DNA of 64,000 nucleotides from Ensifer adhaerens (GTDB lineage: Bacteria; Pseudomonadota; Alphaproteobacteria; Rhizobiales; Rhizobiaceae): positions 1 through 64,000 of the forward strand of contig NZ_LGAP01000034.1 of the NCBI RefSeq assembly GCF_001270265.1, given 5' to 3'. Positions 1 to 64,000 of this stretch are shown piece after piece (position 1 is the first letter of the stretch; each line of letters opens with the position of its first letter). The notes below the pieces were generated by a model, which worked only from the letters and a program-made list of their open reading frames with translations, was not told the DNA's origin and searched no databases. A program made the translations under genes and the position numbers.

Positions 1-64
1 GAAACGCCCCAGCGCCGATGGTACTTCGTCTTAAGACGCGGGAGAGTAGGTCGCTGCCAGGTCT
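1..64 (+). rRNA. rrf: 5S ribosomal RNA, 3' part
   Basis: The window opens inside a 5S rRNA. The last ~64 bases, including the helix ending in GCTGCCAGGTCT, match the 3' half of rhizobial 5S rRNA as I know it. The 5' half and the rest of the rRNA operon lie outside the window. It is followed by a terminator-like hairpin and by tRNA-fMet, the usual 5S-tRNA-fMet order of Sinorhizobium rRNA operons. Confidence 0.9.
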
Positions 65-184
65 GCAAAACGCAAGATAAAAAAACCGAAACGCCGCTCC
101 CCTTCGAGGCATTGCCGAGAAGGATAAGGTAGCGGCGCAGATAAAGACTCTTCTCGACACACTCTCGGCCCAGCCGAAAAAAAC

Positions 185-208
185 GGGCCGCCCTCAAGCG
201 GCCCTTTT
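185..208 (+). terminator. Rho-independent terminator-like hairpin after 5S rRNA
   Basis: A 7-bp perfect stem (GGGCCGC / GCGGCCC, 185-191 and 198-204) with a 6-base loop is followed by TTTT. It may end or pause rRNA transcription, or be read through into tRNA-fMet. Confidence 0.7.
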
Positions 209-238
209 GCTTGGTTAAGCTGAAAACAGACAAACAAC

Positions 239-357
239 GAGATTTTGCTTCGCAAAACTCGGACCGGATTAAAGCATAACCGCTAAAGCGGTTACGCAAC
301 CGCGATAAACCGCAAAGCGGTTTACGCTGGAACGGATAAACCGCTAAGCGGTTTACC
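239..357 (+). repeat. Cluster of short hairpins in the 5S-tRNA spacer
   Basis: Three consecutive near-identical palindromes built on AACCGC(T)AAAGCGGTT are seen at 274-297, 302-327 and 334-357. A fourth hairpin (TTTTGC-TTC-GCAAAA) lies around 243-257. All would fold in the transcript between 5S rRNA and the initiator tRNA. Processing signals for pre-rRNA/tRNA or a small repeat expansion are both possible; nothing codes here. Confidence 0.7.
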
Positions 358-364
358 TAGATGG

Positions 365-441
<77 letters not shown>

Positions 442-446
442 AATCA

Positions 447-482
447 AAAAGCCCGCGAGACAGAAATGTCCGCGGGCTTTGG
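447..482 (+). terminator. Terminator of the rRNA/tRNA-fMet transcript
   Basis: Hairpin AAAGCCCGCG...CGCGGGCTTT just downstream of the CCA end (arms about 449-457 and 471-480). The 3' T run is short (TTT). It is the natural end of the rRNA operon transcript. Confidence 0.75.
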
Positions 483-721
483 CGTTCTAAACACAAACGT
501 CAGCGGACCATCGGTCCGAGCCACTGCGCGCAATGCCTGGCCTCAGCACGCAGACATCTCTCGCGTCCGGGCTACGAACAACGGCCAGAACGGCGCACCC
601 TAGACGAAGAGGCGAAAAAACGTCGCCGGATCGTGCAATTTGGCCCTGCAGCTCTAGTCGCTAGAGGCCGCAGCCTTGCGTCAAGATATGCAAGGAGCAG
701 GTCCTGGCAGGCAATATTCGC

Positions 722-2144
722 GAAAACCGCTATCGGGTCGAGGGCATGGATGGCGCATCCTGCGCCTCGAAGACCGACACAGCCGTCCGGCGCATGCCGG
801 GCGTGGAAGATGTCTTGGTTTCCGTTGCCGCGGGTACGATGCTGGTCAAGCACGACGACGACGGCGAGCTCTCTGCGAACATCGTCAGCAAGGCCGGAAA
901 CCTCGGCTACCGCCTGCATCCGATTGCCGCCCACCAGACGCCTCCGATTGCTGTCGTGCACACTTGCTCGGGCCATCACGACCATGACCATCCTCACGAT
1001 CACGATCACGATCACGACGAGCATACGCACGCGCACGACCACGCTCATGAACATCAGCACAGCCACAACGCGGCCCGGTCAACCTTGTTGCAGCAGCCGA
1101 GTTCACATGCGCACGATCATGGGCCGGCGAACGGTCCCTGGTGGCGATCGGGCAAGGGCCGGCTGACGATCGCCTGCGGTCTGGCGCTTGCCGCGGCTTA
1201 TGGCCTTGGCCACCTGGTTCCAGCCACCGAGCCCTGGATCTTCACGCTTGCCATGCTGGTCGGCCTGCTGCCGATCGCGCGGCGCGCTTTCGCCGCGGCG
1301 ACCTCCGGCATGCCGCGGCCTGCTGCTGAAGGGCGGCGCCGTGCTTGAAATGTCGGCAAGATAACCACCGCTGCACTCGACAAAACCGGCACGCTGACCG
1401 AAGGCAAACCCCGAGGTCACCGATGTCGTCTGCTTCGGCCGCGCCGAGAACGAGGTGCTTGGCTTGGCCGCAGCCCTTGAGCAGGGATCGAGCCACCCGC
1501 TTGCGCGGGCGATACTGCAACGCACCGGCGAGCTGAAGCTGCAGGTGCCGGGCATTGCGACGGTAAAGGCGGACCATCGCGGCGACACCGCCGACCCTGC
1601 CATCCGCGACGAGCCGCGCCCGGATGCCGCGGCCGGTGTCAAGGCGCTCACCGACGGCGGCATTCATGTTGTCATGCTGACCGGCGACAACCGCCGCACG
1701 GTGGAGGCGATTGGCCGTCAGTTCGGCATGGAAGTGCGCGCCGAACTGCTGCCTGAGGACAAGCAGCACATCGTCGGCGAATTGAAGAAATCGGGCTTCA
1801 ATGTCGCCAAGATCGGAGACGGCATCAATGATGCACCGGCGCTGGCCGCGGCCGATGTCGGCATCGCCATGGGCGGCGGCACGGACGTGGCATTGGAGAC
1901 GGCCGACGCGGCTGTGCTGCATGGCAGGGTTAGCGATGTCGCGGCGATGGTCCGCCTTTCCCGCTCTACAATGCGAAACATTTTCCAGATTATCACTATT
2001 GCGCTTGGCCTGAGGGTTGTTTTCCTCGTCACGACCATCGCCGGAATCACCGGGCTTTGGCCGGCTATCCTTGCCGATACCGGTGCCACGGTGCTTGTGA
2101 CTATGAACGCGCTGCGCCTGTTGCGACCCGCCAAAACGGACTGA
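722..2144 (+). pseudogene. Decayed heavy-metal (Zn/Cd/Pb-type) P-type ATPase
   Basis: Remains of a ZntA/CadA-like P1B-type ATPase, a metal efflux pump of the inner membrane. Pieces appear in the right order: a metal-binding HMA domain from about 722, a His/Asp-rich linker (about 970-1120), two hydrophobic segments (about 1160-1290), LLLKGGAVLE at 1320-1349, the phosphorylation motif DKTGT at 1379-1393, and the hinge motif GDGINDAP near 1819 with the last membrane helices. They lie in different frames (2, 0, 2, 0), with a stop just after LLLKGGAVLE. The segment that should hold transmembrane helices 3-6 and the CPC motif is missing, as is most of the nucleotide-binding domain. The HMA site reads GASC where CASC is normal, so one metal-binding Cys is lost. 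The 5' limit is approximate. It cannot make a working pump; the 1455-2144 part could at most yield a fragment. Confidence 0.9.
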
Positions 2145-2162
2145 AGCAAACGTTTAAGACAG

Positions 2163-2194
2163 AACCGGCGGCATCGAATGCCGCCGGTTTTTTG
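2163..2194 (+). terminator. Rho-independent terminator
   Basis: AACCGGCGGCAT-CGA-ATGCCGCCGGTT stem followed by TTTT, just after the P-type ATPase remnant. It isolates the remnant from the downstream nucleoside transport operon. Confidence 0.9.
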
Positions 2195-2311
2195 TTGCGA
2201 TCACGGTCGATCTGCCTGTGTATATTCACGCTGGACTCTCATCAGTGATCCGGTGAGAGTATAAGGAGATCTCGATTGAGGGCTTCCGCGCCGGGAAATC
2301 GATGATAAACT

Positions 2312-2328
2312 TATACCAAATGGTAAAA
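2312..2328. promoter_or_regulatory. Candidate operator upstream of the nucleoside transporter operon
   Basis: An inverted repeat TACCA-AA-TGGTA (2314-2325) lies 69 bases before the start of the transporter ATPase, within an AT-rich stretch. Its shape fits a site for a GntR-like dimeric regulator, but no regulator gene lies nearby. This is inference from symmetry only. Confidence 0.35.
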
Positions 2329-2393
2329 AAATCGCCGGCACGGTTTCTGGGAAGAAGACCGAAGCGGGCCAGTTTGGGGATCGCAAGGCCAAT

Positions 2394-3929
2394 ATGGACA
2401 GTATTGCCATCGAACTGCGTGGGATCGACAAGAGCTTCGGTCTGGTTCACGCCAACAAGAATATCAATCTGAAAGTCCGCAAGGGTACGATCCACGGCGT
2501 CATCGGTGAAAACGGTGCGGGAAAATCGACCCTGATGTCGATCCTCTACGGCTTCTATCAGGCCGACAGCGGCGAAATCCACGTGGATGGCAAGCAGGTC
2601 TCGATCCGGGATCCGAACGCGGCGATCGCCGCCGGCATTGGCATGGTGCACCAGCATTTCATGCTGGTCGAGAACTTCACCGTTCTCGAAAACGTCATGC
2701 TCGGAGCCGAGGAGAGCCGGATCCTCAACAAGGGCATTGCCAAGGCACGCGTCGAGCTGAAGCGGCTGGAGCGCGAATACGCGCTCGAGGTCAATCCCGA
2801 CGCCGTGATCGAGGAACTGCCGGTCGGTCTGCAGCAGCGCGTCGAGATCCTCAAGGCGCTCTATCGCCGTGCCGATATCCTGATTCTCGATGAGCCCACC
2901 GGCGTGTTGACGCCGGCGGAGGCCGATCATCTCTTCCGCGTTCTCGAACAGCTGAAGAGCCAGGGCAAGACCATCATTCTCATCACCCATAAGCTGCGGG
3001 AAATCATGGCGATCACCGACGAGGTTTCGGTGATGCGGCGTGGCGAGATGGTGGCGACGCGCACGACGGCGGAAACCTCGGTCGAGGAACTCGCCGAATT
3101 GATGGTCGGTCGCCGCGTGCTGCTGCGCGTCGAGAAAGGCGAGGCGAAGCCCGGGGACGTCAAGCTTTCGGTCGACGGTCTGACCGTCAAGGACAGCCGC
3201 GGCGTCACCATGGTTGACAATGTTTCCTTCAACCTCAGGGCCGGCGAGATCGTCGGCATTGCCGGCGTCGCCGGCAATGGCCAGTCGGAACTGCTGGAGG
3301 CGATCTCCGGTATCCGCCGCGCGGTCTCGGGTGATGTCTTGCTCAACGGCAAGGCGATCGACGTCACCGGCCATGCCGACCCTAAGGAGCTGCGCGATCG
3401 CGGCCTCGCTCACGTGCCGGAAGACCGGCATCACGTCGGGCTCGTGCTGAAGTTCGAGGAAAGCGAAAACGCCATCCTCGGCTATCATCACGACAAGCGC
3501 TACCTCAACGGCGTCTTCCTGAATGTCGATGCCATCCGCAAGGATGCCGAGCAGAAGATCGCCGAATACGACATTCGTCCGCCGAACGCGCGGCTGAAGA
3601 CCGCCAATTTCTCCGGCGGCAACCAGCAGAAGATCGTTCTCGCCCGCGAAATGGAGCGGGGACCCGACGTGCTGATCATCGGCCAGCCAACCCGCGGCGT
3701 CGACGTCGGCGCCATCGAATTCATCCACAAACGGATCATCGAGATGCGCGACCAGGGCAAGGCTGTCCTGCTTGTTTCCGTCGAACTCGATGAAATCCGC
3801 GCCCTGTCGGACCGGATCCTGGTCATGTTTGCCGGCCGTGTCGTCGGCGAGCGCGATCCCGACGCGACCGAGGGCGAGCTGGGCCTGCTGATGGCCGGCG
3901 TCGAAGGCCGCAAGGAGGCCGCAGAATGA
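2394..3929 (+). CDS. BMP-type nucleoside ABC transporter, ATP-binding protein
   Basis: 511-residue double ATPase of the RbsA/YufO (NupO) type that powers uptake of nucleosides through the two permeases encoded next. The first nucleotide-binding domain is complete: Walker A GENGAGKST (~43-51), signature-like LPVGLQQR, Walker B ILILDEPT. The second is degenerate: GVAGNGQSE in place of Walker A and IIGQPTRG in place of Walker B, while FSGGNQQK is kept. This asymmetry is normal in the family. Start ATG at 2394 has AAGG six to seven bases upstream. It overlaps the next gene by four bases (ATGA), so the two are translationally coupled. The substrate-binding lipoprotein of the family is not encoded in the window. 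Nucleoside specificity is inferred from the salvage genes that follow. Confidence 0.9.
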   Translation: MDSIAIELRGIDKSFGLVHANKNINLKVRKGTIHGVIGENGAGKSTLMSILYGFYQADSGEIHVDGKQVSIRDPNAAIAAGIGMVHQHFMLVENFTVLENVMLGAEESRILNKGIAKARVELKRLEREYALEVNPDAVIEELPVGLQQRVEILKALYRRADILILDEPTGVLTPAEADHLFRVLEQLKSQGKTIILITHKLREIMAITDEVSVMRRGEMVATRTTAETSVEELAELMVGRRVLLRVEKGEAKPGDVKLSVDGLTVKDSRGVTMVDNVSFNLRAGEIVGIAGVAGNGQSELLEAISGIRRAVSGDVLLNGKAIDVTGHADPKELRDRGLAHVPEDRHHVGLVLKFEESENAILGYHHDKRYLNGVFLNVDAIRKDAEQKIAEYDIRPPNARLKTANFSGGNQQKIVLAREMERGPDVLIIGQPTRGVDVGAIEFIHKRIIEMRDQGKAVLLVSVELDEIRALSDRILVMFAGRVVGERDPDATEGELGLLMAGVEGRKEAAE

Positions 3930-5059
3930 GCAATCCCTATGCAAAGCTCCCGGGTTGGGTCGAATACGGCCTCGTCCCGCTGGTCAATCTCGCGGTCGCG
4001 TTTCTCGTTGCCGGCCTCGTGGTTCTGCTCGTCGGCGAAAACCCGTTCGAGGCGGCCTATCACCTGATCAACGGTGCCTTCGGTCGCGGCGAATATATCG
4101 GCTTCACGCTCTATTACGCCACCACCTTCATCTTCACCGGGCTTGCGGTCGCAGTCGCGTTCCATGCCGGGCTTTTCAACATCGGCGGCGAGGGCCAGGC
4201 CTATGTCGGCGGCATCGGGGTCGCCCTTGCGTGCCTCTGGCTCGACCAGACGATGCCGTGGTTCGTGGTCTTCCCGCTGGCGATCATCGGTTCGGCCGCC
4301 TTCGGCGCCGTTTGGGCATTTCTGCCCGGCTGGCTCCAGGCCAAGCGCGGCAGCCACATCGTCATCACCACGATCATGTTCAACTTCATTGCGTCGAGCC
4401 TGATGGTCTATCTCCTGACCAAGGTGCTGAAACCGCTCGGCTCGATGGCGCCGCAGACGCGCACCTTCGCCGAAGGTGGTCAACTGCCCAAGCTCGATTG
4501 GCTGCTGGCGATCTTTGGGCTGGATATCGGAACGGCGCCCTTCAATATTTCGTTCCTGCTGGCACTTGTCGCGGCCTTCGGTGTCTGGCTGCTGATCTGG
4601 CGCACCAAGCTCGGCTACGAGATGCGCACCATGGGCCACAGCCCGTCGGCCGCCCGTTACGCCGGCATGAGCGAGAGCCGCATCACCGTCATCACCATGA
4701 TGATCTCCGGCGCGCTTGCCGGCATGATGGCGCTCAACCCGATCATGGGCGAGCAAGGCCGAATGCAGCTCGATTTCGTCCAGGGTGCCGGCTTCGTCGG
4801 CATCGCCGTCGCCCTCATGGGCCGCTCGCATCCGGCAGGCATCATCCCGGCGGCGGTTCTCTTCGGCGTTCTCTACCAGGGCGGCGCGGAGATCTCGTTC
4901 GAAATGCCGTCGATCTCGCGCGACATGATCGTCATCATTCAGGGCCTCGTCATTCTGTTCGCGGGCGCGCTTGAAAACATGTTCCGGCCGGCGATCACTC
5001 GGTTGTTTTCCATCTCCAGCCGGCGCGCCGCGGTCGTTGCCCAGACCAAGGGAGCTTGA
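3926..5059 (+). CDS. Nucleoside ABC transporter permease (YufP-like)
   Basis: 377-residue integral membrane protein of the BPD_transp_2 (branched-chain/ribose/BMP) permease family. It begins with a hydrophobic helix (about 13-36) and has roughly eight to ten membrane segments. The conserved stretch GLFNIGGEGQ (~72-81) is typical of the BMP-family permease that pairs with a second, shorter permease. Its start overlaps the ATPase stop in ATGA, and the next permease starts five bases after its stop. It would form one half of the membrane channel for nucleoside uptake. Confidence 0.9.
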   Translation: MSNPYAKLPGWVEYGLVPLVNLAVAFLVAGLVVLLVGENPFEAAYHLINGAFGRGEYIGFTLYYATTFIFTGLAVAVAFHAGLFNIGGEGQAYVGGIGVALACLWLDQTMPWFVVFPLAIIGSAAFGAVWAFLPGWLQAKRGSHIVITTIMFNFIASSLMVYLLTKVLKPLGSMAPQTRTFAEGGQLPKLDWLLAIFGLDIGTAPFNISFLLALVAAFGVWLLIWRTKLGYEMRTMGHSPSAARYAGMSESRITVITMMISGALAGMMALNPIMGEQGRMQLDFVQGAGFVGIAVALMGRSHPAGIIPAAVLFGVLYQGGAEISFEMPSISRDMIVIIQGLVILFAGALENMFRPAITRLFSISSRRAAVVAQTKGA

Positions 5060-5063
5060 AGCC

Positions 5064-6035
5064 ATGGATTTCTTCCACGTCATCGTGGTGCTCCTCGAGT
5101 CCACCATCCGCGTCTCCGTTCCGCTGATCTTCGCGGCCCTTGCCGGGCTCTTCACCGAGCGCGCCGGTATCTTCGATATCGGCCTTGAAGGAAAAATGCT
5201 GGGCGCCGCCTTTGCGGCCGGCGCGGTCGCGGCGATCACCCAGTCCGTCTGGCTGGGATTGCTTGCCGCTATCCTGATCTCGATCGCCCTGTCGCTGGTG
5301 CACGGTTACGCGTCGATCACCCAGCGCGGCAACCAGATCGTCTCCGGCGTTGCCATCAACTTCATCGTTGCCGGTTCCACCGTCATCCTCGGCGAGGCCT
5401 GGTTCCGTCAGGGCGGGCGTACGCCGGCACTGGCCGAAGGTGCCCGGTTCCAGACGATCAACTTCCCCTTCGCGGACGCCATTCGCGAGGTTCCCCTCAT
5501 CGGGCCGATCTATGCCGATCTGCTCTCCGGGCATTTCATCCTGACCTATGTGGCCTTTGCCATGGTGCCGCTCAGCTGGTGGATCCTCTATCGAACCCGC
5601 TTCGGCCTCAGGCTGCGTGCGGTTGGTGAAAACCCGGGCGCCGTCGACACGGCAGGCATTTCGGTGATCTGGATGCGGTATCGCGCCGTCATCTGCTGCG
5701 GCATCCTGTGTGGCTTTGCCGGCGCCTATCTGTCGCTTGCGATGACCGCCGGCTTCGTCAAGGGTATGACGGCGGGCAAGGGCTATATCGCGCTCGCCGC
5801 ACTGATCTTTGCCAAATGGCGGCCGTTCAACATCATGCTTGCCTGCCTGCTCTTCGGCTTCCTCGATGCGTTCGCGATCCGTCTGCAGGGCAATCCCCTG
5901 CCGTTGATCGGCCAGGTGCCCGTGCAGCTGATGCAGGCATTGCCCTATATTCTCACCGTCATCTTGCTTGCCGGCTTCATCGGCAAGGCCATCCCGCCGA
6001 AAGCCGGCGGCGTCCCCTATGTGAAGGAGCGGTAA
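5064..6035 (+). CDS. Nucleoside ABC transporter permease (YufQ-like)
   Basis: 323-residue second permease of the importer. GIFDIGLEGKML (~32-43) is the family signature, and the remaining sequence is almost wholly hydrophobic helices. An upstream ATG at 4971 would add 31 polar residues overlapping the first permease; ATG at 5064 is preferred because it gives a normal N-terminus (MDFFHVIVVLLES) and follows an AGGGAGC ribosome-binding sequence. Cdd starts five bases downstream, so transport and salvage are very likely one transcript. Confidence 0.88.
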   Translation: MDFFHVIVVLLESTIRVSVPLIFAALAGLFTERAGIFDIGLEGKMLGAAFAAGAVAAITQSVWLGLLAAILISIALSLVHGYASITQRGNQIVSGVAINFIVAGSTVILGEAWFRQGGRTPALAEGARFQTINFPFADAIREVPLIGPIYADLLSGHFILTYVAFAMVPLSWWILYRTRFGLRLRAVGENPGAVDTAGISVIWMRYRAVICCGILCGFAGAYLSLAMTAGFVKGMTAGKGYIALAALIFAKWRPFNIMLACLLFGFLDAFAIRLQGNPLPLIGQVPVQLMQALPYILTVILLAGFIGKAIPPKAGGVPYVKER

Positions 6036-6039
6036 GACC

Positions 6040-6432
6040 ATGGAAAACGAGCTCTTTGAAGCCGCACGCGAGGCGATGGCCAAGGCGCACGCGCCCTATT
6101 CGAAGTTTCCGGTGGGTGCCGCCATCCGCGCGGAGGATGGCAAGATCTACACCGGGGCGAACATCGAAAATCTGTCCTTCCCGGAGGGCTGGTGCGCCGA
6201 AACCACGGCCATCAGCCATATGGTCATGGCAGGTCAGCGCAAGATCATGGAAGTTGCCGTTGTCGCCGAGAAGCTGGCGCTCTGCCCTCCTTGCGGCGGG
6301 TGCCGGCAACGGCTGGCCGAGTTTTCCGGTGCCAGCACGCGCATTTTTCTCTGCGACGAGACGGGCGTGAAGAAGACGCTCGCTCTGTCGGATCTGCTGC
6401 CGCACAGCTTCGAGACCGAGATTCTCGGATGA
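6040..6432 (+). CDS. cdd: Cytidine deaminase
   Basis: 130 residues, the normal length of the homotetrameric zinc-dependent cytidine deaminases that turn cytidine or deoxycytidine into the uracil nucleoside. The catalytic CAE (GWCAETTA, ~52-59) and the zinc motif CPPCGGC (~86-92) are present; NIENLSFPEG is the substrate-binding part. A GGAG sequence sits upstream of the ATG. Its stop overlaps the start of punA in ATGA. Confidence 0.95.
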   Translation: MENELFEAAREAMAKAHAPYSKFPVGAAIRAEDGKIYTGANIENLSFPEGWCAETTAISHMVMAGQRKIMEVAVVAEKLALCPPCGGCRQRLAEFSGASTRIFLCDETGVKKTLALSDLLPHSFETEILG

Positions 6433-7235
6433 GCAGTGCTGCGGAATTCCTGAGGGGCAGACTGGGCGGTCTGTCTCCGCGCTATGGCATTGTCCTTGGT
6501 TCAGGACTTGGGACGCTCGTCGAAGCGGTGAGTAGCACGACACGCATCTCCTATGCCGATATCCCGGGGTTCCCCGTCAGCAGCGTTTCCGGCCATGCCG
6601 GCGAACTTGTCGCCGGTTTGCTCGGCGAGGTCCCGGTCGTCATGCTGTCGGGCCGGGTGCACTATTACGAGAGTGGCGATGCCAACGCGATGCGCGTGCC
6701 GTTGCAGACGTTGAAGGAACTCGGCGTCGAAAAGCTCGTACTCACCAATTCCGCAGGCTCGCTGCGTGACGATCTGCCGCCGGGATCGGTCATGCGGATC
6801 TCCGATCACATCAATTTTTCCGGGTTCAATCCGCTGATCGGCGTCGAAAGCGACGATCGCTTCGTCGGCATGACCAGCGCCTATGATGCCGAGCTTGCCA
6901 CGCGCATGCAAGGCGCAGCCGATCGGCTGGGAATTCCCTTGCACGATGGCGTCTACATGTGGTTCTCCGGGCCGAGCTTCGAAACGCCGGCGGAAATTCG
7001 CATGGCGCGTGTGCTCGGGGCCGATGCGGTCGGCATGTCGACCGTGCCGGAAGTCATTCTCGCGCGCTTCCTTGGCCTTAGGGTTGCCGCGGCTTCGGTC
7101 ATCACCAATTTCGGCGCGGGCATGACGGGAGCCGAACTCAGCCATCACGAGACCAAGGACATGGCGCCCGTCGGCGGCAAGCGCCTGGCGGCCATTCTCA
7201 AGGACATGATTTCCACGGACGCGGCGGTTCAGTGA
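6429..7235 (+). CDS. punA: Purine nucleoside phosphorylase (trimeric, PNP/MTAP family)
   Basis: 268-residue enzyme that cleaves purine (deoxy)ribonucleosides with phosphate to the base and (deoxy)ribose 1-phosphate. Phosphate-binding motifs GIVLGSGLG (~19-27), SGHAGELV and RVHYYESGD are present, as are the purine-site region MWFSGPSFETPAEI and the downstream VITNFGAG. These mark the low-molecular-mass trimeric class, not hexameric DeoD. The start at 6429 overlaps the cdd stop; longer frames upstream are cdd read out of frame. Its stop is followed after two bases by the deoA ATG. Confidence 0.93.
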   Translation: MSSAAEFLRGRLGGLSPRYGIVLGSGLGTLVEAVSSTTRISYADIPGFPVSSVSGHAGELVAGLLGEVPVVMLSGRVHYYESGDANAMRVPLQTLKELGVEKLVLTNSAGSLRDDLPPGSVMRISDHINFSGFNPLIGVESDDRFVGMTSAYDAELATRMQGAADRLGIPLHDGVYMWFSGPSFETPAEIRMARVLGADAVGMSTVPEVILARFLGLRVAAASVITNFGAGMTGAELSHHETKDMAPVGGKRLAAILKDMISTDAAVQ

Positions 7236-7237
7236 CC

Positions 7238-8548
7238 ATGCTTTCCCAGGAGATTATCCGCCGCAAGAGAAACGGCGAGCGCCTCGAAGCGGCAGACATC
7301 GCGAGCTTCGTCCACGGTCTTTCCGACGGTTCGATCTCGGAGGGCCAGGTTGCCGCATTCGCCATGGCGATCTGGTTTTCGGGCATGAGCCGCGACGAGA
7401 CGGTGGCCCTGACGCTGGCCATGCGCGATTCCGGCGAAACGCTTGATTGGAGCAGCATCGGCCGCCCCATTGTCGACAAGCATTCGACCGGGGGCGTCGG
7501 CGACAACGTCTCGCTGATGCTTGCCCCGATCGTTGCTGCGTGCGGCTTGGCCGTGCCGATGATCTCCGGGCGGGGATTAGGGCACACGGGCGGCACGCTC
7601 GACAAGCTCGAATCGATACCCGGCTATGATATCCAGCCGTCGGCCTCACAGTTCCGAAAGACGGTCGACGAGGTCGGCTGCGCCATCATCGCCCAGACCG
7701 CCAATCTGGCGCCCGCCGACAAACGGCTCTACGCCATCCGTGATGTGACCGCGACCGTCGATTCGGTTCCGCTGATTACCGCGTCCATCCTCTCCAAGAA
7801 GCTTGCCGCCGGGTTGCAGTCGCTGGTGCTCGACGTCAAGCTCGGCAATGGCTCGTTCATGAGCGATCCCGGCGAAGCCGAGGTCCTCGCCCGCTCGCTT
7901 GTCGACGTCGCCAATGGTGCCGGTGTGCGCACGTCGGCCTTGCTGACGGATATGAATGAACCTCTGGCCGATGCGGCTGGAAATGCACTTGAGATCTGGA
8001 ACTGCGTTGCCTTTCTCAAGGGCGAGAAGAGCGGCACCCGCCTTGAAACCGTCGTGATGGCCTTCGCCGCGGAAATGCTCGCCGCCGCCGGTGTGGCAAT
8101 GGATTCGGTCGCCGGCGAGGCACTGGCCCGCACGGCGCTTGAAAACGGTGCGGCACTCGAGCGTTTCGCCAGGATGGTCCACGCGCTCGGCGGCCCCGGC
8201 GATTTCGTCGATCGTCCCGGACACTACCTCGTGCCTGCCCCGGTTATCCTGCCGGTGGAAGCCGACAGGGATGGCTATTTGCACACCTGCCAGACCCGTG
8301 AGCTCGGCCTGGCCGTCATCGCCTTGGGCGGCGGGCGGACGCATCCGAATGACAAGATCGACCACCGCGTTGGGTTCGCCGAACTGAAACCGTTGGGAAC
8401 GCGGATTGTCAAAGGCGAGCCGATCGCTTTCGTTCATGCCGCGGAAGAGAATGCGGCCGAACGGGCGCGCCAAGAGATCAAGGCGCTCTACACGATCGCC
8501 GACGTCGAGCCGGAGGTGCGCTCGCCGATCCTTTCGAGGGTCATCTGA
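7238..8548 (+). CDS. deoA: Thymidine phosphorylase
   Basis: 436-residue enzyme converting thymidine or deoxyuridine and phosphate to the base and deoxyribose 1-phosphate. The family signature lies at about 83-120 (KHSTGGVGDNVS, SGRGLGHTGGTLDKLES). N-terminus MLSQEIIRRKRNGE aligns with E. coli DeoA, so ATG 7238 is preferred over a GTG at 7232 that overlaps the punA stop. Last gene of the plus-strand arm. Its 3' end overlaps the stop of the opposing protease gene by eight bases. Confidence 0.94.
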   Translation: MLSQEIIRRKRNGERLEAADIASFVHGLSDGSISEGQVAAFAMAIWFSGMSRDETVALTLAMRDSGETLDWSSIGRPIVDKHSTGGVGDNVSLMLAPIVAACGLAVPMISGRGLGHTGGTLDKLESIPGYDIQPSASQFRKTVDEVGCAIIAQTANLAPADKRLYAIRDVTATVDSVPLITASILSKKLAAGLQSLVLDVKLGNGSFMSDPGEAEVLARSLVDVANGAGVRTSALLTDMNEPLADAAGNALEIWNCVAFLKGEKSGTRLETVVMAFAAEMLAAAGVAMDSVAGEALARTALENGAALERFARMVHALGGPGDFVDRPGHYLVPAPVILPVEADRDGYLHTCQTRELGLAVIALGGGRTHPNDKIDHRVGFAELKPLGTRIVKGEPIAFVHAAEENAAERARQEIKALYTIADVEPEVRSPILSRVI

Positions 8549-9071
8549 CCAGGTGCAGCGCACCGTCTTCGACGCGGTAGGACGATAGTCGGCTGAGGAA
8601 GCTCATGCCGACGAGCATGCCGGAAAGCGCCTTGTCGGGTAGGACCAGGGCGTCGACATCGTGCAGCGATATGCCGCCGATTTCGACCCTCGTCAGTTTG
8701 GCCGGGGCTGCATCGACATCGCCATTGGCTGTTCGAACGCGTGCATTGAAAGTGAGCGCTCCGGCCGACAGGCCGAGCCTGCGTGCGGTCGAGACATTGA
8801 TCGCGATGGTGCTGGCACCGGTATCGACCAGACCACGTTCGATCCGGCCATTGATGCGGAAGGTTCCGAAGAAATGGCCCGAGCGGTCGGCTTCGAGCAC
8901 CACCCCTTTTGCCGAAGCATATTTTGCCGTCGTTGCCGGAACGGAGCTGTTTGCTCCCGTTTTGCTGGTGGCGGCAGTTTCAGGCCGCGACAGATAGGAA
9001 CTCGCGAGATCAGGAATGACCAGGGCCGCAACGGCGATGCCCCCGGCAAATGTCAGCAAACGTCCGAACAT
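8541..9071 (-). CDS. Retropepsin-like aspartyl protease (clan AA, TIGR02281-type)
   Basis: 176 residues. An N-terminal hydrophobic segment (about 5-22) would anchor it in the inner membrane with the domain in the periplasm. The single-domain aspartic protease motif LVDTGAST (~81-88) is followed by GMSFLSRL (~156-163), the second motif of the retropepsin-like fold. The substrate is unknown. ATG 9071 is chosen because it begins the membrane anchor; a frame extending to 9248 crosses the upp terminator. The gene lies between the two arms of the salvage block and converges on deoA with an eight-base overlap of the stops. Confidence 0.85.
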   Translation of the reverse strand: MFGRLLTFAGGIAVAALVIPDLASSYLSRPETAATSKTGANSSVPATTAKYASAKGVVLEADRSGHFFGTFRINGRIERGLVDTGASTIAINVSTARRLGLSAGALTFNARVRTANGDVDAAPAKLTRVEIGGISLHDVDALVLPDKALSGMLVGMSFLSRLSSYRVEDGALHLVR

Positions 9072-9149
9072 GGCCTGACCTTCCGCATACCAGCCGCAGA
9101 CACGCGTGCCGATGAGGGCCAGTAGAGCAGGGGATGGATAATGCGGCAA

Positions 9150-9178
9150 AAAAAAACCGCCGGTTTGCCGGCGGTTTT
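9150..9178 (-). terminator. Terminator of the deoB-add-upp arm
   Basis: AAACCGCCGG-TTTG-CCGGCGGTTT stem. Read on the minus strand it is followed by a run of nine or more T, the strongest intrinsic terminator in the window. It sits 36 bases past the upp stop and just before the protease gene. Confidence 0.93.
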
Positions 9179-9213
9179 CAGTCAATTTTGCGTTCTGGTT
9201 AAGAAACGGAAAA

Positions 9214-9843
9214 TCACTTGGTTCCGTACATGCGGTCGCCGGCGTCACCGAGCCCGGGCACGATGTAGCCGAGTTCGTTCAGGTGACTGTCGATCGATGC
9301 CGTGAAGATCGGCACGTCGGGATGGACCGCTTGGAAGTTGCGGATGCCCTCGGGTGCCGCCAGCAGGCAGAGAAAACGAATGTTCTTCGCTCCGCGCTCC
9401 TTCAGCTTGTCGATCGCCGCAATTGACGAGTTGCCGGTGGCAAGCATCGGATCGACGACGATGATGAGCCGCTCGGACAGGCTCTCCGGCGCCTTGAAAA
9501 AGTACTCCACCGCCTGCAGCGTTTCGTGGTCGCGATAGACGCCGATGTGGGAGACGCGGGCCGACGGCACCAGTTCGAGCATGCCTTCAAGCAGACCGTT
9601 GCCGGCGCGCAGGATTGAAGCGAAAACGAGCTTCTTGCCTTCCAGCACCGGCGCGTCGATCTCCTGCATCGGCGTCTCGATGCGCTCCATCGTCAGTTCC
9701 AGATCGCGCGTGACCTCGTAGCAGAGCAGCGTCGAGATTTCCCGAAGCAGCCGCCGAAAACCCGCGGTCGAGGTTTCCTTCTTGCGCATGATGGTCAGCT
9801 TGTGCTGCACAAGCGGATGATCAATCACTGTAACGCCGTCCAT
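9214..9843 (-). CDS. upp: Uracil phosphoribosyltransferase
   Basis: 209 residues, the exact usual length. It makes UMP from uracil and PRPP. The PRPP-binding loop is [10 protein letters not shown] (~129-138), and the uracil-binding C-terminus contains [12 protein letters not shown] (~192-203). ATG 9843 is chosen over an in-frame GTG at 9849 because GGGAAGG lies six bases before the ATG and overlaps the GTG. About 130 bases separate it from add upstream, with a hairpin (9933-9956) in the gap, so it may have its own promoter. Confidence 0.95.
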
Positions 9844-9932
9844 GGCCACCTTCCCGGAAGTTTATGTATCTGCCCTTTTTCCATGGAATGCTCCGCGGCC
9901 GCAAGGGCGTTGGGCGGCTCGTTGTGTTCATC

Positions 9933-9956
9933 CCCAGCGCGCTCGACCGCGCTGGG
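9933..9956. repeat. Inverted repeat between add and upp
   Basis: CCCAGCGCG / CGCGCTGGG, 9-bp perfect stem with a six-base loop, starting just past the add stop on the minus strand. There is no T run, so it could stabilise the 3' end of the deoB-add message or attenuate it. Confidence 0.6.
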
Positions 9957-9972
9957 TGAAAGCGGGTTACGG

Positions 9973-10941
9973 TCAGAGACGGGCAAGCAACCGCTGACGC
10001 GTCGCGTCGTCGACGAATGCGGCTTCGATCGCCGTCCTGGTCATGCCGTTGATGTCGTCGTCGCTGAACCCCATCACCGCCGATGCGATATCATATTCCT
10101 GGGCAAGGGAGGTGTGGAAGAAGGGCGGGTCGTCGGTATTGAGCGTCACTCGCACTCCGGCTTCATGCAATGCCCGCAAGGGATGCGCGGCGAAATCCGG
10201 GAAGACCTGCAGGGAAATGTTGGATCCGGGGCAAACCTCCAGAACGACACCGTCATCGGCGAGCCTTAGGACCAAGTCTGCATCTTCGATCGCACGCACG
10301 CCGTGGCTGATGCGAGACGGCCTGATATGGTCGAGCGCATCGCGCACGCTGAACGCGCCCGAAAGCTCGCCGGCGTGAATGGTCAAGCCCAGGCCGGCGT
10401 CCCGGGCGATATCGAACGCCCGGGCAAAATCGGCAACGCGGTGCATGCGCTCCTCTCCCGCCAGATTGAAGCCGGTGACCAGCGTATGCTCTCTCCTGGC
10501 GGCAAATTCGGCTGTTTTGACGACCGATTCCGGTCCGAGGTGGCGGATGCCTGTTATCAGCATGCGCGACTCGATCCCGGTCTTTGCCCTGGCGGCCTCC
10601 ATGCCGGCCGCAAGGCTTTCGAGATAAGCATCGGCACCAAGCCCGATGGTGTTGCCGTGATCCGGCGAAACGATGATCTCGCTGTAGATCGTTCCAGCCT
10701 CGGCCAGTTCCGTCAGATAGGTTTCGGCAAGAAGCGCATAGTCTTCCTGCGTGCGAAACAGTGAGGCGACGCTGTCGTAGCATTTCACGAAGCTGGTAAA
10801 ATCCGCCCAGACATAGGCGCGGTCGGCGATGATCTCGCTGGTGTCGAGCCCATACTTTTCCGCCTGCTGCAGCGCCAGCTCCGGCGGCGTCGCGCCCTCG
10901 ATGTGGCAATGCAGTTCCGCCTTCTTCAGATGTGCGGTCAA
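9973..10941 (-). CDS. add: Adenosine deaminase
   Basis: 322-residue zinc metalloenzyme that deaminates adenosine or deoxyadenosine to inosine. Key parts: AELHCHIEG (zinc HxH, ~9-17), HAGE (third zinc ligand and catalytic Glu, ~189-192), SHGVRA (~213-218) and the metal-binding LNTDDP (~269-274). The start codon is TTG at 10941, which overlaps the deoB stop in TTGA; I see no better ATG that keeps HxH near the N-terminus. Translational coupling to deoB is likely. Related adenine deaminases exist in this family, so adenosine is inferred from the neighbouring genes. Confidence 0.88.
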
Positions 10942-12158
10942 ATGAGGCTTCTCCCGTGTAAGCCCGGTGCAATCCCGAGATGTCTGGCGACAGTTTCGCC
11001 GATATGCGCAAAGGTGTTGGCAACCCCCAGCGAACGGCTGCGAACGGCCGGGCCGAACATCAGCACCGGCACACGCTCACGCGTGTGATCGGTTCCGCGC
11101 CAGGTCGGGTCGCAGCCGTGGTCTGCCGTCAGGATGACGATATCGCCGGGCTTCAGTCGCCGGTCGAGATCGGGCAGCCGTGCGTCGAAGGCTTCAAGCG
11201 CCGCGGCATAGCCGGCGACATCGCGGCGGTGGCCGAAAAGCATGTCGAAATCGACGAAGTTGGTGAAGACGAGGTCGCCGTCCTCCGCCTCGTCGATAGC
11301 GGCCAGGCTCGCGTCGAAGAGCGCCATGTTGCCGTCCGCCTTGGTCAGCTTCGTCACGCCCTGGTGGGCGAAGATATCGCCGATCTTGCCGATCGCATGC
11401 ACGGTGCGCCCCGCTTCCACCAACCGGTCGAGGACCGTTGGTTCGGGCGGCAGAACCGAGTAGTCCCGCCGATTACCGGTGCGGGCAAAGGTCTGCGGGC
11501 TCTGCCCGATGAAGGGACGGGCGATGACGCGGCCGATATTGTAGTCGTCGAGCAGGCGGCGAACGATCTGGCAGAACTCCAGCAGGCGCTCAAGTCCGAA
11601 GGTGTGCTCGTGCGCGGCAATCTGAAAGACGCTGTCCGAGGAGGTGTAACAGATCGGCTTTCCCGTCCGCATATGCTCCTCACCGAGGCGCGCGATGATA
11701 TCAGTGCCGGAGGCGTGGCAGTTGCCGAGAATGCCGGGGATATTGCCCTCGCGGCAAATCGCTTCGACCAGTTCGGCGGGAAAGGCGTCGCCCTCGGCCG
11801 AGAAATAGCCCCAATCGAACATGACGGGCGTCCCGGCGATCTCCCAATGTCCGGACGGCGTATCCTTGCCGCGCGAGACTTCGCTGGCGGCGCCATAGGC
11901 GCCATAGACCCGGCCTGGAACCGGCATGCCCACCGGCACGCGGCCCGCGGCCAATTTCGCCGCGTGCACGAGCCCGAGTGCCGACATGTTGGGGAGATGC
12001 AGCGGACCTTCGCGCAAGCCTGCCCGATCCGCTCCACCCGCCGCGCAGAATTCGGCGATGTGGCCAAGCGTATCGGCGCCAAGGTCGCCGTAGGTTTCGG
12101 CGTCCGGCGCTCCGCCTATGCCGAAGGAATCGAGGACAAAGAGAAAAGCGCGCGCCAT
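10938..12158 (-). CDS. deoB: Phosphopentomutase
   Basis: 406-residue alkaline-phosphatase-superfamily mutase that turns (deoxy)ribose 1-phosphate, the product of PunA and DeoA, into the 5-phosphate. N-terminal metal motif [16 protein letters not shown] (~5-20), SGHWEIAG (~95-102), and the C-terminal metal site [10 protein letters not shown] (~338-347) are present. ATG 12158 is chosen because family members begin this close to the metal motif; an upstream frame to 12275 adds 39 unrelated residues. First gene of the minus arm, coupled to add. Confidence 0.95.
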
Positions 12159-12296
12159 GAAAGTTCCGGTAAGCCGGAGCGCGAGCGGAGCTGCGGTCCG
12201 GTGCTGCAATGAGCGCGGAAGCAGATGCTGCCGGCGCAATCCCGAAGGAATACCGCCGGCGACGCCGCAATGCAATTGGCCTCGATCAAGCTCCGA

Positions 12297-12872
12297 TCAG
12301 CAATCGGGGCACTTTATGATTTCGGCCTGGCGTGAGCGGAAATAGGTGGTTTTGGACAAATCCACCGTGTTGCTGCTGGAGGCGAGGTTCTGCGCGAACA
12401 ACAACACTTCATGCTCCACGATAAGTTCCGTCCGAATGACGAAGGCTTTGGTCGCAGTAAATTGGGCCGGAACGGTCGTCGTCGAGTTTGCAGCGTAGGG
12501 CACTGCGCCATTCTGATCGCGCGACCAGATGACGGTCCCCTGATTTGCGCCGGTGACCTCGATGCCGGAGATCTTGAGCGTGTATGTTGATCCCTCATAC
12601 GGCGCGAGGATGCTTTTCACGACATTCGACATGTTTCCCAGATAGGCCTTGTTGACCTCGGTTTGCTGAGAAACCAGGTCGGCCACGGCGCTGGACGCAC
12701 GCGCTGCCTTGCCCGCCACGGTAAAGCCGAGCGATAATTCGAATGCGCCGATGTAAATCATGATCAGCAGCGGCGTGACGATGGCAAATTCTACACCGCC
12801 CAGCCCGCGCTGGTCTTTTAGCAGTGAGCGGAAGCTCGCGAAGGTCAGACGGATTGCCGGCATCCAGTGCAT
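12297..12872 (-). CDS. TadE-family minor pseudopilin (second)
   Basis: 191 residues. Short basic N-terminus, then RGLGGVEFAIVTPLLIMIY (~23-41), the TadE-type processing site and hydrophobic helix with the conserved Glu after the Gly. The rest would be exported, with two Cys near the C-terminus (KCPDC). A TadE/F-type minor pseudopilin helps Flp pilus assembly. The start is uncertain: ATG 12872 or 12863, or a GTG at 12884 next to a GAGGCG ribosome-binding sequence. It lies 23 bases behind the other TadE gene on the minus strand. Confidence 0.8.
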   Translation of the reverse strand: MHWMPAIRLTFASFRSLLKDQRGLGGVEFAIVTPLLIMIYIGAFELSLGFTVAGKAARASSAVADLVSQQTEVNKAYLGNMSNVVKSILAPYEGSTYTLKISGIEVTGANQGTVIWSRDQNGAVPYAANSTTTVPAQFTATKAFVIRTELIVEHEVLLFAQNLASSSNTVDLSKTTYFRSRQAEIIKCPDC

Positions 12873-12895
12873 CGTTAAAGTCTTCACGACGCGCC

Positions 12896-13531
12896 TCACT
12901 CGTTTTCTGTGCGGAAAGTGGTTGTGGAAACCATGAGATAGTCTTTGGGCATGCTGGATCCGGCCGGGCGCAGGTTGGTTACAAATGGCCTGATGAGATC
13001 GGTCATCACACTCCAGCGATAGTACGCGCGCATGACGTTGAAGGAGCCTGGTCCGCCCGGCGCAAACTTCAGGTCGGTTGTCTTGAGATCCGACGACGAC
13101 GACGAGGTGTCCATTCGCGGGATGAGCACCGGGAATTTGGTGAGATCGGTGACCGTTCTGACGTCGATGTAGAGCTTCGAGGCTTCGGCGGCCTCCGTCG
13201 CCGAGCACGTCATCAAAACGGAGATTTCGTTGCAGAACGCCTCGCGAAACTTGACCTCGTCCATGTCCGTCGCCGGCTTGCCCCGGTTGAACGTGATTTC
13301 GCCGGTGCGGATCTTGCGTGCCAACGTCTCGGTCGCGTTGGCCAGGAGCTGGTCGCCATAGAACGCGAGGAACGTTTCGATGGAGGCGAAAATCACCATG
13401 AAGAAGGGGAGAGCCAGTATCGCGAACTCAATGCTCGCGGTCCCTTTTCTGTCGCGCCGGAAACGCCCCCACATGCCTCGTAGAGGCTTTGCGCCCTTTT
13501 GGGGCCGCAGTGTTTCCTGCTCGATGCTCAT
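12896..13531 (-). CDS. TadE-family minor pseudopilin (first)
   Basis: 211 residues. RKGTASIEFAILALPFFMVI (~28-47) is the TadE signature: Gly, then Glu five residues on, then a membrane helix, cleaved by the prepilin peptidase of the Tad system. The C-terminal 160 residues would face the periplasm. There are two Cys, FCNEISVLMTC (~98-108). It is the first of two tandem TadE genes, facing away from the pilA operon but within the same pilus locus. Confidence 0.85.
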   Translation of the reverse strand: MSIEQETLRPQKGAKPLRGMWGRFRRDRKGTASIEFAILALPFFMVIFASIETFLAFYGDQLLANATETLARKIRTGEITFNRGKPATDMDEVKFREAFCNEISVLMTCSATEAAEASKLYIDVRTVTDLTKFPVLIPRMDTSSSSSDLKTTDLKFAPGGPGSFNVMRAYYRWSVMTDLIRPFVTNLRPAGSSMPKDYLMVSTTTFRTENE

Positions 13532-13648
13532 CGCGCCGTCCCATCATGTTACGTCTGACGGAGAGGCAAAATAGGGAGTAACTATTGATATTTCGTTTGC
13601 GATGATCGTGGGTATTTTAGTGAATTTCCAACGTTTCTCGCAGTTTAC

Positions 13649-14104
13649 TCAGTTTCCGCCACTTGCGGTTTTGCGCTCCACGTGCCGTTCACAACTTGGC
13701 GTACAGGAGAGCACGGTGCGCGACGTCTGCCGGTAGACGCGCAGAGTGTTGGCTTCGTCGATCGACACGAGAATTTGCTCATCGACGATGGCGTTTCCGT
13801 CCTGATCGAGAATGACAAGATTTGTCGTGCCGAAACTGCGGCCGGTAATGACGATCGTGCGGGCATCGGCAACGGTTGCATCTGCAACTTCCGCATTGCC
13901 GATGATGACCTTGGCGACCGGCCGGTCGAGCTTGAGTACGCGTGCGTGGTCCATGTAGACGCGCATCATGTCGTCCTGCGCGTTCGCGGCCGACATCGCC
14001 ATGAGTGAAAGCATGCCGAAGATCGCGAGTGTCAGCGTGGCGGTCCGGTTGGCCGCGAAGGGCAAAATCATGGCAAGTCCCTGAGATGGCATTCGCCCCA
14101 TCAT
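13649..14104 (-). CDS. Stand-alone secretin N-domain protein (pilus formation N-terminal domain)
   Basis: 151-residue exported protein. Signal peptide at about 13-42 (ends AMSAANA). The domain at 45-128 matches the N-terminal part of CpaC: compare ADATVADARTIVITGRSFG here with ADAVTRTSRRIYLFGKSVG in CpaC at 16124. There is no secretin barrel. The tail carries SCTPSC and is basic. ATG 14104 has AAGAG five bases upstream. It likely works in the periplasm with the CpaC secretin. Divergent from pilA, with 219 bases between them. Confidence 0.82.
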   Translation of the reverse strand: MMGRMPSQGLAMILPFAANRTATLTLAIFGMLSLMAMSAANAQDDMMRVYMDHARVLKLDRPVAKVIIGNAEVADATVADARTIVITGRSFGTTNLVILDQDGNAIVDEQILVSIDEANTLRVYRQTSRTVLSCTPSCERHVERKTASGGN

Positions 14105-14323
14105 CGATACTCTTGGTGAATGAACCGTTAAGTCGGGCGGCAGCACTCCAACTCGACACATTTCCTATTCGTTTACCCAAAAATCAGTGGTGGGCCGTTA
14201 ACCTTTTGGTAGCTGTCTTCGTTAAGCCGGTAGCAATTCGGCAGGGCTAGGTTGGGCTCATCCGATCAACGGCAACAGTTGGCGGACGTGCTGAACAACA
14301 AACGTGAAGTTAGGAGAATCATC
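14105..14323. promoter_or_regulatory. Divergent promoter region of pilA and the secretin-N gene
   Basis: Non-coding stretch with TTAA-containing sites (TTAACC at 14198, TTAAG at 14222 and 14130), which resemble CtrA half-sites. The spacing is not the TTAA-N7-TTAA consensus. pilA is a CtrA target in several alphaproteobacteria, so control by CtrA is possible but not shown. Confidence 0.4.
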
Positions 14324-14506
14324 ATGAAGAAGATTTTTGCCCGTCTGATGAAGGACGAGTCCGGCGCAACCGCCATCGAATACGGCCTGATCGCCGCTCT
14401 GATCTCCGTTGCCCTCATCGGCGGCGCGACTGCCCTCGGCGATCAGCTGGATCTGCTGTTCAATGGGCTGAAGAATGAAATGTCGACCGCCGTCACAAAC
14501 ATGTAA
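14324..14506 (+). CDS. pilA: Flp-family type IVb major pilin
   Basis: 60 residues, typical for Flp pilins. Short leader ending DESG (residue 14), then ATAIEYGLIAALISVALIGG: processing after Gly14 by CpaA leaves a mature protein with Glu at +5 and a hydrophobic helix. ATG 14324 has TAGGAG seven bases upstream; an in-frame ATG at 14252 would add 24 leader residues that do not belong to the family. It is separated from cpaA by a terminator-like hairpin, which would let pilin be made in excess. Confidence 0.95.
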   Translation: MKKIFARLMKDESGATAIEYGLIAALISVALIGGATALGDQLDLLFNGLKNEMSTAVTNM

Positions 14507-14532
14507 ATCGGACTATCGTCCTTTTGTTCTGG

Positions 14533-14566
14533 AGGCCGTTCCCGTGTGGAGCGGCCTTTGGCTTTT
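14533..14566 (+). terminator. Attenuator/terminator between pilA and cpaA
   Basis: AGGCCG...CGGCCT hairpin (14533-14538 and 14552-14557) followed by TTGGCTTTT. The short stem and broken T run suggest partial termination, favouring pilA message over the downstream assembly genes. Confidence 0.55.
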
Positions 14567-14650
14567 ATGGTGCTGTTCGATCTCTCTGCGAGATTATTCT
14601 TTGTTTATCTATTCGCTGCAATGTATCCGCTCCATTAGTAGGAAAGTGCT

Positions 14651-15166
14651 ATGAGTAGCGCCGCGATCTTTATTGTCTTCCCCCTCTGCCTGGCTTTCGC
14701 TGCCCTGTCGGATTTGCTCACGATGACGATCCCAAATCGTGTTCCGGCCATCCTCTTAGGTGCGTTTCTTGTTATCGCGCTGGCGTCCGGTGTCGATTTT
14801 TGGCAGATCGGTTTGCATGTCGTCGCCGCGGCGGCTGTCTTCGCGGTTTGCTTTCTTCTATTTGCGCTGAATGTCATGGGTGGCGGTGACGCCAAGCTCT
14901 TGACCGCGTGCGCAGTCTGGTTTGGCCTCACCAACGCCTTGGTGGCGTTTCTCATTTATGTGTCGTTGTTCGGCGGACTTTTGACAGTAGCCATCCTACT
15001 GCTCAGGACGCAGGAGAGCAGGATATTGGCGGCTGGCATTCCGCTTCCGCGCCTTCTGTTTACGGCCAAGAAGATTCCCTATGGGATTGCAATCGCACTT
15101 GGGGGATTTGCTGCCTACCCGACATCACCCCTGATGCTGCAGGCATTTTCTCAGTTGAACGGTTAG
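14651..15166 (+). CDS. cpaA: Prepilin peptidase of the Tad pilus
   Basis: 171-residue integral membrane aspartic peptidase (A24 family, short TadV/CpaA type). It cleaves the leaders of PilA and the TadE-like pseudopilins. The first catalytic Asp lies in LSDLLTMTIPNR (~16-27), and the second in MGGGDAKLL (GxGD motif, ~76-84). Several hydrophobic helices fill the rest. The N-terminal methylase domain of large PilD enzymes is absent, as expected. Confidence 0.93.
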   Translation: MSSAAIFIVFPLCLAFAALSDLLTMTIPNRVPAILLGAFLVIALASGVDFWQIGLHVVAAAAVFAVCFLLFALNVMGGGDAKLLTACAVWFGLTNALVAFLIYVSLFGGLLTVAILLLRTQESRILAAGIPLPRLLFTAKKIPYGIAIALGGFAAYPTSPLMLQAFSQLNG

Positions 15167-15220
15167 ACGCAATCTGGCTGTTCTTGCCGATCAAGGCAAA
15201 GCGTGAAGGCTGTAGAGGAA

Positions 15221-15255
15221 TTGTTAACTATGCCCGTAAGAGGCTTGTTAACTAT
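15221..15255 (+). promoter_or_regulatory. Paired TTGTTAACTAT direct repeats upstream of cpaB
   Basis: The 11-mer TTGTTAACTAT occurs at 15221-15231 and again at 15245-15255, 24 bases apart, each with a palindromic GTTAAC core. They lie 60-95 bases before cpaB in a 148-base gap. They look like a tandem binding site for a regulator of the cpaB-tadC transcript. Confidence 0.45.
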
Positions 15256-15314
15256 AATTACACCAATTCCTGATCAATCTGACCCCAGCATATCTGCGGG
15301 GCTCAGAAACCATC

Positions 15315-16127
15315 ATGAAACCGGTTCGCATCATCATACTGGCGGTGGCCGTCGCATCTGCGGCGATGGCCGGGTTGTTGGCGATGAAGCTGACCCGCGG
15401 TCCCGCACGACAAATGGCGGAACCATTGATCGAGCGGGCGCCGACCGTCAATGTCCTCGTTGCCAGCAAGAGCTTGCCCGTGGGGTCGCGTTTGGGTGGC
15501 GATGCCGTGCACTGGATGGCATGGCCCAAGGACGGTGTCGTCGACGGGCTGATCACCGAGGAAAACCGTCCCTCTGCAATCGAAGACCTTACCGGAGCTG
15601 TGGTTCGCCTGCCCATATTCAATGGCGAACCTGTACGTAGCGAAAAAGTCGCCGATTCTTCCAGCCGAATCATGTCGTCGCTCTTGCCTGCAGGCAAGCG
15701 CGCCGTTGCCACGGAAATCACCGTTGCTACCGGTGCGGGTGGCTTCATCCTTCCGAATGACCGCGTCGACGTCATCATGGTCCGCAAATCGGACGGTGAT
15801 CTCTACCTGACGGAAACGGTGCTCAGCAACGTTCGCGTGCTGGCGATCGACCAGCAGGTCGAGGAGAAGGATGACGGCTCCAAATCCGTTGTCGGAACCA
15901 CGGCGACGCTGGAACTGACACCGGACCAATCAAAGGTCATGACCGTCGCGCAGCAAATGGCCGAACGCATTTCGCTCGCCCTTCGCAGCGTCGCAGATGC
16001 TCAAGAGCCCGACACGAACGCTGCGGATTATCTTCTGAGCGGCGATGGCCAGCCCAGCATCCAGGTCATCAAGTCGGGCTCCATCGTGAAGAATGACGGT
16101 GCCGTCAGCCAAGGTCAGCAACAATGA
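15315..16127 (+). CDS. cpaB: Flp pilus assembly protein CpaB (RcpC-like)
   Basis: 270 residues. One N-terminal membrane helix (about 5-22), then an SAF/AFP-like domain with NVLVASKSLPVGSRL (~49-63), the usual CpaB start of domain, and a C-terminal domain with SVVGTTATLELTPDQ (~193-207). It acts in the periplasm, probably linked to the secretin and peptidoglycan. Its stop overlaps the cpaC start in ATGA. Confidence 0.92.
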   Translation: MKPVRIIILAVAVASAAMAGLLAMKLTRGPARQMAEPLIERAPTVNVLVASKSLPVGSRLGGDAVHWMAWPKDGVVDGLITEENRPSAIEDLTGAVVRLPIFNGEPVRSEKVADSSSRIMSSLLPAGKRAVATEITVATGAGGFILPNDRVDVIMVRKSDGDLYLTETVLSNVRVLAIDQQVEEKDDGSKSVVGTTATLELTPDQSKVMTVAQQMAERISLALRSVADAQEPDTNAADYLLSGDGQPSIQVIKSGSIVKNDGAVSQGQQQ

Positions 16128-17683
16128 GTGATCGAGCGGAGCGCAAGGTGAAGCCGAGCGGAAACAAATTTCGGGCGTCCGTTGCAGCCGGCCTGTCGTT
16201 TTGCCTGACATTCTCGGGCATGGCGCTGCCAACGCTCCCGTCCGCCCAGGCGGCCGCCTCGTCGGTCGTCAGGATCGTTGAAAGTGGGCCCGGGGTGAAG
16301 AAGAAGGTCAGCCTGGGGCTGAACAAGGCCGTTGTCGTCGATCTTCCGGCCGATGCCCATGATATTCTCGTCGCCGACCCATCGCTCGCCGATGCCGTTA
16401 CGCGCACATCCCGGCGGATCTATCTCTTCGGCAAATCCGTTGGGCAGACCAATATTTTTGTCTTCGGGCCAAATGGCGAAGAGATCATCAGTCTTGATGT
16501 CGAGGTTGAGCGTGACATCGCCAATCTGCAGTCAAATCTGCGTCGTTTCATCCCCGATGCCGAAATCAACGTCGAGATCATCTCCGACAACATCGTGTTG
16601 ACGGGCACCGTGCGCACGCCGCTCGATTCGACGCGAGCCGTCGATCTCGCCAAGGCCTTTCTCCAGGGCGGTGAAGCGACGACACGCAATATCACGGCCC
16701 AGGGCAACAACGGTGACGCCGATATCTTTGCCGAAGATCGGCAGGTCTCGCAGATCGTCAACCTGCTGACGATCGATGGCGACGATCAGGTCACGCTGAA
16801 GGTGACGGTGGCCGAAGTCAGCCGCCAGGTCTTGAAGCAATTGGGCTTCAACGGACGTGTCAGCGACGGCGAGAGCGGTATCGGCTTCCGCAATCCCGCC
16901 AACCTCGGCGATGCGATCAGCGTCGGCGCGAATGCGCTGATCAAGGGGTCTATCGGCGGCACGACGATCTCGAGCTACATCAACGCGATGGAGCAAGCCG
17001 GCGTCATGCGCACGCTGGCCGAACCCAGCCTGACGGCTATTTCCGGGCAAGAGGCAAAATTCTATGTCGGCGGGGAATTTCGCCTTGCCGGCAACCAGGA
17101 AGTTAAGATCGATGACGAAACCGGCGACCCAACAGTTACGCGTGAGGTCAACGACGTCGAATACGGAATTCGCTTGAACTTCAAGCCGGTAGTTCTGGGG
17201 CCGGGCCGTATCAGCCTGCAGATCGAAACCAACGTCTCCGAACCGACCTATGAGGGTTCGGTCGTCACCGGTAACGGCTTGACCTCCATCCCCGGTCAGA
17301 CCTTCCTCGGCATCCGCAGACGTGAGGCGTCGACCAGCGTCGAGCTCCCCTCGGGCGGTTCGATCGTCATCGCCGGTTTGGTGCAGGACAATATCCGCCA
17401 GGCCATGTCCGGCCTGCCGGGTGCATCGAAGATCCCGATCCTTGGGACGCTCTTCCGCAGCAAGGATTTCGTCCGCAACGAAACCGAACTCGTCATCATC
17501 GCGACGCCCTATCTCGTGCGCCCGGTCGCCAGAAGCGCGATCTCCAGGCCCGACGACAATTTCAATGCAGCCAACGATCTCGATAGCTTCTTCCTCGGTC
17601 GTGTGAACCGCATCTACGGGCGCCCGGAAGCATCCGCGCCGGCCGGCCGGTACCATGGCAACGTCGGCTTCATCTACAAATAG
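16124..17683 (+). CDS. cpaC: Outer-membrane secretin of the Tad pilus
   Basis: 519 residues. Signal sequence (about 20-44), an N-terminal pilus-formation domain (about 47-130) including RIYLFGKSVGQTNIFVF, a BON-like ring domain, and the secretin barrel domain from about 215 with LAEPSLTAISGQEAKFYVGG and GLPGASKIPILGTLF (~424-438). It forms the outer-membrane channel through which the Flp fibre passes. The N-domain is paralogous to the protein at 13649-14104. Confidence 0.95.
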   Translation: MSDRAERKVKPSGNKFRASVAAGLSFCLTFSGMALPTLPSAQAAASSVVRIVESGPGVKKKVSLGLNKAVVVDLPADAHDILVADPSLADAVTRTSRRIYLFGKSVGQTNIFVFGPNGEEIISLDVEVERDIANLQSNLRRFIPDAEINVEIISDNIVLTGTVRTPLDSTRAVDLAKAFLQGGEATTRNITAQGNNGDADIFAEDRQVSQIVNLLTIDGDDQVTLKVTVAEVSRQVLKQLGFNGRVSDGESGIGFRNPANLGDAISVGANALIKGSIGGTTISSYINAMEQAGVMRTLAEPSLTAISGQEAKFYVGGEFRLAGNQEVKIDDETGDPTVTREVNDVEYGIRLNFKPVVLGPGRISLQIETNVSEPTYEGSVVTGNGLTSIPGQTFLGIRRREASTSVELPSGGSIVIAGLVQDNIRQAMSGLPGASKIPILGTLFRSKDFVRNETELVIIATPYLVRPVARSAISRPDDNFNAANDLDSFFLGRVNRIYGRPEASAPAGRYHGNVGFIYK

Positions 17684-17739
17684 GCTGGGTCATGCAAACG
17701 CGAAGCAGCTTCCACGAGAATTCTGAAAGGCCGAGTGCC

Positions 17740-18435
17740 ATGTCCCTCAACAGATCCGGAATTCCCGCCCGTCACTTGCGGCATGCTGCAATCCTCGTCG
17801 TTGCCGCGGGGCTGCTTGCCGGCTGCGGCACCAAGGACAATCTTGCCACGGGCTCCATCCCGGATGACTACCGCACCCGCCACCCGATTGTGCTTGCCGA
17901 AGGTGAGCGTACGATCGATATCCCGATCGCCTCCGGCGACCGCCGGCTGACGCAGGGCACACGCGACGTCATCAGCGGCTTTGCTGCCGAATATCGCAAT
18001 TCGTCGACCGGTGTTGTCCAGATCATGCTGCCGCGCGGTTCGGCAAACAGCCATGCTGCGCAGGCCATGCGCAAGGAGATCCGCAGCGTTCTCGTTGCCG
18101 CCGGTGTCCCCGCGAAGCGGCTGATCGAGGCGGGCTACGAGGCCGGTCCGATGGGTGACGCTGCTCCTGTTCGCATACGCTATGTGGCGATCACTGCCCA
18201 GACCGGCCCTTGTGGTGAATGGCCCGAGGACGTTGCGCTCAACACGATCCAGAACCGCAACTACTACAATTTCGGCTGCGCATCGCAATCCAATCTGGCG
18301 GCCCAGATTTCCAATCCGACCGATCTGCTCGGCCCGCGCCAGATGTCGCCGATCGATGCGGAGCAGCGCGGTCAGGTCATCACGGACTGGCGCGGAACCG
18401 AAAAGAGTGACGGACCCGTCATCATCTTTAATTGA
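17740..18435 (+). CDS. cpaD: Pilus assembly lipoprotein CpaD
   Basis: 231 residues. Lipobox AGLLAGC near residues 21-27 makes it an outer-membrane lipoprotein. The CpaD domain has DYRTRHPIVLAEGERTIDIP (~39-58) and the conserved FGCASQSNLAAQISNPTDLL (~180-199). ATG 17740 is preferred over 17692: GAAAGG lies ten bases upstream and the signal peptide then has normal length. CpaD is thought to help place or stabilise the secretin. Confidence 0.9.
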   Translation: MSLNRSGIPARHLRHAAILVVAAGLLAGCGTKDNLATGSIPDDYRTRHPIVLAEGERTIDIPIASGDRRLTQGTRDVISGFAAEYRNSSTGVVQIMLPRGSANSHAAQAMRKEIRSVLVAAGVPAKRLIEAGYEAGPMGDAAPVRIRYVAITAQTGPCGEWPEDVALNTIQNRNYYNFGCASQSNLAAQISNPTDLLGPRQMSPIDAEQRGQVITDWRGTEKSDGPVIIFN

Positions 18436-18453
18436 TATCGTTGGGATCAGCAG

Positions 18454-19743
18454 ATGAGCACCATTGAGTACAGGATCGAAACGGGCGCCGGGGCAGGCGA
18501 TCCCACCTTCGATACGGTGCAACCGGGCGACCTGGAGCAGGTCCGTCCGCTGCCGCGCATCTCGATCCACGCGTTTTGCGAAAGCGAGGCGATGCAGCGA
18601 CTGATGGAGCGTTGCGGGCAGGATCGCCGCATGGCGAAGGTCAGCTTGCGCATCAACAGTGGCGGCATCGATGCTGCGGCAAACATGTTTGCGACCGTGT
18701 CGACGCCGAATCTGATCATTCTGGAAACGTCAACAGAACCCCGATTGCTGCTGACGGAGCTTGCGCCATTGGCTGCGGTCTGCGACCCAAGCACCAAGGT
18801 CGTTCTCGTCGGCAAATACAACGATATCGCCCTTTATCGCGATCTTATCCGCAATGGCATTTCCGAGTATATGGTTGCGCCGGTGGCGATGCCGGACATT
18901 CTGGCGGCGGTCGCATCGATTTTCGTCGACCCCGATGCTGAGCCTTTGGGACGCAGCCTGGCCTTTATCGGCGCCAAGGGCGGCAGCGGTTCTTCGACCA
19001 TCGCGCACAATTGCGCCTGGGGCATTTCTAATCTTTTTTCAACCGAAACCATTCTTGCCGATCTCGATCTGCCTTACGGCACCGCCAATATCGATTTCGA
19101 TCAGGATCCTCCGCAGGGTATTTCGGAGGCGGTCTTTGCACCCGAGCGGCTCGACGAGGTCTTTCTCGATCGCCTTTTGACCAAATGCTCCGAGCATCTT
19201 TCGCTGCTTGCGGCGCCGTCGATGCTGGATCGTGCCTATGATTTCGAGGGCGGCGCCTTTCATCCGATCCTCGAAATCCTGCAGCGCAGCGCGCCCGTTT
19301 CGGTGCTCGACATCCCGCATATGTGGACGGAATGGACGCGTTCGGTTCTCGGCGACGTCGATGAGGTCGTGATCACCGCGGTGCCGGATCTCGCAAGTCT
19401 TCGCAACACGAAGAACCTGCTCGATGCTTTGAAGAAGCTTCGGCCGAACGACAAACAGCCGCATCTCGTTCTCAACCAGGTCGGTATGCCGAAGCGTCCG
19501 GAGATTGCGGTGAATGAATTCTGCGAATCGCTGGAAATCGAAGCCGCAGCCATCATCCCGTTCGACGCCGTTCTCTTCGGCAACGCATCGAACAGCGGTC
19601 GTATGATTGCGGAGATCGACAAGAAGTCGGCGGCAGCTGAAACCTTCTCCCAGTTTGCGCATCTGTTGACCGGCCGTGTGTCGATGAAGAAGGCGCGACG
19701 CGGCGGCCTCGGCAAGGTGCTGGCAGCGCTCGGCAAGAAATAG
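18454..19743 (+). CDS. cpaE: Pilus assembly ATPase-like protein CpaE (TadZ-type)
   Basis: 429 residues. A receiver-like N-terminal part (about 35-155) is followed by a MinD/ParA-type domain: FIGAKGGSGSSTIAHN (~170-185) is the deviant Walker A with the signature Lys, and ETILADLDLPYGTANID follows. CpaE/TadZ places the pilus machine at the pole. 130 bases separate it from cpaF, filled by a repeat element. Confidence 0.92.
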   Translation: MSTIEYRIETGAGAGDPTFDTVQPGDLEQVRPLPRISIHAFCESEAMQRLMERCGQDRRMAKVSLRINSGGIDAAANMFATVSTPNLIILETSTEPRLLLTELAPLAAVCDPSTKVVLVGKYNDIALYRDLIRNGISEYMVAPVAMPDILAAVASIFVDPDAEPLGRSLAFIGAKGGSGSSTIAHNCAWGISNLFSTETILADLDLPYGTANIDFDQDPPQGISEAVFAPERLDEVFLDRLLTKCSEHLSLLAAPSMLDRAYDFEGGAFHPILEILQRSAPVSVLDIPHMWTEWTRSVLGDVDEVVITAVPDLASLRNTKNLLDALKKLRPNDKQPHLVLNQVGMPKRPEIAVNEFCESLEIEAAAIIPFDAVLFGNASNSGRMIAEIDKKSAAAETFSQFAHLLTGRVSMKKARRGGLGKVLAALGKK

Positions 19744-19751
19744 ACGACGCA

Positions 19752-19857
19752 TAGAGCATTTCCAGGAAAAGTGCGGAGCGGTTTTCCGTCAGGAAATGCG
19801 AAAAAACAAAGAGATAGAGCGTCTCTAAGGCTCCAGTTAAGACGGAAACGCTCTAGA
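19752..19857. repeat. RIME-like intergenic element between cpaE and cpaF
   Basis: About 105 bases from AGAGCATTTCC to AACGCTCTAG. It holds an inner hairpin (GGAAAAGTGCGGAGCGGTTTTCC and the flanking CATTTCC/GGAAATG) and a second palindrome starting AGAGCGT and ending ACGCTCT. I recognise this as a common short interspersed rhizobial element of the RIME type from its wording; no search was run. It sits inside an operon. Confidence 0.7.
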
Positions 19858-19874
19858 ACGGACGGATCAGGAAC

Positions 19875-21341
19875 ATGTTCGGCAAACGCGGAAACGAAGG
19901 CTTCGGTAAAGGCGGCACCACAGGTGCAGCGATGCCGCCGATCGTCCCTGCTACCCAATCGGCGGTGATCGAGCGCGCTGCCGTGCCGGTGCTTGCCGAT
20001 TCTCAAACGCCCGCTTCGCGCCCGCAATCGCAAGCTCCGGCGCAAAGGAAGCGCCCCGCCCGCACTGAGGACTACTACGACACGAAATCACAGGTCTTCT
20101 CGGCCCTGATCGACACGATCGATCTTTCGCAACTAGCGAAGCTCGATACGGAGAGCGCACGCGAAGAAATTCGCGATATCGTCAATGACATCATCACGAT
20201 CAAGAATTTCGCGATGTCGATCTCCGAGCAGGAGGAACTGCTCGATGATATCTGCAACGACGTTCTTGGATATGGGCCGTTGGAGCCGCTGCTCGCGCGC
20301 GACGACATCGCCGATATCATGGTCAATGGTGCCGGTCAGACCTTCATCGAAGTCGGCGGAAAAACCATCGAGTCCGAAGTTCGCTTCCGCGACAATGCCC
20401 AGCTTCTGTCGATCTGCCAGCGGATTGTGGGACAGGTGGGCCGCCGCGTCGACGAATCCAGCCCGATCTGCGACGCGCGTCTTCCCGATGGCTCACGTGT
20501 CAACGTTATCGCGCCGCCGCTCGCCATCGACGGTACCGCACTGACGATCCGCAAATTCAAGAAGGACAAGCTGAAGCTCGATCAGCTGGTGAAATTCGGC
20601 GCGATCACGCCTGAGGGCGCCGTCCTTCTGCAGATCATCGGCCGCGTCCGCTGCAACATCGTCATCTCCGGCGGTACCGGTTCGGGCAAGACGACGCTTC
20701 TGAACTGCTTGACCGGCTTCATCGACCTCGACGAGCGGGTGATTACCTGTGAAGACACCGCCGAACTGCAACTGCAGCAGCCGCACGTGGTTCGGCTCGA
20801 AACCCGGCCGCCGAATATCGAAGGCGAGGGTGAGATTACCATGCGGGACCTCATCAAGAACTGCCTGCGCATGCGGCCCGAACGCATCATCGTCGGCGAA
20901 GTGCGCGGACCCGAGGTGTTCGATTTGCTGCAGGCGATGAACACCGGCCACGACGGTTCCATGGGTACGATCCACGCCAATACGCCGCGCGAATGCCTCG
21001 CGCGTATGGAGTCGATGATCGCCATGGGCGGCTATACGCTGCCGGCCAAGACAGTCCGCGAGATCATTTCCGGATCCGTTGACGTCATCATCCAGGCGGC
21101 ACGCCTGCGAGACGGTTCCCGCCGCATCACCCACATCACCGAGGTGACCGGCATGGAAGGCGATGTCATCATCACCCAGGATCTGATGCGCTACGAGATC
21201 GAAGGGGAAGATGCCAACGGCCGCATTGTCGGCCGCCACGTATCCACCGGCATCGGTCGCCCGCATTTCTGGGACCGCGCCCGCTACTTCAACGAAGACA
21301 AACGCCTGGCGGCGACGCTCGACGCTATGGATAAGGGCTAG
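19875..21341 (+). CDS. cpaF: Tad pilus secretion ATPase CpaF (TadA)
   Basis: 488-residue hexameric type II/IV secretion ATPase driving pilus assembly. A disordered 70-residue N-terminus precedes the domain. Walker A is SGGTGSGKTTLLN (~263-275), the Asp and His boxes include CEDTAELQ and GTIHANTPRE (~366-375), and Walker B is RIIVGEVRGPE (~337-347). AGGA lies ahead of ATG 19875. tadB follows after eight bases. Confidence 0.96.
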   Translation: MFGKRGNEGFGKGGTTGAAMPPIVPATQSAVIERAAVPVLADSQTPASRPQSQAPAQRKRPARTEDYYDTKSQVFSALIDTIDLSQLAKLDTESAREEIRDIVNDIITIKNFAMSISEQEELLDDICNDVLGYGPLEPLLARDDIADIMVNGAGQTFIEVGGKTIESEVRFRDNAQLLSICQRIVGQVGRRVDESSPICDARLPDGSRVNVIAPPLAIDGTALTIRKFKKDKLKLDQLVKFGAITPEGAVLLQIIGRVRCNIVISGGTGSGKTTLLNCLTGFIDLDERVITCEDTAELQLQQPHVVRLETRPPNIEGEGEITMRDLIKNCLRMRPERIIVGEVRGPEVFDLLQAMNTGHDGSMGTIHANTPRECLARMESMIAMGGYTLPAKTVREIISGSVDVIIQAARLRDGSRRITHITEVTGMEGDVIITQDLMRYEIEGEDANGRIVGRHVSTGIGRPHFWDRARYFNEDKRLAATLDAMDKG

Positions 21342-21349
21342 TCTCCACG

Positions 21350-22360
21350 ATGTTCGGCATAGGCATCCCCGTCCTGGCGCTGGCATTCCTCGTCGCAATT
21401 TCAGCGGCAGGGCTTGCCTATGTTGTCCTCTACTCCCGGATCGAGACCGAGAAAAAAGCGGAAGGTCGAATTCGCAAGGTCGGCGCAGCCGAAACAGATC
21501 GCGTCAAGGTCAAGGCGGCTCGCGATCGTGTCAGCGAGATGTCGAAGCGACGCAAGTCCGTTCAGGACTCGTTGAAGGAACTCGAGAAAAAACAGCAGGA
21601 GAAGTCGGCCAAGACGACGCTTTCGATGAAGGCCCGCCTGGCACAGGCGAACCTCTCCATTTCCTTGGCGCAGTTTTATCTTTTCAGTGTGGTGTTCGGC
21701 TTCATCGCCTTCATTGTCGCGCTCCTGGCTGGCCTCGGCCTGGCTATTTCTGCTGGTGTCGGTGTGATCGCGGGCGCGGGCCTGCCACGTTGGTTCGTCG
21801 GGTTCCTGATCAAGCGCCGTTGCAAGAAATTCCTTGAAGAGTTTCCCAACGCGCTCGACGTCATGGTTCGCTCGATCAAATCGGGCCTTCCCTTGAATGA
21901 TGCTCTGCGCCTTATCGCCAGTGATGGCCAGGAGCCGGTGAAAACCGAGTTTCGCCGTGTCGTCGATTCCCAGCAGGTCGGCCTCAGCGTCACCGAGGCA
22001 TGCGCCCGCATGATCAACGGCATCCCGCTGGCAGAAGTGAACTTTTTCGCAATTGTTATCGCCATTCAGGCGCAGGCCGGCGGCAATCTGTCCGAAGCGC
22101 TCGGCAACCTGTCGAAGGTTCTGCGCGAACGGAAAAAGATGAAGGCAAAGGTTAGCGCCCTTTCGATGGAGGCGAAGGCTTCGGCCTGCATCATTGGCGC
22201 CTTGCCGTTCATCGTGTCGTTCCTCGTTTACGTAACATCTCCCGACTACATGATGGTCCTGTTCACCGACCAGCGTGGCCACCTGATAATCGGGGCTGGC
22301 CTGGTGTGGATGAGCATCGGCATTCTGGTCATGCGCAATATGATCAACTTCGATATCTGA
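21350..22360 (+). CDS. tadB: Tad pilus inner-membrane platform protein TadB
   Basis: 336 residues of the T2SSF family. N-terminal membrane helix, a charged stretch at about 30-90, then FLEEFPNALDVMVRSIKSGL (~162-181), the family signature, and three further membrane helices. It forms the inner-membrane platform with TadC, worked by CpaF. Confidence 0.94.
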   Translation: MFGIGIPVLALAFLVAISAAGLAYVVLYSRIETEKKAEGRIRKVGAAETDRVKVKAARDRVSEMSKRRKSVQDSLKELEKKQQEKSAKTTLSMKARLAQANLSISLAQFYLFSVVFGFIAFIVALLAGLGLAISAGVGVIAGAGLPRWFVGFLIKRRCKKFLEEFPNALDVMVRSIKSGLPLNDALRLIASDGQEPVKTEFRRVVDSQQVGLSVTEACARMINGIPLAEVNFFAIVIAIQAQAGGNLSEALGNLSKVLRERKKMKAKVSALSMEAKASACIIGALPFIVSFLVYVTSPDYMMVLFTDQRGHLIIGAGLVWMSIGILVMRNMINFDI

Positions 22361-22369
22361 GGGGCGAAT

Positions 22370-23356
22370 ATGGGCGAAGGATTGATCAAGACGCTGACGG
22401 ATCCGAATATCATCATTGCCGTTCTCGTCTCGTTTGCCGTGCTGGCGACCTTCTATTCGCTTGTCGTACCGCTCTTCGAGCGTGGAGACCTCGGTAAGCG
22501 GATGAAATCCGTGGCGACCGAGCGGGAGCAGATCCGTGCGCGGGAACGCGCGCGTCTTGCGGCCGAAGTCTCGAGCGGCAAAGCCAGCTTGCGCGGCGAG
22601 AACAACACCTCCGTTCGCCAGATCGTCGAGCGGCTGAACCTGCGCAAGGCCCTCGTCGATGACAACACGGTCAGCCGTCTCAAGATGGCAGGCTATCGCT
22701 CCCAGAACGCGCTCAACACCTTCCTCTTTGCACGGTTCTGCCTTCCCTTCCTGTTTCTCGTCGTCGCGGTCGTCTATATCTTCGTGCTCGGCAATTTCGC
22801 CGAGAAACCGTTCATGATGCGGTTCGCCTTTGCCGTTGGCTTTGCCTATGTCGGCTTCTACGCGCCGAACATCTTTGTCGCCAACGCCATCTCCAAGCGA
22901 CAGCATTCCATTCGCCGCGCGTGGCCGGATGCGCTCGATCTTCTGCTGATTTGCGTTGAATCCGGCGTGTCGATGGAGCTTGGCATGCGGCGCGTCGCCG
23001 ACGAAATCGCCGCCCAATCGCCTGCTCTGGCCGAAGAACTGGTGCTGACGACGGCCGAACTCTCGTTTCTGCCCGACCGGCGCACCGCTCTGGAAAACCT
23101 TGGCCATCGCACAGGCATCGATGATGTGAAGTCGGTGGTTCAGGCACTGATCCAGGCCGACCGTTACGGAACGCCGATTGCGCAGGCATTGCGCGTGCTG
23201 GCGCAGGAAAGCCGTGACCAGCGCATGAATGCCGCGGAAAAGAAAGCGGCTGCGCTACCGCCCAAGCTCACCGTGCCGATGATCCTGTTCTTCCTGCCGG
23301 TTCTCGTCGCCGTCATCCTCGGTCCGGCCGGCATCCAGGTCGCCGACAAGTTCTGA
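22370..23356 (+). CDS. tadC: Tad pilus inner-membrane platform protein TadC
   Basis: 328 residues, T2SSF family. Signature RRAWPDALDLLLICVESGVS (~182-201); ALPPKLTVPMILFFLPVL near the C-terminus is the last membrane helix. GAGGGG precedes the ATG at 22370. It is the last gene of the plus-strand pilus operon. Confidence 0.94.
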   Translation: MGEGLIKTLTDPNIIIAVLVSFAVLATFYSLVVPLFERGDLGKRMKSVATEREQIRARERARLAAEVSSGKASLRGENNTSVRQIVERLNLRKALVDDNTVSRLKMAGYRSQNALNTFLFARFCLPFLFLVVAVVYIFVLGNFAEKPFMMRFAFAVGFAYVGFYAPNIFVANAISKRQHSIRRAWPDALDLLLICVESGVSMELGMRRVADEIAAQSPALAEELVLTTAELSFLPDRRTALENLGHRTGIDDVKSVVQALIQADRYGTPIAQALRVLAQESRDQRMNAAEKKAAALPPKLTVPMILFFLPVLVAVILGPAGIQVADKF

Positions 23357-23387
23357 AATCCCCGGTTGCCCGGTAATGCATGGGAAT

Positions 23388-23450
23388 GGCGGGCAGGTGC
23401 AGCCCGCCAGATGGCACTTTGCGGCGGCAGCCGACGAAATGGCGGCTGCC
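23388..23450. terminator. Two hairpins between convergent tadC and tadD
   Basis: GGCGGGC/GCCCGCC (23388-23408) and GGCAGCCG/CGGCTGCC (23426-23450). Neither has a clear T run on either strand, so they are candidate shared 3' ends and not classical terminators. Confidence 0.5.
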
Positions 23451-23462
23451 AACTGGCGAAGC

Positions 23463-24284
23463 TCAGTTGGTGTTGGCCTCGTCCGCCTTTGCCAACTGCT
23501 TCCACGCGCCTTGCTGGGACAGCATCGAGCGCAGATACGTCACGTTGGCTTCCGCCTGTTCGCCGGAAAGCTCCTGGCGGGCGATCGTTTCGGCCTCTTG
23601 AAAGCGCCCCTGCAGCCCGACCGCAAGCGCGAGGTTCTGCCGCACGCTGCTGTCGGCGCCGGGCTGGCCTGTCGCCGATTTCAAGTAGGTTTCCGCCGTG
23701 CGCAGGTCCTTGGTCAGAAGGTAGGACATGCCGAGGTTGGAGAGGACGGAGGGCTCGTTGGGCCTAAGCTCAAGCGCTTCTCGGTACCGCAGGCGCGCTT
23801 CCTGCGCGCGGCCGAGCTGGTCGAGGATAGCGCCTTCGGCTGATTTCAGCTTCCAGTCCGGCCGGTCCGGTGTCTGGGCGCGGCTGATCGTGTTCAATGC
23901 CTGTTCCAGCTGTCCTGCAGCGGCCTGCGCCTTGCCGTAGGCGCCGAGAACCTCGCGGTCCTGTGGATGGTTGATTGCGACCTGCTGCATGACGGCAAGC
24001 GCCTGTTCGTTGCGACCGGTCATGCGCAGAAGGTTGGCGTAGTTGAGCCCGGCCTCGCGATCCCGTGGGTTTTTCTCATAGGCCTGGCCGATGCCTTCGG
24101 CCGCCTGGGCGAGTTCCGATGCCGTCATCGATTGAACGGGCTTCGACGTGCGGGAAATGGAACCCGTCGTCAGCTCCTTCTTCGGCTGGTTGGCGCAGCC
24201 GGCCATGGACAGGGCGACCATCGCGATCGCGGCGCCTTGCAGCAGACGTTGGACGTTTCGGGATGAGATCGTGCGTTTGGCCAT
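23463..24284 (-). CDS. tadD: TPR lipoprotein TadD
   Basis: 273 residues. Signal sequence with lipobox near SMAGC (~25-29), then TPR-type helical repeats from about residue 55 to 225 (NYANLLRMTGRNEQALAVMQ, YREALELRPNEPSVLSNLGM). TadD is a pilotin-like factor of Tad systems. ATG 24284 is chosen for its GGGGAC ribosome-binding sequence and compact signal peptide; 24347 is a longer option. It is on the opposite strand to the main operon and so has its own promoter. Confidence 0.88.
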   Translation of the reverse strand: MAKRTISSRNVQRLLQGAAIAMVALSMAGCANQPKKELTTGSISRTSKPVQSMTASELAQAAEGIGQAYEKNPRDREAGLNYANLLRMTGRNEQALAVMQQVAINHPQDREVLGAYGKAQAAAGQLEQALNTISRAQTPDRPDWKLKSAEGAILDQLGRAQEARLRYREALELRPNEPSVLSNLGMSYLLTKDLRTAETYLKSATGQPGADSSVRQNLALAVGLQGRFQEAETIARQELSGEQAEANVTYLRSMLSQQGAWKQLAKADEANTN

Positions 24285-24418
24285 CGGCGGTGTCCCCAGC
24301 ATGCATTCGCGCACCAGAACTCCAAACAACATCGGCGCAACTTTCACTCCAGCAATAATCTGTTAACCCTAACAGAGCGTTAATTGCGCGAATCCATCTC
24401 TGTCAGCCGAGGACTTCC

Positions 24419-25810
24419 ATGGCCCCCTATCAATTCATCGAACGGCCGTCGCCGTTCAACACCAGCGCAGGCAAGACGCTGCCGATATTCGCGGTCACGC
24501 CGGCGCATATCGAAACGGGAGCCATCGATCCGATCGCGCTTGATTGGGCGCGCAAGGCCGGCTTCAAGGCTGAATCGGGCGCTGTCCTTCTGATCCCGTC
24601 TTCCGATGGGCATCTGGGCGGCGCACTCTTCGGCCTGGGCAGCAACCCGTCCGAAGCGCCGTTCCTGACCGGCAAGCTCGCGCGCGCTCTGCCTGCGGGC
24701 AAGTGGCATATCGAAACGGCGCCGTTGACCGCCAACCGGCTGGCGCTCGGTTATGGTCTCGGCTCATACCGCTTCGAGCGCTACAAATCGGCAAAAGGCG
24801 AGCCGCCGACCTTGCTGATCCCGACTGATGCCGATGCGGCCGACATCAAGCGCCAGCTTGCCGGCGTCTTTCTTGCCCGCGACCTGATCAACACGCCGAC
24901 CAACGACATGGGTCCCGAGGCGCTGGAGGCGGCGTTCCGTGCGCTTGCAACGCACTACAAGGCGGATGTTTCGGTAATATCCGGCGAAGCCTTGCTGACA
25001 CAGAACTTCCCGCTTGTGCACACAGTCGGCCGCGCGAGTGCCGAAGCCCCCCGCCTTCTCGAACTGCGCTGGGGCAAGAAGGGCCACAAGAAGGTAACGC
25101 TGGTCGGCAAGGGTGTCTGCTTCGACACCGGCGGCCTCGACATCAAGCCGGCTTCCTCGATGCTCTTGATGAAGAAGGACATGGGCGGTGCCGCCAACGT
25201 CATGGGCCTCGCGCTGATGATCATGGATGCGAAGCTCAAGGTCGATCTGCGCGTCATCATCCCCGTTGTCGAGAACTCGATCTCCGCCAATGCCTTCCGG
25301 CCCGGCGACATCTATCGCAGCCGCAAGGGCCTGACGGTGCAGATCGACAACACCGACGCCGAGGGCCGGCTCATTCTTGCCGATGCGCTCGCCTATGCCG
25401 ACGAGGAAAAGACCGATCTGCTCGTGGACATGGCAACGCTGACCGGTGCCGCCCGCGTTGCGCTCGGCCCCGACCTGCCGCCGTTTTTCACCGACGACGC
25501 CGAGCTGGCGCACGATCTGACGGAAGCGAGCCTCAGCGTCGACGATCCGATGTGGCGCATGCCTTTGCACATGGGCTACGACAAGGACGTCTCCGCGCGC
25601 ATCGCCGATCTGACGAACGCACCTTCGGGCGGCATGGCAGGCTCGATCACCGCCGCGCTCTTCCTCAAGCGCTTCGTCACCAACACCAAGAGCTGGGTGC
25701 ATTTCGATATCTTCGGATGGGCGCAGTCCGAGCGGCCGCATTCGCCGGTCGGCGGTGAGGCCCAGGCCATTCGCGCGCTCTATCAGCACATCGGGCAGAT
25801 CGCCAAGTAA
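24419..25810 (+). CDS. Leucyl aminopeptidase (M17 family)
   Basis: 463-residue cytosolic metallo-aminopeptidase. The catalytic domain carries VGKGVCFDTGGLDIKP (~228-243) with the metal-binding Lys and Asp, KKDMGGAANV (~251-260), and the family signature NTDAEGRLILADAL (~310-323). The N-terminal domain differs from E. coli PepA, as in the PepB-like alphaproteobacterial branch. AGGA lies about ten bases ahead of ATG 24419. Role: peptide turnover, possibly linked to the peptidoglycan hydrolase downstream. Confidence 0.9.
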   Translation: MAPYQFIERPSPFNTSAGKTLPIFAVTPAHIETGAIDPIALDWARKAGFKAESGAVLLIPSSDGHLGGALFGLGSNPSEAPFLTGKLARALPAGKWHIETAPLTANRLALGYGLGSYRFERYKSAKGEPPTLLIPTDADAADIKRQLAGVFLARDLINTPTNDMGPEALEAAFRALATHYKADVSVISGEALLTQNFPLVHTVGRASAEAPRLLELRWGKKGHKKVTLVGKGVCFDTGGLDIKPASSMLLMKKDMGGAANVMGLALMIMDAKLKVDLRVIIPVVENSISANAFRPGDIYRSRKGLTVQIDNTDAEGRLILADALAYADEEKTDLLVDMATLTGAARVALGPDLPPFFTDDAELAHDLTEASLSVDDPMWRMPLHMGYDKDVSARIADLTNAPSGGMAGSITAALFLKRFVTNTKSWVHFDIFGWAQSERPHSPVGGEAQAIRALYQHIGQIAK

Positions 25811-26014
25811 CGCTCGCTCGCACACGGCCGGCGCTGACCAGGCGCTGGCCGTCAAAAAAGAAACGCTTGCGTAACGGTCCGCGGCTATGGTGGTGAACCA
25901 CCGCAGCGCCGGCTTCCATCGGAAGCGCCACGGTCGCTGTAGCCATTTGACGGTCTGCACGAATCCTCAAACCGGTAGCGATCCGGGATTTCTGCAGCTG
26001 CGCAGGAGTTGCCA

Positions 26015-26365
26015 TTGCCGGTCGAGCTTACGCCCTCCCAGGCCCTTGGGCTCTGGCACACGGTATCGCTGGAACAGGTGCGCGTCGACGGTCGCGACCT
26101 GACGCTGCGCCAGATGGCGATCCTCTTGCAGATCTATCTCGTACCGCCGCCCCACACCGTTCGTGGCCTTGCCGCGACGCTTGGCGTCACCAAGCCGGTG
26201 ATCACACGCGCGCTCGATACCATGGGTGCGCTCGGCCTTGTCGATCGCGTCCGCGACGATCGCGATCGACGCAACGTCGTCATCAAAAGGACAGTCGACG
26301 GTGCTCTTTATCTTGAAAAGTTCGGCGATCTGATCATTGATCAGGGCCGCAAACAGCCTAAGTGA
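26015..26365 (+). CDS. MarR-like winged-helix regulator
   Basis: 116 residues. A winged-helix DNA-binding domain is visible: TLRQMAILLQIYLV, TVRGLAATLGVTKPVITRAL (recognition helix, ~50-69), GLVDRVRDDRDRRNVVIK (wing). The start is a TTG: AGGAG at 26004-26008 stands six bases before TTG 26015, while another TTG at 26009 touches the AGGAG. It is followed six bases later by the NlpC/P60 gene, so they form an operon. The target is unknown. Confidence 0.78.
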   Translation: MPVELTPSQALGLWHTVSLEQVRVDGRDLTLRQMAILLQIYLVPPPHTVRGLAATLGVTKPVITRALDTMGALGLVDRVRDDRDRRNVVIKRTVDGALYLEKFGDLIIDQGRKQPK

Positions 26366-26371
26366 GTTGAT

Positions 26372-27226
26372 ATGTCGACACTTCCGGATCGCCGCCTGAA
26401 TGCCTATCGAGCCGACCTCGCCGAGAGCCGCCTTCGTGGCGTCGTCGAAGCTGAGCGCTATGTCGAGGGAAGCGTTGCCCGCGTCTCGGTGCCGGTGACG
26501 CCGCTTCGGGCAAAGCCCGACCTTGCCTGCGGCACGGATACCGAACTGCTGCTCGGCGAATCGGTTCGCGTGCTCGATACCAATGAGAGCTGGTGCTGGG
26601 TGAAGGCCGATCTCGACGGCTATGTCGGCTACCTCCCGGAATATTGCCTTGCGCCGGTGGTCAAGAGCCCGACGCATATCGTGTCCGTGCCGCGCACCTT
26701 CGTCTATTCCGGTCATGATCTGCGTTTTCCGACGGTCTATCCGTTGTCGATGGGCAGCCGTCTGGCGGTCGTCGACGAGCGCGAGACCCGCGGCACCCGC
26801 TATTTCCTGCTCGACGGTGGCCAGGCGGTGATTGCCAACCACTGCATCGAGGTCGGCAGCGTCGTGCCGGGCGATTATGTCTCGGTCGCCGCCCGCTTTG
26901 TCGAAACCCCCTATCTCTGGGGCGGACGCTCCGGTTTCGGCATTGATTGTTCCGGCCTTGTGCAGCTGTCGATGATGATGGTCGGCAAGCTCGCGCCGCG
27001 CGATTCCGACATGCAGGCTTCTGGTTTGGGAATGCCGATCGCACGTGAAGAGCTTAAACGCGGCGATCTCGTTTTCTGGAAGGGGCACGTCGCCCTGATG
27101 GAAGACGACGCGACGTTGATCCACGCCAACGGCCATACGATGACCGTGGCGCGCGAGGGCCTGGAAGCCTCCATCAAGCGCATTGGTTGGCTCTACGACC
27201 AGCCGACGGGCTATCGCAGACCTTGA
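26372..27226 (+). CDS. NlpC/P60 family cell-wall peptidase with SH3-like domains
   Basis: 284 residues. Bacterial SH3-like segments at about 30-160, then an NlpC/P60 domain: catalytic Cys in GIDCSGLVQLS (~190-200), His in KGHVALM (~238-244), third residue in HANGH (~251-255). These enzymes cut gamma-D-Glu-diamino-acid peptide bonds of peptidoglycan. There is no signal peptide, so it may act on recycled muropeptides in the cytosol or leave by another route. It fits with the upstream aminopeptidase. Confidence 0.88.
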   Translation: MSTLPDRRLNAYRADLAESRLRGVVEAERYVEGSVARVSVPVTPLRAKPDLACGTDTELLLGESVRVLDTNESWCWVKADLDGYVGYLPEYCLAPVVKSPTHIVSVPRTFVYSGHDLRFPTVYPLSMGSRLAVVDERETRGTRYFLLDGGQAVIANHCIEVGSVVPGDYVSVAARFVETPYLWGGRSGFGIDCSGLVQLSMMMVGKLAPRDSDMQASGLGMPIAREELKRGDLVFWKGHVALMEDDATLIHANGHTMTVAREGLEASIKRIGWLYDQPTGYRRP

Positions 27227-27230
27227 TGGA

Positions 27231-28190
27231 TCAGTAGCCGGCTAATTTGTCCACCACGTGCTGCAGCGGCAGACCGCTTTCGAGGCGGGCGATCTGCTGC
27301 TCGACGTGGCTGAACAGGGCCTTGACGTCCGACGACGCGGCGACGTGCGGCGTCACATAGACATTCGGCATTTGCCAGAAGCGGCTTTCCGGCGACAGCG
27401 GCTCCTGCTCGAAAACATCGAGCGAGGCGCCGCCGAGAATCCCTCTATCGAGCGAACTCAGGATATCGGCTTCGACCTGACTGCCGCCGCGGCCACCATT
27501 GACGAAGACGGGCGCGCCAAACCGGCCGTTGCGGCTCAACTTGGCAAAAAGCCCGGCATTGAAGATGCCTTTGGTATCCGGCGTCAGCGGCAAAAGGCCG
27601 ACCAGGAAATCCGTGCGCGCCAGGAAGGCGTCCAGTTCGTCGCCGGCATAGGTCTCGATGCCGTCGACCGCCTTCTTGCTGCGCGACCAGCCGACGACGT
27701 TGAAGCCCATGACCGAAAGCTTGCGCGCCGCGTCCTGACCCAGCACGCCCATGCCCATGATGCCGACGGTAACGCCCGCCGCCTCGGGCTGGAAAAGATC
27801 CCGCCACTCCCGCTTTGCCGCAAGCGCTTCGTAGGCCCGGTGCTGGCGCAGATGCATGAGGCATTGCATCACCACCCATTCGCTCATGCGTGTCGTCAGG
27901 CTGCGATCGACGAAACGAACGAGCGGCACATCAGGCAGACCCGGCAATGTCAGAACGTGGTCGACGCCGGCGCCGCCGGAGAAAACCACCTTGAGATCCG
28001 GCGCCCTCTCGAAGAGGTCCGGTGCCGATTTCCACACCACCGCATAATCGATCCCTGAGAGATCGCGATTGTGATGGATGGCATCGGCGCGGTTGATCAC
28101 CTCGCGATCCGGGAAGGCACCTTTCAGTGCCGCTTCCACTTCTTCCGGAATGAACTTCAGATCGACGATGACGGGGCTTTTCGAGGACAT
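27231..28190 (-). CDS. ghrA: 2-hydroxyacid dehydrogenase (glyoxylate/hydroxypyruvate reductase A type)
   Basis: 319 residues. NAD(P)-binding GIMGMGVLGQDAARKL (~139-154), catalytic Arg in NGGRGGSQVEADIL (~232-245), Glu in FEQEPL and His in TPHVAASSD (~290-298). It reduces glyoxylate or hydroxypyruvate with NAD(P)H. The stop is four bases past the NlpC/P60 stop on the other strand, and its start lies ten bases after yejF, so it may be cotranscribed with the yej genes. Confidence 0.85.
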   Translation of the reverse strand: MSSKSPVIVDLKFIPEEVEAALKGAFPDREVINRADAIHHNRDLSGIDYAVVWKSAPDLFERAPDLKVVFSGGAGVDHVLTLPGLPDVPLVRFVDRSLTTRMSEWVVMQCLMHLRQHRAYEALAAKREWRDLFQPEAAGVTVGIMGMGVLGQDAARKLSVMGFNVVGWSRSKKAVDGIETYAGDELDAFLARTDFLVGLLPLTPDTKGIFNAGLFAKLSRNGRFGAPVFVNGGRGGSQVEADILSSLDRGILGGASLDVFEQEPLSPESRFWQMPNVYVTPHVAASSDVKALFSHVEQQIARLESGLPLQHVVDKLAGY

Positions 28191-28200
28191 TGCGAGAACT

Positions 28201-29829
28201 CTATTGGCGGATGGCGGACAGGTTGACGGCTTCGAGGTTGAAGGCGGCCGCCATCAGGGCCTTGGTATAATCTTCCTGTGGGGCATTGAAGATGCGCTCA
28301 GCCGGACCCTGTTCGACGACCTTGCCCATGCGCATGACGATCATCTCGTTGGCAAGCGCCCGCACCACCTTCAGGTCGTGGCTGATGAACAGATAGGCGA
28401 GGTCGTGTTTGCTCTGCAGGTCGCGCAGGAGGTCGACCACCTGCGCCTGCACGCTCATGTCGAGCGCTGAAGTCGGCTCGTCGAGCATCACAAATTTCGG
28501 CTTCAGCACCATCGCCCGCGCTATCGCGATCCGCTGGCGCTGGCCACCGGAGAACTCGTGCGGGTAGCGCCAACGGGTGGCGGGGTCGAGCCCCACCTCC
28601 TCAAGCGCCGCGGCAACGCGGCCATCGCGCTCGTCGTCCGACAATGCGCGTTCGTGGATCTTCAGTCCTTCCGCGATGATGTCGGCAACCGACATGCGCG
28701 GGCTCAGCGAACCGTAGGGGTCCTGGAATACCACCTGCATCCGGTTTCTGAGCGGCCGCATCTCACGGAAGCTGTAGGCGGCGATGTCCTTGCCGACGAA
28801 GGCGATGCGACCCTTGGAGGATATCAGCCGCGTCAGCGCCAGGCCCAGCGTCGTCTTGCCGGAGCCCGATTCGCCAACGACGCCGAGCGTCTGGCCGGCG
28901 CGCAGCTGCAGGTCGATGCCGTCGACCGCCTTTACATGGTCGACGACCTTGCGCAGGAAGCCGGACTTGATCGGAAACCATACCTTCACATCAGCCGCTT
29001 CCATGACGATCGGCTTGGCGCTGTCGGAGGGCGGCGGGTTGCCCCTTGGCTCGGAGGCGAGCAGGTGGCGGGTATAGGCATGCTGCGGATTGGCAAAGAT
29101 CTCGGCGGTTGGCCCGGTCTCGACGATCTTGCCCTTGGTCATCACGCAGACGCGATCGGCGATCTTGCGCACGATGCCGAGGTCATGGGTGATGAACAGC
29201 ATCGACATGCCGTGCTGATCTTTCAGCGTTTTCAAGAGTTCAAGGATCTGGGCCTGCACGGTGACGTCGAGCGCCGTCGTCGGCTCGTCGGCAATCAACA
29301 GCTCAGGACGGTTGGCGAGCGCCATGGCGATCATCACGCGCTGGCGCTGGCCGCCGGAAAGCTCGTGCGGATAGGCGCCAAGCCGCTTCTCCGGCTCGCG
29401 GATGCCGACCTGGTTCAGGAGCTCGAGAATTCTCGCGCGCGCCGCGGCACCTTCGAGCCCCTGGTGCAGCTCGAGGATCTCGCCGATCTGCCGCTCGATT
29501 GGATGCAGCGGGTTGAGCGACGTCATCGGCTCCTGGAAGATCATCGTGATGTCGTTGCCGCGCACATGCCGCAGCTCCGCATCACTGGCCTTCAGGAGGT
29601 CCTTGCCGTTGAAGCGGATCTCGCCGCCCGGATGGCTTGCCGAGGGGTAGGGCAAAAGCTTCAGGATCGAGTTGGCGGACACGGATTTGCCGGAGCCGGA
29701 CTCGCCGACAAGCGCAACCGTTTCGCCACGCTGGATGTCGAAGGAAATGCTGTCGACCGCAATCGATGTGTTGCCGCCCTGATGGAAGGCGACCGACAGA
29801 TCGCGCACGGAAAGAATGGGATCGGTCAT
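28201..29829 (-). CDS. yejF: Peptide/microcin C-type ABC importer, ATP-binding protein YejF
   Basis: 542-residue double ATPase of the oligopeptide family. Both halves look active: Walker [11 protein letters not shown] and [10 protein letters not shown], signatures LSGGQRQR and FSGGQRQR, Walker B LLIADEPT and [11 protein letters not shown] 29829 gives [13 protein letters not shown]; a GTG at 29841 overlapping the yejE stop (GTGA) is also possible. With YejA, YejB and YejE it imports peptides; in enterobacteria the homologue is the entry route of microcin C. Confidence 0.93.
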
Positions 29830-29837
29830 CGTCGCGC

Positions 29838-30980
29838 TCACCGGAATGTCTTTCTCGGGTCGAAGGCATCACGGGTCGCCTCGCCGACGAAGATCAGCAA
29901 TGACAGCATCAGCGACATGACGCAGAAGGCCGTCAGCCCGAGCCAGGGCGCCTGCAGGTTGGATTTGCCCTGGGCGATCATCTCACCGAGGGAGGGCGAG
30001 CCGGGCGGCATGCCGAAGCCGAGGAAGTCGAGCGAGGTCAGGGTGGTGATCGAGCCCGAGAGGATGAACGGCAGGAAGGTGAGGGTCGCGACCATCGCGT
30101 TCGGCAGCAGGTGGCGATACATGATCGTGCCGTTGCCGACGCCAAGGGCGCGCGCCGCATTCACATATTCGAAGTTGCGAGCCCGAAGGAACTCGGCGCG
30201 CACGATGCCGACAAAGCCGACCCAGGAAAAGAGCAGCATGATGCCGAGCAGGATGAAGAAGCCGGGTGGCAGGATCGCGGCGATGATCAGTAGGATGTAG
30301 AGCACCGGCATCGACGACCAGATTTCGATGAAGCGCTGCATCAAAAGGTCGGTCCAGCCGCCGAAATAGCCCTGCACCGCGCCGGCCGTCACGCCGATGA
30401 TCGCCGAGGCGATGGTGAGCACCAGCCCGAAGAGCACCGAGATGCGGAAGCCGTAGATCATGCGTGCCGTTACGTCCCGCGCCTGGTCGTCGGTGCCGAG
30501 CCAGTTGAGGTTGCCGGCGATGCAGTTGCGGTCGGCGGTGCCTTCCGGATAGGCCGAGCAGCGCTCGTCCTTGCTCATCAGCCAGAAGGGCGCGGTCGGT
30601 GCCGAATGCGGTATGTTCGAATTGACCGTCTGATAGGAATAGCGGATCGGCGGCCAGATCATCCAACCGTTGGCCTCGATCTCGTCGCGGATAAAGTCGG
30701 AGCGGTAGTCGGTCTCGGCAAGGAAGCCGCCGAACTTCTCCTCGGGATAGTTGACCACGACCGGAAACAGGATCTCGCCCTTGTAGGAGGCGATGATCGG
30801 CCTGTCGTTGGCGATGAACTCGGCAAAGAGGCTTAGCACGAACAGCAGGAGGAAAAGCCAGAGCGACCAGTAACCGCGCCGGTTCGCTTTGAAATTCTGC
30901 CAGCGCCGCTTGTTGACCGGCGACAGCCAGCCGCGCGGCGGGGCGGCAACCTGGGTGGGGGCGGTGGTGACGGTGCTCAT
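29838..30980 (-). CDS. yejE: Peptide ABC importer permease YejE
   Basis: 380-residue OppC-like permease. Long N-terminal cytosolic part, a first membrane helix (about 37-55), a large periplasmic loop, then the inner-membrane permease domain with RAARALGVGNGTIMYRHLLP-type EAA loop at about 275-293. ATG 30980 overlaps the yejB stop by one base (TGATG); a GTG at 30983 is the alternative. Confidence 0.93.
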   Translation of the reverse strand: MSTVTTAPTQVAAPPRGWLSPVNKRRWQNFKANRRGYWSLWLFLLLFVLSLFAEFIANDRPIIASYKGEILFPVVVNYPEEKFGGFLAETDYRSDFIRDEIEANGWMIWPPIRYSYQTVNSNIPHSAPTAPFWLMSKDERCSAYPEGTADRNCIAGNLNWLGTDDQARDVTARMIYGFRISVLFGLVLTIASAIIGVTAGAVQGYFGGWTDLLMQRFIEIWSSMPVLYILLIIAAILPPGFFILLGIMLLFSWVGFVGIVRAEFLRARNFEYVNAARALGVGNGTIMYRHLLPNAMVATLTFLPFILSGSITTLTSLDFLGFGMPPGSPSLGEMIAQGKSNLQAPWLGLTAFCVMSLMLSLLIFVGEATRDAFDPRKTFR

Positions 30981-32062
30981 CACACGTCCCTCCGCTCGAA
31001 ATCGATGCGTGGATCGACCCAGGTATAGATGAGGTCGGAGAGCAGGCTGACGAGCAGCCCCATCAGCGAGAAGATAAACAGCGTCGCAAAGACGATCGGG
31101 TAGTCGCGCTTGACGACGGAATCATAACCGAGCCGGCCGAGGCCATCGAGCGAGAAGATGTATTCGATCAACAGCGAACCGGTGAAGAAGGCCGAGATGA
31201 AGGCGCTCGGGAAGCCGGCGATGATGATCAGCATCGCATTGCGGAAGACGTGACCATAGAGCACCTGGCGGTCGGTCAGGCCCTTGGCGCGCGCCGTCGT
31301 CACATATTGCTTCTTGATCTCGTCGATGAACGAATTTTTGGTCAGCAGCGTCGTCGTCGCAAAGGCCGAAAGCAAAAGCGTGATCAGCGGCAGCGTCATG
31401 TGCCAGAAATAGTCGAGGATCTTCTGCCACCAGGGCAATTGCCAGAAATTGTCCGAAACGATGCCGCGCAGCGGAAACCAGTCGAGGAACGATCCGCCGG
31501 CGAAGACGACGATCAGCAGGATGCCGAAAAGGAAGCTCGGAACGGCATAGCCGATGATGATGATGCCCGACGTCCACACGTCGAAAGCCGATCCGTCCGA
31601 CACCGCCTTCTTGATGCCGAGCGGGATCGAGATCGCGTAGGAGAAGAGCAGGATCCAGAGGCCGAGCGAGATCGAGACCGGCATCTTCTCCTTGATGAGG
31701 TCGATCACCGAGGTGTTGCGGAAGAAGCTCTCGCCGAAATCGAAGCGGATATAGTTCCACATCATCGTGCCGAAGCGTTCGAGCGGCGGCTTGTCGAAGC
31801 CGAACTGCTTTTCGAGCTTGGCGATGAATTCGGGGTCGAGCCCCTGGGCGCCGCGGTACCGGCCGCTTTCGTCGCCGCTACCCTGCATCAGGTCGCCGCC
31901 GCCGCCGCTCAGGCGGTCGGAACCGCCGGCGTTCGTCAGTTCCGAAATCACCTGTTCGACCGGTCCGCCGGGTGCAAACTGAACGACGATGAAGGAAATC
32001 GCCATGATGCCGACGATCGTCGGGATCATCAGCAGCAGTCGCCGCAGGATATAGGCACCCAT
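30980..32062 (-). CDS. yejB: Peptide ABC importer permease YejB
   Basis: 360-residue OppB-like permease with an N-terminal helix ([20 protein letters not shown]), a periplasmic insertion rich in Gly, Asp and Ser at about 45-75 typical of YejB, and an EAA loop at about 245-265 ([20 protein letters not shown]). It is coupled to yejE by overlapping stop and start. Confidence 0.93.
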
Positions 32063-32245
32063 CAGGCCAGCCTCTCGATCGACGTGTTGCCGGTGGCCCG
32101 GACCCGCGAAGCGTTGGCGTGCGCCCTATGATGTCTCAATCCTCACGTCTCCTTGCGGCTTTGAGGCCCAAGTCGGGCCTGTTTCGTGTTTCACTGATTC
32201 GTTTTTCTGCATTTGGAATCGAGACGGCAGCGGAGCGCAAGGGCT

Positions 32246-34099
32246 TCATTTGGCCGTGGCTGCCTTCGACCACCAGATGTCGGGAAAGCCGATCGCGTAT
32301 TTCGGTAGCTCTGCCGGCCGCCCGAACTTGTCCCAGTAGGCAATCGTCGCATCCTTCTTGTAGTAGAGCGGCACGACGTAGTGGTGCGCCAACAGGACGC
32401 GATCGAGCGCCTTGGTCGCGGCCACCAGAGTTTGCCGGTCTTTCGCGAAGATCACTTTCTCGATCAATGCGTCGATGCCGGGATCGGCGATGCCGACATA
32501 GTTGCGCGAGCCTTGTTCCTTTGCCGCCTTCGAGCTCCAGAAATCCAGCTGCTCATTGCCGGGGCTCAGTGTCTGCCCCCAGACGATCCAGGTCATGTCG
32601 TAGTCGAAGGCGCGTGTGCGGTTGGTGTATTGCGAGGCATCGACCGTCCGGATACGCGCCTCGATGCCGATCTTCTTGAGGCTTTGCGCGTAGGGCAGGG
32701 CCACGCGCTCGAGGGTGGCGCTGCTCAACAGGATTTCGAAGGAGAAGGGTTTTCCGGATTTGGCTTCGACCATCCGGTTGCCCTTCAGCTCGTAGCCGGC
32801 CTCCTTCATCAGAGCGATCGCCTTGCGCAGGTTGTCGCGTGACGTCTGCGGCGAGCCGCCGACCGGGTTGGCATAGGGTGTCGTGAAGATTTCCGGCGGG
32901 ACCTTGTCCTTCACTTCGTTGAGGATTGCCAATTCGGCCCCTTCCGGCAGGCCCGACGAGGCGAGCTCGGTGTTCCAGAAGTAGCTGTCGATGCGGGTAT
33001 ACTGGTTGTAGAAAACGGTCCGGTTCATTTCCTCGAAGTCGAAGGCGTAGTTCAGAGCCTCGCGCACGCGCTCGTCATTGAAGGGCGCGCGCCGCGTGTT
33101 CGGCACCATTGCCTGCATGATGCCCGTTGCCCTGAGCGGGTTGGGCAAGCTCTCGCGTTTGACGCGGCCGTCCTTCACCGCCGGAAAATCATAGCCTGTC
33201 GCCCAGCGGCTCGCCTGGTTTTCGGTCCAGTAATCGGTGTTGCCCGATCGGAAGGATTCGAACTCGACATCGCGGTCGCCGAAGAGCGTGTAGCTGATCG
33301 CGCCGAAATTGTTCTGCCCGACATTGACGTTCAGTGTCTTGCCCCAATAGTCGTCCCGCAGCTCGTATCGCAGCGTTGCTCCGGCCGAGAACGTGGCGAT
33401 GCGATAGGGTCCCGACCCCATCACCGGTTCGAGCGTCGTTCGCGTGATATCGCGAGGCTTTCCGTCCGGACCTTGCCCCTCCCACCAATGTTTGGGCAGG
33501 ATCAGGAACTGGCCGAGGATATGCGGCAATTCCCGATTGTTCTTCTGGTCGAAGCGGAAGGTGACGTCGCGCTCGCCGGTCTTTTCCGCCGAGGTCACGT
33601 GCTTGTAGTAGCTGGCATAGAGCGGATTGAGTTCCTTGACCTTGTCGAAGCTGAAGATGACGTCTTCCGGCGTTACCGGTTTTCCGTCCGCCCATTTTGC
33701 TTCCTGCCTCAGTCGGAAGGTGGCAGACGAAATATCGTCGGGGTAGGACACACCTTCGGCGAGCAGGCCATAGGCGGTCGAAATCTCGTCGTCGGCCGAC
33801 TTCATCAAAGTATCGAAGACAAGCGGTAGCCCGGCGGCCGCCTCGCCCTTGTCGAGGATCGGGTTGAAGGTGTCGAAGGTTCCGGTCTGCGAGAGTTTCA
33901 GTTCTCCGCCTTTCGGCGCATCCGGGTTGACATAGTCGTAGTGCTCAAAGGCGGGTGGGTATTTAGGCTCGTCGACGAGCGAGAGGCCGTTGCGAAAGGC
34001 CGGCTGTTCCTGGGCGTAGACTGCAGGTGGGAGAAAAAGCGTGGCCGCCAGAAGTGTGGCCGTCAGCCGTGCTCTTGCAGTCCTGCCAATAACCAGCAT
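32246..34099 (-). CDS. yejA: Periplasmic peptide-binding protein YejA
   Basis: 617-residue SBP_bac_5 solute-binding protein. Signal peptide (about 10-30, ending VYAQEQ), then the family start FEHYDYVNPDAPKGGELKLS (~51-70), typical of YejA homologues. It captures the peptide for YejBEF. A 183-base gap with a small hairpin (GGCCC...GGGCC near 32170) separates it from yejB, so levels of the binding protein and the membrane parts may differ. Confidence 0.93.
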   Translation of the reverse strand: MLVIGRTARARLTATLLAATLFLPPAVYAQEQPAFRNGLSLVDEPKYPPAFEHYDYVNPDAPKGGELKLSQTGTFDTFNPILDKGEAAAGLPLVFDTLMKSADDEISTAYGLLAEGVSYPDDISSATFRLRQEAKWADGKPVTPEDVIFSFDKVKELNPLYASYYKHVTSAEKTGERDVTFRFDQKNNRELPHILGQFLILPKHWWEGQGPDGKPRDITRTTLEPVMGSGPYRIATFSAGATLRYELRDDYWGKTLNVNVGQNNFGAISYTLFGDRDVEFESFRSGNTDYWTENQASRWATGYDFPAVKDGRVKRESLPNPLRATGIMQAMVPNTRRAPFNDERVREALNYAFDFEEMNRTVFYNQYTRIDSYFWNTELASSGLPEGAELAILNEVKDKVPPEIFTTPYANPVGGSPQTSRDNLRKAIALMKEAGYELKGNRMVEAKSGKPFSFEILLSSATLERVALPYAQSLKKIGIEARIRTVDASQYTNRTRAFDYDMTWIVWGQTLSPGNEQLDFWSSKAAKEQGSRNYVGIADPGIDALIEKVIFAKDRQTLVAATKALDRVLLAHHYVVPLYYKKDATIAYWDKFGRPAELPKYAIGFPDIWWSKAATAK

Positions 34100-34321
34100 C
34101 CAATCAGTACCCCTTATATTTCAATGTTCTTTTGCGAGAGAATAGGCGAAATCGGGCCAAATGACAGGCACTGCCGCAAATCAGGCGAAATTTTTGCGTC
34201 ACATCCCGGTGATCCGCAAGGCTGAGGCAAAGGCAGCACCTTAGGATCAGGGGATATCGGGCATCTCGCACCCATTGCCGGTGCGGTTCGCCGTCGGGGA
34301 ATGAACGGAACGGAATTGGAC

Positions 34322-35377
34322 ATGGTTGCTGCAATACGACGCTGTGGCTCGGCGCTTCTGGCGCTTTTGCTCGGAACGAGCTTCTTGATCGCCGATGTTG
34401 CCAAGGCCGACGACACGCCGGCAAAGGCGCTCTTTGGCGCCAAGACGCTGCCGGCACAGATGGCGCCCTCGTCCTATGGCTTTTATGCGAAAGGTTGCCT
34501 TGCCGGTGGCGTGGCGATCCCTACGGATGGCCCCACCTGGCAGGCAATGCGGCTGTCGCGCAATCGTCGCTGGGGCCATCCCCAGATGATCGCGCTGATC
34601 GAACAGTTCTCCCATGACGCTGCGCAAAAGATCGGCTGGCCGGGCCTGCTCCTCGGCGACATCTCGCAGCCGCGCGGTGGGCCGATGGTCTCCGGCCACG
34701 CCTCGCACCAGATCGGTCTCGATGCCGATATCTGGCTGACGCCGATGCCGCAAAGGACACTGACAGGCCCGGAACGCGAAGACATCGCCGCAACGTCGAT
34801 GCTGCAGAAGAACAAGTTTCTGACCGTCGATCCATCGATCTGGACGCCGACGCATGCCCGGCTGATCATGCTGGCCGCCAGCTACCCTCAGGTCGAGCGG
34901 GTCTTCGTCAACCCGGCGATCAAGAAGAAGCTCTGCGACACCTGGAACGGCGATCGTTCGGCGCTCGGCAAGGTCCGGCCGATCTACGGCCATGACTACC
35001 ATTTTCACATCCGTATCAAATGCCCGGCCGGGTCGACGACCTGCAAGGACCAGGCGGCCGTTCCGGCCGGCGACGGCTGCGACAAGTCGCTGGCCTGGTG
35101 GTTTACCGATGCGCCCTGGGCAAAGCCGAAGAAGAAGCCTGGCGAAACGCCGGTGAAGCCCCGCCTGACCACCATGGCCGATCTGCCGAAGGCCTGCACG
35201 TTGGTGCTGAACGGACCGGCGCCCGCCTCCGAGCAGGAGGCGACCTATGGCCTGGCCTATCGTGCCGCGTCGCCGGCGCCTGCCGAGCAGGGCATCGAGC
35301 AGGTGATCGGCAATGCAGCGACCGATCTGCCGCCGGCCGACGTTCCCCTGCCGCTGCCGCGCCCAACGCTGCAATAG
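34322..35377 (+). CDS. mepA: Penicillin-insensitive murein endopeptidase
   Basis: 351-residue periplasmic LAS metallopeptidase that cuts D-Ala-meso-DAP cross-links. Signal peptide (about 7-29), GMMV-type region SGHASHQIGLDADIWLTP (~122-139) with zinc His and Asp, and the third zinc ligand in GHDYHFHIRIKCP (~222-234). ATG 34322 gives a clean signal peptide; 34301 adds seven residues. There is a C-terminal extension with Pro/Ala-rich sequence. Its promoter region is shared with the divergent yejA. Confidence 0.92.
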   Translation: MVAAIRRCGSALLALLLGTSFLIADVAKADDTPAKALFGAKTLPAQMAPSSYGFYAKGCLAGGVAIPTDGPTWQAMRLSRNRRWGHPQMIALIEQFSHDAAQKIGWPGLLLGDISQPRGGPMVSGHASHQIGLDADIWLTPMPQRTLTGPEREDIAATSMLQKNKFLTVDPSIWTPTHARLIMLAASYPQVERVFVNPAIKKKLCDTWNGDRSALGKVRPIYGHDYHFHIRIKCPAGSTTCKDQAAVPAGDGCDKSLAWWFTDAPWAKPKKKPGETPVKPRLTTMADLPKACTLVLNGPAPASEQEATYGLAYRAASPAPAEQGIEQVIGNAATDLPPADVPLPLPRPTLQ

Positions 35378-35424
35378 CCGTCTCGGCTTGCGCCTTTTCA
35401 ATCTCGATAGGCTCATGTATAGGG

Positions 35425-35450
35425 CCATCAAATCGATTTAAATTTGATGG
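35425..35450. promoter_or_regulatory. AT-rich palindrome upstream of mgsA
   Basis: CCATCAAAT (35425-35433) and ATTTGATGG (35442-35450) are exact inverted repeats, eight bases apart, ending 13 bases before the mgsA ATG. It would also form a hairpin next to the ribosome-binding site, so it may be an operator or a translation control element. Confidence 0.45.
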
Positions 35451-35462
35451 CGGGGATACGGC

Positions 35463-35843
35463 ATGGCGGATCGGAAATGCGTTGCCCTGATCGCTCACGA
35501 TCAGAAGAAGGACGATCTCGCCGCCTTTGCCAAGGCAAACGAGGCGGTCTTTTCGCAGTGGAAGATCGTTGCCACGGGTACGACAGGCGGCCGCGTTCTC
35601 GATGTCTGCCCCGGTCTCGACATCACGCGCCTGAAAAGCGGCCCGCTTGGCGGCGACCAGCAGATCGGCGCGATGATCGCCACCGGCGACATCCAGCTTC
35701 TGATCTTCTTCGTCGATCCGCTGACGGCCATGCCGCATGATGTCGACGTCAAGGCGTTGATGCGGCTTGCGATCGTCTACGATATTCCGATGGCGCTCAA
35801 TCGCGCCACGGCCGAGCAGTTGATCGACTTCAACCACAACTGA
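35463..35843 (+). CDS. mgsA: Methylglyoxal synthase
   Basis: 126 residues. It turns dihydroxyacetone phosphate into methylglyoxal and phosphate, a bypass of lower glycolysis. [11 protein letters not shown] (~8-18) binds the phosphate; [14 protein letters not shown] (~60-73) holds the catalytic Asp; [12 protein letters not shown] (~82-93) is also conserved. Located 45 bases before glk. Confidence 0.93.
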
Positions 35844-35888
35844 TAGAGAATTCGAAACCTCACGGCGACGATCAGGATGGACAGTGTG

Positions 35889-36908
35889 ATGCCCGGTGCA
35901 AGTGACAACAGCTTTTCCTTTCCGATCCTGATCGGCGATATCGGCGGCACCAATGCCCGCTTCGCCCTGCTGCTCGATGCCTTTGCCGAGCCGAAGCAGT
36001 TGCCGCCGATCAAGACAGGCGATTTCGAGACGATCGAGGAAGCGATGCAGAAGAGCATCCTCGACAAGACGTCTGTCCAGCCGCGCTCGGCAATCCTCGC
36101 CGTCGCCGGCCCGATCAGGGGCGACGAGATTCCGCTGACTAACGCCGGCTGGGTGATTCGCCCGAAGGACATGCTTTCCAGCCTTGGGCTGGAAGACGTC
36201 CTCATCATCAACGATTTCGAAGCGCAGGCGCTGGCCGTCGCCGCCCCCGCGGCCGAAGATCTGGTCCAGATCGGCGGCGGCAGCATTCGCCCGCTGACCT
36301 CGCGCGTCGTTCTTGGTCCGGGCACCGGGCTCGGCGTTGGCGGCCTGGTCTTTGCGCAGCACACCTGGTTTCCGGTGCCCGGTGAAGGCGGTCATGTCGA
36401 TATCGGTCCACGCACCGAGCGCGATTACCAGATCTGGCCGTTCCTGGAGCCGATCGAGGGGCGCATGGCCGGCGAGCAGATCCTCTGTGGCCGCGGCATC
36501 ATGAACCTCTATCGCGCCGTTTGCGCCGCCAATGGCGAGGAATCGATCCTGAACGACCCGGCCGAGGTCACCACAAGCGCGCTTGCCGGCAACAATTCCG
36601 CTGCCGTCGAGACCATATCGCTGTTCTCGACCTATCTTGGTCGCGTGGCCGGCGACATGGCGCTGATTTTCATGGCGCGCGGCGGCGTGTTCCTGGCCGG
36701 AGGCATTTCGCAGAAGATCCTGCCTGCACTGCTGAAGCCGGAGTTCCGGGCCGCCTTCGAAGACAAGGCGCCGCATTCGGCGCTGATGAAGACCATCCCG
36801 ACCTTTGCGGTCATCCACCCGATGGCGGCGCTCTCCGGTTTGGCGGCTTTCGCGCGCACGCCGAGAGACTTCGGTGTTGCAACGGAAGGACGCCGGTGGA
36901 GAAGCTGA
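35889..36908 (+). CDS. glk: Glucokinase
   Basis: 339 residues, bacterial glucokinase (ROK-independent Glk family). ATP-binding [12 protein letters not shown] (~14-25), the sugar-binding NDFEAQA (~106-112), and [11 protein letters not shown] (~142-152). ATG 35889 is chosen (MPGASDNSF) with AGGA about ten bases upstream; ATG 35877 adds four residues and touches that sequence. It sits with mgsA and gpmA near other sugar-phosphate genes. Confidence 0.93.
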
Positions 36909-36973
36909 AGGCGTCCGATCGCGCAAAGACTCGCCAAAGCCGCATCAAACCACTATAGAGCCCGGGAAAGGTA

Positions 36974-38821
36974 GTGTCGGCGTCGGCCTACCATGCAGGC
37001 TCAGGGAAGACGGGCTTTTTGAGCGCTAAAGATAAAAAACAGCACAGTGTCGATTCCGACACCATCAGCGGAATCCTGAAGCGGGTCATTGCAGAAAACG
37101 GCCGTGACCACATCCGTGGTTATCTCTTTGCCATTGCCTGCCTGGCTGTCGTCGCCGCGACCACCGGCTTTACCGCCTCGATCATGGAAACCGTGATCAA
37201 TGAGGCCTTTGCCAACAAGAATGCGGGTATCGTGCTGCTGGTCTGCGGCTCGATCTTTGGCGCGTTCGTGCTGCGCGGCTTTGCCACCTATGGCCAGGCC
37301 GTCGCCCTGTCGAAGATCGGCAATAACATCGTCGCACGCTACCAGAAGCGGCTTTACGCGCATCTGATGGCGCTCAGCGTCGGCTACTTCAGCGAGACGC
37401 GGTCGGCGCAGCTTGCAGCCCAGATCAGCCAGAACGTCAGCGGTATCCGCGACGTGCTCAATCTGACGGTCACCTCGATTGCCCGCGATCTGTTGACCCT
37501 GATCGGTCTGATCGGCGTGATGTTCGTCAAGGACTGGCTGCTGTCGATCATTGTTTTCGTGACCGCGCCGCCTTTGCTTTTGGGCCTGCGGTATGTTTCC
37601 AGGCGGCTGCGCTCGGCAACGCGCGAAGCCATCGATGTGAACAGCCGTGTCCTTGGCGCCATGCAGGAGACGATCCAGGGTATTTCCATCGTCAAGGCCT
37701 TCACGATGGAAGGTGAGCTGCGCGGCAAGGTCGAGGCAATCATCGACCGGGCCGAAAATCGTGCCAACCGGATTGCTCGCCTGAGCGAACGCACGGCGCC
37801 GATGACCGAGACCTTTGCGGGCCTGGCCATCTCCAGCGTGCTTGCCTATTCCGCATTCCGCGCAATCTACAACGATGTTCCGCCAGGTGCCTTCTTCGCT
37901 TTCGTCGTCGCCCTTTTGATGGCCTATGACCCGGCGCGACGGCTGGCCCGCCTGCAGGTGTCTCTGGAGCGCGCTGCGGTTAATGCCCGCATGGTCTACG
38001 AGATCCTCGATACCGTTCCGCATCAGCGCGACAAGCCGGATGCAAAGCAGCTCACCTTTAACGGTGCAGCCGTCGAGCTGCGCGATGTGCGTTTCCGCTA
38101 CGCCAATGGCGATGAGATCTTGAAGGGCGTCAGCTTTGTCGCCGAGGGCGGCAAGACGACAGCGCTTGTCGGCCCGTCCGGCGCTGGAAAGTCCACCGTC
38201 ATCAGCCTCGTTCCCCGCTTCTACGATCCAGCTTCCGGCCAGATTTTGATCGATGGGCAGGACATAGCCAACGTCACCAAACAGTCGTTGCGCAATGGCA
38301 TCGCCTACGTCTCACAGCAGCCGTACCTTTTCGAAGGCTCGATCCGCGACAACATCCGTTATGGCCGACCGGACGCGACGGACGCGGAAATCGAGGACGC
38401 TGCCCGCCTGGCCTATGCGCATGATTTCATTCTCGCCCAGCCGCAGGGTTATGACACCGCGGTCGGCGAAAACGGGGTCACGATGTCCGGCGGCCAGAGG
38501 CAGCGCCTGTCGATCGCTCGCGCGCTCGTGCGCAATGCACCGATCCTGCTGCTCGACGAGGCGACCTCTGCGCTCGACACCGAGTCCGAGGCCGCGGTGC
38601 AGAAGGCGCTCGACGAGGCGATGCATGGACGCACGGTGATCGTCATCGCCCACCGGCTTTCGACGGTCGTCAATGCCGACAAGATCATCGTCATGAAGGA
38701 TGGTCTCGTCGTCGAGGAGGGCACGCACGAGGATCTTGCACGCCGTCAGGACGGTCTCTACGCTCGCCTGCACAATCTCCAGGGCAAGGCCCCCGAGGCG
38801 TCGGTCGACGCCGAAATCTAA
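36974..38821 (+). CDS. ABC exporter, fused membrane and ATPase domains (MsbA-like)
   Basis: 615 residues. Six-helix exporter domain (about 45-335), then an ATPase domain with Walker A VGPSGAGKSTV (~398-408), signature MSGGQRQRLS (~504-513) and Walker B ILLLDEATSALD (~525-536). It works as a homodimer to export a lipid, glycan or drug; substrate unknown. The start is a GTG at 36974, with GAAAGG just before it, so spacing is tight and a start further in (before SAKDKKQ) is possible. Confidence 0.88.
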   Translation: MSASAYHAGSGKTGFLSAKDKKQHSVDSDTISGILKRVIAENGRDHIRGYLFAIACLAVVAATTGFTASIMETVINEAFANKNAGIVLLVCGSIFGAFVLRGFATYGQAVALSKIGNNIVARYQKRLYAHLMALSVGYFSETRSAQLAAQISQNVSGIRDVLNLTVTSIARDLLTLIGLIGVMFVKDWLLSIIVFVTAPPLLLGLRYVSRRLRSATREAIDVNSRVLGAMQETIQGISIVKAFTMEGELRGKVEAIIDRAENRANRIARLSERTAPMTETFAGLAISSVLAYSAFRAIYNDVPPGAFFAFVVALLMAYDPARRLARLQVSLERAAVNARMVYEILDTVPHQRDKPDAKQLTFNGAAVELRDVRFRYANGDEILKGVSFVAEGGKTTALVGPSGAGKSTVISLVPRFYDPASGQILIDGQDIANVTKQSLRNGIAYVSQQPYLFEGSIRDNIRYGRPDATDAEIEDAARLAYAHDFILAQPQGYDTAVGENGVTMSGGQRQRLSIARALVRNAPILLLDEATSALDTESEAAVQKALDEAMHGRTVIVIAHRLSTVVNADKIIVMKDGLVVEEGTHEDLARRQDGLYARLHNLQGKAPEASVDAEI

Positions 38822-38845
38822 CATGAACAGGAAGGAAAATCGCCG

Positions 38846-39664
38846 ATGAGCACAACGGACATGAAGCTTGTGGTCGTCGGCGCGGCCGGCCGCATGGGCC
38901 AGACGTTGATCCGCATGGTTCATGGCATGGACGGCGTCCGCCTGCATGCGGCGATCGAACGTCCAGGCTCCCCCTTCATCGGCCGTGATGCGGGCGAGCT
39001 GGCCGGGCTCGGACCGATCGGCATCGTGGTCAGCGACAAGCCGCTCGAAGCCTTTGTCGAAGCCGAAGGCGTGCTCGATTTCACCTCGCCAGCCGGCTCC
39101 GTCGAATTTGCCGGCCTTGCGGCCCAGGCGCGCATCGTGCATGTCATCGGCACGACCGGTTGCTCGGCAGACGACGACGCGAAAATCCGCGCGGCCGCAC
39201 GCCACGCCCGCGTCGTCAAGTCGGGCAATATGAGCCTCGGCGTCAATCTTCTCGGCGTCCTGACAGAGAAGGCGGCGCGTGCCCTCGGCCCTGCCGCATG
39301 GGACATCGAAATCCTCGAAATGCACCATAAGCACAAGGTGGACGCCCCTTCCGGCACGGCACTCCTCCTCGGCGAAGCGGCGGCGAAGGGCCGCAGCATC
39401 GCTCTGTCGGAAAATTCGGTGCGCGTCCGCGACGGCCACACCGGCGCCCGCCCGCAGGGCACGATCGGTTTTGCGACGCTGCGCGGCGGCTCGGTGATCG
39501 GCGAACATTCGGTCATTCTCGCCGGCGAAGGGGAGCAGGTAACGCTTTCCCACAGCGCCACCGACCGCTCCATCTTCGCGCGCGGTGCCATCACCGCAGC
39601 GCTCTGGGCGCGCGACCAGAAACCCGGTTTCTACTCCATGCTCGATGTTCTCGGGCTCAACTGA
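38846..39664 (+). CDS. dapB: 4-hydroxy-tetrahydrodipicolinate reductase
   Basis: 272 residues; lysine and diaminopimelate synthesis. NAD(P)-binding [15 protein letters not shown] (~9-23), catalytic region [19 protein letters not shown] (~154-172). AGGAAGG precedes the ATG. gpmA follows 31 bases after the stop. Confidence 0.96.
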
Positions 39665-39695
39665 CACCATCTTTATCGTCTCAAGGGGAAATCAT

Positions 39696-40331
39696 ATGAG
39701 CGGCACCCTCGTCCTCGTCCGGCATGGCCAGAGCGACTGGAACCTGAAGAACCTGTTCACCGGCTGGCGTGATCCTGACCTGACCGCGCTTGGCGTCGAA
39801 GAGGCCAAGGCTGGTGGCAAGGCGCTCGCCGAATACGGCATCAAGTTCGACGTCGCCTTCACCTCGTCGCTGATCCGCGCCCAGCGCACCTGCCAGTTCG
39901 TGCTCGATGCCGTCGGCCAGTCGTCGCTGGAAACCATCCGCGATCAGGCGCTGAACGAGCGCGACTATGGCGACCTCTCCGGGCTCAACAAGGATGATGC
40001 CCGCGAGAAGTGGGGCGAAGAGCAGGTGCATGTCTGGCGCCGTTCCTACGACGTTCCGCCGCCGGGCGGCGAAAGCTTGCGCGACACCGGCGCCCGCGTA
40101 TGGCCCTACTACCTGACGGATATCCTGCCGCGTGTGCTTGCCGGCGAGAAGGTTCTCGTCGCCGCCCACGGCAACTCGCTGCGCTCGCTGGTCATGGTTC
40201 TCGACCGTTTGACCAAGGAAGAGATCCTGAAGCTCAACCTCGCGACCGGCGTGCCGATGGTCTACAAGCTCAACGCCAACTCGACAGTCGCTTCCAAGGA
40301 AGTGCTGGGCGATATGTCGGCCGCTCACTAA
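39696..40331 (+). CDS. gpmA: 2,3-bisphosphoglycerate-dependent phosphoglycerate mutase
   Basis: 211 residues, the short alphaproteobacterial form. Catalytic RHGQSDWN (~9-16), [16 protein letters not shown] (~86-101) and AAHGNSLR (~150-157). ATG 39696 follows AAGGGGAA. It interconverts 3- and 2-phosphoglycerate. Ended by the terminator at 40353. Confidence 0.95.
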
Positions 40332-40352
40332 GCCGAGCCTGCATCAATAAGC

Positions 40353-40377
40353 AAAAGGGGCGTCTGGCGCCCCTTTT
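40353..40377. terminator. Bidirectional terminator between gpmA and the ada-like gene
   Basis: AAAAGGGGCG-TCTGG-CGCCCCTTTT; the flanking A and T runs let it work on both strands of this convergent pair. Confidence 0.92.
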
Positions 40378-40382
40378 CGTTC

Positions 40383-41255
40383 TCAGGCCTTGCCGGCTTC
40401 CCAGCCGAGGATTGCGCGCTTGCGCGTCAGTCCCCAGTGATAACCGGTGAGATCACCGCTCTTGCCGAGCGCGCGGTGGCAGGGAACGACGAACGAGATC
40501 GGGTTGCTGCCGACCGCCGCCCCGACCGCGCGCGAGGCGGTTGGCTGGCCGATGTTGCCGGCGATGGTCGAATAGGTCGTGGCGCGGCCAAGCGGAATCT
40601 TCAACAGCGCCTGCCAGACGCGGATCTGAAAATCGGTGCCGATCAGGAAGATACGCAAGGGCTGGTCCGCGCACCAGCGTTCCGGATCGAAAATGCGGGC
40701 CGCATATTGCGCCGTCGCCGCGCTGTCCTCGACATAGCTGGCGTTCGGCCAGCGATGCGCCATGTCCTCGAAGCTTTCCTGCTCGCCGCCGCTATCGGCA
40801 AAGGCAAGGCCTGCCAGGCCACGGTCGGTAATCATCACCAGCGCCGTGCCGAAGGGGGAGGGATGGTAGCCGTAGCGGATGGTAAGGCCCGCACCGCGCG
40901 CCTTCCATTCGCCCGGCGACATCGCCTCATGGGTGACGAAGAGGTCGTGCAGCCGGCTCGGGCCGGAAAGCCCGACCTCGATGCTGGTCTCCAGCAGCGG
41001 CATGTCTTCCTGGCGCAAGAGCCGCTTGGCATGGTCGAGAGTGACTGCCTGCAGGAAGGCCTTCGGAGACAGCCCGGCCCAGCGGGTAAAGACCTTCTGC
41101 AATTGCGTCGGTGATTGTTTCAGCCGCTGGGCGATCGCTTCGAGCGAAGGCTGCTCGCGATACTCTTCGGTGAGCATTTCGATCACGCTTCTCACCGTGT
41201 CATAATCGGTGCCTTTCGGCGTGATGTCGGTGGGTAGGGTTGTCGCTATGTTCAT
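40383..41255 (-). CDS. AraC-domain methylated-DNA-protein cysteine methyltransferase (Ada/Ogt-like)
   Basis: 290 residues. An AraC-type HTH half (about 20-115: LEAIAQRLKQSPTQLQKVF), followed by an O6-alkylguanine-DNA alkyltransferase half with active site FVVPCHRALGK (~255-265) and DNA-binding VWQALLKIPLGRATTYSTIA (~213-232). The N-terminal zinc domain of E. coli Ada, whose Cys accepts methyl from phosphotriesters and switches Ada on, is absent. It should repair O6-methylguanine; what turns it on as a regulator is unclear. Confidence 0.9.
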   Translation of the reverse strand: MNIATTLPTDITPKGTDYDTVRSVIEMLTEEYREQPSLEAIAQRLKQSPTQLQKVFTRWAGLSPKAFLQAVTLDHAKRLLRQEDMPLLETSIEVGLSGPSRLHDLFVTHEAMSPGEWKARGAGLTIRYGYHPSPFGTALVMITDRGLAGLAFADSGGEQESFEDMAHRWPNASYVEDSAATAQYAARIFDPERWCADQPLRIFLIGTDFQIRVWQALLKIPLGRATTYSTIAGNIGQPTASRAVGAAVGSNPISFVVPCHRALGKSGDLTGYHWGLTRKRAILGWEAGKA

Positions 41256-41328
41256 CGGTCATCTCCTGTCATGACACAGGTAATCATGCCGCCAGTGTCG
41301 TTGCCACCCGAAACTTGATTGGCCCGCG

Positions 41329-41826
41329 TCAGCGGCGGCGCACCGTGGCAAGTGCCCCGGAAAACGCGGTGGCGAAGGTTTCGCGATCGTCGCGATTGAG
41401 AAAGGAACCGACATCGGTCCGTTGGCCGCGGTCGCTGACGCTCATCGAGACGATGCCGATCTCCTGGTGCCGGGCGATGTTGAAGCGCGCCCAGAACGGA
41501 TTGAAGCGATGTTCGATCATCCGGCCCGACGGTGTGAACTTGCGCACCGACACGTCGGTTCGCGAAACGCGCACTTCTTCGCGGCTGCGCGCCGAGCGGT
41601 AGTTCAGCCAGAAAGCGCCGAACAGCAGGGCGAAGTCCAGTCCGAAGAAGAACACGATCGGCCAGGCACCGATCACCATGAACACGATGGCATGGACCAG
41701 GCTGAGCAGCCCGGCGATCAGGAAAAAGACCTTGAATCCCCTAAGGCCCAGGGAGCGATAGGGGGTCAGTTCGGCGCTGAACACCGGCTCTTCGCCGCCA
41801 AGCGTCTCATCGTTGCCATTCGTCAT
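41329..41826 (-). CDS. DUF2244 family membrane protein
   Basis: 165 residues (167 from ATG 41832). Two membrane helices (about 32-50 and 56-73), preceded by LTPYRSLGLRGF and followed by a soluble domain with WARFNIARHQEIGIVSMSVS. The function of the family is not known. The gene faces nth head to head with only 16-22 bases between their starts, a conserved-looking pair in Rhizobiaceae as far as I recall. Confidence 0.85.
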   Translation of the reverse strand: MTNGNDETLGGEEPVFSAELTPYRSLGLRGFKVFFLIAGLLSLVHAIVFMVIGAWPIVFFFGLDFALLFGAFWLNYRSARSREEVRVSRTDVSVRKFTPSGRMIEHRFNPFWARFNIARHQEIGIVSMSVSDRGQRTDVGSFLNRDDRETFATAFSGALATVRRR

Positions 41827-41848
41827 GACCATTGACTATAGATGCATC

Positions 41849-42622
41849 ATGAAAAACTTGAAGCCGAAATTGCCGAACAAGCCCGCGAAAACGACGTCGG
41901 CGGCAGGTCGCCGCACCCCGCGAACATCAGGCGTCTACAGCCGCGACGACATCGCCGAGATCTTCCGGCGTTTCTCGATCCAGCGGCCGGAGCCGAAGGG
42001 GGAACTGGAGCACGTCAATCCCTTCACTCTGGTGGTTGCCGTGGCCCTGTCGGCGCAGGCGACCGACGCCGGCGTCAACCGGGCGACCCGGGCGCTTTTC
42101 GCCGTCGCCGACACCCCGGAAAAGATGTTGGCGCTCGGGGAGGAGAAGGTGCGCGACTACATCAAGACCATCGGCCTCTTCCGCAACAAGGCCAAGAACG
42201 TCATCGCGCTCTGCGAGAAGCTGATCACCGATTTCGGCGGCGAGGTGCCGCGCACGCGGGAGGAGCTGATAACGCTGCCGGGTGTCGGGCGAAAGACCGC
42301 CAATGTCGTGCTGTCCATGGCCTTCGGCCAGGCGACGATCGCCGTCGACACACACATCTTCCGCATCGCCAACCGGCTCTGTCTGGCACCGGGCAAGACC
42401 ACGGATGAGGTTGAGGCGAAGCTCGCGCGCATCATCCCCGACGAATATCTCTACCACGCGCATCACTGGCTGATTCTGCATGGCCGCTATTGCTGCAAGG
42501 CGCGCAAGCCGGAATGCGAGCGCTGCGTCATTGCCGACATCTGCAAGGCCCCGGAAAAGACCTGCGATATCCCGGCACCGCTGGTCGAATTGCCGCAGCA
42601 GGTTCTTCCGGTCGCCGGCTGA
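41849..42622 (+). CDS. nth: Endonuclease III
   Basis: 257 residues. DNA glycosylase/AP lyase for oxidised pyrimidines. Helix-hairpin-helix LPGVGRKTANVVLSMAFG with the catalytic Lys, catalytic Asp in VDTHIFRIANRL (~168-179), and a 4Fe-4S cluster motif C-X6-C-X2-C-X5-C at about 219-235. The basic, Pro/Thr-rich 35-residue N-terminus is longer than in E. coli. ATG 41849 is used because the upstream ATG at 41813 lies inside the opposing gene. Confidence 0.95.
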   Translation: MKNLKPKLPNKPAKTTSAAGRRTPRTSGVYSRDDIAEIFRRFSIQRPEPKGELEHVNPFTLVVAVALSAQATDAGVNRATRALFAVADTPEKMLALGEEKVRDYIKTIGLFRNKAKNVIALCEKLITDFGGEVPRTREELITLPGVGRKTANVVLSMAFGQATIAVDTHIFRIANRLCLAPGKTTDEVEAKLARIIPDEYLYHAHHWLILHGRYCCKARKPECERCVIADICKAPEKTCDIPAPLVELPQQVLPVAG

Positions 42623-42671
42623 GGCGCGCGGCCCAAAAATCTGCGACGCGCGCGGCCGGACTGGGCTTGGG

Positions 42672-43265
42672 TCAGGCGGAGATCAATCGATCGATCAGGT
42701 GACCGATCGCTTCGACGTAGAGGTCCGTCGCAGCGCCTTCGGCTATCTCCAATGCGGCGCGATCGAAAGCCGCTGACAGCAGCGTCGCCGTTGCCGCCAA
42801 CGCGGCCTGATCATAGACCTTCGGCGCCATCGCCTCCGCCAGGCCGTCTTCCAGCGTTCTCTGGGCATTGGCCGCATCGATCGCGGCCATCGTTTGCGTG
42901 CCGAGCACGGCCGGACCGTCGAGAAGCAGGATGCGTATCCTCCCCGGCTCTGCCATCGCATCGAAATAGGCGCGTGCCCCGGTTATGAGCGCCTCGCGCG
43001 GCGTCAGGCTGTCGAGTGTCGCCTCTTCGATCCTCGCCGCCACCGCACCAGCCTCCCGCTCGGCGACGGCGCGAAACAGCGCCTTCTTGTCTTCGAAGTG
43101 GTGGTAGAGCGCGCCGCGCGTCATGCCGGCGGCAGCCACGATGTCCGGCGTCGACGTCTCCGCATATCCCCTCGCGACGAAAAGACCGTGAGCGGCGTCG
43201 AGGATCGCAGCACGCGTCGTGTCGGAGCGGTCACGATTGGACCGGCGAGAGGATTTCAATTGCAT
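42672..43265 (-). CDS. TetR family repressor
   Basis: 197 residues. HTH at about 12-60: TRAAILDAAHGLFVARGYAE and IVAAAGMTRGALYHHFEDKK. The C-terminal ligand domain is TetR_C-like. Its ATG (43265) lies in the first of two operator repeats, so it should repress itself and the divergent VOC gene. Ligand unknown. Confidence 0.92.
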   Translation of the reverse strand: MQLKSSRRSNRDRSDTTRAAILDAAHGLFVARGYAETSTPDIVAAAGMTRGALYHHFEDKKALFRAVAEREAGAVAARIEEATLDSLTPREALITGARAYFDAMAEPGRIRILLLDGPAVLGTQTMAAIDAANAQRTLEDGLAEAMAPKVYDQAALAATATLLSAAFDRAALEIAEGAATDLYVEAIGHLIDRLISA

Positions 43266-43311
43266 ACATTCAGCCTGTATGTTAATTGGAAAAATACATG
43301 CAGATTGTATG
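43263..43311. promoter_or_regulatory. Two tandem TetR-type operators
   Basis: CATACATTCAGCCTGTATG (43263-43281) and AATACATGCAGATTGTATG (43293-43311) share the inverted repeat ATACA-N7-TGTAT with CAG in the centre. Their start points are 30 bases apart, about three helical turns, so both would be bound from the same face. They fill most of the 70-base gap between the TetR and VOC genes. Confidence 0.85.
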
Positions 43312-43335
43312 ATAATGCGTCCGTGAGGGAAAGCC

Positions 43336-43764
43336 ATGAAATCGACGAGCTACTATCCAGTGATCATGACATCAGACGTTGCAGCAACAGCGGCATTCTA
43401 CATCGACAACTTTCGCTTCCAGGCGCTGTTCACCAGCGATTGGTACATGCATCTGCAGTCGACGGAATCCGAGACGGTGACGCTGGCCGTTCTCGATTAT
43501 CGCCATGAAACGATCCCGGAAGAGGGCCGGGCGCCGGTCAGTGGCCTGCTCCTCAACTTCGAGGTCGAGGATCCCGATGCGGTCTATGCCGATTGCCAGG
43601 CGGCCGGACTTCCGATCCTGAAGGCGATCTGCGACGAAGACTTCGGCCAGCGCCATTTCATCACCGCTGACCCCAATGGCGTGCTGATCGACGTCATCAA
43701 GCCGATCCCGCCGAGCGCCGAGTTCGCGGCCGCCTACGATGCAAGCGCCTTGCCGACGGAATGA
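43336..43764 (+). CDS. VOC (glyoxalase/bleomycin-resistance fold) protein
   Basis: 142 residues, vicinal-oxygen-chelate fold with two beta-alpha-beta-beta-beta modules: [20 protein letters not shown] at the start and [21 protein letters not shown] (~101-120) in the second. Metal-binding residues cannot be assigned with certainty. Probably a dioxygenase, lyase or drug-binding protein controlled by the divergent TetR gene. Confidence 0.85.
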
Positions 43765-43849
43765 TCGCAGCTACGCGTGTTTTGTCTTCCAAATGGCTGG
43801 AAAACCGCTATTAACGAACACCGGCCATTAGGGAAACTGGACGGAGTTC

Positions 43850-44842
43850 ATGACAAAATACGACGTGCTGACGATCGGCAATGCGATCGTGGATATCATT
43901 GCGCGCTGCGATGACGGCTTTCTGAGCGAAAACGGCATCATCAAGGGCGCGATGAACCTCATCGATGCCGACCGTGCGGAGCTGTTGTACTCGCGCATGG
44001 GGCCCGCGGTGGAAGCCTCCGGCGGTAGTGCCGGCAATACCGCGGCCGGCGTCGCCAGCCTTGGCGGTCGCGCCGCCTATTTCGGCAAGACGACCAACGA
44101 CCAGCTCGGCGAGATCTTTGCGCACGACATTCGCGCCCAGGGCGTCTATTTCCAGACCAGGCCGCTCGAAACCGTGCCGCCGACCGCGCGCTCGATGATC
44201 TTCGTGACCGAGGACGGCGAGCGCTCGATGAACACCTATCTCGGCGCCTGCGTCGAGCTTGGCCCGGAGGATGTGGAAGCCGACGTCGTCGCCCAGTCCA
44301 AGGTCACCTATTTCGAAGGCTACCTCTGGGATCCGCCGCGCGCTAAGGATGCGATCCGCGAAGCCGCCAAGATCGCCCATGAAAACGGTCGCGAAACCGC
44401 AATGACGCTGTCGGACAGTTTTTGCGTTCACCGCTACCGTGACGAATTTCTGGAACTGATGCGCTCCGGCACCGTCGACATCGTCTTTGCCAACAAACAG
44501 GAAGCGCTTGCGCTCTACGAGACTGAGGACTTCGATCTGGCGCTGGAAAAGCTGTCGAAGGACTGCAAGCTTGCAGCCGTCACCTTGAGTGAAGAAGGCT
44601 CCGTCGTCGTACGCGGCACAGAACGCGTCCGCGTCGGCGCGACGCCGCTCGCGCAGGTGGTCGACACCACCGGGGCTGGCGATCTCTACGCCGCCGGTTT
44701 TCTCTACGGATATACGACCGGGCGTTCGCTCGAAGATTGCAGCAAGCTTGGCAATCTTGCAGCCGGTATCGTCATTGGCCAGATCGGCCCGCGGCCGATG
44801 GTCTCGCTTGCCGGTGCCGCCAGGCAGGCCGAGCTCGCCTGA
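43850..44842 (+). CDS. PfkB-family sugar kinase, probably adenosine kinase
   Basis: 330 residues, ribokinase/PfkB fold. Substrate motif GGSAGNTAAGVASLGG (~58-73) and the ATP/catalytic motif DTTGAGDLYAAGFLYGY (~266-282) with the catalytic Asp in GAGD. The N-terminus (KYDVLTIGNAIVDIIA) resembles bacterial and eukaryotic adenosine kinases. It would phosphorylate adenosine to AMP, complementing the salvage block at 2.4-12 kb. Confidence 0.88.
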   Translation: MTKYDVLTIGNAIVDIIARCDDGFLSENGIIKGAMNLIDADRAELLYSRMGPAVEASGGSAGNTAAGVASLGGRAAYFGKTTNDQLGEIFAHDIRAQGVYFQTRPLETVPPTARSMIFVTEDGERSMNTYLGACVELGPEDVEADVVAQSKVTYFEGYLWDPPRAKDAIREAAKIAHENGRETAMTLSDSFCVHRYRDEFLELMRSGTVDIVFANKQEALALYETEDFDLALEKLSKDCKLAAVTLSEEGSVVVRGTERVRVGATPLAQVVDTTGAGDLYAAGFLYGYTTGRSLEDCSKLGNLAAGIVIGQIGPRPMVSLAGAARQAELA

Positions 44843-44848
44843 GGCGAG

Positions 44849-44951
44849 CTACAGCGCCGCGCGTCAAATATGACGCGCTAAGGACGCTGCAGCACTTTAG
44901 ACTTACTGCATAATGCCTTAAATCGAATTCGATTTAAGGCATTATGCAGTA
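44849..44951. repeat. Rhizobial palindromic intergenic element, copy A
   Basis: Starts CTACAGCGCCGCGCGTC and ends ATGCAGTAA. First hairpin GCGCGTC...GACGCGC, then CTTAAATCGAATTCGATTTAAG in the centre of a long palindrome running TACTGCATAATGCC...GGCATTATGCAGTA. Lies between the convergent adenosine kinase and SH3 genes. Same family as copies B (49142) and C (56146). Confidence 0.88.
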
Positions 44952-44984
44952 ACCTTTTCATTTATGTCAGAGCGGGCGTGGCCT

Positions 44985-45536
44985 TCATTTAAAGGCTTCG
45001 CCCGGATAGGCGCCCCAGATCTCGCTCTGGACGATCCAGCCTTCGACACCCTGGGTCTCGATGTGGCACCAGTCGCCGTTGCATTCACCGACGTGGATGA
45101 CGACGCCGGGCTCCATGCGGGCAACGATCGCCGCCGTGCTCTGCGGTTCGCGGCGCAGATTGACGAACACGCCTTCGCCCTTGCCGCGCATCCATGGCGC
45201 GGTCACGGCGGTGCGGTCGCCCGACAGAAGCGCCTGGTTCACCCAGCCTTCTGTGCCGTCCGCATCGCGGATGCGGCGCCAGTTATCGTATTCCTGGATG
45301 ATCTCCACCGGCACGCCGGGCCTGAGGTAACGGAACGCCACCGCATAGTCGACACTCGGGCCGATGCGCAGGTTGACGCTCTTGGCCTTCAGGCTGACGA
45401 ATCGCGGCAGCGGCAATCCGCTGGCCCCTTTTGCGGCCTGGGCATGGGCGCCCGAAGCCGTAATGACCGCGCCGATTAAGGCGGCGATCAACGCTGACGA
45501 GAGTTTGGAAATGACGTGACGCATGACGAAGCTCAT
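44985..45536 (-). CDS. Exported protein with two bacterial SH3 domains
   Basis: 183 residues. Signal peptide (about 5-33, ends SGAHAQ). Two SH3_4-type repeats: KSVNLRIGPSVDYAVAFRYL (~52-71) and VFVNLRREPQSTAAIVARM (~123-141), each closing with a GWV motif (EGWVNQAL, EGWIVQSEIWGAYPGE). Likely binds cell wall or another envelope partner. ATG 45536 or 45524; both give a signal peptide. Confidence 0.85.
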   Translation of the reverse strand: MSFVMRHVISKLSSALIAALIGAVITASGAHAQAAKGASGLPLPRFVSLKAKSVNLRIGPSVDYAVAFRYLRPGVPVEIIQEYDNWRRIRDADGTEGWVNQALLSGDRTAVTAPWMRGKGEGVFVNLRREPQSTAAIVARMEPGVVIHVGECNGDWCHIETQGVEGWIVQSEIWGAYPGEAFK

Positions 45537-45713
45537 TTTCCGTGGCAACTTGTAGGCGCAGTTCACCCAAGGCTCTTGGCCGGGGCGTAAATCGCGGGGA
45601 CGACGCAGCGAGTTTTGTTTGTCTTCCCGACCGGGTCTGGTAGAAATTGCGGCTACAGGGAGAAAGTATCGCCCAACTTGGTTAAGGACCCGTCAACGAG
45701 GCCCATCGCAGCA

Positions 45714-46718
45714 ATGACAAGCAAGAAGAAGCCCAAGGTCTACATCACCCGGAAATTGCCGGATATCGTCGAAACCAGAATGCGAGAGCTGTTCGACGCC
45801 GAGCTGAACATCGATGACACGCCGCGCAGCCAGCCGGAGCTTGTGGCGGCGGTGAAGCGCGCCGACGTACTCGTACCGACTGTGACCGATCGGATCGACG
45901 CGGCGCTGATCGAGCAGGCCGGGCCGCAGCTGAAGCTGATTGCGAGCTTTTCCAACGGCGTCGACAACATCGACGTCGACGCGGCCGCACGCAAGGGCAT
46001 CACCGTCACCAACACGCCGAACGTGTTGACCGAGGACACCGCCGACATGGCGATGGCGCTCATTCTCGCCGTGCCGCGTCGGCTTGCCGAAGGTGCGCAG
46101 ATCCTGACCGACCGCAAGGGCGAATGGGCCGGCTGGTCTCCGACCTGGATGCTCGGCCGGCGCATCGCCGGCAAGCGCATCGGTATCGTCGGCATGGGCC
46201 GCATCGGCACCGCGGTCGCGCGCCGCGCCAAGGCCTTCGGCCTGTCGATCCACTATCACAACCGGCATCGCGTCAAGGCCGAGACCGAGGAGATGCTGGA
46301 GGCGACCTACTGGGACAGCCTCGACCAGATGCTTGCCCGCGTCGATATCGTCTCGGTCAATTGCCCCTCGACACCGGCGACCTATCATCTGCTGTCCGCC
46401 CGTCGCCTGGCGCTGATGCGCCCGGAAAGCTATATCGTCAACACCGCCCGCGGCGGCATCATCGATGAGACAGCGCTGATCAAGTGCCTGCGTGAAGGCA
46501 AGATCGCCGGTGCCGGTCTCGACGTCTTCGAGAACGAGCCTGCGGTCAATCCCAAGCTCATCAAGCTCGCGGGCGAGGGCAAGGTCGTGCTGTTGCCGCA
46601 TATGAGTTCGGCGACGCTCGAAGGCCGCATCGACATGGGCGATAAGGTGGTCATCAATATCCGCACCTTCTTCGACGGTCACCGGCCGCCCGACCGTGTG
46701 CTGCCCGGCCGCGACTGA
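45714..46718 (+). CDS. D-2-hydroxyacid dehydrogenase (glyoxylate reductase type)
   Basis: 334 residues. NAD(P)-binding GIVGMGRIGTAVARRAKAFG (~158-177), catalytic Arg in NTARGGIIDETAL (~242-254), Glu in FENEP and His in LLPHMSSAT (~293-301). Related to GyaR glyoxylate reductase; a second enzyme of the same superfamily is at 27231. ATG 45714 is used since the upstream frame is unrelated to the family. Its stop touches the stop of the opposing GNAT gene. Confidence 0.88.
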   Translation: MTSKKKPKVYITRKLPDIVETRMRELFDAELNIDDTPRSQPELVAAVKRADVLVPTVTDRIDAALIEQAGPQLKLIASFSNGVDNIDVDAAARKGITVTNTPNVLTEDTADMAMALILAVPRRLAEGAQILTDRKGEWAGWSPTWMLGRRIAGKRIGIVGMGRIGTAVARRAKAFGLSIHYHNRHRVKAETEEMLEATYWDSLDQMLARVDIVSVNCPSTPATYHLLSARRLALMRPESYIVNTARGGIIDETALIKCLREGKIAGAGLDVFENEPAVNPKLIKLAGEGKVVLLPHMSSATLEGRIDMGDKVVINIRTFFDGHRPPDRVLPGRD

Positions 46719-47186
46719 TCAGAGCGTCTTGCGCATCTCGACGGTGGTGGGGCGGGTAAAGCCCGGGTGAGCGGTCCTGCCGGTTTCGACAAAGCCCCAG
46801 GCCGCGAACATCAGGTGGTTCTCGATCAGTTCGATCCGGGTCTGCAGCCTCAGAGCGGGCAGGCGGCGGCTACGCGCTGCTTCTTCGGCGCTTGCAAGCA
46901 GCAGCCGGCCGACGCCTTTTCCCTGGTAGGCTGCGGCGACCGCAAGCTTGCCGATATAGAGACAGTCGATCTCCGGCTTGCAGAAGATGCAGCCGACAAG
47001 CACCGGGCCGTCGGCAACGACAAAGCCGATTTCTGCCGACGCCTTTTCCTTCAGCCCTTCACTCGTCAGCGCAAGCGCCGAGGATGGCGGATCGATCCGC
47101 CCGTCCATATAGGCGAAGGCGTCCAGGACCAGGGTCAGCAATTCGTCGTAGCGCTCGAAAGTCGCATCGATCCGCGAGATCTCCAT
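46719..47186 (-). CDS. GNAT family N-acetyltransferase
   Basis: 155 residues. Acetyl-CoA motif LAVAAAYQGKGVGRLLLASAE with the Q/R-x-x-G-x-G/A loop (QGKGVG, ~89-94). Substrate unknown. Its ATG overlaps the moeB-like stop by one base (TGATG), so the two are translated together. Confidence 0.87.
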   Translation of the reverse strand: MEISRIDATFERYDELLTLVLDAFAYMDGRIDPPSSALALTSEGLKEKASAEIGFVVADGPVLVGCIFCKPEIDCLYIGKLAVAAAYQGKGVGRLLLASAEEAARSRRLPALRLQTRIELIENHLMFAAWGFVETGRTAHPGFTRPTTVEMRKTL

Positions 47187-47959
47187 CAGTCCGCCCGCTC
47201 GCCCTTGCGCCTGTGATAGCGGATCGTGCTGAACTGCGCCGAAAGCGCGTCATACATCAACAGCCGGCCGACCAGCGGCTCGCCGATCCCGGCAATCACC
47301 TTGATCGCCTCCATAGCCTGCAATGTTCCGATGACACCAGTGAGCGCGCCGACGATGCCGGCCTCAGCACAGGAGGGCACGACGCCCGGCGGCGGTGCCT
47401 CGGGAAAGAGGTCGCGATAGGATGGGTTTTGTTCCCCGTCCTTGCCCACGCGATAGGGCATCAGCACGGTGAGCGACCCATCGAAACGCCCGACCGCACC
47501 GGTGACCAGCGGTATGCCGATGGCGGCGGCCGTATCGGCGGCGAGATAGCGCGTGTCGAAATTGTCCGAGCCGTCGATCACCAGGTCATATTGGCGCAAA
47601 AGCGTTGCGGCGTTGTCGGCTGCCAGACGAAACGGATGCGTCTCGACCACCACATGCGGATTGAGCGCGCCGATTGCTGCCGAGGCGCTCTCGACCTTTG
47701 CCTGGCCAATATCCGCCGTGCGGTGGATGATCTGTCGTTGCAGATTCGACAGCGACACCACGTCGTCGTCGATAACGCCGAGCGTGCCGATGCCGGCGGC
47801 GGCGAGGTACTGAAGGACGGGAGCGCCGAGACCGCCCGCTCCAATGACCAGAACGCGCGCCGCCTTGAGCTTCTGTTGACCGGCGCCGCCGAGTTCCGGC
47901 AGGAGGATGTGGCGCGCATAGCGGGCAATTTCCGATTGGTCGAGGCTCGTATTTGTCAT
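47186..47959 (-). CDS. moeB: MoeB/ThiF/HesA-family adenylyltransferase
   Basis: 257 residues. E1-like enzyme that adenylates the C-terminus of MoaD or ThiS. Nucleotide site VLVIGAGGLGAPVLQYLA (~36-53), DDDVVSLSNLQRQIIH (~64-79) and DGSDNFDTRYL (~129-139). The single Cys is in VPSCAEAG; the two CxxC pairs that bind zinc in E. coli MoeB are missing (NPSYRDL in place of the first). Symbol follows the closest well-known family; ThiF is the alternative. Confidence 0.85.
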   Translation of the reverse strand: MTNTSLDQSEIARYARHILLPELGGAGQQKLKAARVLVIGAGGLGAPVLQYLAAAGIGTLGVIDDDVVSLSNLQRQIIHRTADIGQAKVESASAAIGALNPHVVVETHPFRLAADNAATLLRQYDLVIDGSDNFDTRYLAADTAAAIGIPLVTGAVGRFDGSLTVLMPYRVGKDGEQNPSYRDLFPEAPPPGVVPSCAEAGIVGALTGVIGTLQAMEAIKVIAGIGEPLVGRLLMYDALSAQFSTIRYHRRKGERAD

Positions 47960-47987
47960 GAGCGGACACTTTCCATGATCGGCTCTA

Positions 47988-49112
47988 TCATCCCGAAACG
48001 CTTCCGTGCTCCACCGTCAGGAACCGGCCGCGCTCGCCGAGCGCGTCGAACATCGCACGGTCCGTGCCGGTCATGAAGGCCTGGCCGCCGAGCCCGTCGA
48101 CGAGATCGAAAAGGGCGGCGCGCCTGCCCATGTCGAGATGGGCGGCGATTTCGTCAAGCAGCAAAATGGGGGCGTGGCCGGTCATGTCGCCGACAAGGCG
48201 CGCATGGGCGAGTACCAGGCCGACGAGCAGCGCCTTCTGTTCACCCGTCGAGCAGCGCTCGGCCTCCATGTCCTTTTCGCGGTGGCGGATCAAGAGGTCG
48301 GTGCGATGCGGCCCGTCCAGCGTGCGTCCGGCGGCTGCATCGCGGGGCCGGCCCTCGCGCAGCATGATGAGATATTGCTCCTCGAGGTCGAAGGCCGGCC
48401 TGTGGCTCTCGTCGTCGAGGAAACCGGCAAGCGCCAGGCGCGCGGAAGGAAAGACGCTGTCGCCCGTGTTTCTTTCGACCAGCGCCGTCAGCAGACCCAG
48501 CATCTCCTGCCGCGCCAGCGCCATCGACACGCCGAGCCCTGCCATTTCGCGCTCGATGGCGGTCAGCCAGGCCGGGTCGGGGCGAAACTCGCTGAGCAAC
48601 CGGTTGCGGCTGCGCATGGCGCGGTCGAATTCGCTGGCGCGCCGGCCATGCTCGGGATCGAGCGAAAGCACGAGCCGGTCGAGGAAGCGACGGCGATCGG
48701 CCGACGGGCCGGTAAATAGCCCGTCCATCGCCGGCGTCAGCCACAGCACGCGCAGATGGTCGGTCAGTTCATCGACCGCACTCGCTGTCGTGCCGTTCAG
48801 CCGCAGGCGTCGCGATTGGCCCTCACTGGTGCCGGCTGTGCCGGTGCCGATCTCGACCGGGCCTTCCATGCCCATCACTTCGGCAAAGACCGAGAAGCCG
48901 TCGCTTGCGCCGACGCGGGCGACATCGGCATAGGCCGCACGCCTGAGGCCACGGCCGGGCGACAGAAACGACACCGCTTCCATCAGATTGGTCTTGCCGG
49001 CGCCGTTCTCGCCGGTCAGCACGATGTGCCTCTGGTCGAGCGTCAGCGACAGCGCCGCATAATTGCGGAACTCGCTCAGCTTCAGGCGATTGAGAAAGAC
49101 CTTTTGTGGCAT
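47988..49112 (-). CDS. recF: DNA replication and repair protein RecF
   Basis: 374 residues. SMC-like ATPase of recombinational gap repair. Walker A GENGAGKTNL (~34-43), LSPGRGLRRAAYADVARV, and the signature/Walker B LLLDEIAAHLD (~316-326). Transcribed away from orfA-pit; its 5' region contains repeat copy B starting 30 bases upstream of the ATG. Confidence 0.95.
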   Translation of the reverse strand: MPQKVFLNRLKLSEFRNYAALSLTLDQRHIVLTGENGAGKTNLMEAVSFLSPGRGLRRAAYADVARVGASDGFSVFAEVMGMEGPVEIGTGTAGTSEGQSRRLRLNGTTASAVDELTDHLRVLWLTPAMDGLFTGPSADRRRFLDRLVLSLDPEHGRRASEFDRAMRSRNRLLSEFRPDPAWLTAIEREMAGLGVSMALARQEMLGLLTALVERNTGDSVFPSARLALAGFLDDESHRPAFDLEEQYLIMLREGRPRDAAAGRTLDGPHRTDLLIRHREKDMEAERCSTGEQKALLVGLVLAHARLVGDMTGHAPILLLDEIAAHLDMGRRAALFDLVDGLGGQAFMTGTDRAMFDALGERGRFLTVEHGSVSG

Positions 49113-49141
49113 TTCGGGCCCGGATTCGACTTCGGCGCCAG

Positions 49142-49238
49142 TTACAGCGCCGCGCGTCGAACAGGACGCTGTAACACGCTAAACTCGCTGCATAATCTTC
49201 GTCTTAAATCGATGCCGATTTAAGGAACTATGCAGTAG
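49142..49238. repeat. Rhizobial palindromic intergenic element, copy B
   Basis: TTACAGCGCCGCGCGTC at the left end, then CGCTGTAA, CTGCATAAT and a CTTAAATCGATGCCGATTTAAG palindrome, ending ATGCAGTAG. It is the most diverged of the three copies: the right arm of the first hairpin (GACGCGC) is disrupted. Unlike the other two it lies between divergent genes (recF and orfA), in their promoter region. Confidence 0.82.
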
Positions 49239-49367
49239 GACGAAAGCGGGCATCAAGGCAAGACGAAAGGCGGCCTCAGCCATTCCCAGGCAAAAATGCG
49301 CGATAACGGCGGGGAAAGCCTTACGATCCCCGTGTTTCAGCGCTTTTCTTGATGGCTTGCGTACAAT

Positions 49368-49385
49368 ATGACAGCCGCATGACAA
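49368..49385 (-). promoter_or_regulatory. PHO box upstream of orfA-pit
   Basis: On the minus strand TTGTCAT-GCGG-CTGTCAT, 13 of 14 fixed positions of the rhizobial PHO box CTGTCAT-N4-CTGTCAT. It ends 23 bases before the orfA ATG, so bound PhoB would lie on or after the promoter. In Sinorhizobium meliloti orfA-pit is repressed by PhoB in low phosphate, which this position would explain. Confidence 0.85.
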
Positions 49386-49407
49386 TCCACGAACGGATAT
49401 ATTTGTG

Positions 49408-50052
49408 ATGCTGGCTTGGTTCCGCAAACTCCTTCCCCGCGAAGACCGCTTTTTTGATCTCTTCGCCCACCATTCGCGCACCGTCGTCGGTGCCGCCGAG
49501 GCGCTCGACAAGCTTTTGGCCGGCGGTGATGACCTCGAAAAGCACTGCGACCGGATCGTCGCGCTTGAAGACGAGGCGGATAACATTACCCGCGATGTGC
49601 TTCTGGCCGTTCGCCGCTCCTTCATCACGCCGTTCGATCGTGGCGACATCAAGGATCTGATCCAGTCGATGGATGATGCCATCGACATGATGCACAAGAC
49701 GGTCAAGACCATCCGGCTCTTTGAACAGAAGACCTTCGATCCGGGCATGAAGGAAATGGGCGCCATCGTCGTCCAGGCGGCGCATCTGATTGCCGAGGCC
49801 ATCCCGCTGCTGAACCGCATCGGCGTCAACCACGGCCGGCTCATCGCCATTGCCGAGGAAATCACGCGCATCGAAGGTCGGTCCGACGAACTGCACGACC
49901 AGGGCCTGAAGGATCTCTTCCGCCGCCATGGCGCCAACAATGCGATGGCCTACATCATCGGCAGCGAGATCTACGGCGAGCTCGAGAAGGTCGTCGACCG
50001 CTTCGAGGACGTCGCCAACGAGATCAGCGGCATCGTGATCGAGAACGTCTGA
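49408..50052 (+). CDS. Pit accessory protein OrfA (DUF47, PhoU-like)
   Basis: 214 residues, all-helical DUF47/PhoU-like protein: LFAHHSRTVVGAAEALDKLL, HCDRIVALEDEADNITRDVL (~47-66) and FITPFDRGDIKDLIQSMDDA (~72-91), the family core. It is encoded with low-affinity Pit phosphate carriers and thought to regulate them. ATG 49408 is used; a GTG at 49405 precedes it directly. The stop overlaps the pit start (TGATG). Confidence 0.92.
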   Translation: MLAWFRKLLPREDRFFDLFAHHSRTVVGAAEALDKLLAGGDDLEKHCDRIVALEDEADNITRDVLLAVRRSFITPFDRGDIKDLIQSMDDAIDMMHKTVKTIRLFEQKTFDPGMKEMGAIVVQAAHLIAEAIPLLNRIGVNHGRLIAIAEEITRIEGRSDELHDQGLKDLFRRHGANNAMAYIIGSEIYGELEKVVDRFEDVANEISGIVIENV

Positions 50053-51056
50053 TGGACGCGACGCTCGCCCTGCCGCTGCTTGTCGCGCTGATCGCGATCG
50101 CACTGTTTTTCGATTTTCTCAACGGCTTGCACGACGCCGCCAACTCGATCGCAACCATCGTTTCGACCCGGGTGCTCCGGCCGCAATATGCGGTCATGTG
50201 GGCAGCGTTCTTCAATTTCATCGCCTTCCTGTTCTTCGGGCTGCATGTGGCTGAAACGCTCGGGAAGGGCATCATCGATCCCAGCATCGTCACGCCGCTG
50301 GTGATTTTCGCAGCGCTGATCGGCGCGATCTTCTGGAACATTGCGACCTGGATCTTCGGCATCCCGTCAAGCTCGTCGCATGCGCTGATCGGCGGCCTCG
50401 TCGGTGCCGGCCTTGCCCGCACCGGCGGTGACGCCATCGTCTGGACCGGGCTGTTGAAGACGGTCGGCGCCATCTTCATGTCGCCGATGATCGGCTTCTT
50501 CCTGGCGTTGTTGCTCGTGCTCATCGTGTCCTGGCTGTTCGTGCGCCAGACGCCGTTTGCGGTCGACCGTACCTTCCGGGTGATGCAGTTCATCTCGGCC
50601 TCGCTCTATTCGCTCGGCCACGGCGGCAACGATGCGCAGAAGACCATGGGCATCATCGCGGTGCTGCTGTTCTCGCAGGGCTATCTTGGTTCCGAGTTCT
50701 ACGTGCCGTTTTGGGTGGTGATCACCTGCCAGGCAGCGATCGCGCTCGGCACGCTGTTCGGCGGCTGGCGCATCGTCCATACGATGGGCTCGAAGATCAC
50801 CAAGCTCAATCCGATGCAGGGCTTCTGCGCGGAAACCGGTGGCGCCATCACGCTCTTTGCCGCCACTTGGCTCGGCATTCCGGTCTCGACCACCCACACC
50901 ATCACCGGTGCGATCATCGGCGTGGGTGCCGCCAAGCGCGTATCGGCGGTGCGCTGGGGCCTTGCCGGCAACATCGTCATCGCCTGGTTCGTGACCATGC
51001 CGGCGGCTGCGGCGATCTCGGCGCTCACCTACTTCGCAATCGATCTGTTCCTGTGA
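50052..51056 (+). CDS. pit: Low-affinity inorganic phosphate transporter
   Basis: 334-residue PiT-family membrane carrier (proton or cation symport). Paired family signatures FLNGLHDAANSIATIVSTR (~21-39) and SLGHGGNDAQKTMGIIAVLL (~190-209), with PVSTTHTITGAIIGVGAAKR near the end. Cotranscribed with orfA; expected to serve in phosphate-rich conditions. Confidence 0.95.
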   Translation: MDATLALPLLVALIAIALFFDFLNGLHDAANSIATIVSTRVLRPQYAVMWAAFFNFIAFLFFGLHVAETLGKGIIDPSIVTPLVIFAALIGAIFWNIATWIFGIPSSSSHALIGGLVGAGLARTGGDAIVWTGLLKTVGAIFMSPMIGFFLALLLVLIVSWLFVRQTPFAVDRTFRVMQFISASLYSLGHGGNDAQKTMGIIAVLLFSQGYLGSEFYVPFWVVITCQAAIALGTLFGGWRIVHTMGSKITKLNPMQGFCAETGGAITLFAATWLGIPVSTTHTITGAIIGVGAAKRVSAVRWGLAGNIVIAWFVTMPAAAAISALTYFAIDLFL

Positions 51057-51113
51057 ATCCTATCCGCCTCCGGCCGAATGCCGGGGGCGGAACACTTCTG
51101 AAATCTAAGCGCG

Positions 51114-52502
51114 TCAGTCGCTCACACGCGGTGCCGGGTTGTCCTGGCCATCTTGATGCAGCGTCAGGCTTGCGGCGCGAGCGCCGGCCGGGACCTCGAA
51201 CGTCAGCTGCGCATCGACCGACTTTGCAAAGAAGCGATGTTCCGCCTCCGGAAAGATTTCGATCCGCCTCTGGCCTGTTGCCTGTGCAAACAGCCGATCG
51301 CCGTCGCGAAAAACCGTCAGATCGAAATCGGGCGCCAACCGATAGGTGCCGACATAGGCAACGTAGGTCGCCGGGTCGAGCGTGATGGCGACGCGCTGAA
51401 CCGGCGCGGGTGCAAGTGGTCTCTCCTTGTCGAGCAGATGCACGCCGATATCGTCGACGCCGGCCTCCGTCGCCGTATTTGACAGGACAACGACGCCGAC
51501 ACCGGTCGATGGACGGAAGCCGACGAACGATCGATAGCCGCCGGTGCCGCCATTGTGCCAGACGATTTGCGTATCGCCGCGTCCGGAAATCACCCAACCG
51601 AGCGCCTGCTCTGCGTTGCCGTCGCCAAGCGGCTGCCGTTCGGCGAGCACGGCGGTAAACGCGGGTGTCAGGGCTGAGGACTTCCTGCCCATTGCCGCCT
51701 GCAGGAAGGCCAGCAGATCGTTCGCTGTCGAGCGCAGCGCCCCGGCTCCTTGCAGCGCGCCGAGATCCCAATCGCTTGTCGGTTCCAGGCCGGCATCGTG
51801 GCCGGTCGCTCGCCGACCCTTCCATTCAGGACGCGAGGTGATCGCGGTATCGGTCATGCCGAGGGGGACCGCGATGCGCTCGCTGACGAGCGCCTCGTAG
51901 GATAGGCCTGACTGCAATGCGAGCGCGTGGCCAAGCAGGCCATAACCGAGGTTGGAATATTCATGTTGGACGCCGGGTTGCCGCGTCGGCTGGTGACCGG
52001 ACAGAAAGGTGTAGAGCTTGGCGACGCCATAGTCGGCATAGGGGTCGGTGTCGTCGGCCGGCACCATATTGTCCGGCAGCCTCGGCAGGCCGGACATATG
52101 CGTCGCCAGATGTTTCAGCGTGATCGGCATACCATCGGCTGCCGCCTTGATGGCTACGCTCTCCGGCAGCAATTGCGCGACAGGCGTTTCGAGCCGGATA
52201 GCTCCACGTTCGACCATGTCGGCAAGCAGCAGTGCGGTGAAGACCTTGGTCACCGAGCCGATCTCGAACACGGTGTTGCCATCGACAGGGCGCGGGTCGT
52301 CCTTGGCCAGGCGGCCATGCGCGACGACCCGTTGCCCGTTCGCATCGATAATGCCGACAACGATCCCGACCGACTGCTTCTGCTCGTCGATGCGTTCGGT
52401 CAGAATCTCTAGAATTTCATCGTCGGTGGCGGAGAGAGGCTCCGCCTGGGCGGTGGCAGTGAGCGTCATGAGAACGATCCAGGTGAGGAGGAAGTGTCGC
52501 AT
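51114..52502 (-). CDS. Serine hydrolase of the beta-lactamase (class C-like) family
   Basis: 462 residues, exported (signal peptide about 1-20). Active-site SVTK (~83-86) in FEIGSVTKVF, Tyr motif EYSNLGYGLLG (~174-184), and HNG motif in VWHNGGTGGYRSF (~305-317). A C-terminal extension of about 110 residues resembles the domains of AmpC-related peptidases and esterases. Real beta-lactamase activity cannot be assumed; D-amino peptidase or esterase is equally likely. ATG 52502 is chosen for the signal peptide; the longer upstream frame is unrelated. Confidence 0.87.
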   Translation of the reverse strand: MRHFLLTWIVLMTLTATAQAEPLSATDDEILEILTERIDEQKQSVGIVVGIIDANGQRVVAHGRLAKDDPRPVDGNTVFEIGSVTKVFTALLLADMVERGAIRLETPVAQLLPESVAIKAAADGMPITLKHLATHMSGLPRLPDNMVPADDTDPYADYGVAKLYTFLSGHQPTRQPGVQHEYSNLGYGLLGHALALQSGLSYEALVSERIAVPLGMTDTAITSRPEWKGRRATGHDAGLEPTSDWDLGALQGAGALRSTANDLLAFLQAAMGRKSSALTPAFTAVLAERQPLGDGNAEQALGWVISGRGDTQIVWHNGGTGGYRSFVGFRPSTGVGVVVLSNTATEAGVDDIGVHLLDKERPLAPAPVQRVAITLDPATYVAYVGTYRLAPDFDLTVFRDGDRLFAQATGQRRIEIFPEAEHRFFAKSVDAQLTFEVPAGARAASLTLHQDGQDNPAPRVSD

Positions 52503-52648
52503 GGAGGGAAGATAGGCGCCCCATTTTCGGTTGCAAGACGCATTCGGGGCATACCAACCCTCGATAGTCGAGACTTGGTCAAGGCTTGGTCGAGATATCG
52601 CAGACTGTGAGGCAGGGCTGAGCTGTCGCGCCTGAAATGCCCGGCGGT

Positions 52649-53548
52649 TCACGGATCCCAGTGCGGCGGATCGCCAAAAGCCTTTTTCAGGTGCTCGGCA
52701 ATTGCCCTGAGTTTGGCCGAGGGCCGCCGGCCCTCGGGATGGGCCATGTAGATGAACTCCGGCTCCGGGCGAAAACCGACATCGATCTCGCGCAGCCGGC
52801 CGTCGCGCACCGCGGGACCGCAGATGAAGGCCGGCAGCAGCGCAATGCCAAGCCCGGCGACGGCGGCGTCGTGGATCATGTCGCCATTGTTGATCCTGAG
52901 TGCCATGCGGGCGCGGATGACGGTCGAACCGGTTGGCCCCTCGAACCGCCAGTCGGAAGCGCCGCGGTTGGTGTAGAAGATGCCACGGTGATCGTTGAGT
53001 TCGGCAAGCGAGGCCGGCGTGCCGTTGCGCTCGAGATAGTCGGGCGAGGCGACCAGCAGGCGCCGGCTCTTGGCAAGCTTCCACACGATCAGTCGTGAAT
53101 CGGCGATGGTCCCGTGGCGCACGATCGCGTCATAGCCCTCGGAGGCGACATCGACCCGGCGATCGTCCAGATCGAGCGTCAGTTCGATCTCGGGATGCGC
53201 CGCCAGAAACGGATAGAGCGCCGGCCCGAGATGCAAATGGCCGAAGCTGACGGGGGCGGCGATCCGCAGCGGCCCGGTCAGCGTTCCGCGGCGCTCGGCC
53301 AGATCGCTGGCGGCGGCCTGCACTTCGCTGACGATCCGCACCGCGCGCTCGCGAAAGGCGATGCCATCCTCGGTGAGCGTCAGCTTGCGTGTGGTGCGAT
53401 GCAAGAGCGTTGCGTTCAGGCCGCGCTCCAGCTCCGCGACCCGTTCGCTGATCACCGATTTCGACAGCCGCAGCCGGCGCGCCGCCTCGCTGATCGAGCC
53501 GGCTTCCGCCACGGTGACAAAGGCAGCAATTCCTTCGATCTTCAGCAT
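52649..53548 (-). CDS. LysR family transcriptional regulator
   Basis: 299 residues. N-terminal HTH (FVTVAEAGSISEAARRLRLS, ~10-29, then KSVISERVAELERGL) and a LysR substrate-binding domain from about 90. Divergent from the SDR gene with 143 bases between; the usual arrangement suggests it controls that gene and itself. Confidence 0.92.
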   Translation of the reverse strand: MLKIEGIAAFVTVAEAGSISEAARRLRLSKSVISERVAELERGLNATLLHRTTRKLTLTEDGIAFRERAVRIVSEVQAAASDLAERRGTLTGPLRIAAPVSFGHLHLGPALYPFLAAHPEIELTLDLDDRRVDVASEGYDAIVRHGTIADSRLIVWKLAKSRRLLVASPDYLERNGTPASLAELNDHRGIFYTNRGASDWRFEGPTGSTVIRARMALRINNGDMIHDAAVAGLGIALLPAFICGPAVRDGRLREIDVGFRPEPEFIYMAHPEGRRPSAKLRAIAEHLKKAFGDPPHWDP

Positions 53549-53691
53549 CGTTCGGTATTTCCGAATTCGAGTTCCATCATTGGCAGACTAATCCGAACGG
53601 CGATCTTCGGCCATATCTATCGGCATCGAAGGACAACGGTCGATGGAAAGAAAGACCGGTCCCAAGCCAAACCCACAGAAGGAATTCCATC

Positions 53692-54441
53692 ATGTCACGT
53701 TTGCAGAACAAGACCGCGCTCATCACCGGCGGCACCAGCGGCATCGGCCTTGAGACGGCGCGCCAGTTCATCGCCGAGGGGGCACGCGTCGCCGTCACCG
53801 GCACCAATCCGAAGAACATCGCCGAGGCGCGCAAGGTGCTCGGCGAACGCGCCGTCATCATTGAGGCCGATGCCGGCGACGCCGCCGGACAGGCCGCGGT
53901 CGCAGGAGAGATCAAGGCGGCCTTCGGCCATCTCGACATCCTCTTCGTCAATGCCGGTATCGCCAAGCTTCAGCCGATCGAAAACTGGGACGAAGCCAGC
54001 TTCGACCGTTCGCTCGACATCAACGTCAAGGGTCCGTTCTTCCTGATCCAGGCGCTGCTGCCGATCTTTTCCAAGCCCGCCTCGATCGTGCTCAACACCT
54101 CGATCAATGCCCATATCGGCATGCCGACCTCCAGCGTCTATGCGCTCAGCAAGGCGGCGCTGCTCTCCCTCGCCAAGACTCTCTCGGGTGAACTGATCGG
54201 TCGCGGCATTCGCGTCAATGCCGTCAGCCCCGGTCCGATCAGGACGCCGCTGCATGACGGGCATGGCGCAACACCGGCGGAAAACAAGGAGATCGTCGCG
54301 TCGATCGCCGCTCAGATCCCGCTCGGCCGCTTTGGTGATGCCAGCGAGATCGCCAAGGCAATCGTCTTCCTTGCCTCCGACGAAGCCGCGTTTACGGTCG
54401 GTGCCGAACTGATCATCGACGGCGGCATGGCCACACTCTGA
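53692..54441 (+). CDS. Short-chain dehydrogenase/reductase
   Basis: 249 residues. Cofactor motif TGGTSGIG (~13-20), NAG (~89-91), catalytic Ser (NTSINAHI, ~139-142), Tyr-x-x-x-Lys in YALSKAA (~154-160) and PGPIRTPL (~185-192). Classical SDR; substrate unknown, probably controlled by the divergent LysR protein. Confidence 0.92.
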   Translation: MSRLQNKTALITGGTSGIGLETARQFIAEGARVAVTGTNPKNIAEARKVLGERAVIIEADAGDAAGQAAVAGEIKAAFGHLDILFVNAGIAKLQPIENWDEASFDRSLDINVKGPFFLIQALLPIFSKPASIVLNTSINAHIGMPTSSVYALSKAALLSLAKTLSGELIGRGIRVNAVSPGPIRTPLHDGHGATPAENKEIVASIAAQIPLGRFGDASEIAKAIVFLASDEAAFTVGAELIIDGGMATL

Positions 54442-54499
54442 TCCTGCCCGACGCCACCGCCCGGAACCACTATCGGGCGGCGGCGGATCCTTCCTCCGC

Positions 54500-54525
54500 A
54501 CGCGGGGGATGCGATCCCCCGCCGT
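54500..54525. repeat. GC-rich hairpin downstream of the SDR gene
   Basis: GCGGGGGAT-GC-ATCCCCCGC within 54500-54525. No T run follows, so it is a weak terminator candidate at best. It lies in the 190-base gap before the DUF1326 gene, which has a good AGGAGGAG ribosome-binding sequence. Confidence 0.5.
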
Positions 54526-54630
54526 TGGCATGGCTCGTCGAGAAGAGTATATTTTTCAGGTCTAATAGATAGTCGTGCATTCGAAGGGAATGAAGCAACC
54601 CCAACACCGATCAGATCCCAGGAGGAGACG

Positions 54631-55266
54631 ATGACGAGTGTCAGATGGACGATCAAAGGTCGAGAATTCATCCATTGCAATTGTGCCTATGGTTGCCCCT
54701 GCCAGTTCAACGCATTGCCGACCAACGGCAATTGCTGCGCGGTCGGCGGGTTTGAGATCGAGAGCGGTCATCACGGGGAAACGCGGCTCGACGGGCTGAA
54801 ATGCGGAATGATCGCCGCCTGGCCCGGCGCGATCCACGAAGGCAGGGGGCAGGTCGTGCCGATCGTCGATATCAACGCCTCTCCGGCACAGCGCGAGTCC
54901 CTGCTGCGCATCATGAGCGGCCAGGACACCGAGCCGGGGGCGACCTTCTTCCAGGTGTTTGCCACCACCTTCGAAACTTTTCACGATCCCGTCTTCGCCG
55001 ATATCGACTTCGACATTGATGTGAGTGCACGCACAGCGAGGCTGAATGTGCCCGGCTGGATCGAGGCGCGCGGCGAGCCGATCCTGAATCCGGTCACCGG
55101 CAATCCGCATCAGGCGCGCATCAACCTCCCGCAGGGTTTTGAATACGATCTCTGCGAGGTTGGACGCGGGTGGGCCGATACAACAGGGCCGCTGACGCTC
55201 TCGATCCCGGATTCGCACGCCCATTTCGCCAGCATGCATCTGACGGAAAGCGGCGTGGTTCGCTGA
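54631..55266 (+). CDS. DUF1326 family protein, Cys-rich N-terminus
   Basis: 211 residues, no signal peptide. EFIHCNCAYGCPCQFNALP (~11-29) carries a C-x-C-x4-C-x-C cluster and NCCAVGG follows at about 33-39; such clusters usually bind metal. The rest contains GWIEARGEPILNPVTGNPHQ (~145-164), typical of the family. The function is not established. AGGAGGAG lies before the ATG. The DUF2182 gene follows after four bases, and the pair recurs in many proteobacteria, so they probably act together. Confidence 0.85.
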   Translation: MTSVRWTIKGREFIHCNCAYGCPCQFNALPTNGNCCAVGGFEIESGHHGETRLDGLKCGMIAAWPGAIHEGRGQVVPIVDINASPAQRESLLRIMSGQDTEPGATFFQVFATTFETFHDPVFADIDFDIDVSARTARLNVPGWIEARGEPILNPVTGNPHQARINLPQGFEYDLCEVGRGWADTTGPLTLSIPDSHAHFASMHLTESGVVR

Positions 55267-55270
55267 GGCC

Positions 55271-56143
55271 ATGGCCGACACCGCGCTCGAAACGTTTCTG
55301 AAGCGCGACCGCGTCATCGTCGTGGTCTCGCTGTTGGCGCTGACCGGGGTTACCTGGCTCTACATCCTTTGGCTGGCAGCCGGCATGGATGCCATGGCGG
55401 TCATGCCGCCCTCAGGCGATGGCATGAGCGGCGACATGACCATGGATATGGGCACGGGTGACGACATGGACATGTCGCTGGGTGCCATGGCGTCGATGGC
55501 CGAAGTTACCCTCCGCCCCTGGAGCGCTTCGACCTTCGCCTATGCCTTCGTCATGTGGGCGGTGATGATGGTCGGCATGATGACGCCTTCGGCGACGCCG
55601 ATGATCCTGCTCTACGCCCGCGTTGGGCGGCAGGCGGCGCTTGACGACAAGCCGTTTGCCGCCACCGGCTTCTTTGCCGGTGGCTATCTCTCCGCCTGGG
55701 TCCTGTTCGCGGCTCTGGCAACGCTCGGGCAATGGCTGCTGGAGGCCGCTCTGCTGCTGACACCGATGCTGGTGAGCGCCAGCCGCATCCTCAGCGGTAT
55801 CATTCTGATCTCGGTCGGGTTGTTTCAATGGACGCCGCTGAAGGACGCCTGCCTGAGGCAGTGCCAGGCGCCGCTTATGTTCATTCAAAACCATGGCGGC
55901 TTTCGCCGCGATGCCGGCGGCGCCTACCGGCTCGGCCTTCTCCACGGTCTTTATTGCGTCGGCTGCTGCTGGGCGCTGATGGCGCTGCTGTTCATCGGCG
56001 GCGTGATGAACGTGCTGTGGATTGCGGCGATCGCCATTTTCGTGCTTGCCGAAAAGGTCGTGCCCGGCGGCCGCATGCTGTCGCGCATCGCGGGCGGTCT
56101 GATCGTCATGGCCGGGCTGTGGCAGCTTGCGGCCATGACGTGA
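55271..56143 (+). CDS. DUF2182 family membrane protein, Met/Asp-rich
   Basis: 290 residues with about six to seven membrane helices. Between helices 1 and 2 lies a Met/Asp-rich loop (about 36-75, GDDMDMSLGAMASM), and later the motifs PLKDACLRQCQAPLMF (~187-202) and LYCVGCCWALMALL (~227-240) place Cys pairs at the membrane. Together these suggest handling of a soft metal such as copper, though no function is proven for the family. Second gene of the pair with DUF1326. Confidence 0.85.
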   Translation: MADTALETFLKRDRVIVVVSLLALTGVTWLYILWLAAGMDAMAVMPPSGDGMSGDMTMDMGTGDDMDMSLGAMASMAEVTLRPWSASTFAYAFVMWAVMMVGMMTPSATPMILLYARVGRQAALDDKPFAATGFFAGGYLSAWVLFAALATLGQWLLEAALLLTPMLVSASRILSGIILISVGLFQWTPLKDACLRQCQAPLMFIQNHGGFRRDAGGAYRLGLLHGLYCVGCCWALMALLFIGGVMNVLWIAAIAIFVLAEKVVPGGRMLSRIAGGLIVMAGLWQLAAMT

Positions 56144-56145
56144 TC

Positions 56146-56252
56146 CTACAGCGCCGCGCGTCTTATTAGACGCGCAAAGGTCGCTGTAGCACTTTGAATT
56201 GCTGCATGTTTTTATCCTTAAATCGGATAGGATTTAAGGAAACATGCAGTAG
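56146..56252. repeat. Rhizobial palindromic intergenic element, copy C
   Basis: CTACAGCGCCGCGCGTC-TTATTA-GACGCGC followed by CGCTGTAG, then TGCTGCATG...CCTTAAATCGGATAGGATTTAAGG...CATGCAGTAG. Both hairpins are intact. Lies between the convergent DUF2182 and dnaJ genes and could end both transcripts. Confidence 0.88.
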
Positions 56253-56268
56253 AGGTAACCGCTGAGCG

Positions 56269-57405
56269 TCAGTCGCTCAGCGTGTCGAAGAAATCCTTCA
56301 TCCGGGCGAAGAAGCCGGCGGATTCCGGATTGTTGTCCTTGGAGGAAATCTGCTCGAATTCCTGCAGCAGTTCGCGCTGACGCTTGGTCAGCTTTTGCGG
56401 CGTCTCGATCTGCATCTGGATGTAGAGATCGCCGGTCTGGCTGGAGCGCAGCACCGGCATGCCCTTGCCCTTCAGGCGGAACTGCTTGCCGGCCTGGGTG
56501 CCCTCCGGCACGGTCACGCGCGACTTGGTGCCGTCGAGCGTGGTGACGTCGAACTTGCCGCCCAGCGCCGCCGTCGTCATCGAGATCGGCACGCTGCAAT
56601 AGAGATCGGCGCCGTCGCGCTGGTAGAACTCATGCGGCTTGACCGAGAGGAAGATGTAGAGATCGCCCGCCGGTCCGCCACGCAAGCCCGCTTCCCCTTC
56701 GCCGGAGAGCCGAATGCGGGTGCCGTCTTCGATGCCGGCCGGAATATTGACGGAGAGCGTACGCTCCTCGGTGACGCGGCCTTGGCCGTGGCACTTGGTG
56801 CAAGGGTCGGTGATCGTCTGGCCGCGGCCGCCGCAGGTCGGGCAGGTGCGCTCGATCGAGAAGAATCCTTGGGCGGCGCGTACGCGGCCGGAGCCCTGAC
56901 AGGTTCCGCAGGTCTTCGGGCTGGTGCCGGGCTTGGCGCCGGACCCGGTGCAGACATCGCAGGTGATCGAGGTCGGCACCCGGATCTGCGCGGTCTTGCC
57001 GGAATAGGCCTCTTCCAGCGAGATTTCCATATTGTAGCGCAGATCGGCGCCGCGCTCGCGGCCACCCGATGAACGCCGCTGGCGCCCGCCACCCATCATC
57101 TCGCCGAAGATGTCTTCGAAGATGTCGGAGAAACCGCCGGCGCCACCGGCGGCGCCGCCAAAGCCGTTGCCCATGCCGCCCTGCTCGAAGGCCGCGTGGC
57201 CGTAGCGATCATACGCCGCGCGCTTCTGCGGGTCCTTGAGCGTCTCGTACGCTTGGTTGATTTCCTTGAAGGTCTTTTCCGAGGCGGCGTCGCCGGGGTT
57301 CTTGTCCGGATGATACTGCATCGCCAGTTTGCGGAAGGCGCTCTTCAGCTCCTTCTCATCCGCGTTCTTGGCAACGCCAAGCGTTTCGTAAAGATCACGT
57401 TTCAT
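56269..57405 (-). CDS. dnaJ: Chaperone DnaJ
   Basis: 378 residues, complete type I J-protein: J domain with HPD in [10 protein letters not shown] (~29-38), Gly/Phe-rich linker (about 72-100), four CxxCxGxG zinc motifs (from CDVCTGSG to CTKCHGQG, ~145-213) and substrate-binding C-terminal domains. Co-chaperone of DnaK encoded just upstream on the same strand. Confidence 0.97.
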
Positions 57406-57752
57406 TCTTCAAAGATTGTCCTGTTGACAAGGCGTGCCAGCGCGGGGGCCCGGCGGCTGCCTGGTTACCTTGCCAAAGGATTTAGTAAACCTTGAAGCGC
57501 GATACCATAGCCCATCGGGCCGCGGACGCGGTTTTTTGTCGGAAAAATGACGTTTCTGCCGGTCTAGCGCCTGGCCAACTCGATTTGGCGCCCGCTCCCG
57601 CCTGCGACGCTGCCCTGTGGTGGCGGTTTCAGCAACGCGTGGTTCACGCGACTTCCCCCATCAACAGCCACCCGGCGCGAGCCCCTGAGGGACAAAGAAC
57701 AACAAAAAAGCCCGGGTCACCCCGGGCTTTTCCGTCATTAGGAGAGAGCGAC
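57406..57752. other. dnaK-dnaJ intergenic region
   Basis: 347 bases without a gene. The dnaK terminator lies at 57706-57732. The rest, up to the dnaJ start, should hold a dnaJ promoter, but I see no clear RpoH-type or sigma-70 motif. Frames crossing the region are not supported by start sites or by codon use. Confidence 0.6.
57706..57732 (-). terminator. Terminator of dnaK
   Basis: AAAAGCCCGGG-TCAC-CCCGGGCTTTT; read on the minus strand it ends in six T. Partial read-through into dnaJ is possible. Confidence 0.92.
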
Positions 57753-59675
57753 TTAGGCCGACCGCTTGCGGTCGTCTTCGTCGTTGACTTCTTCATAATC
57801 CGCATCGACGACATCGCCGTCGCGGGCGGCGTCAGCGGCGGCGTCCGCATGGGCGGCGTCCGTCTGCTGAGCCTCGTAGATCGCCTGACCGAGCTTCATG
57901 GAGACTTCCATCAGCGTGTTGGTCTTGGCCTTGATGTCTTCGGCGTCCGGCTCGGAAGCCTCGACAGCGGTCTTCAGCGCGGCAATGGCGTCGGAGATCG
58001 CGTTGCGGTCCGCTTCCGAAACCTTGTCGCCATAGTCCTTCAGCGACTTTTCCGAAGAATGGATCAGGCTTTCTGCCTGGTTCTTCGCTTCCACGCCTTC
58101 GCGGCGCTTCTTGTCGGACTCGGCATTGGCTTCGGCGTCCTTGACCATCTTCTCGATGTCGGCGTCGGACAGGCCACCGGATGCCTGGATGCGGATCTGG
58201 TGTTCCTTGCCCGTACCCTTGTCCTTGGCCGAAACCTGCACGATGCCGTTGGCGTCGATGTCGAAGGTCACTTCGATCTGCGGCATGCCGCGCGGTGCCG
58301 GCGGAATGCCGACGAGGTCGAACTGGCCGAGCAGCTTGTTGTCGGCAGCCATTTCACGCTCACCCTGGGAGACGCGGATCGTCACGGCCGACTGATTGTC
58401 GTCGGCGGTCGAGAAGGTCTGCGACTTCTTGGTCGGGATCGTCGTGTTGCGTTCGATCAGGCGGGTGAAGACACCACCGAGCGTTTCGATGCCGAGCGAC
58501 AGCGGGGTCACGTCGAGCAGCAGAACGTCCTTGACGTCGCCCTGCAGAACGCCGGCCTGGATCGCAGCACCCATGGCCACGACTTCATCCGGGTTCACGC
58601 CCTTGTGCGGCTCCTTGCCGAACAGCTGCTTCACGGTTTCCTGGACCTTCGGCATGCGGCTCATGCCGCCGACGAGAACGACTTCGTCGATTTCGGCAGC
58701 CGAAACGCCGGCGTCCTTGAGTGCTGCCTTGCACGGCGCAACGGTGCGCTGGATCAGGTCGTCGACAAGCGCTTCGAACTTGGCGCGGGTCAGCTTCATT
58801 GTCAGGTGCTTCGGACCGGAAGCGTCGGCCGTGATGAACGGCAGGTTGATTTCGGTCTGCTGCGATGAAGACAGCTCGATCTTGGCCTTTTCGGCAGCTT
58901 CCTTGAGGCGCTGAAGAGCAAGCTTGTCGTTCTTCAGGTCGATGCCCTGTTCCTTCTTGAATTCGCCGGCGAGGTATTCGACGAGACGCATGTCGAAGTC
59001 TTCACCACCGAGGAAGGTGTCGCCGTTGGTCGACTTCACTTCGAAGACGCCATCGCCGATTTCGAGAACCGAGATATCGAAGGTGCCGCCGCCAAGGTCG
59101 TAGACGGCGATCGTCTTGCCGTCCTTCTTGTCGAGGCCGTAGGCGAGCGCAGCTGCGGTCGGCTCGTTGATGATGCGCAGCACTTCAAGGCCAGCGATCT
59201 TGCCGGCATCCTTGGTTGCCTGGCGCTGGGCGTCGTTGAAGTAGGCCGGAACGGTGATGACGGCCTTCTCGACCTTTTCACCGAGGTAGGATTCGGCCGT
59301 TTCCTTCATCTTCTGAAGGATCATGGCGGAGATCTGCGACGGCGAGTAGTCCTTGCCGTGCGCTTCGACCCAGGCGTCGCCATTGTCGGCCTTGGTAATC
59401 TTGTAAGGCACCATCGCCTTGTCTTTTTGCGTGGTCGGATCCTGGAAGGTGCGGCCGATCAGGCGCTTGATCGCAAAAAGCGTGTTTTCCGGATTGGTGA
59501 CCGCCTGGCGCTTGGCCGGCTGGCCAACGAGACGTTCGCCGTCTTCGCTGAATGCCACCATCGAGGGGGTCGTGCGCGCGCCCTCGGCATTTTCAATGAC
59601 CTTCGCATCTTTTCCGTCCATGACGGCGACGCAGGAGTTGGTCGTTCCCAAATCAATACCAATAACTTTAGCCAT
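57753..59675 (-). CDS. dnaK: Chaperone DnaK (Hsp70)
   Basis: 640 residues, normal length. Hsp70 signatures [14 protein letters not shown] (~5-18), [17 protein letters not shown] (~192-208) and [15 protein letters not shown] (~334-348). Ends with the [14 protein letters not shown] tail that in E. coli is the EEVD-like region. Heat-shock promoter at 59788-59816. Confidence 0.98.
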
Positions 59676-59787
59676 GTCGTTCTCTCCTTGCAGCGGACTG
59701 TCGGAACCCGGTCAGGCATTCGTGAGACAGTCCCTAACGGGATGGTCTTTGGATTTCTTCGCAGCGGTGGCTGCGCCGATGCGGCGT

Positions 59788-59816
59788 ATATAAGGACCGG
59801 CGTTTCGGACTGCAAG
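59788..59816 (-). promoter_or_regulatory. RpoH (sigma-32) heat-shock promoter of dnaK
   Basis: On the minus strand CTTG (59816-59813), 18 bases, then CTTATAT (59794-59788), a full match to the alphaproteobacterial RpoH pattern CTTG-N17/18-CYTATNT. A start about 8 bases downstream gives a 5' leader of about 105 bases before dnaK. Confidence 0.85.
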
Positions 59817-59937
59817 GCATTCTGCGGGGCGATTGGGGGCAAAAGCAAGCCTGCGTTTTGGCACGCGGCGGACAATAGCCGCTCGGCCCGCGGCCGGGAG
59901 GGCGCCAAAGCGGCAGGACGGCGCTGTTTGCGCCGCC

Positions 59938-62175
59938 TCAGCCGCCCGTCAGGATATCGAAAAGCGTCGTGCGCTTGGTGGCGCCGGTGGTCTCGCCGAC
60001 ATCGGCCGGCGGCACCATGCCGCCGTTGCCGTCAGGCAAGGGGCGGGTCTGCTGCACGGCGATCGAACCGTCGACGCCGACCGGCGGTTCCGGAAACGCG
60101 TTCGGGTCGCCGGAAAGAACGTCTCCCGTCGCGGCAGGCGGTGCGCCGCCGTCGTCGAAGACCGGCTGCACCCCGGTGGTGCCGAACAGCGGCGAGGGCG
60201 AAAGCCCCTCATGCGCAGCGATCATGAAATCGTGCCACGCCCTGGCGGGCAGGCCGCCGCCGGTGACCTTCTTCATCGACTTGCCGTCGTCATTGCCGAA
60301 CCAGACGCCGGTGGTGAGGTTAGAAGTGTAGCCGACGAAAAGCGCGTCGCGAAAGGATTGCGTGGTTCCGGTCTTGCCGGCCGCCTCCCAGCCCTTCAGA
60401 TGCGCCTTCTTGCCGGTGCCGTTGGTCAGCACCCGCACCATCATCTGGTTCATTTCGCTGACAATGGCCGGATCGAGCACCCGCGGCGGGTTGTCGTAGG
60501 TGTTTTCGTAAAGCACCGTGCCGTCGGCCTTCGAAATCCGGCGGATGACATGCGGCGTCGCCTTGAAGCCACCGTTCATGAATGGGGCATAGGCCGAGGT
60601 CAGCTCGACGAGGCTCACTTCCGAGGTGCCGAGCGCGATCGAGGCATTGGCCTGCATCTCGGAATCGATGCCAAGGCGATGGGCCACCTTCACCACGTTC
60701 TGCGGACCGACCTCCATCACCAGCTGGGCGGCGATGGTGTTCAGCGAGTTGGCGAGCGCGTCGGCGAGCGTGACTTCGCCGCGGTATTTCTGGTCGTAGT
60801 TCTCTGGCGTCCAGTTGCCGATCCTGACCGGGCCGTCGTTGCGGATCGACATCGGCGTCCGGCCGATCTCGAGCGCTGCGGCATAGACGAAGGGCTTGAA
60901 GGCCGAGCCCGGTTGACGCTTGGCCTTGGAGGCGCGGTCGAACTGGCTTTCGGCATAGTCCTTGCCGCCAACCAGCGCGCGGATGGCGCCGGTGCCGTCG
61001 ATCGACACGAGGGCCGCCTGCGAGGCGTCGAGCTTGGCGCCGTCGGCAGCAAGCGTCGCGCTGATCGCTTCCTCCGCCTTCTTTTCCAGATTGAGGTCGA
61101 TGGTGGTGTCGACGATCAGATCTTCCTTGACGTCGCCGATCATGCCGGGAAGTTGGTCCATCACCATGTCGGCAACATAGTGTTCGGCACCCGACCAGTA
61201 GCTCTTGGCCTTGGTCGGCGCTTGCGACATCGCCGTCTTGATCTCGCTGTCGGTGACGAAGCCTTCCTCGCGCATGGCACCGAGCACGACCTGGGCGCGC
61301 TCTTCAGCCGCCTTCGGGTCACGGGCGGGTGAGAGGCGCGACGGCGCCTTCAACAGGCCTGCCAGCAGCGCCGCTTCGCCGAGGTTCACGTCGCGCGCCG
61401 ATTTGTTGAAGTAGCGTCTCGATGCTGCCTCGACGCCATAGGCATTCGAGCCGAAGAACACCCGGTTGAGGTACATCGCCAGGATCTGGTCCTTGGAGTA
61501 TTTCTGCTCCAGCCAGAAGGCGAGCAGCACTTCCTGAACCTTTCGCTCCAAGGTCCGCTCCGGCGACAGGAACAGGTTCTTGGCAAGCTGCTGGGTCAGC
61601 GTCGAGCCGCCCTGAACCATCCGACCGGTGGTGATGTTCGTCAGCATGGCGCGGGCGAGGCCCAGCGGGTCGACGCCGAAATGCGAATAGAACCGGCGGT
61701 CCTCGATGGCGATCACCGCCTGCGGGATATAGGGCGACATGTTTTCGAGCGACAGCGCTTCGCCGCCGGTCGTGCCGCGGTTGGCGATGATGTCGCCATT
61801 GACGGAAAGGATCTTGACGTTGGGCGGACGCTCGGGGATCGACCAGCTTTCGGCGCTCGGCATGCGCGCGCCATAGTAGAGCACGAGACCGCCGACGCCC
61901 ATCGCCCCCCAGATGCCGAGCACGATGCACCAGTAAAACAGCGTGCGCACCAGGCCGATGAAACCGCCGCCATTGCCGGAGCCGCGTCGTGTTCCGCCGC
62001 GCTTGCTGCGTTGGGCTTTCTTCTTGGGGGGAGGACCCGATTTGCTACGGGTCGGTTTGCGGCCGCCGCCGGTCACGCGATCGCTGGCCTCGATGCGAAA
62101 ATCGTCATCGTCGTCGTCCGGGCTGCCGCCGAACGAGGGTTCGATCCGTTGTCCTGACTTGCCGCTTGCTGCCAT
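59938..62175 (-). CDS. Class A penicillin-binding protein (PBP1A-type, bifunctional)
   Basis: 745 residues. Cytosolic tail rich in Asp and Lys (about 1-70), membrane helix (about 78-100), glycosyltransferase 51 domain with EDRRFYSHFGVD (~158-169) and QGGSTLTQQLAKN (~188-200), then a transpeptidase domain with SAFK (~429-432 in PGSAFKPF), SLN and GKTGTT. Makes and cross-links peptidoglycan glycan strands. The C-terminal 80 residues are Gly/Pro-rich and low in complexity. Confidence 0.95.
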   Translation of the reverse strand: MAASGKSGQRIEPSFGGSPDDDDDDFRIEASDRVTGGGRKPTRSKSGPPPKKKAQRSKRGGTRRGSGNGGGFIGLVRTLFYWCIVLGIWGAMGVGGLVLYYGARMPSAESWSIPERPPNVKILSVNGDIIANRGTTGGEALSLENMSPYIPQAVIAIEDRRFYSHFGVDPLGLARAMLTNITTGRMVQGGSTLTQQLAKNLFLSPERTLERKVQEVLLAFWLEQKYSKDQILAMYLNRVFFGSNAYGVEAASRRYFNKSARDVNLGEAALLAGLLKAPSRLSPARDPKAAEERAQVVLGAMREEGFVTDSEIKTAMSQAPTKAKSYWSGAEHYVADMVMDQLPGMIGDVKEDLIVDTTIDLNLEKKAEEAISATLAADGAKLDASQAALVSIDGTGAIRALVGGKDYAESQFDRASKAKRQPGSAFKPFVYAAALEIGRTPMSIRNDGPVRIGNWTPENYDQKYRGEVTLADALANSLNTIAAQLVMEVGPQNVVKVAHRLGIDSEMQANASIALGTSEVSLVELTSAYAPFMNGGFKATPHVIRRISKADGTVLYENTYDNPPRVLDPAIVSEMNQMMVRVLTNGTGKKAHLKGWEAAGKTGTTQSFRDALFVGYTSNLTTGVWFGNDDGKSMKKVTGGGLPARAWHDFMIAAHEGLSPSPLFGTTGVQPVFDDGGAPPAATGDVLSGDPNAFPEPPVGVDGSIAVQQTRPLPDGNGGMVPPADVGETTGATKRTTLFDILTGG

Positions 62176-62638
62176 GCCGTTTGGATTTACCCCTCATGCC
62201 GCATCGCGGGCGCCAGTCGTTCGCCCCAGTGGCGAACGCAATCTCGAAGGCGGGGGAGAGTTGATCGATCGACCCGCCATGGCGATGCGGTGAACTTTAA
62301 ATGCGGCAATTTAAGGGGGGGTTAAAAACCGAATTGTAAAATATGCATGGTCTTCAACAACTTGCCGGATTTGACCTCACGAGGCGTTTCCGCTTCGTTC
62401 GCCCAATGCCGCCCTTTCGGAATCCGTGAGTAGTTTGAGCGGGCGAGGCGCATGGAAATAGATACCCAAGACCTATCGAGCGAAGCCACTCTCACACGCG
62501 GCTTTTGGCATCTGCGGCAGCCGGTCCGTTCGGCCGAACGAAATCTGTGACGCACGCGACACCGGCGACCGCAGAGGAGTCGGCCATGGGAGCGGCCGAC
62601 GCGTATGATCCGGCATTGGATCTGTGTCGATCCCGAGC
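62176..62638. other. Non-coding region upstream of the PBP gene
   Basis: 463 bases. The part next to 62175 must contain the PBP promoter (minus strand), including an AT-rich stretch around 62293-62350 with GGGGGGGTTAAAAA. No convincing gene, repeat or tRNA was found; short frames here lack ribosome-binding sequences. Confidence 0.55.
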
Positions 62639-62848
62639 CTATTCCGCGGCCTTTTCATCCTGCACCACGCGATCAGTCTTTTTCAGCAGCACCATTTCTT
62701 CGGATGCCGGCTGGCTTTCCGTCGTTGTGCTGGCGGTCGTTGTTGCGGTGTCGATCGCTGCGTTGGTTTTGGCGTGATAGGCGCATTCGGCAAATGCCGC
62801 GGAGGCGGACAGGCCGGCGGCGGCCAGAGCCACTAGAAGTGTCTTCAT
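62639..62848 (-). CDS. Small exported protein, unknown function
   Basis: 69 residues. Signal peptide MKTLLVALAAAGLSASAAFA (1-20), then ECAYHAKTN and a Thr/Ser/Ala-rich stretch (about 33-50). A GAAGGAGAAG ribosome-binding sequence precedes the ATG, which supports a real gene. The mature protein is about 49 residues with a single Cys. Confidence 0.8.
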   Translation of the reverse strand: MKTLLVALAAAGLSASAAFAECAYHAKTNAAIDTATTTASTTTESQPASEEMVLLKKTDRVVQDEKAAE

Positions 62849-62896
62849 GATCTTCTCCTTCTCGCTCGCAGGAAAATCCTAACCCGCAACGCGATC

Positions 62897-62925
62897 CGCC
62901 CGAAATCACGATTTTGTTTCGGGCG
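62897..62925. repeat. Hairpin between the two small minus-strand genes
   Basis: CGCCCGAAA and TTTCGGGCG, 9-bp perfect arms, 11-base loop. No T run on the minus strand after the stem; possibly a transcript-end stabiliser for the 62966 gene. Confidence 0.55.
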
Positions 62926-62965
62926 CGCTGCGTCGGGCGCGGGGGATAGATCGTAGGCTGTTGTT

Positions 62966-63316
62966 CTACTCGATCGAACTCCGAAGCGGTGTTTCGCCGA
63001 CGAGCTTCGCCTGCTTGCTGAGATCCGGATCGGTGTACTCGTAGAGCCACTGGCTGTAGGGCAGTTGCAGCAGGACGGTCTTTGCCAATTTGTCGGTGGC
63101 TTTCGCATCGCAGTCGCGTGCCGGATGCGCCTTTCGGGTGCACATCGCCTGCGGGCTATCGACCAGGCGATAGCCGTGGCCCTGGAAAACCAGCGCTGTC
63201 ATCGCAGTCAACTTGTAAGAGCCGGGCGGCAGAACAACCAGGCGCAGGCTGGCAAGCCAGGTCGTCAGAATCAGGAGAACGATGATCGCAGTCGGGATCT
63301 GGAGCAATAATTTCAT
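62966..63316 (-). CDS. Membrane-anchored small protein, unknown function
   Basis: 116 residues from ATG 63316. N-terminal membrane helix (MKLLLQIPTAIIVLLILTTW), then a periplasmic part with MCTRKAHPARDCDA containing two Cys and a C-terminal PYSQWLYEYTDPDLS. No family recognised. A frame from 63343 adds nine residues. Codon use is like that of the neighbours. Confidence 0.6.
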   Translation of the reverse strand: MKLLLQIPTAIIVLLILTTWLASLRLVVLPPGSYKLTAMTALVFQGHGYRLVDSPQAMCTRKAHPARDCDAKATDKLAKTVLLQLPYSQWLYEYTDPDLSKQAKLVGETPLRSSIE

Positions 63317-63517
63317 GAAATGACCTGCAATTCCTAGGTGCAATGGCCTCTAAGGAAGCACAGAACGGTGGCATGTCGAGAAAGATGTGCTTTCGTCATC
63401 GTGTTATCTTTGGTTGTGGTTTACAACCTGTAATATTAGTTAGCCTTAATAAAGGCAACCATTAAGGGTCGGTTGCGCCGATTTCAGAAGCAAATTGTGC
63501 GGCGCAACAAATTCGCC

Positions 63518-63546
63518 CTTGAAAATATTGCGGCGCATGATTATTG
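63518..63546 (+). promoter_or_regulatory. Candidate promoter of the anti-SD sRNA
   Basis: CTTGAAA at 63518-63524 and ATTATTG at 63540-63546, with 18 bases between CTTG and the second element. This resembles an RpoH-type promoter (CTTG-N17/18-CYTATNT) but with mismatches in the second half. A start near 63552 would fit the sRNA. Confidence 0.4.
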
Positions 63547-63550
63547 TAAG

Positions 63551-63669
63551 ACTTATCGAAGCGCTGCACCTCCTCCCGCGGCGCCCGATGCGGATCGGTG
63601 GCACTCCTCCTCCCAGTCACCGGTCAAGTTTGAGAGCCCCGTGCACCTCCTCCCGCACGGGGCTCTTTT
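63551..63669 (+). ncRNA. Anti-Shine-Dalgarno sRNA (alpha-r14 / cuckoo type)
   Basis: Three consecutive hairpins, each showing a CUCCUCCC motif in its loop: stem GCGCTGC/GCGGCGC with loop ACCTCCTCCC (63561-63584); stem GATCGGTGGC/GTCACCGGTC with loop ACTCCTCCTCCCA (63593-63625); and terminator stem AGAGCCCCGTGC/GCACGGGGCTCT with loop ACCTCCTCCC (63633-63666) followed by TTT. This is the architecture described for the alpha-r14 family of rhizobial sRNAs and the cuckoo RNAs, which present single-stranded anti-SD sequence to ribosome-binding sites. The 5' end is inferred. Confidence 0.9.
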
Positions 63670-63762
63670 CATGTCTGGACCCTTGCGCACCTGACAAAAT
63701 CGCCTGAACGGTGGCGCAGATTTTACTGGTCCTGTAGATCCTGCGGGTGTATCGGCGCGGTC

Positions 63763-64000
63763 ATGGGCTCCAAGGCAAACGGCTATATCTACGCGCTCCT
63801 CGCCATCGTCATCTTTGCGATCCAGGACGGCATCTCCAAACATCTCGGCAGCATCTATCCGCCGGTCTTCGTGGCGATGATCCGCTATTGGGCCTTTGCC
63901 CTGTTTGCCGTGGCGCTGGCCGCCCGGGCAACGGGCGGGCTCAAGGTCACCGCGGCCACCAGGAGGCCGCTGCTGCAGGTGCTGCGTGGGCTGCTGCTGC
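63763..64000 (+). CDS. DMT/EamA-family transporter, 5' part
   Basis: The first 79 residues of a membrane protein that runs off the window. MGSKANGYIYALLAIVIFAI begins the first of the expected ten helices; ISKHLGSIYPPVFVAMIRYW is the EamA motif around the first helix pair. Substrate unknown. ATG 63763 is the first in-frame start; a GCGGG lies upstream. Confidence 0.85.
   Translation, partial: MGSKANGYIYALLAIVIFAIQDGISKHLGSIYPPVFVAMIRYWAFALFAVALAARATGGLKVTAATRRPLLQVLRGLLL

Follow-up and report, generated by a model that had tools for sequence, protein, structure and literature searches.

The alpha-r14 locus

We analysed a window of 64,000 nucleotides from an Ensifer strain of the adhaerens group. 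It holds a small RNA (sRNA) gene of the alpha-r14 (ar14) family (Table 1), with two small-protein genes upstream and a transporter gene as its downstream neighbour. A cmscan search of Rfam gave a full-length match to the ar14 model, RF02344 (model positions 1-123 of 123; E-value 1.5e-18), whose gathering cut-off is 58.8 bits. The RNA belongs to the known alpha-r14/NfeR1 family, within which it is unexceptional; a sequence-only reading of the locus had already assigned it to alpha-r14/cuckoo and proposed a check with this model. The sole other Rfam match above cut-off in the window is a tRNA gene at 365-438 (+), with 64.9 bits.

The segment 63540-63680 folds at -60.4 kcal/mol, against -41.55 (sd 3.78) in 200 shuffles, none of which equalled it (z = -4.99). 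Each of the three hairpins presents CCUCCUCCC in its loop, and the anti-Shine-Dalgarno (anti-SD) motif that the sequence-only reading saw in all three loops is there. Its stem lengths of 7, 10 and 12 pairs were nearly right, the second being correct and the other two longer than it had counted (Table 1). Hairpin 3 continues into UUUU and has the look of a terminator, the role that the sequence-only reading gave it. The 5' end is predicted at about 63554 from an alignment with SmelA075 of S. meliloti, whose coordinates are given in PMC7143759. Given the covariation of its stems, we treated open reading frames that overlap the RNA as spurious.

The downstream neighbour is a DMT/EamA gene (PF00892). 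The neighbours had been described earlier as a small membrane protein and a DMT transporter; the transporter was confirmed, and the two small upstream proteins had no Pfam match. The four neighbouring proteins scanned had EamA domains, PBP domains or no Pfam match, and DUF1127 was not found among them.

Table 1. Positions in the window of the ar14 RNA and of its putative promoter elements
Feature	Position	Strand	Basis
Distal PhaR-type box, 21-mer, palindrome TGCGGCGCA at 63498-63506	63492..63512	.	best PWM match in the 64-kb window, 20.45; TGC-N3-GCA here in 16/16
-35 element CTTGAA	63518..63523	+	sequence; CTTGA[A/T] in 16/16
Proximal PhaR-type box in the -35/-10 spacer, palindrome TGCGGCGCA at 63529-63537	63523..63543	.	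third PWM match in the window, 11.0; present in 16/16
-10 element TATTGT, 18 bp from -35	63542..63547	+	TAT[T/C][A/G]T; spacing 18 in 15/16, 17 in L059
ar14 (alpha-r14) sRNA	63551..63670	+	cmscan RF02344, 106 bits
Hairpin 1, 12 pairs in two blocks (5 + 7), loop ACCUCCUCCC at 63568-63577	63554..63590	+	fold, covariation
Hairpin 2, 10 pairs, loop ACUCCUCCUCCCA at 63603-63615	63593..63625	+	fold, covariation
Hairpin 3 (terminator), 13 pairs, loop ACCUCCUCCC at 63645-63654, U run to 63669	63632..63667	+	sequence, fold, covariation

Conservation of loops and stems across the genus

The window and 15 other genomes of the genus provided 16 orthologous sequences (12 distinct). Each of the other genomes had, among the matches listed, one 120-nt ar14 match above the cut-off. 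The divergent small protein was found nearly full length in 11 of the 15 fetched stretches, with a 26-residue match in one more, and the DMT gene in nine; at least one of the two was present in 14 of 15, and these flanking genes support the orthology of the 16 sequences. The sequences align without gaps over 120 columns, of which 1 of 33 is variable in the loops, 18 of 70 in the stems and 2 of 17 elsewhere. The one-sided Fisher p for loops versus stems is 0.003, calculated on columns that are not independent of one another. Nearly all stem cells (99.8%) are paired. In six pairs both partners have changed, whereas shuffles averaged 2.0 such pairs and none of 500 had as many; slid-alignment controls yielded 0 or 1 doubly changed pair. 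In this covariance comparison the loops do not vary as much as the stems, and the stems show compensatory changes, in agreement with the earlier proposal that the loops are the selected part. An exact pattern for the 5' half of the RNA returned ten records, nine from Ensifer/Sinorhizobium (E. adhaerens, E. sesbaniae and E. oleiphilus among them) and one from a "Rhizobiales bacterium", with records of the strain's own genome perhaps excluded. Judging from these sequences, the alpha-r14 sRNA of this strain is genus-wide.

The strain's genome contains eight ar14 matches, and the six above cut-off share the same loops. This copy may be little expressed, since reliable detection in S. meliloti was limited to one of the six NfeR1 loci (PMC7143759). 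Both points would suit a redundant, poorly expressed paralogue without a role of its own. Such a reading is nevertheless unlikely, given the gap-free alignment, the retention of promoter and RNA in 16 of 16 orthologues and the compensatory changes in the stems.

Paired palindromes at the promoter

Two TGCRRYGCA palindromes, one upstream of the -35 element and one within the -35/-10 spacer, are found in all 16 orthologues, with their first bases at about -53 and about -22 (counted from 63551) in every case. All boxes have an RRY inner triplet (GGC, AAT, GAC, GAT, AGT or AAC), whose first and last bases can pair with each other in 27 of the 32. As putative operators, these palindromes match the published site of PhaR/AniA, a PHB-sensing repressor, in the arrangement of phasin promoters. 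The PhaR site is given as TGCRNYGCASMA in B. diazoefficiens (PMC6201568) and as YGCRNYGCR with AT-rich arms in S. meliloti (PMC12542648), and a pair of palindromes flanks the -35 element of phaP1 and likewise that of phaP2 (PMC12542648). Using a position weight matrix (PWM) built from 17 sites of PMC12542648, distal boxes across the 16 orthologues scored 18.6-29.2 and proximal boxes 10.9-27.2. A single box is not convincing, because the best match reached 20.45 in one of 20 random Markov sequences of 64 kb. The case for PhaR as the candidate regulator is carried by the conservation and arrangement of the boxes, the proximal box of the window scoring only 11.0. A PhaR gene is present at G000:C17:43965 of the same genome (TIGR01848, 147.8 bits versus a cut-off of 109.45).

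The double palindrome TGCRRYGCA-N18-25-TGCRRYGCA occurs at three places in the 7.46-Mb genome (one match for the reversed pattern), namely the ar14 promoter, the DNA ahead of an abcR1-type gene and a third site. The ar14 promoter was among the matches in each of the 16 genus genomes; the other matches vary between genomes. TGTGCRRYGCANNAAWT likewise occurs at three places (none in the reversed control), which are the ar14 promoter, a position upstream of a phasin gene (PF09361) and one other. The phasin promoter of this genome has two boxes, with PWM scores of 27.0 and 21.9.

A different regulator, for example a LysR-type protein such as LsrB, or NtrC, could be using the palindromes. Both LsrB and NtrC act on NfeR1 (PMC10746234), and LsrB sites of other ar14 copies can resemble PhaR boxes, 3 of 11 upstream PhaR-type matches overlapping an LsrB motif. 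However, the LsrB motif GCAT-N3-TG-N3-T, which stands upstream of 31 of 51 other ar14 copies, was found within 180 nt upstream of this copy in none of the 16 orthologues, and the NtrC motif TGC-N11-GCA is present in only 5 of 16, at about -225. We regard this possibility, too, as unlikely.

Core promoter elements

The upstream sequence had also been called RpoH-like, a description that holds for the -35 element CTTGAA and fails at the -10 element. The RpoH1 consensus of S. meliloti is CTTGAA-N16-CCTATAT (PMC8844928); at the ar14 promoter the -35 element alone fits, and the CC before the -10 element is absent in all 16 orthologous promoters. As a positive control, the second tandem ar15 gene of the same genome (abcR2 by position) has TTGAA-N16-CCCATAT, which fits the RpoH1 -10 element; AbcR2 of S. 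meliloti is RpoH1-dependent (PMC8844928). The sequence points only weakly to RpoH control of the ar14 RNA, because the -35 element fits but the CC is missing in 16 of 16, whereas abcR2 has CCCATAT. An RpoH-driven stress sRNA like CcsR or AbcR2, beside which the palindromes would be incidental, would accord with the retention of the RpoH1 -35 element as CTTGA[A/T] in every orthologue and with the RpoHI/RpoHII promoter of the CcsR RNAs (PMC10253847). It is an improbable explanation, since in addition to the missing CC it leaves palindromes kept in 16 of 16 orthologues unaccounted for. These PhaR/AniA-type palindromes, which flank the -35 element and which the sequence-only reading had missed, suggest a carbon-storage signal rather than heat.

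Distribution of the promoter pattern in Rhizobiaceae

A promoter-only pattern, CTTGMA-N5-TGCRNYGCA-NNATTAYNNT, was searched in 394 Rhizobiaceae genomes; being derived from promoters of this kind found beforehand, it tests the link to the RNA and not the discovery of the motif. It occurs at 15 places in 14 genomes belonging to 3 of 109 genera (seven places in the Ensifer genus considered here, seven in a second genus and one in a third), and most Rhizobiaceae genera are without it. The CTCCTCC loop motif follows 10-40 nt after the pattern at 15 of 15 places. The reversed pattern was absent among the matches listed for the same 394 genomes. A spacer box with PWM scores of 20.4-26.8 is also present in six ar14 copies from plasmids of Sinorhizobium, Rhizobium and Pararhizobium, which came from a search whose query included the promoter. 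A search with only the RNA led to two S. meliloti copies, SmelA075 and one that adjoins a DMT gene; their boxes, scoring 16.9 and 21.2, lie at about -47.

Proposed mechanism and candidate targets

We hypothesize, with a probability of about 0.6, that PhaR represses the ar14 RNA until PHB accumulates and that the RNA then blocks ribosome-binding sites. PhaR (AniA) would occupy two operators flanking the -35 element, one of them within the spacer, and keep the RNA off. Accumulating PHB granules would titrate PhaR; sequestration of PhaR by accumulated PHB has been described (PMC12542648). RNA polymerase would then start near 63551-63554 and produce an RNA of about 120 nt ending at hairpin 3. Each of the three identical loops would pair with a purine-rich SD region (GGGAGGAGG-like) and so prevent translation. 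Loops of this family pair with translation starts and silence mRNAs; those of NfeR1 are redundant with one another, and transport genes and ntrB are among its targets (PMC10746234). By analogy with NfeR1, mRNA silencing by the loops is expected for this RNA. The Ensifer copy would probably be the type case of a distinct alpha-r14 class wired to carbon storage, in which PHB granules titrate PhaR and thereby free a phasin-type promoter to make an anti-SD RNA with three seeds. A full store of carbon would then act directly to silence a group of mRNAs, and relatives in other Rhizobiaceae would share the spacer operator.

Perfect GGGAGGAGG sites (9 nt) before an ATG occur at seven places in the genome, against one for the reversed control. 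Two of the seven precede ORFs that appear plausible by eye, encoding a 174-aa protein whose start resembles a signal sequence and an AhpC/TSA-like protein of 230 aa. Other candidates were set aside. The start of the genome's own ntrB (an ORF so called by its place after dusB) gave -7.0 versus a shuffled mean of -9.9 and no good loop match, and the starts of phaP and of the DMT gene were also without a good loop match. The start of the DMT gene matched the loop no better than shuffles did, and the earlier remark holds that the neighbours give no hint of the targets. The anti-SD sequence of 16S rRNA is CCUCCUUU. It is very unlikely that the loops form a general SD decoy that damps translation broadly instead of silencing an mRNA set, as their identity in all three hairpins and the rarity of perfect 9-nt sites might suggest, since CCUCCUCCC extends past the 16S sequence and so favours GGGAGGAGG-type sites, and published RNAs of this type act on defined mRNAs (PMC10746234, PMC8844928).

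Rhizobiaceae carry several near-identical anti-SD RNAs with no clear division of labour. If PhaR controls this copy, the copies would differ by input and not by seed, with LsrB and NtrC serving the NfeR1-type copies and PhaR/PHB serving this one, and carbon storage would be tied to post-transcriptional control beyond MmgR. S. meliloti deletions of phaR and phbC exist (PMC12542648).

Comparison with known systems

NfeR1/alpha-r14 of S. meliloti (RF02344, cuckoo RNAs) is alike in its three hairpins, CCUCCUCCC in each loop, variable stems and length of about 120 nt (PMC10746234, PMC3927594). Its promoter is CTTAGAC-N17-CTATAT with LsrB and NtrC sites, whereas the promoter here, CTTGAA-N18-TATTGT, has a pair of PhaR-type boxes and lacks the LsrB motif. 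The closest S. meliloti relatives are SmelA075 (pSymA) and the copy beside the DMT gene (CP090106.1), with 82-84% identity over 117 bases. The CP090106.1 copy adjoins a DMT gene as the Ensifer copy does, and each relative shares a PhaR-type box, a single one. That box lies at about -47, the core promoter is different, and SmelA075 is given as RpoD-dependent (PMC7143759). The CP090106.1 record, labelled pSymB of S. meliloti Ak57, has 3.72 Mb and, to judge by that length, is probably the chromosome.

AbcR1/AbcR2 (alpha-r15, RF02345) are likewise anti-SD RNAs regulating transport mRNAs, with abcR2 driven by RpoH1 (PMC8844928), but their fold family differs from ar14. The CcsR1-4/CIN1 locus of Rhodobacter encodes related CcsR-like/cuckoo RNAs (PMC10253847) in an operon that includes a DUF1127 gene and is driven from an RpoH promoter. 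At the ar14 locus neither was found, the search for DUF1127 covering four neighbouring proteins. MmgR of S. meliloti is a PhaR-repressed sRNA with a PhaR box at its promoter (PMC12542648); it belongs to another RNA family and has one box in the table of that paper, versus two here. The phaP1/phaP2 promoters and the strain's own phasin promoter share the two-palindrome arrangement, but drive a protein gene, and the box spacing is 18 in the own phasin promoter as compared with 29-32 at the ar14 promoter.

A search by title and abstract opening, with subscription journals mostly outside its range, found no published PhaR-ar14 link, and an undiscussed match in Table S5 of PMC12542648 is possible. 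The main text of that paper contains no "sRNA", "AbcR" or "NfeR1", its displayed "small RNA" passages concern MmgR, and mmgR is the one RNA gene recognised in its Table 3. In PMC10746234, AniA appears only in a reference title and PHB is absent. The reverse direction is found in PMC8844928, where AniA is given as a putative AbcR1/2 target. The RNA is ordinary; its PhaR-type wiring looks new, and a promoter class of this kind, conserved across a genus, is undescribed as far as the literature searches reach.

Other alpha-r14 and alpha-r15 copies

Among 52 ar14 copies from several genera, 50 have three loop motifs in the Rfam interval and two have two. Counting 60 nt upstream, 30 of 52 have four motifs, at least two of these owing to a neighbouring upstream copy. 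The copies at G000:C13:33096, C14:4513 and C36:34902 (L010-L012) reach four motifs through an additional anti-SD hairpin that precedes the Rfam interval, and they have an LsrB-type motif near -93; by eye, hairpin 1 of the 63551-63670 copy resembles the extra 5' hairpin of such four-hairpin copies. The two ar14 matches of the strain that fall below cut-off, at G000:C1:777949-778059 and C27:39062-39181 (42.8 and 38.9 bits), have degenerate loops.

The idea that PhaR boxes lie upstream of ar14 genes in general was dropped, as PhaR-type matches scoring at least 15 are not clearly enriched there (11 of 51 other copies in the 180 nt upstream versus 5 of 51 in the 180 nt downstream). Eight of the 11 upstream matches are free of overlap with an LsrB motif. 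For further ar14 loci, the upstream scan is unreliable where the match already contained the promoter (e.g. L121, L122). L022, L034, L035 and others, which lie outside the genus or are first of tandem pairs, have PhaR-type matches of 16.9-24.2 about 90-180 nt upstream without LsrB overlap, which may be part of the promoter of a longer 5' leader. In the tandem ar14 pair at G000:C1:654845 and C1:655130 (L009), the downstream flank of the first copy holds CATGGGTGCGATGCAGCATTA, identical to the PhaR site given for S. meliloti SMc02051, which is close to NfeR1 by coordinates (PMC12542648, PMC7143759).

The ar15 model (RF02345) has three other loci above cut-off in the strain's genome. Upstream of the abcR1-type RNA at C1:800117 (L111), PhaR-type palindromes lie at G000:C1:799991-800031 (-122, -108 and -90; PWM 9.2, 11.1 and 21.3), and abcR1 may share the PhaR input. 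Genome-wide matches also include similar double palindromes in G014, G006 and G015. A double palindrome ending in TAATATGCACCCTTTGCAACGCA occurs in six genus genomes; in the one examined, L161 (G001:C1:1471037), it is near an ORF for a CDP-alcohol phosphatidyltransferase. The plasmid ar14 copies L193 (Rhizobium sp. TH2) and L196 (Rhizobium sp. T136) have a cold-shock protein gene within about 0.6 kb.
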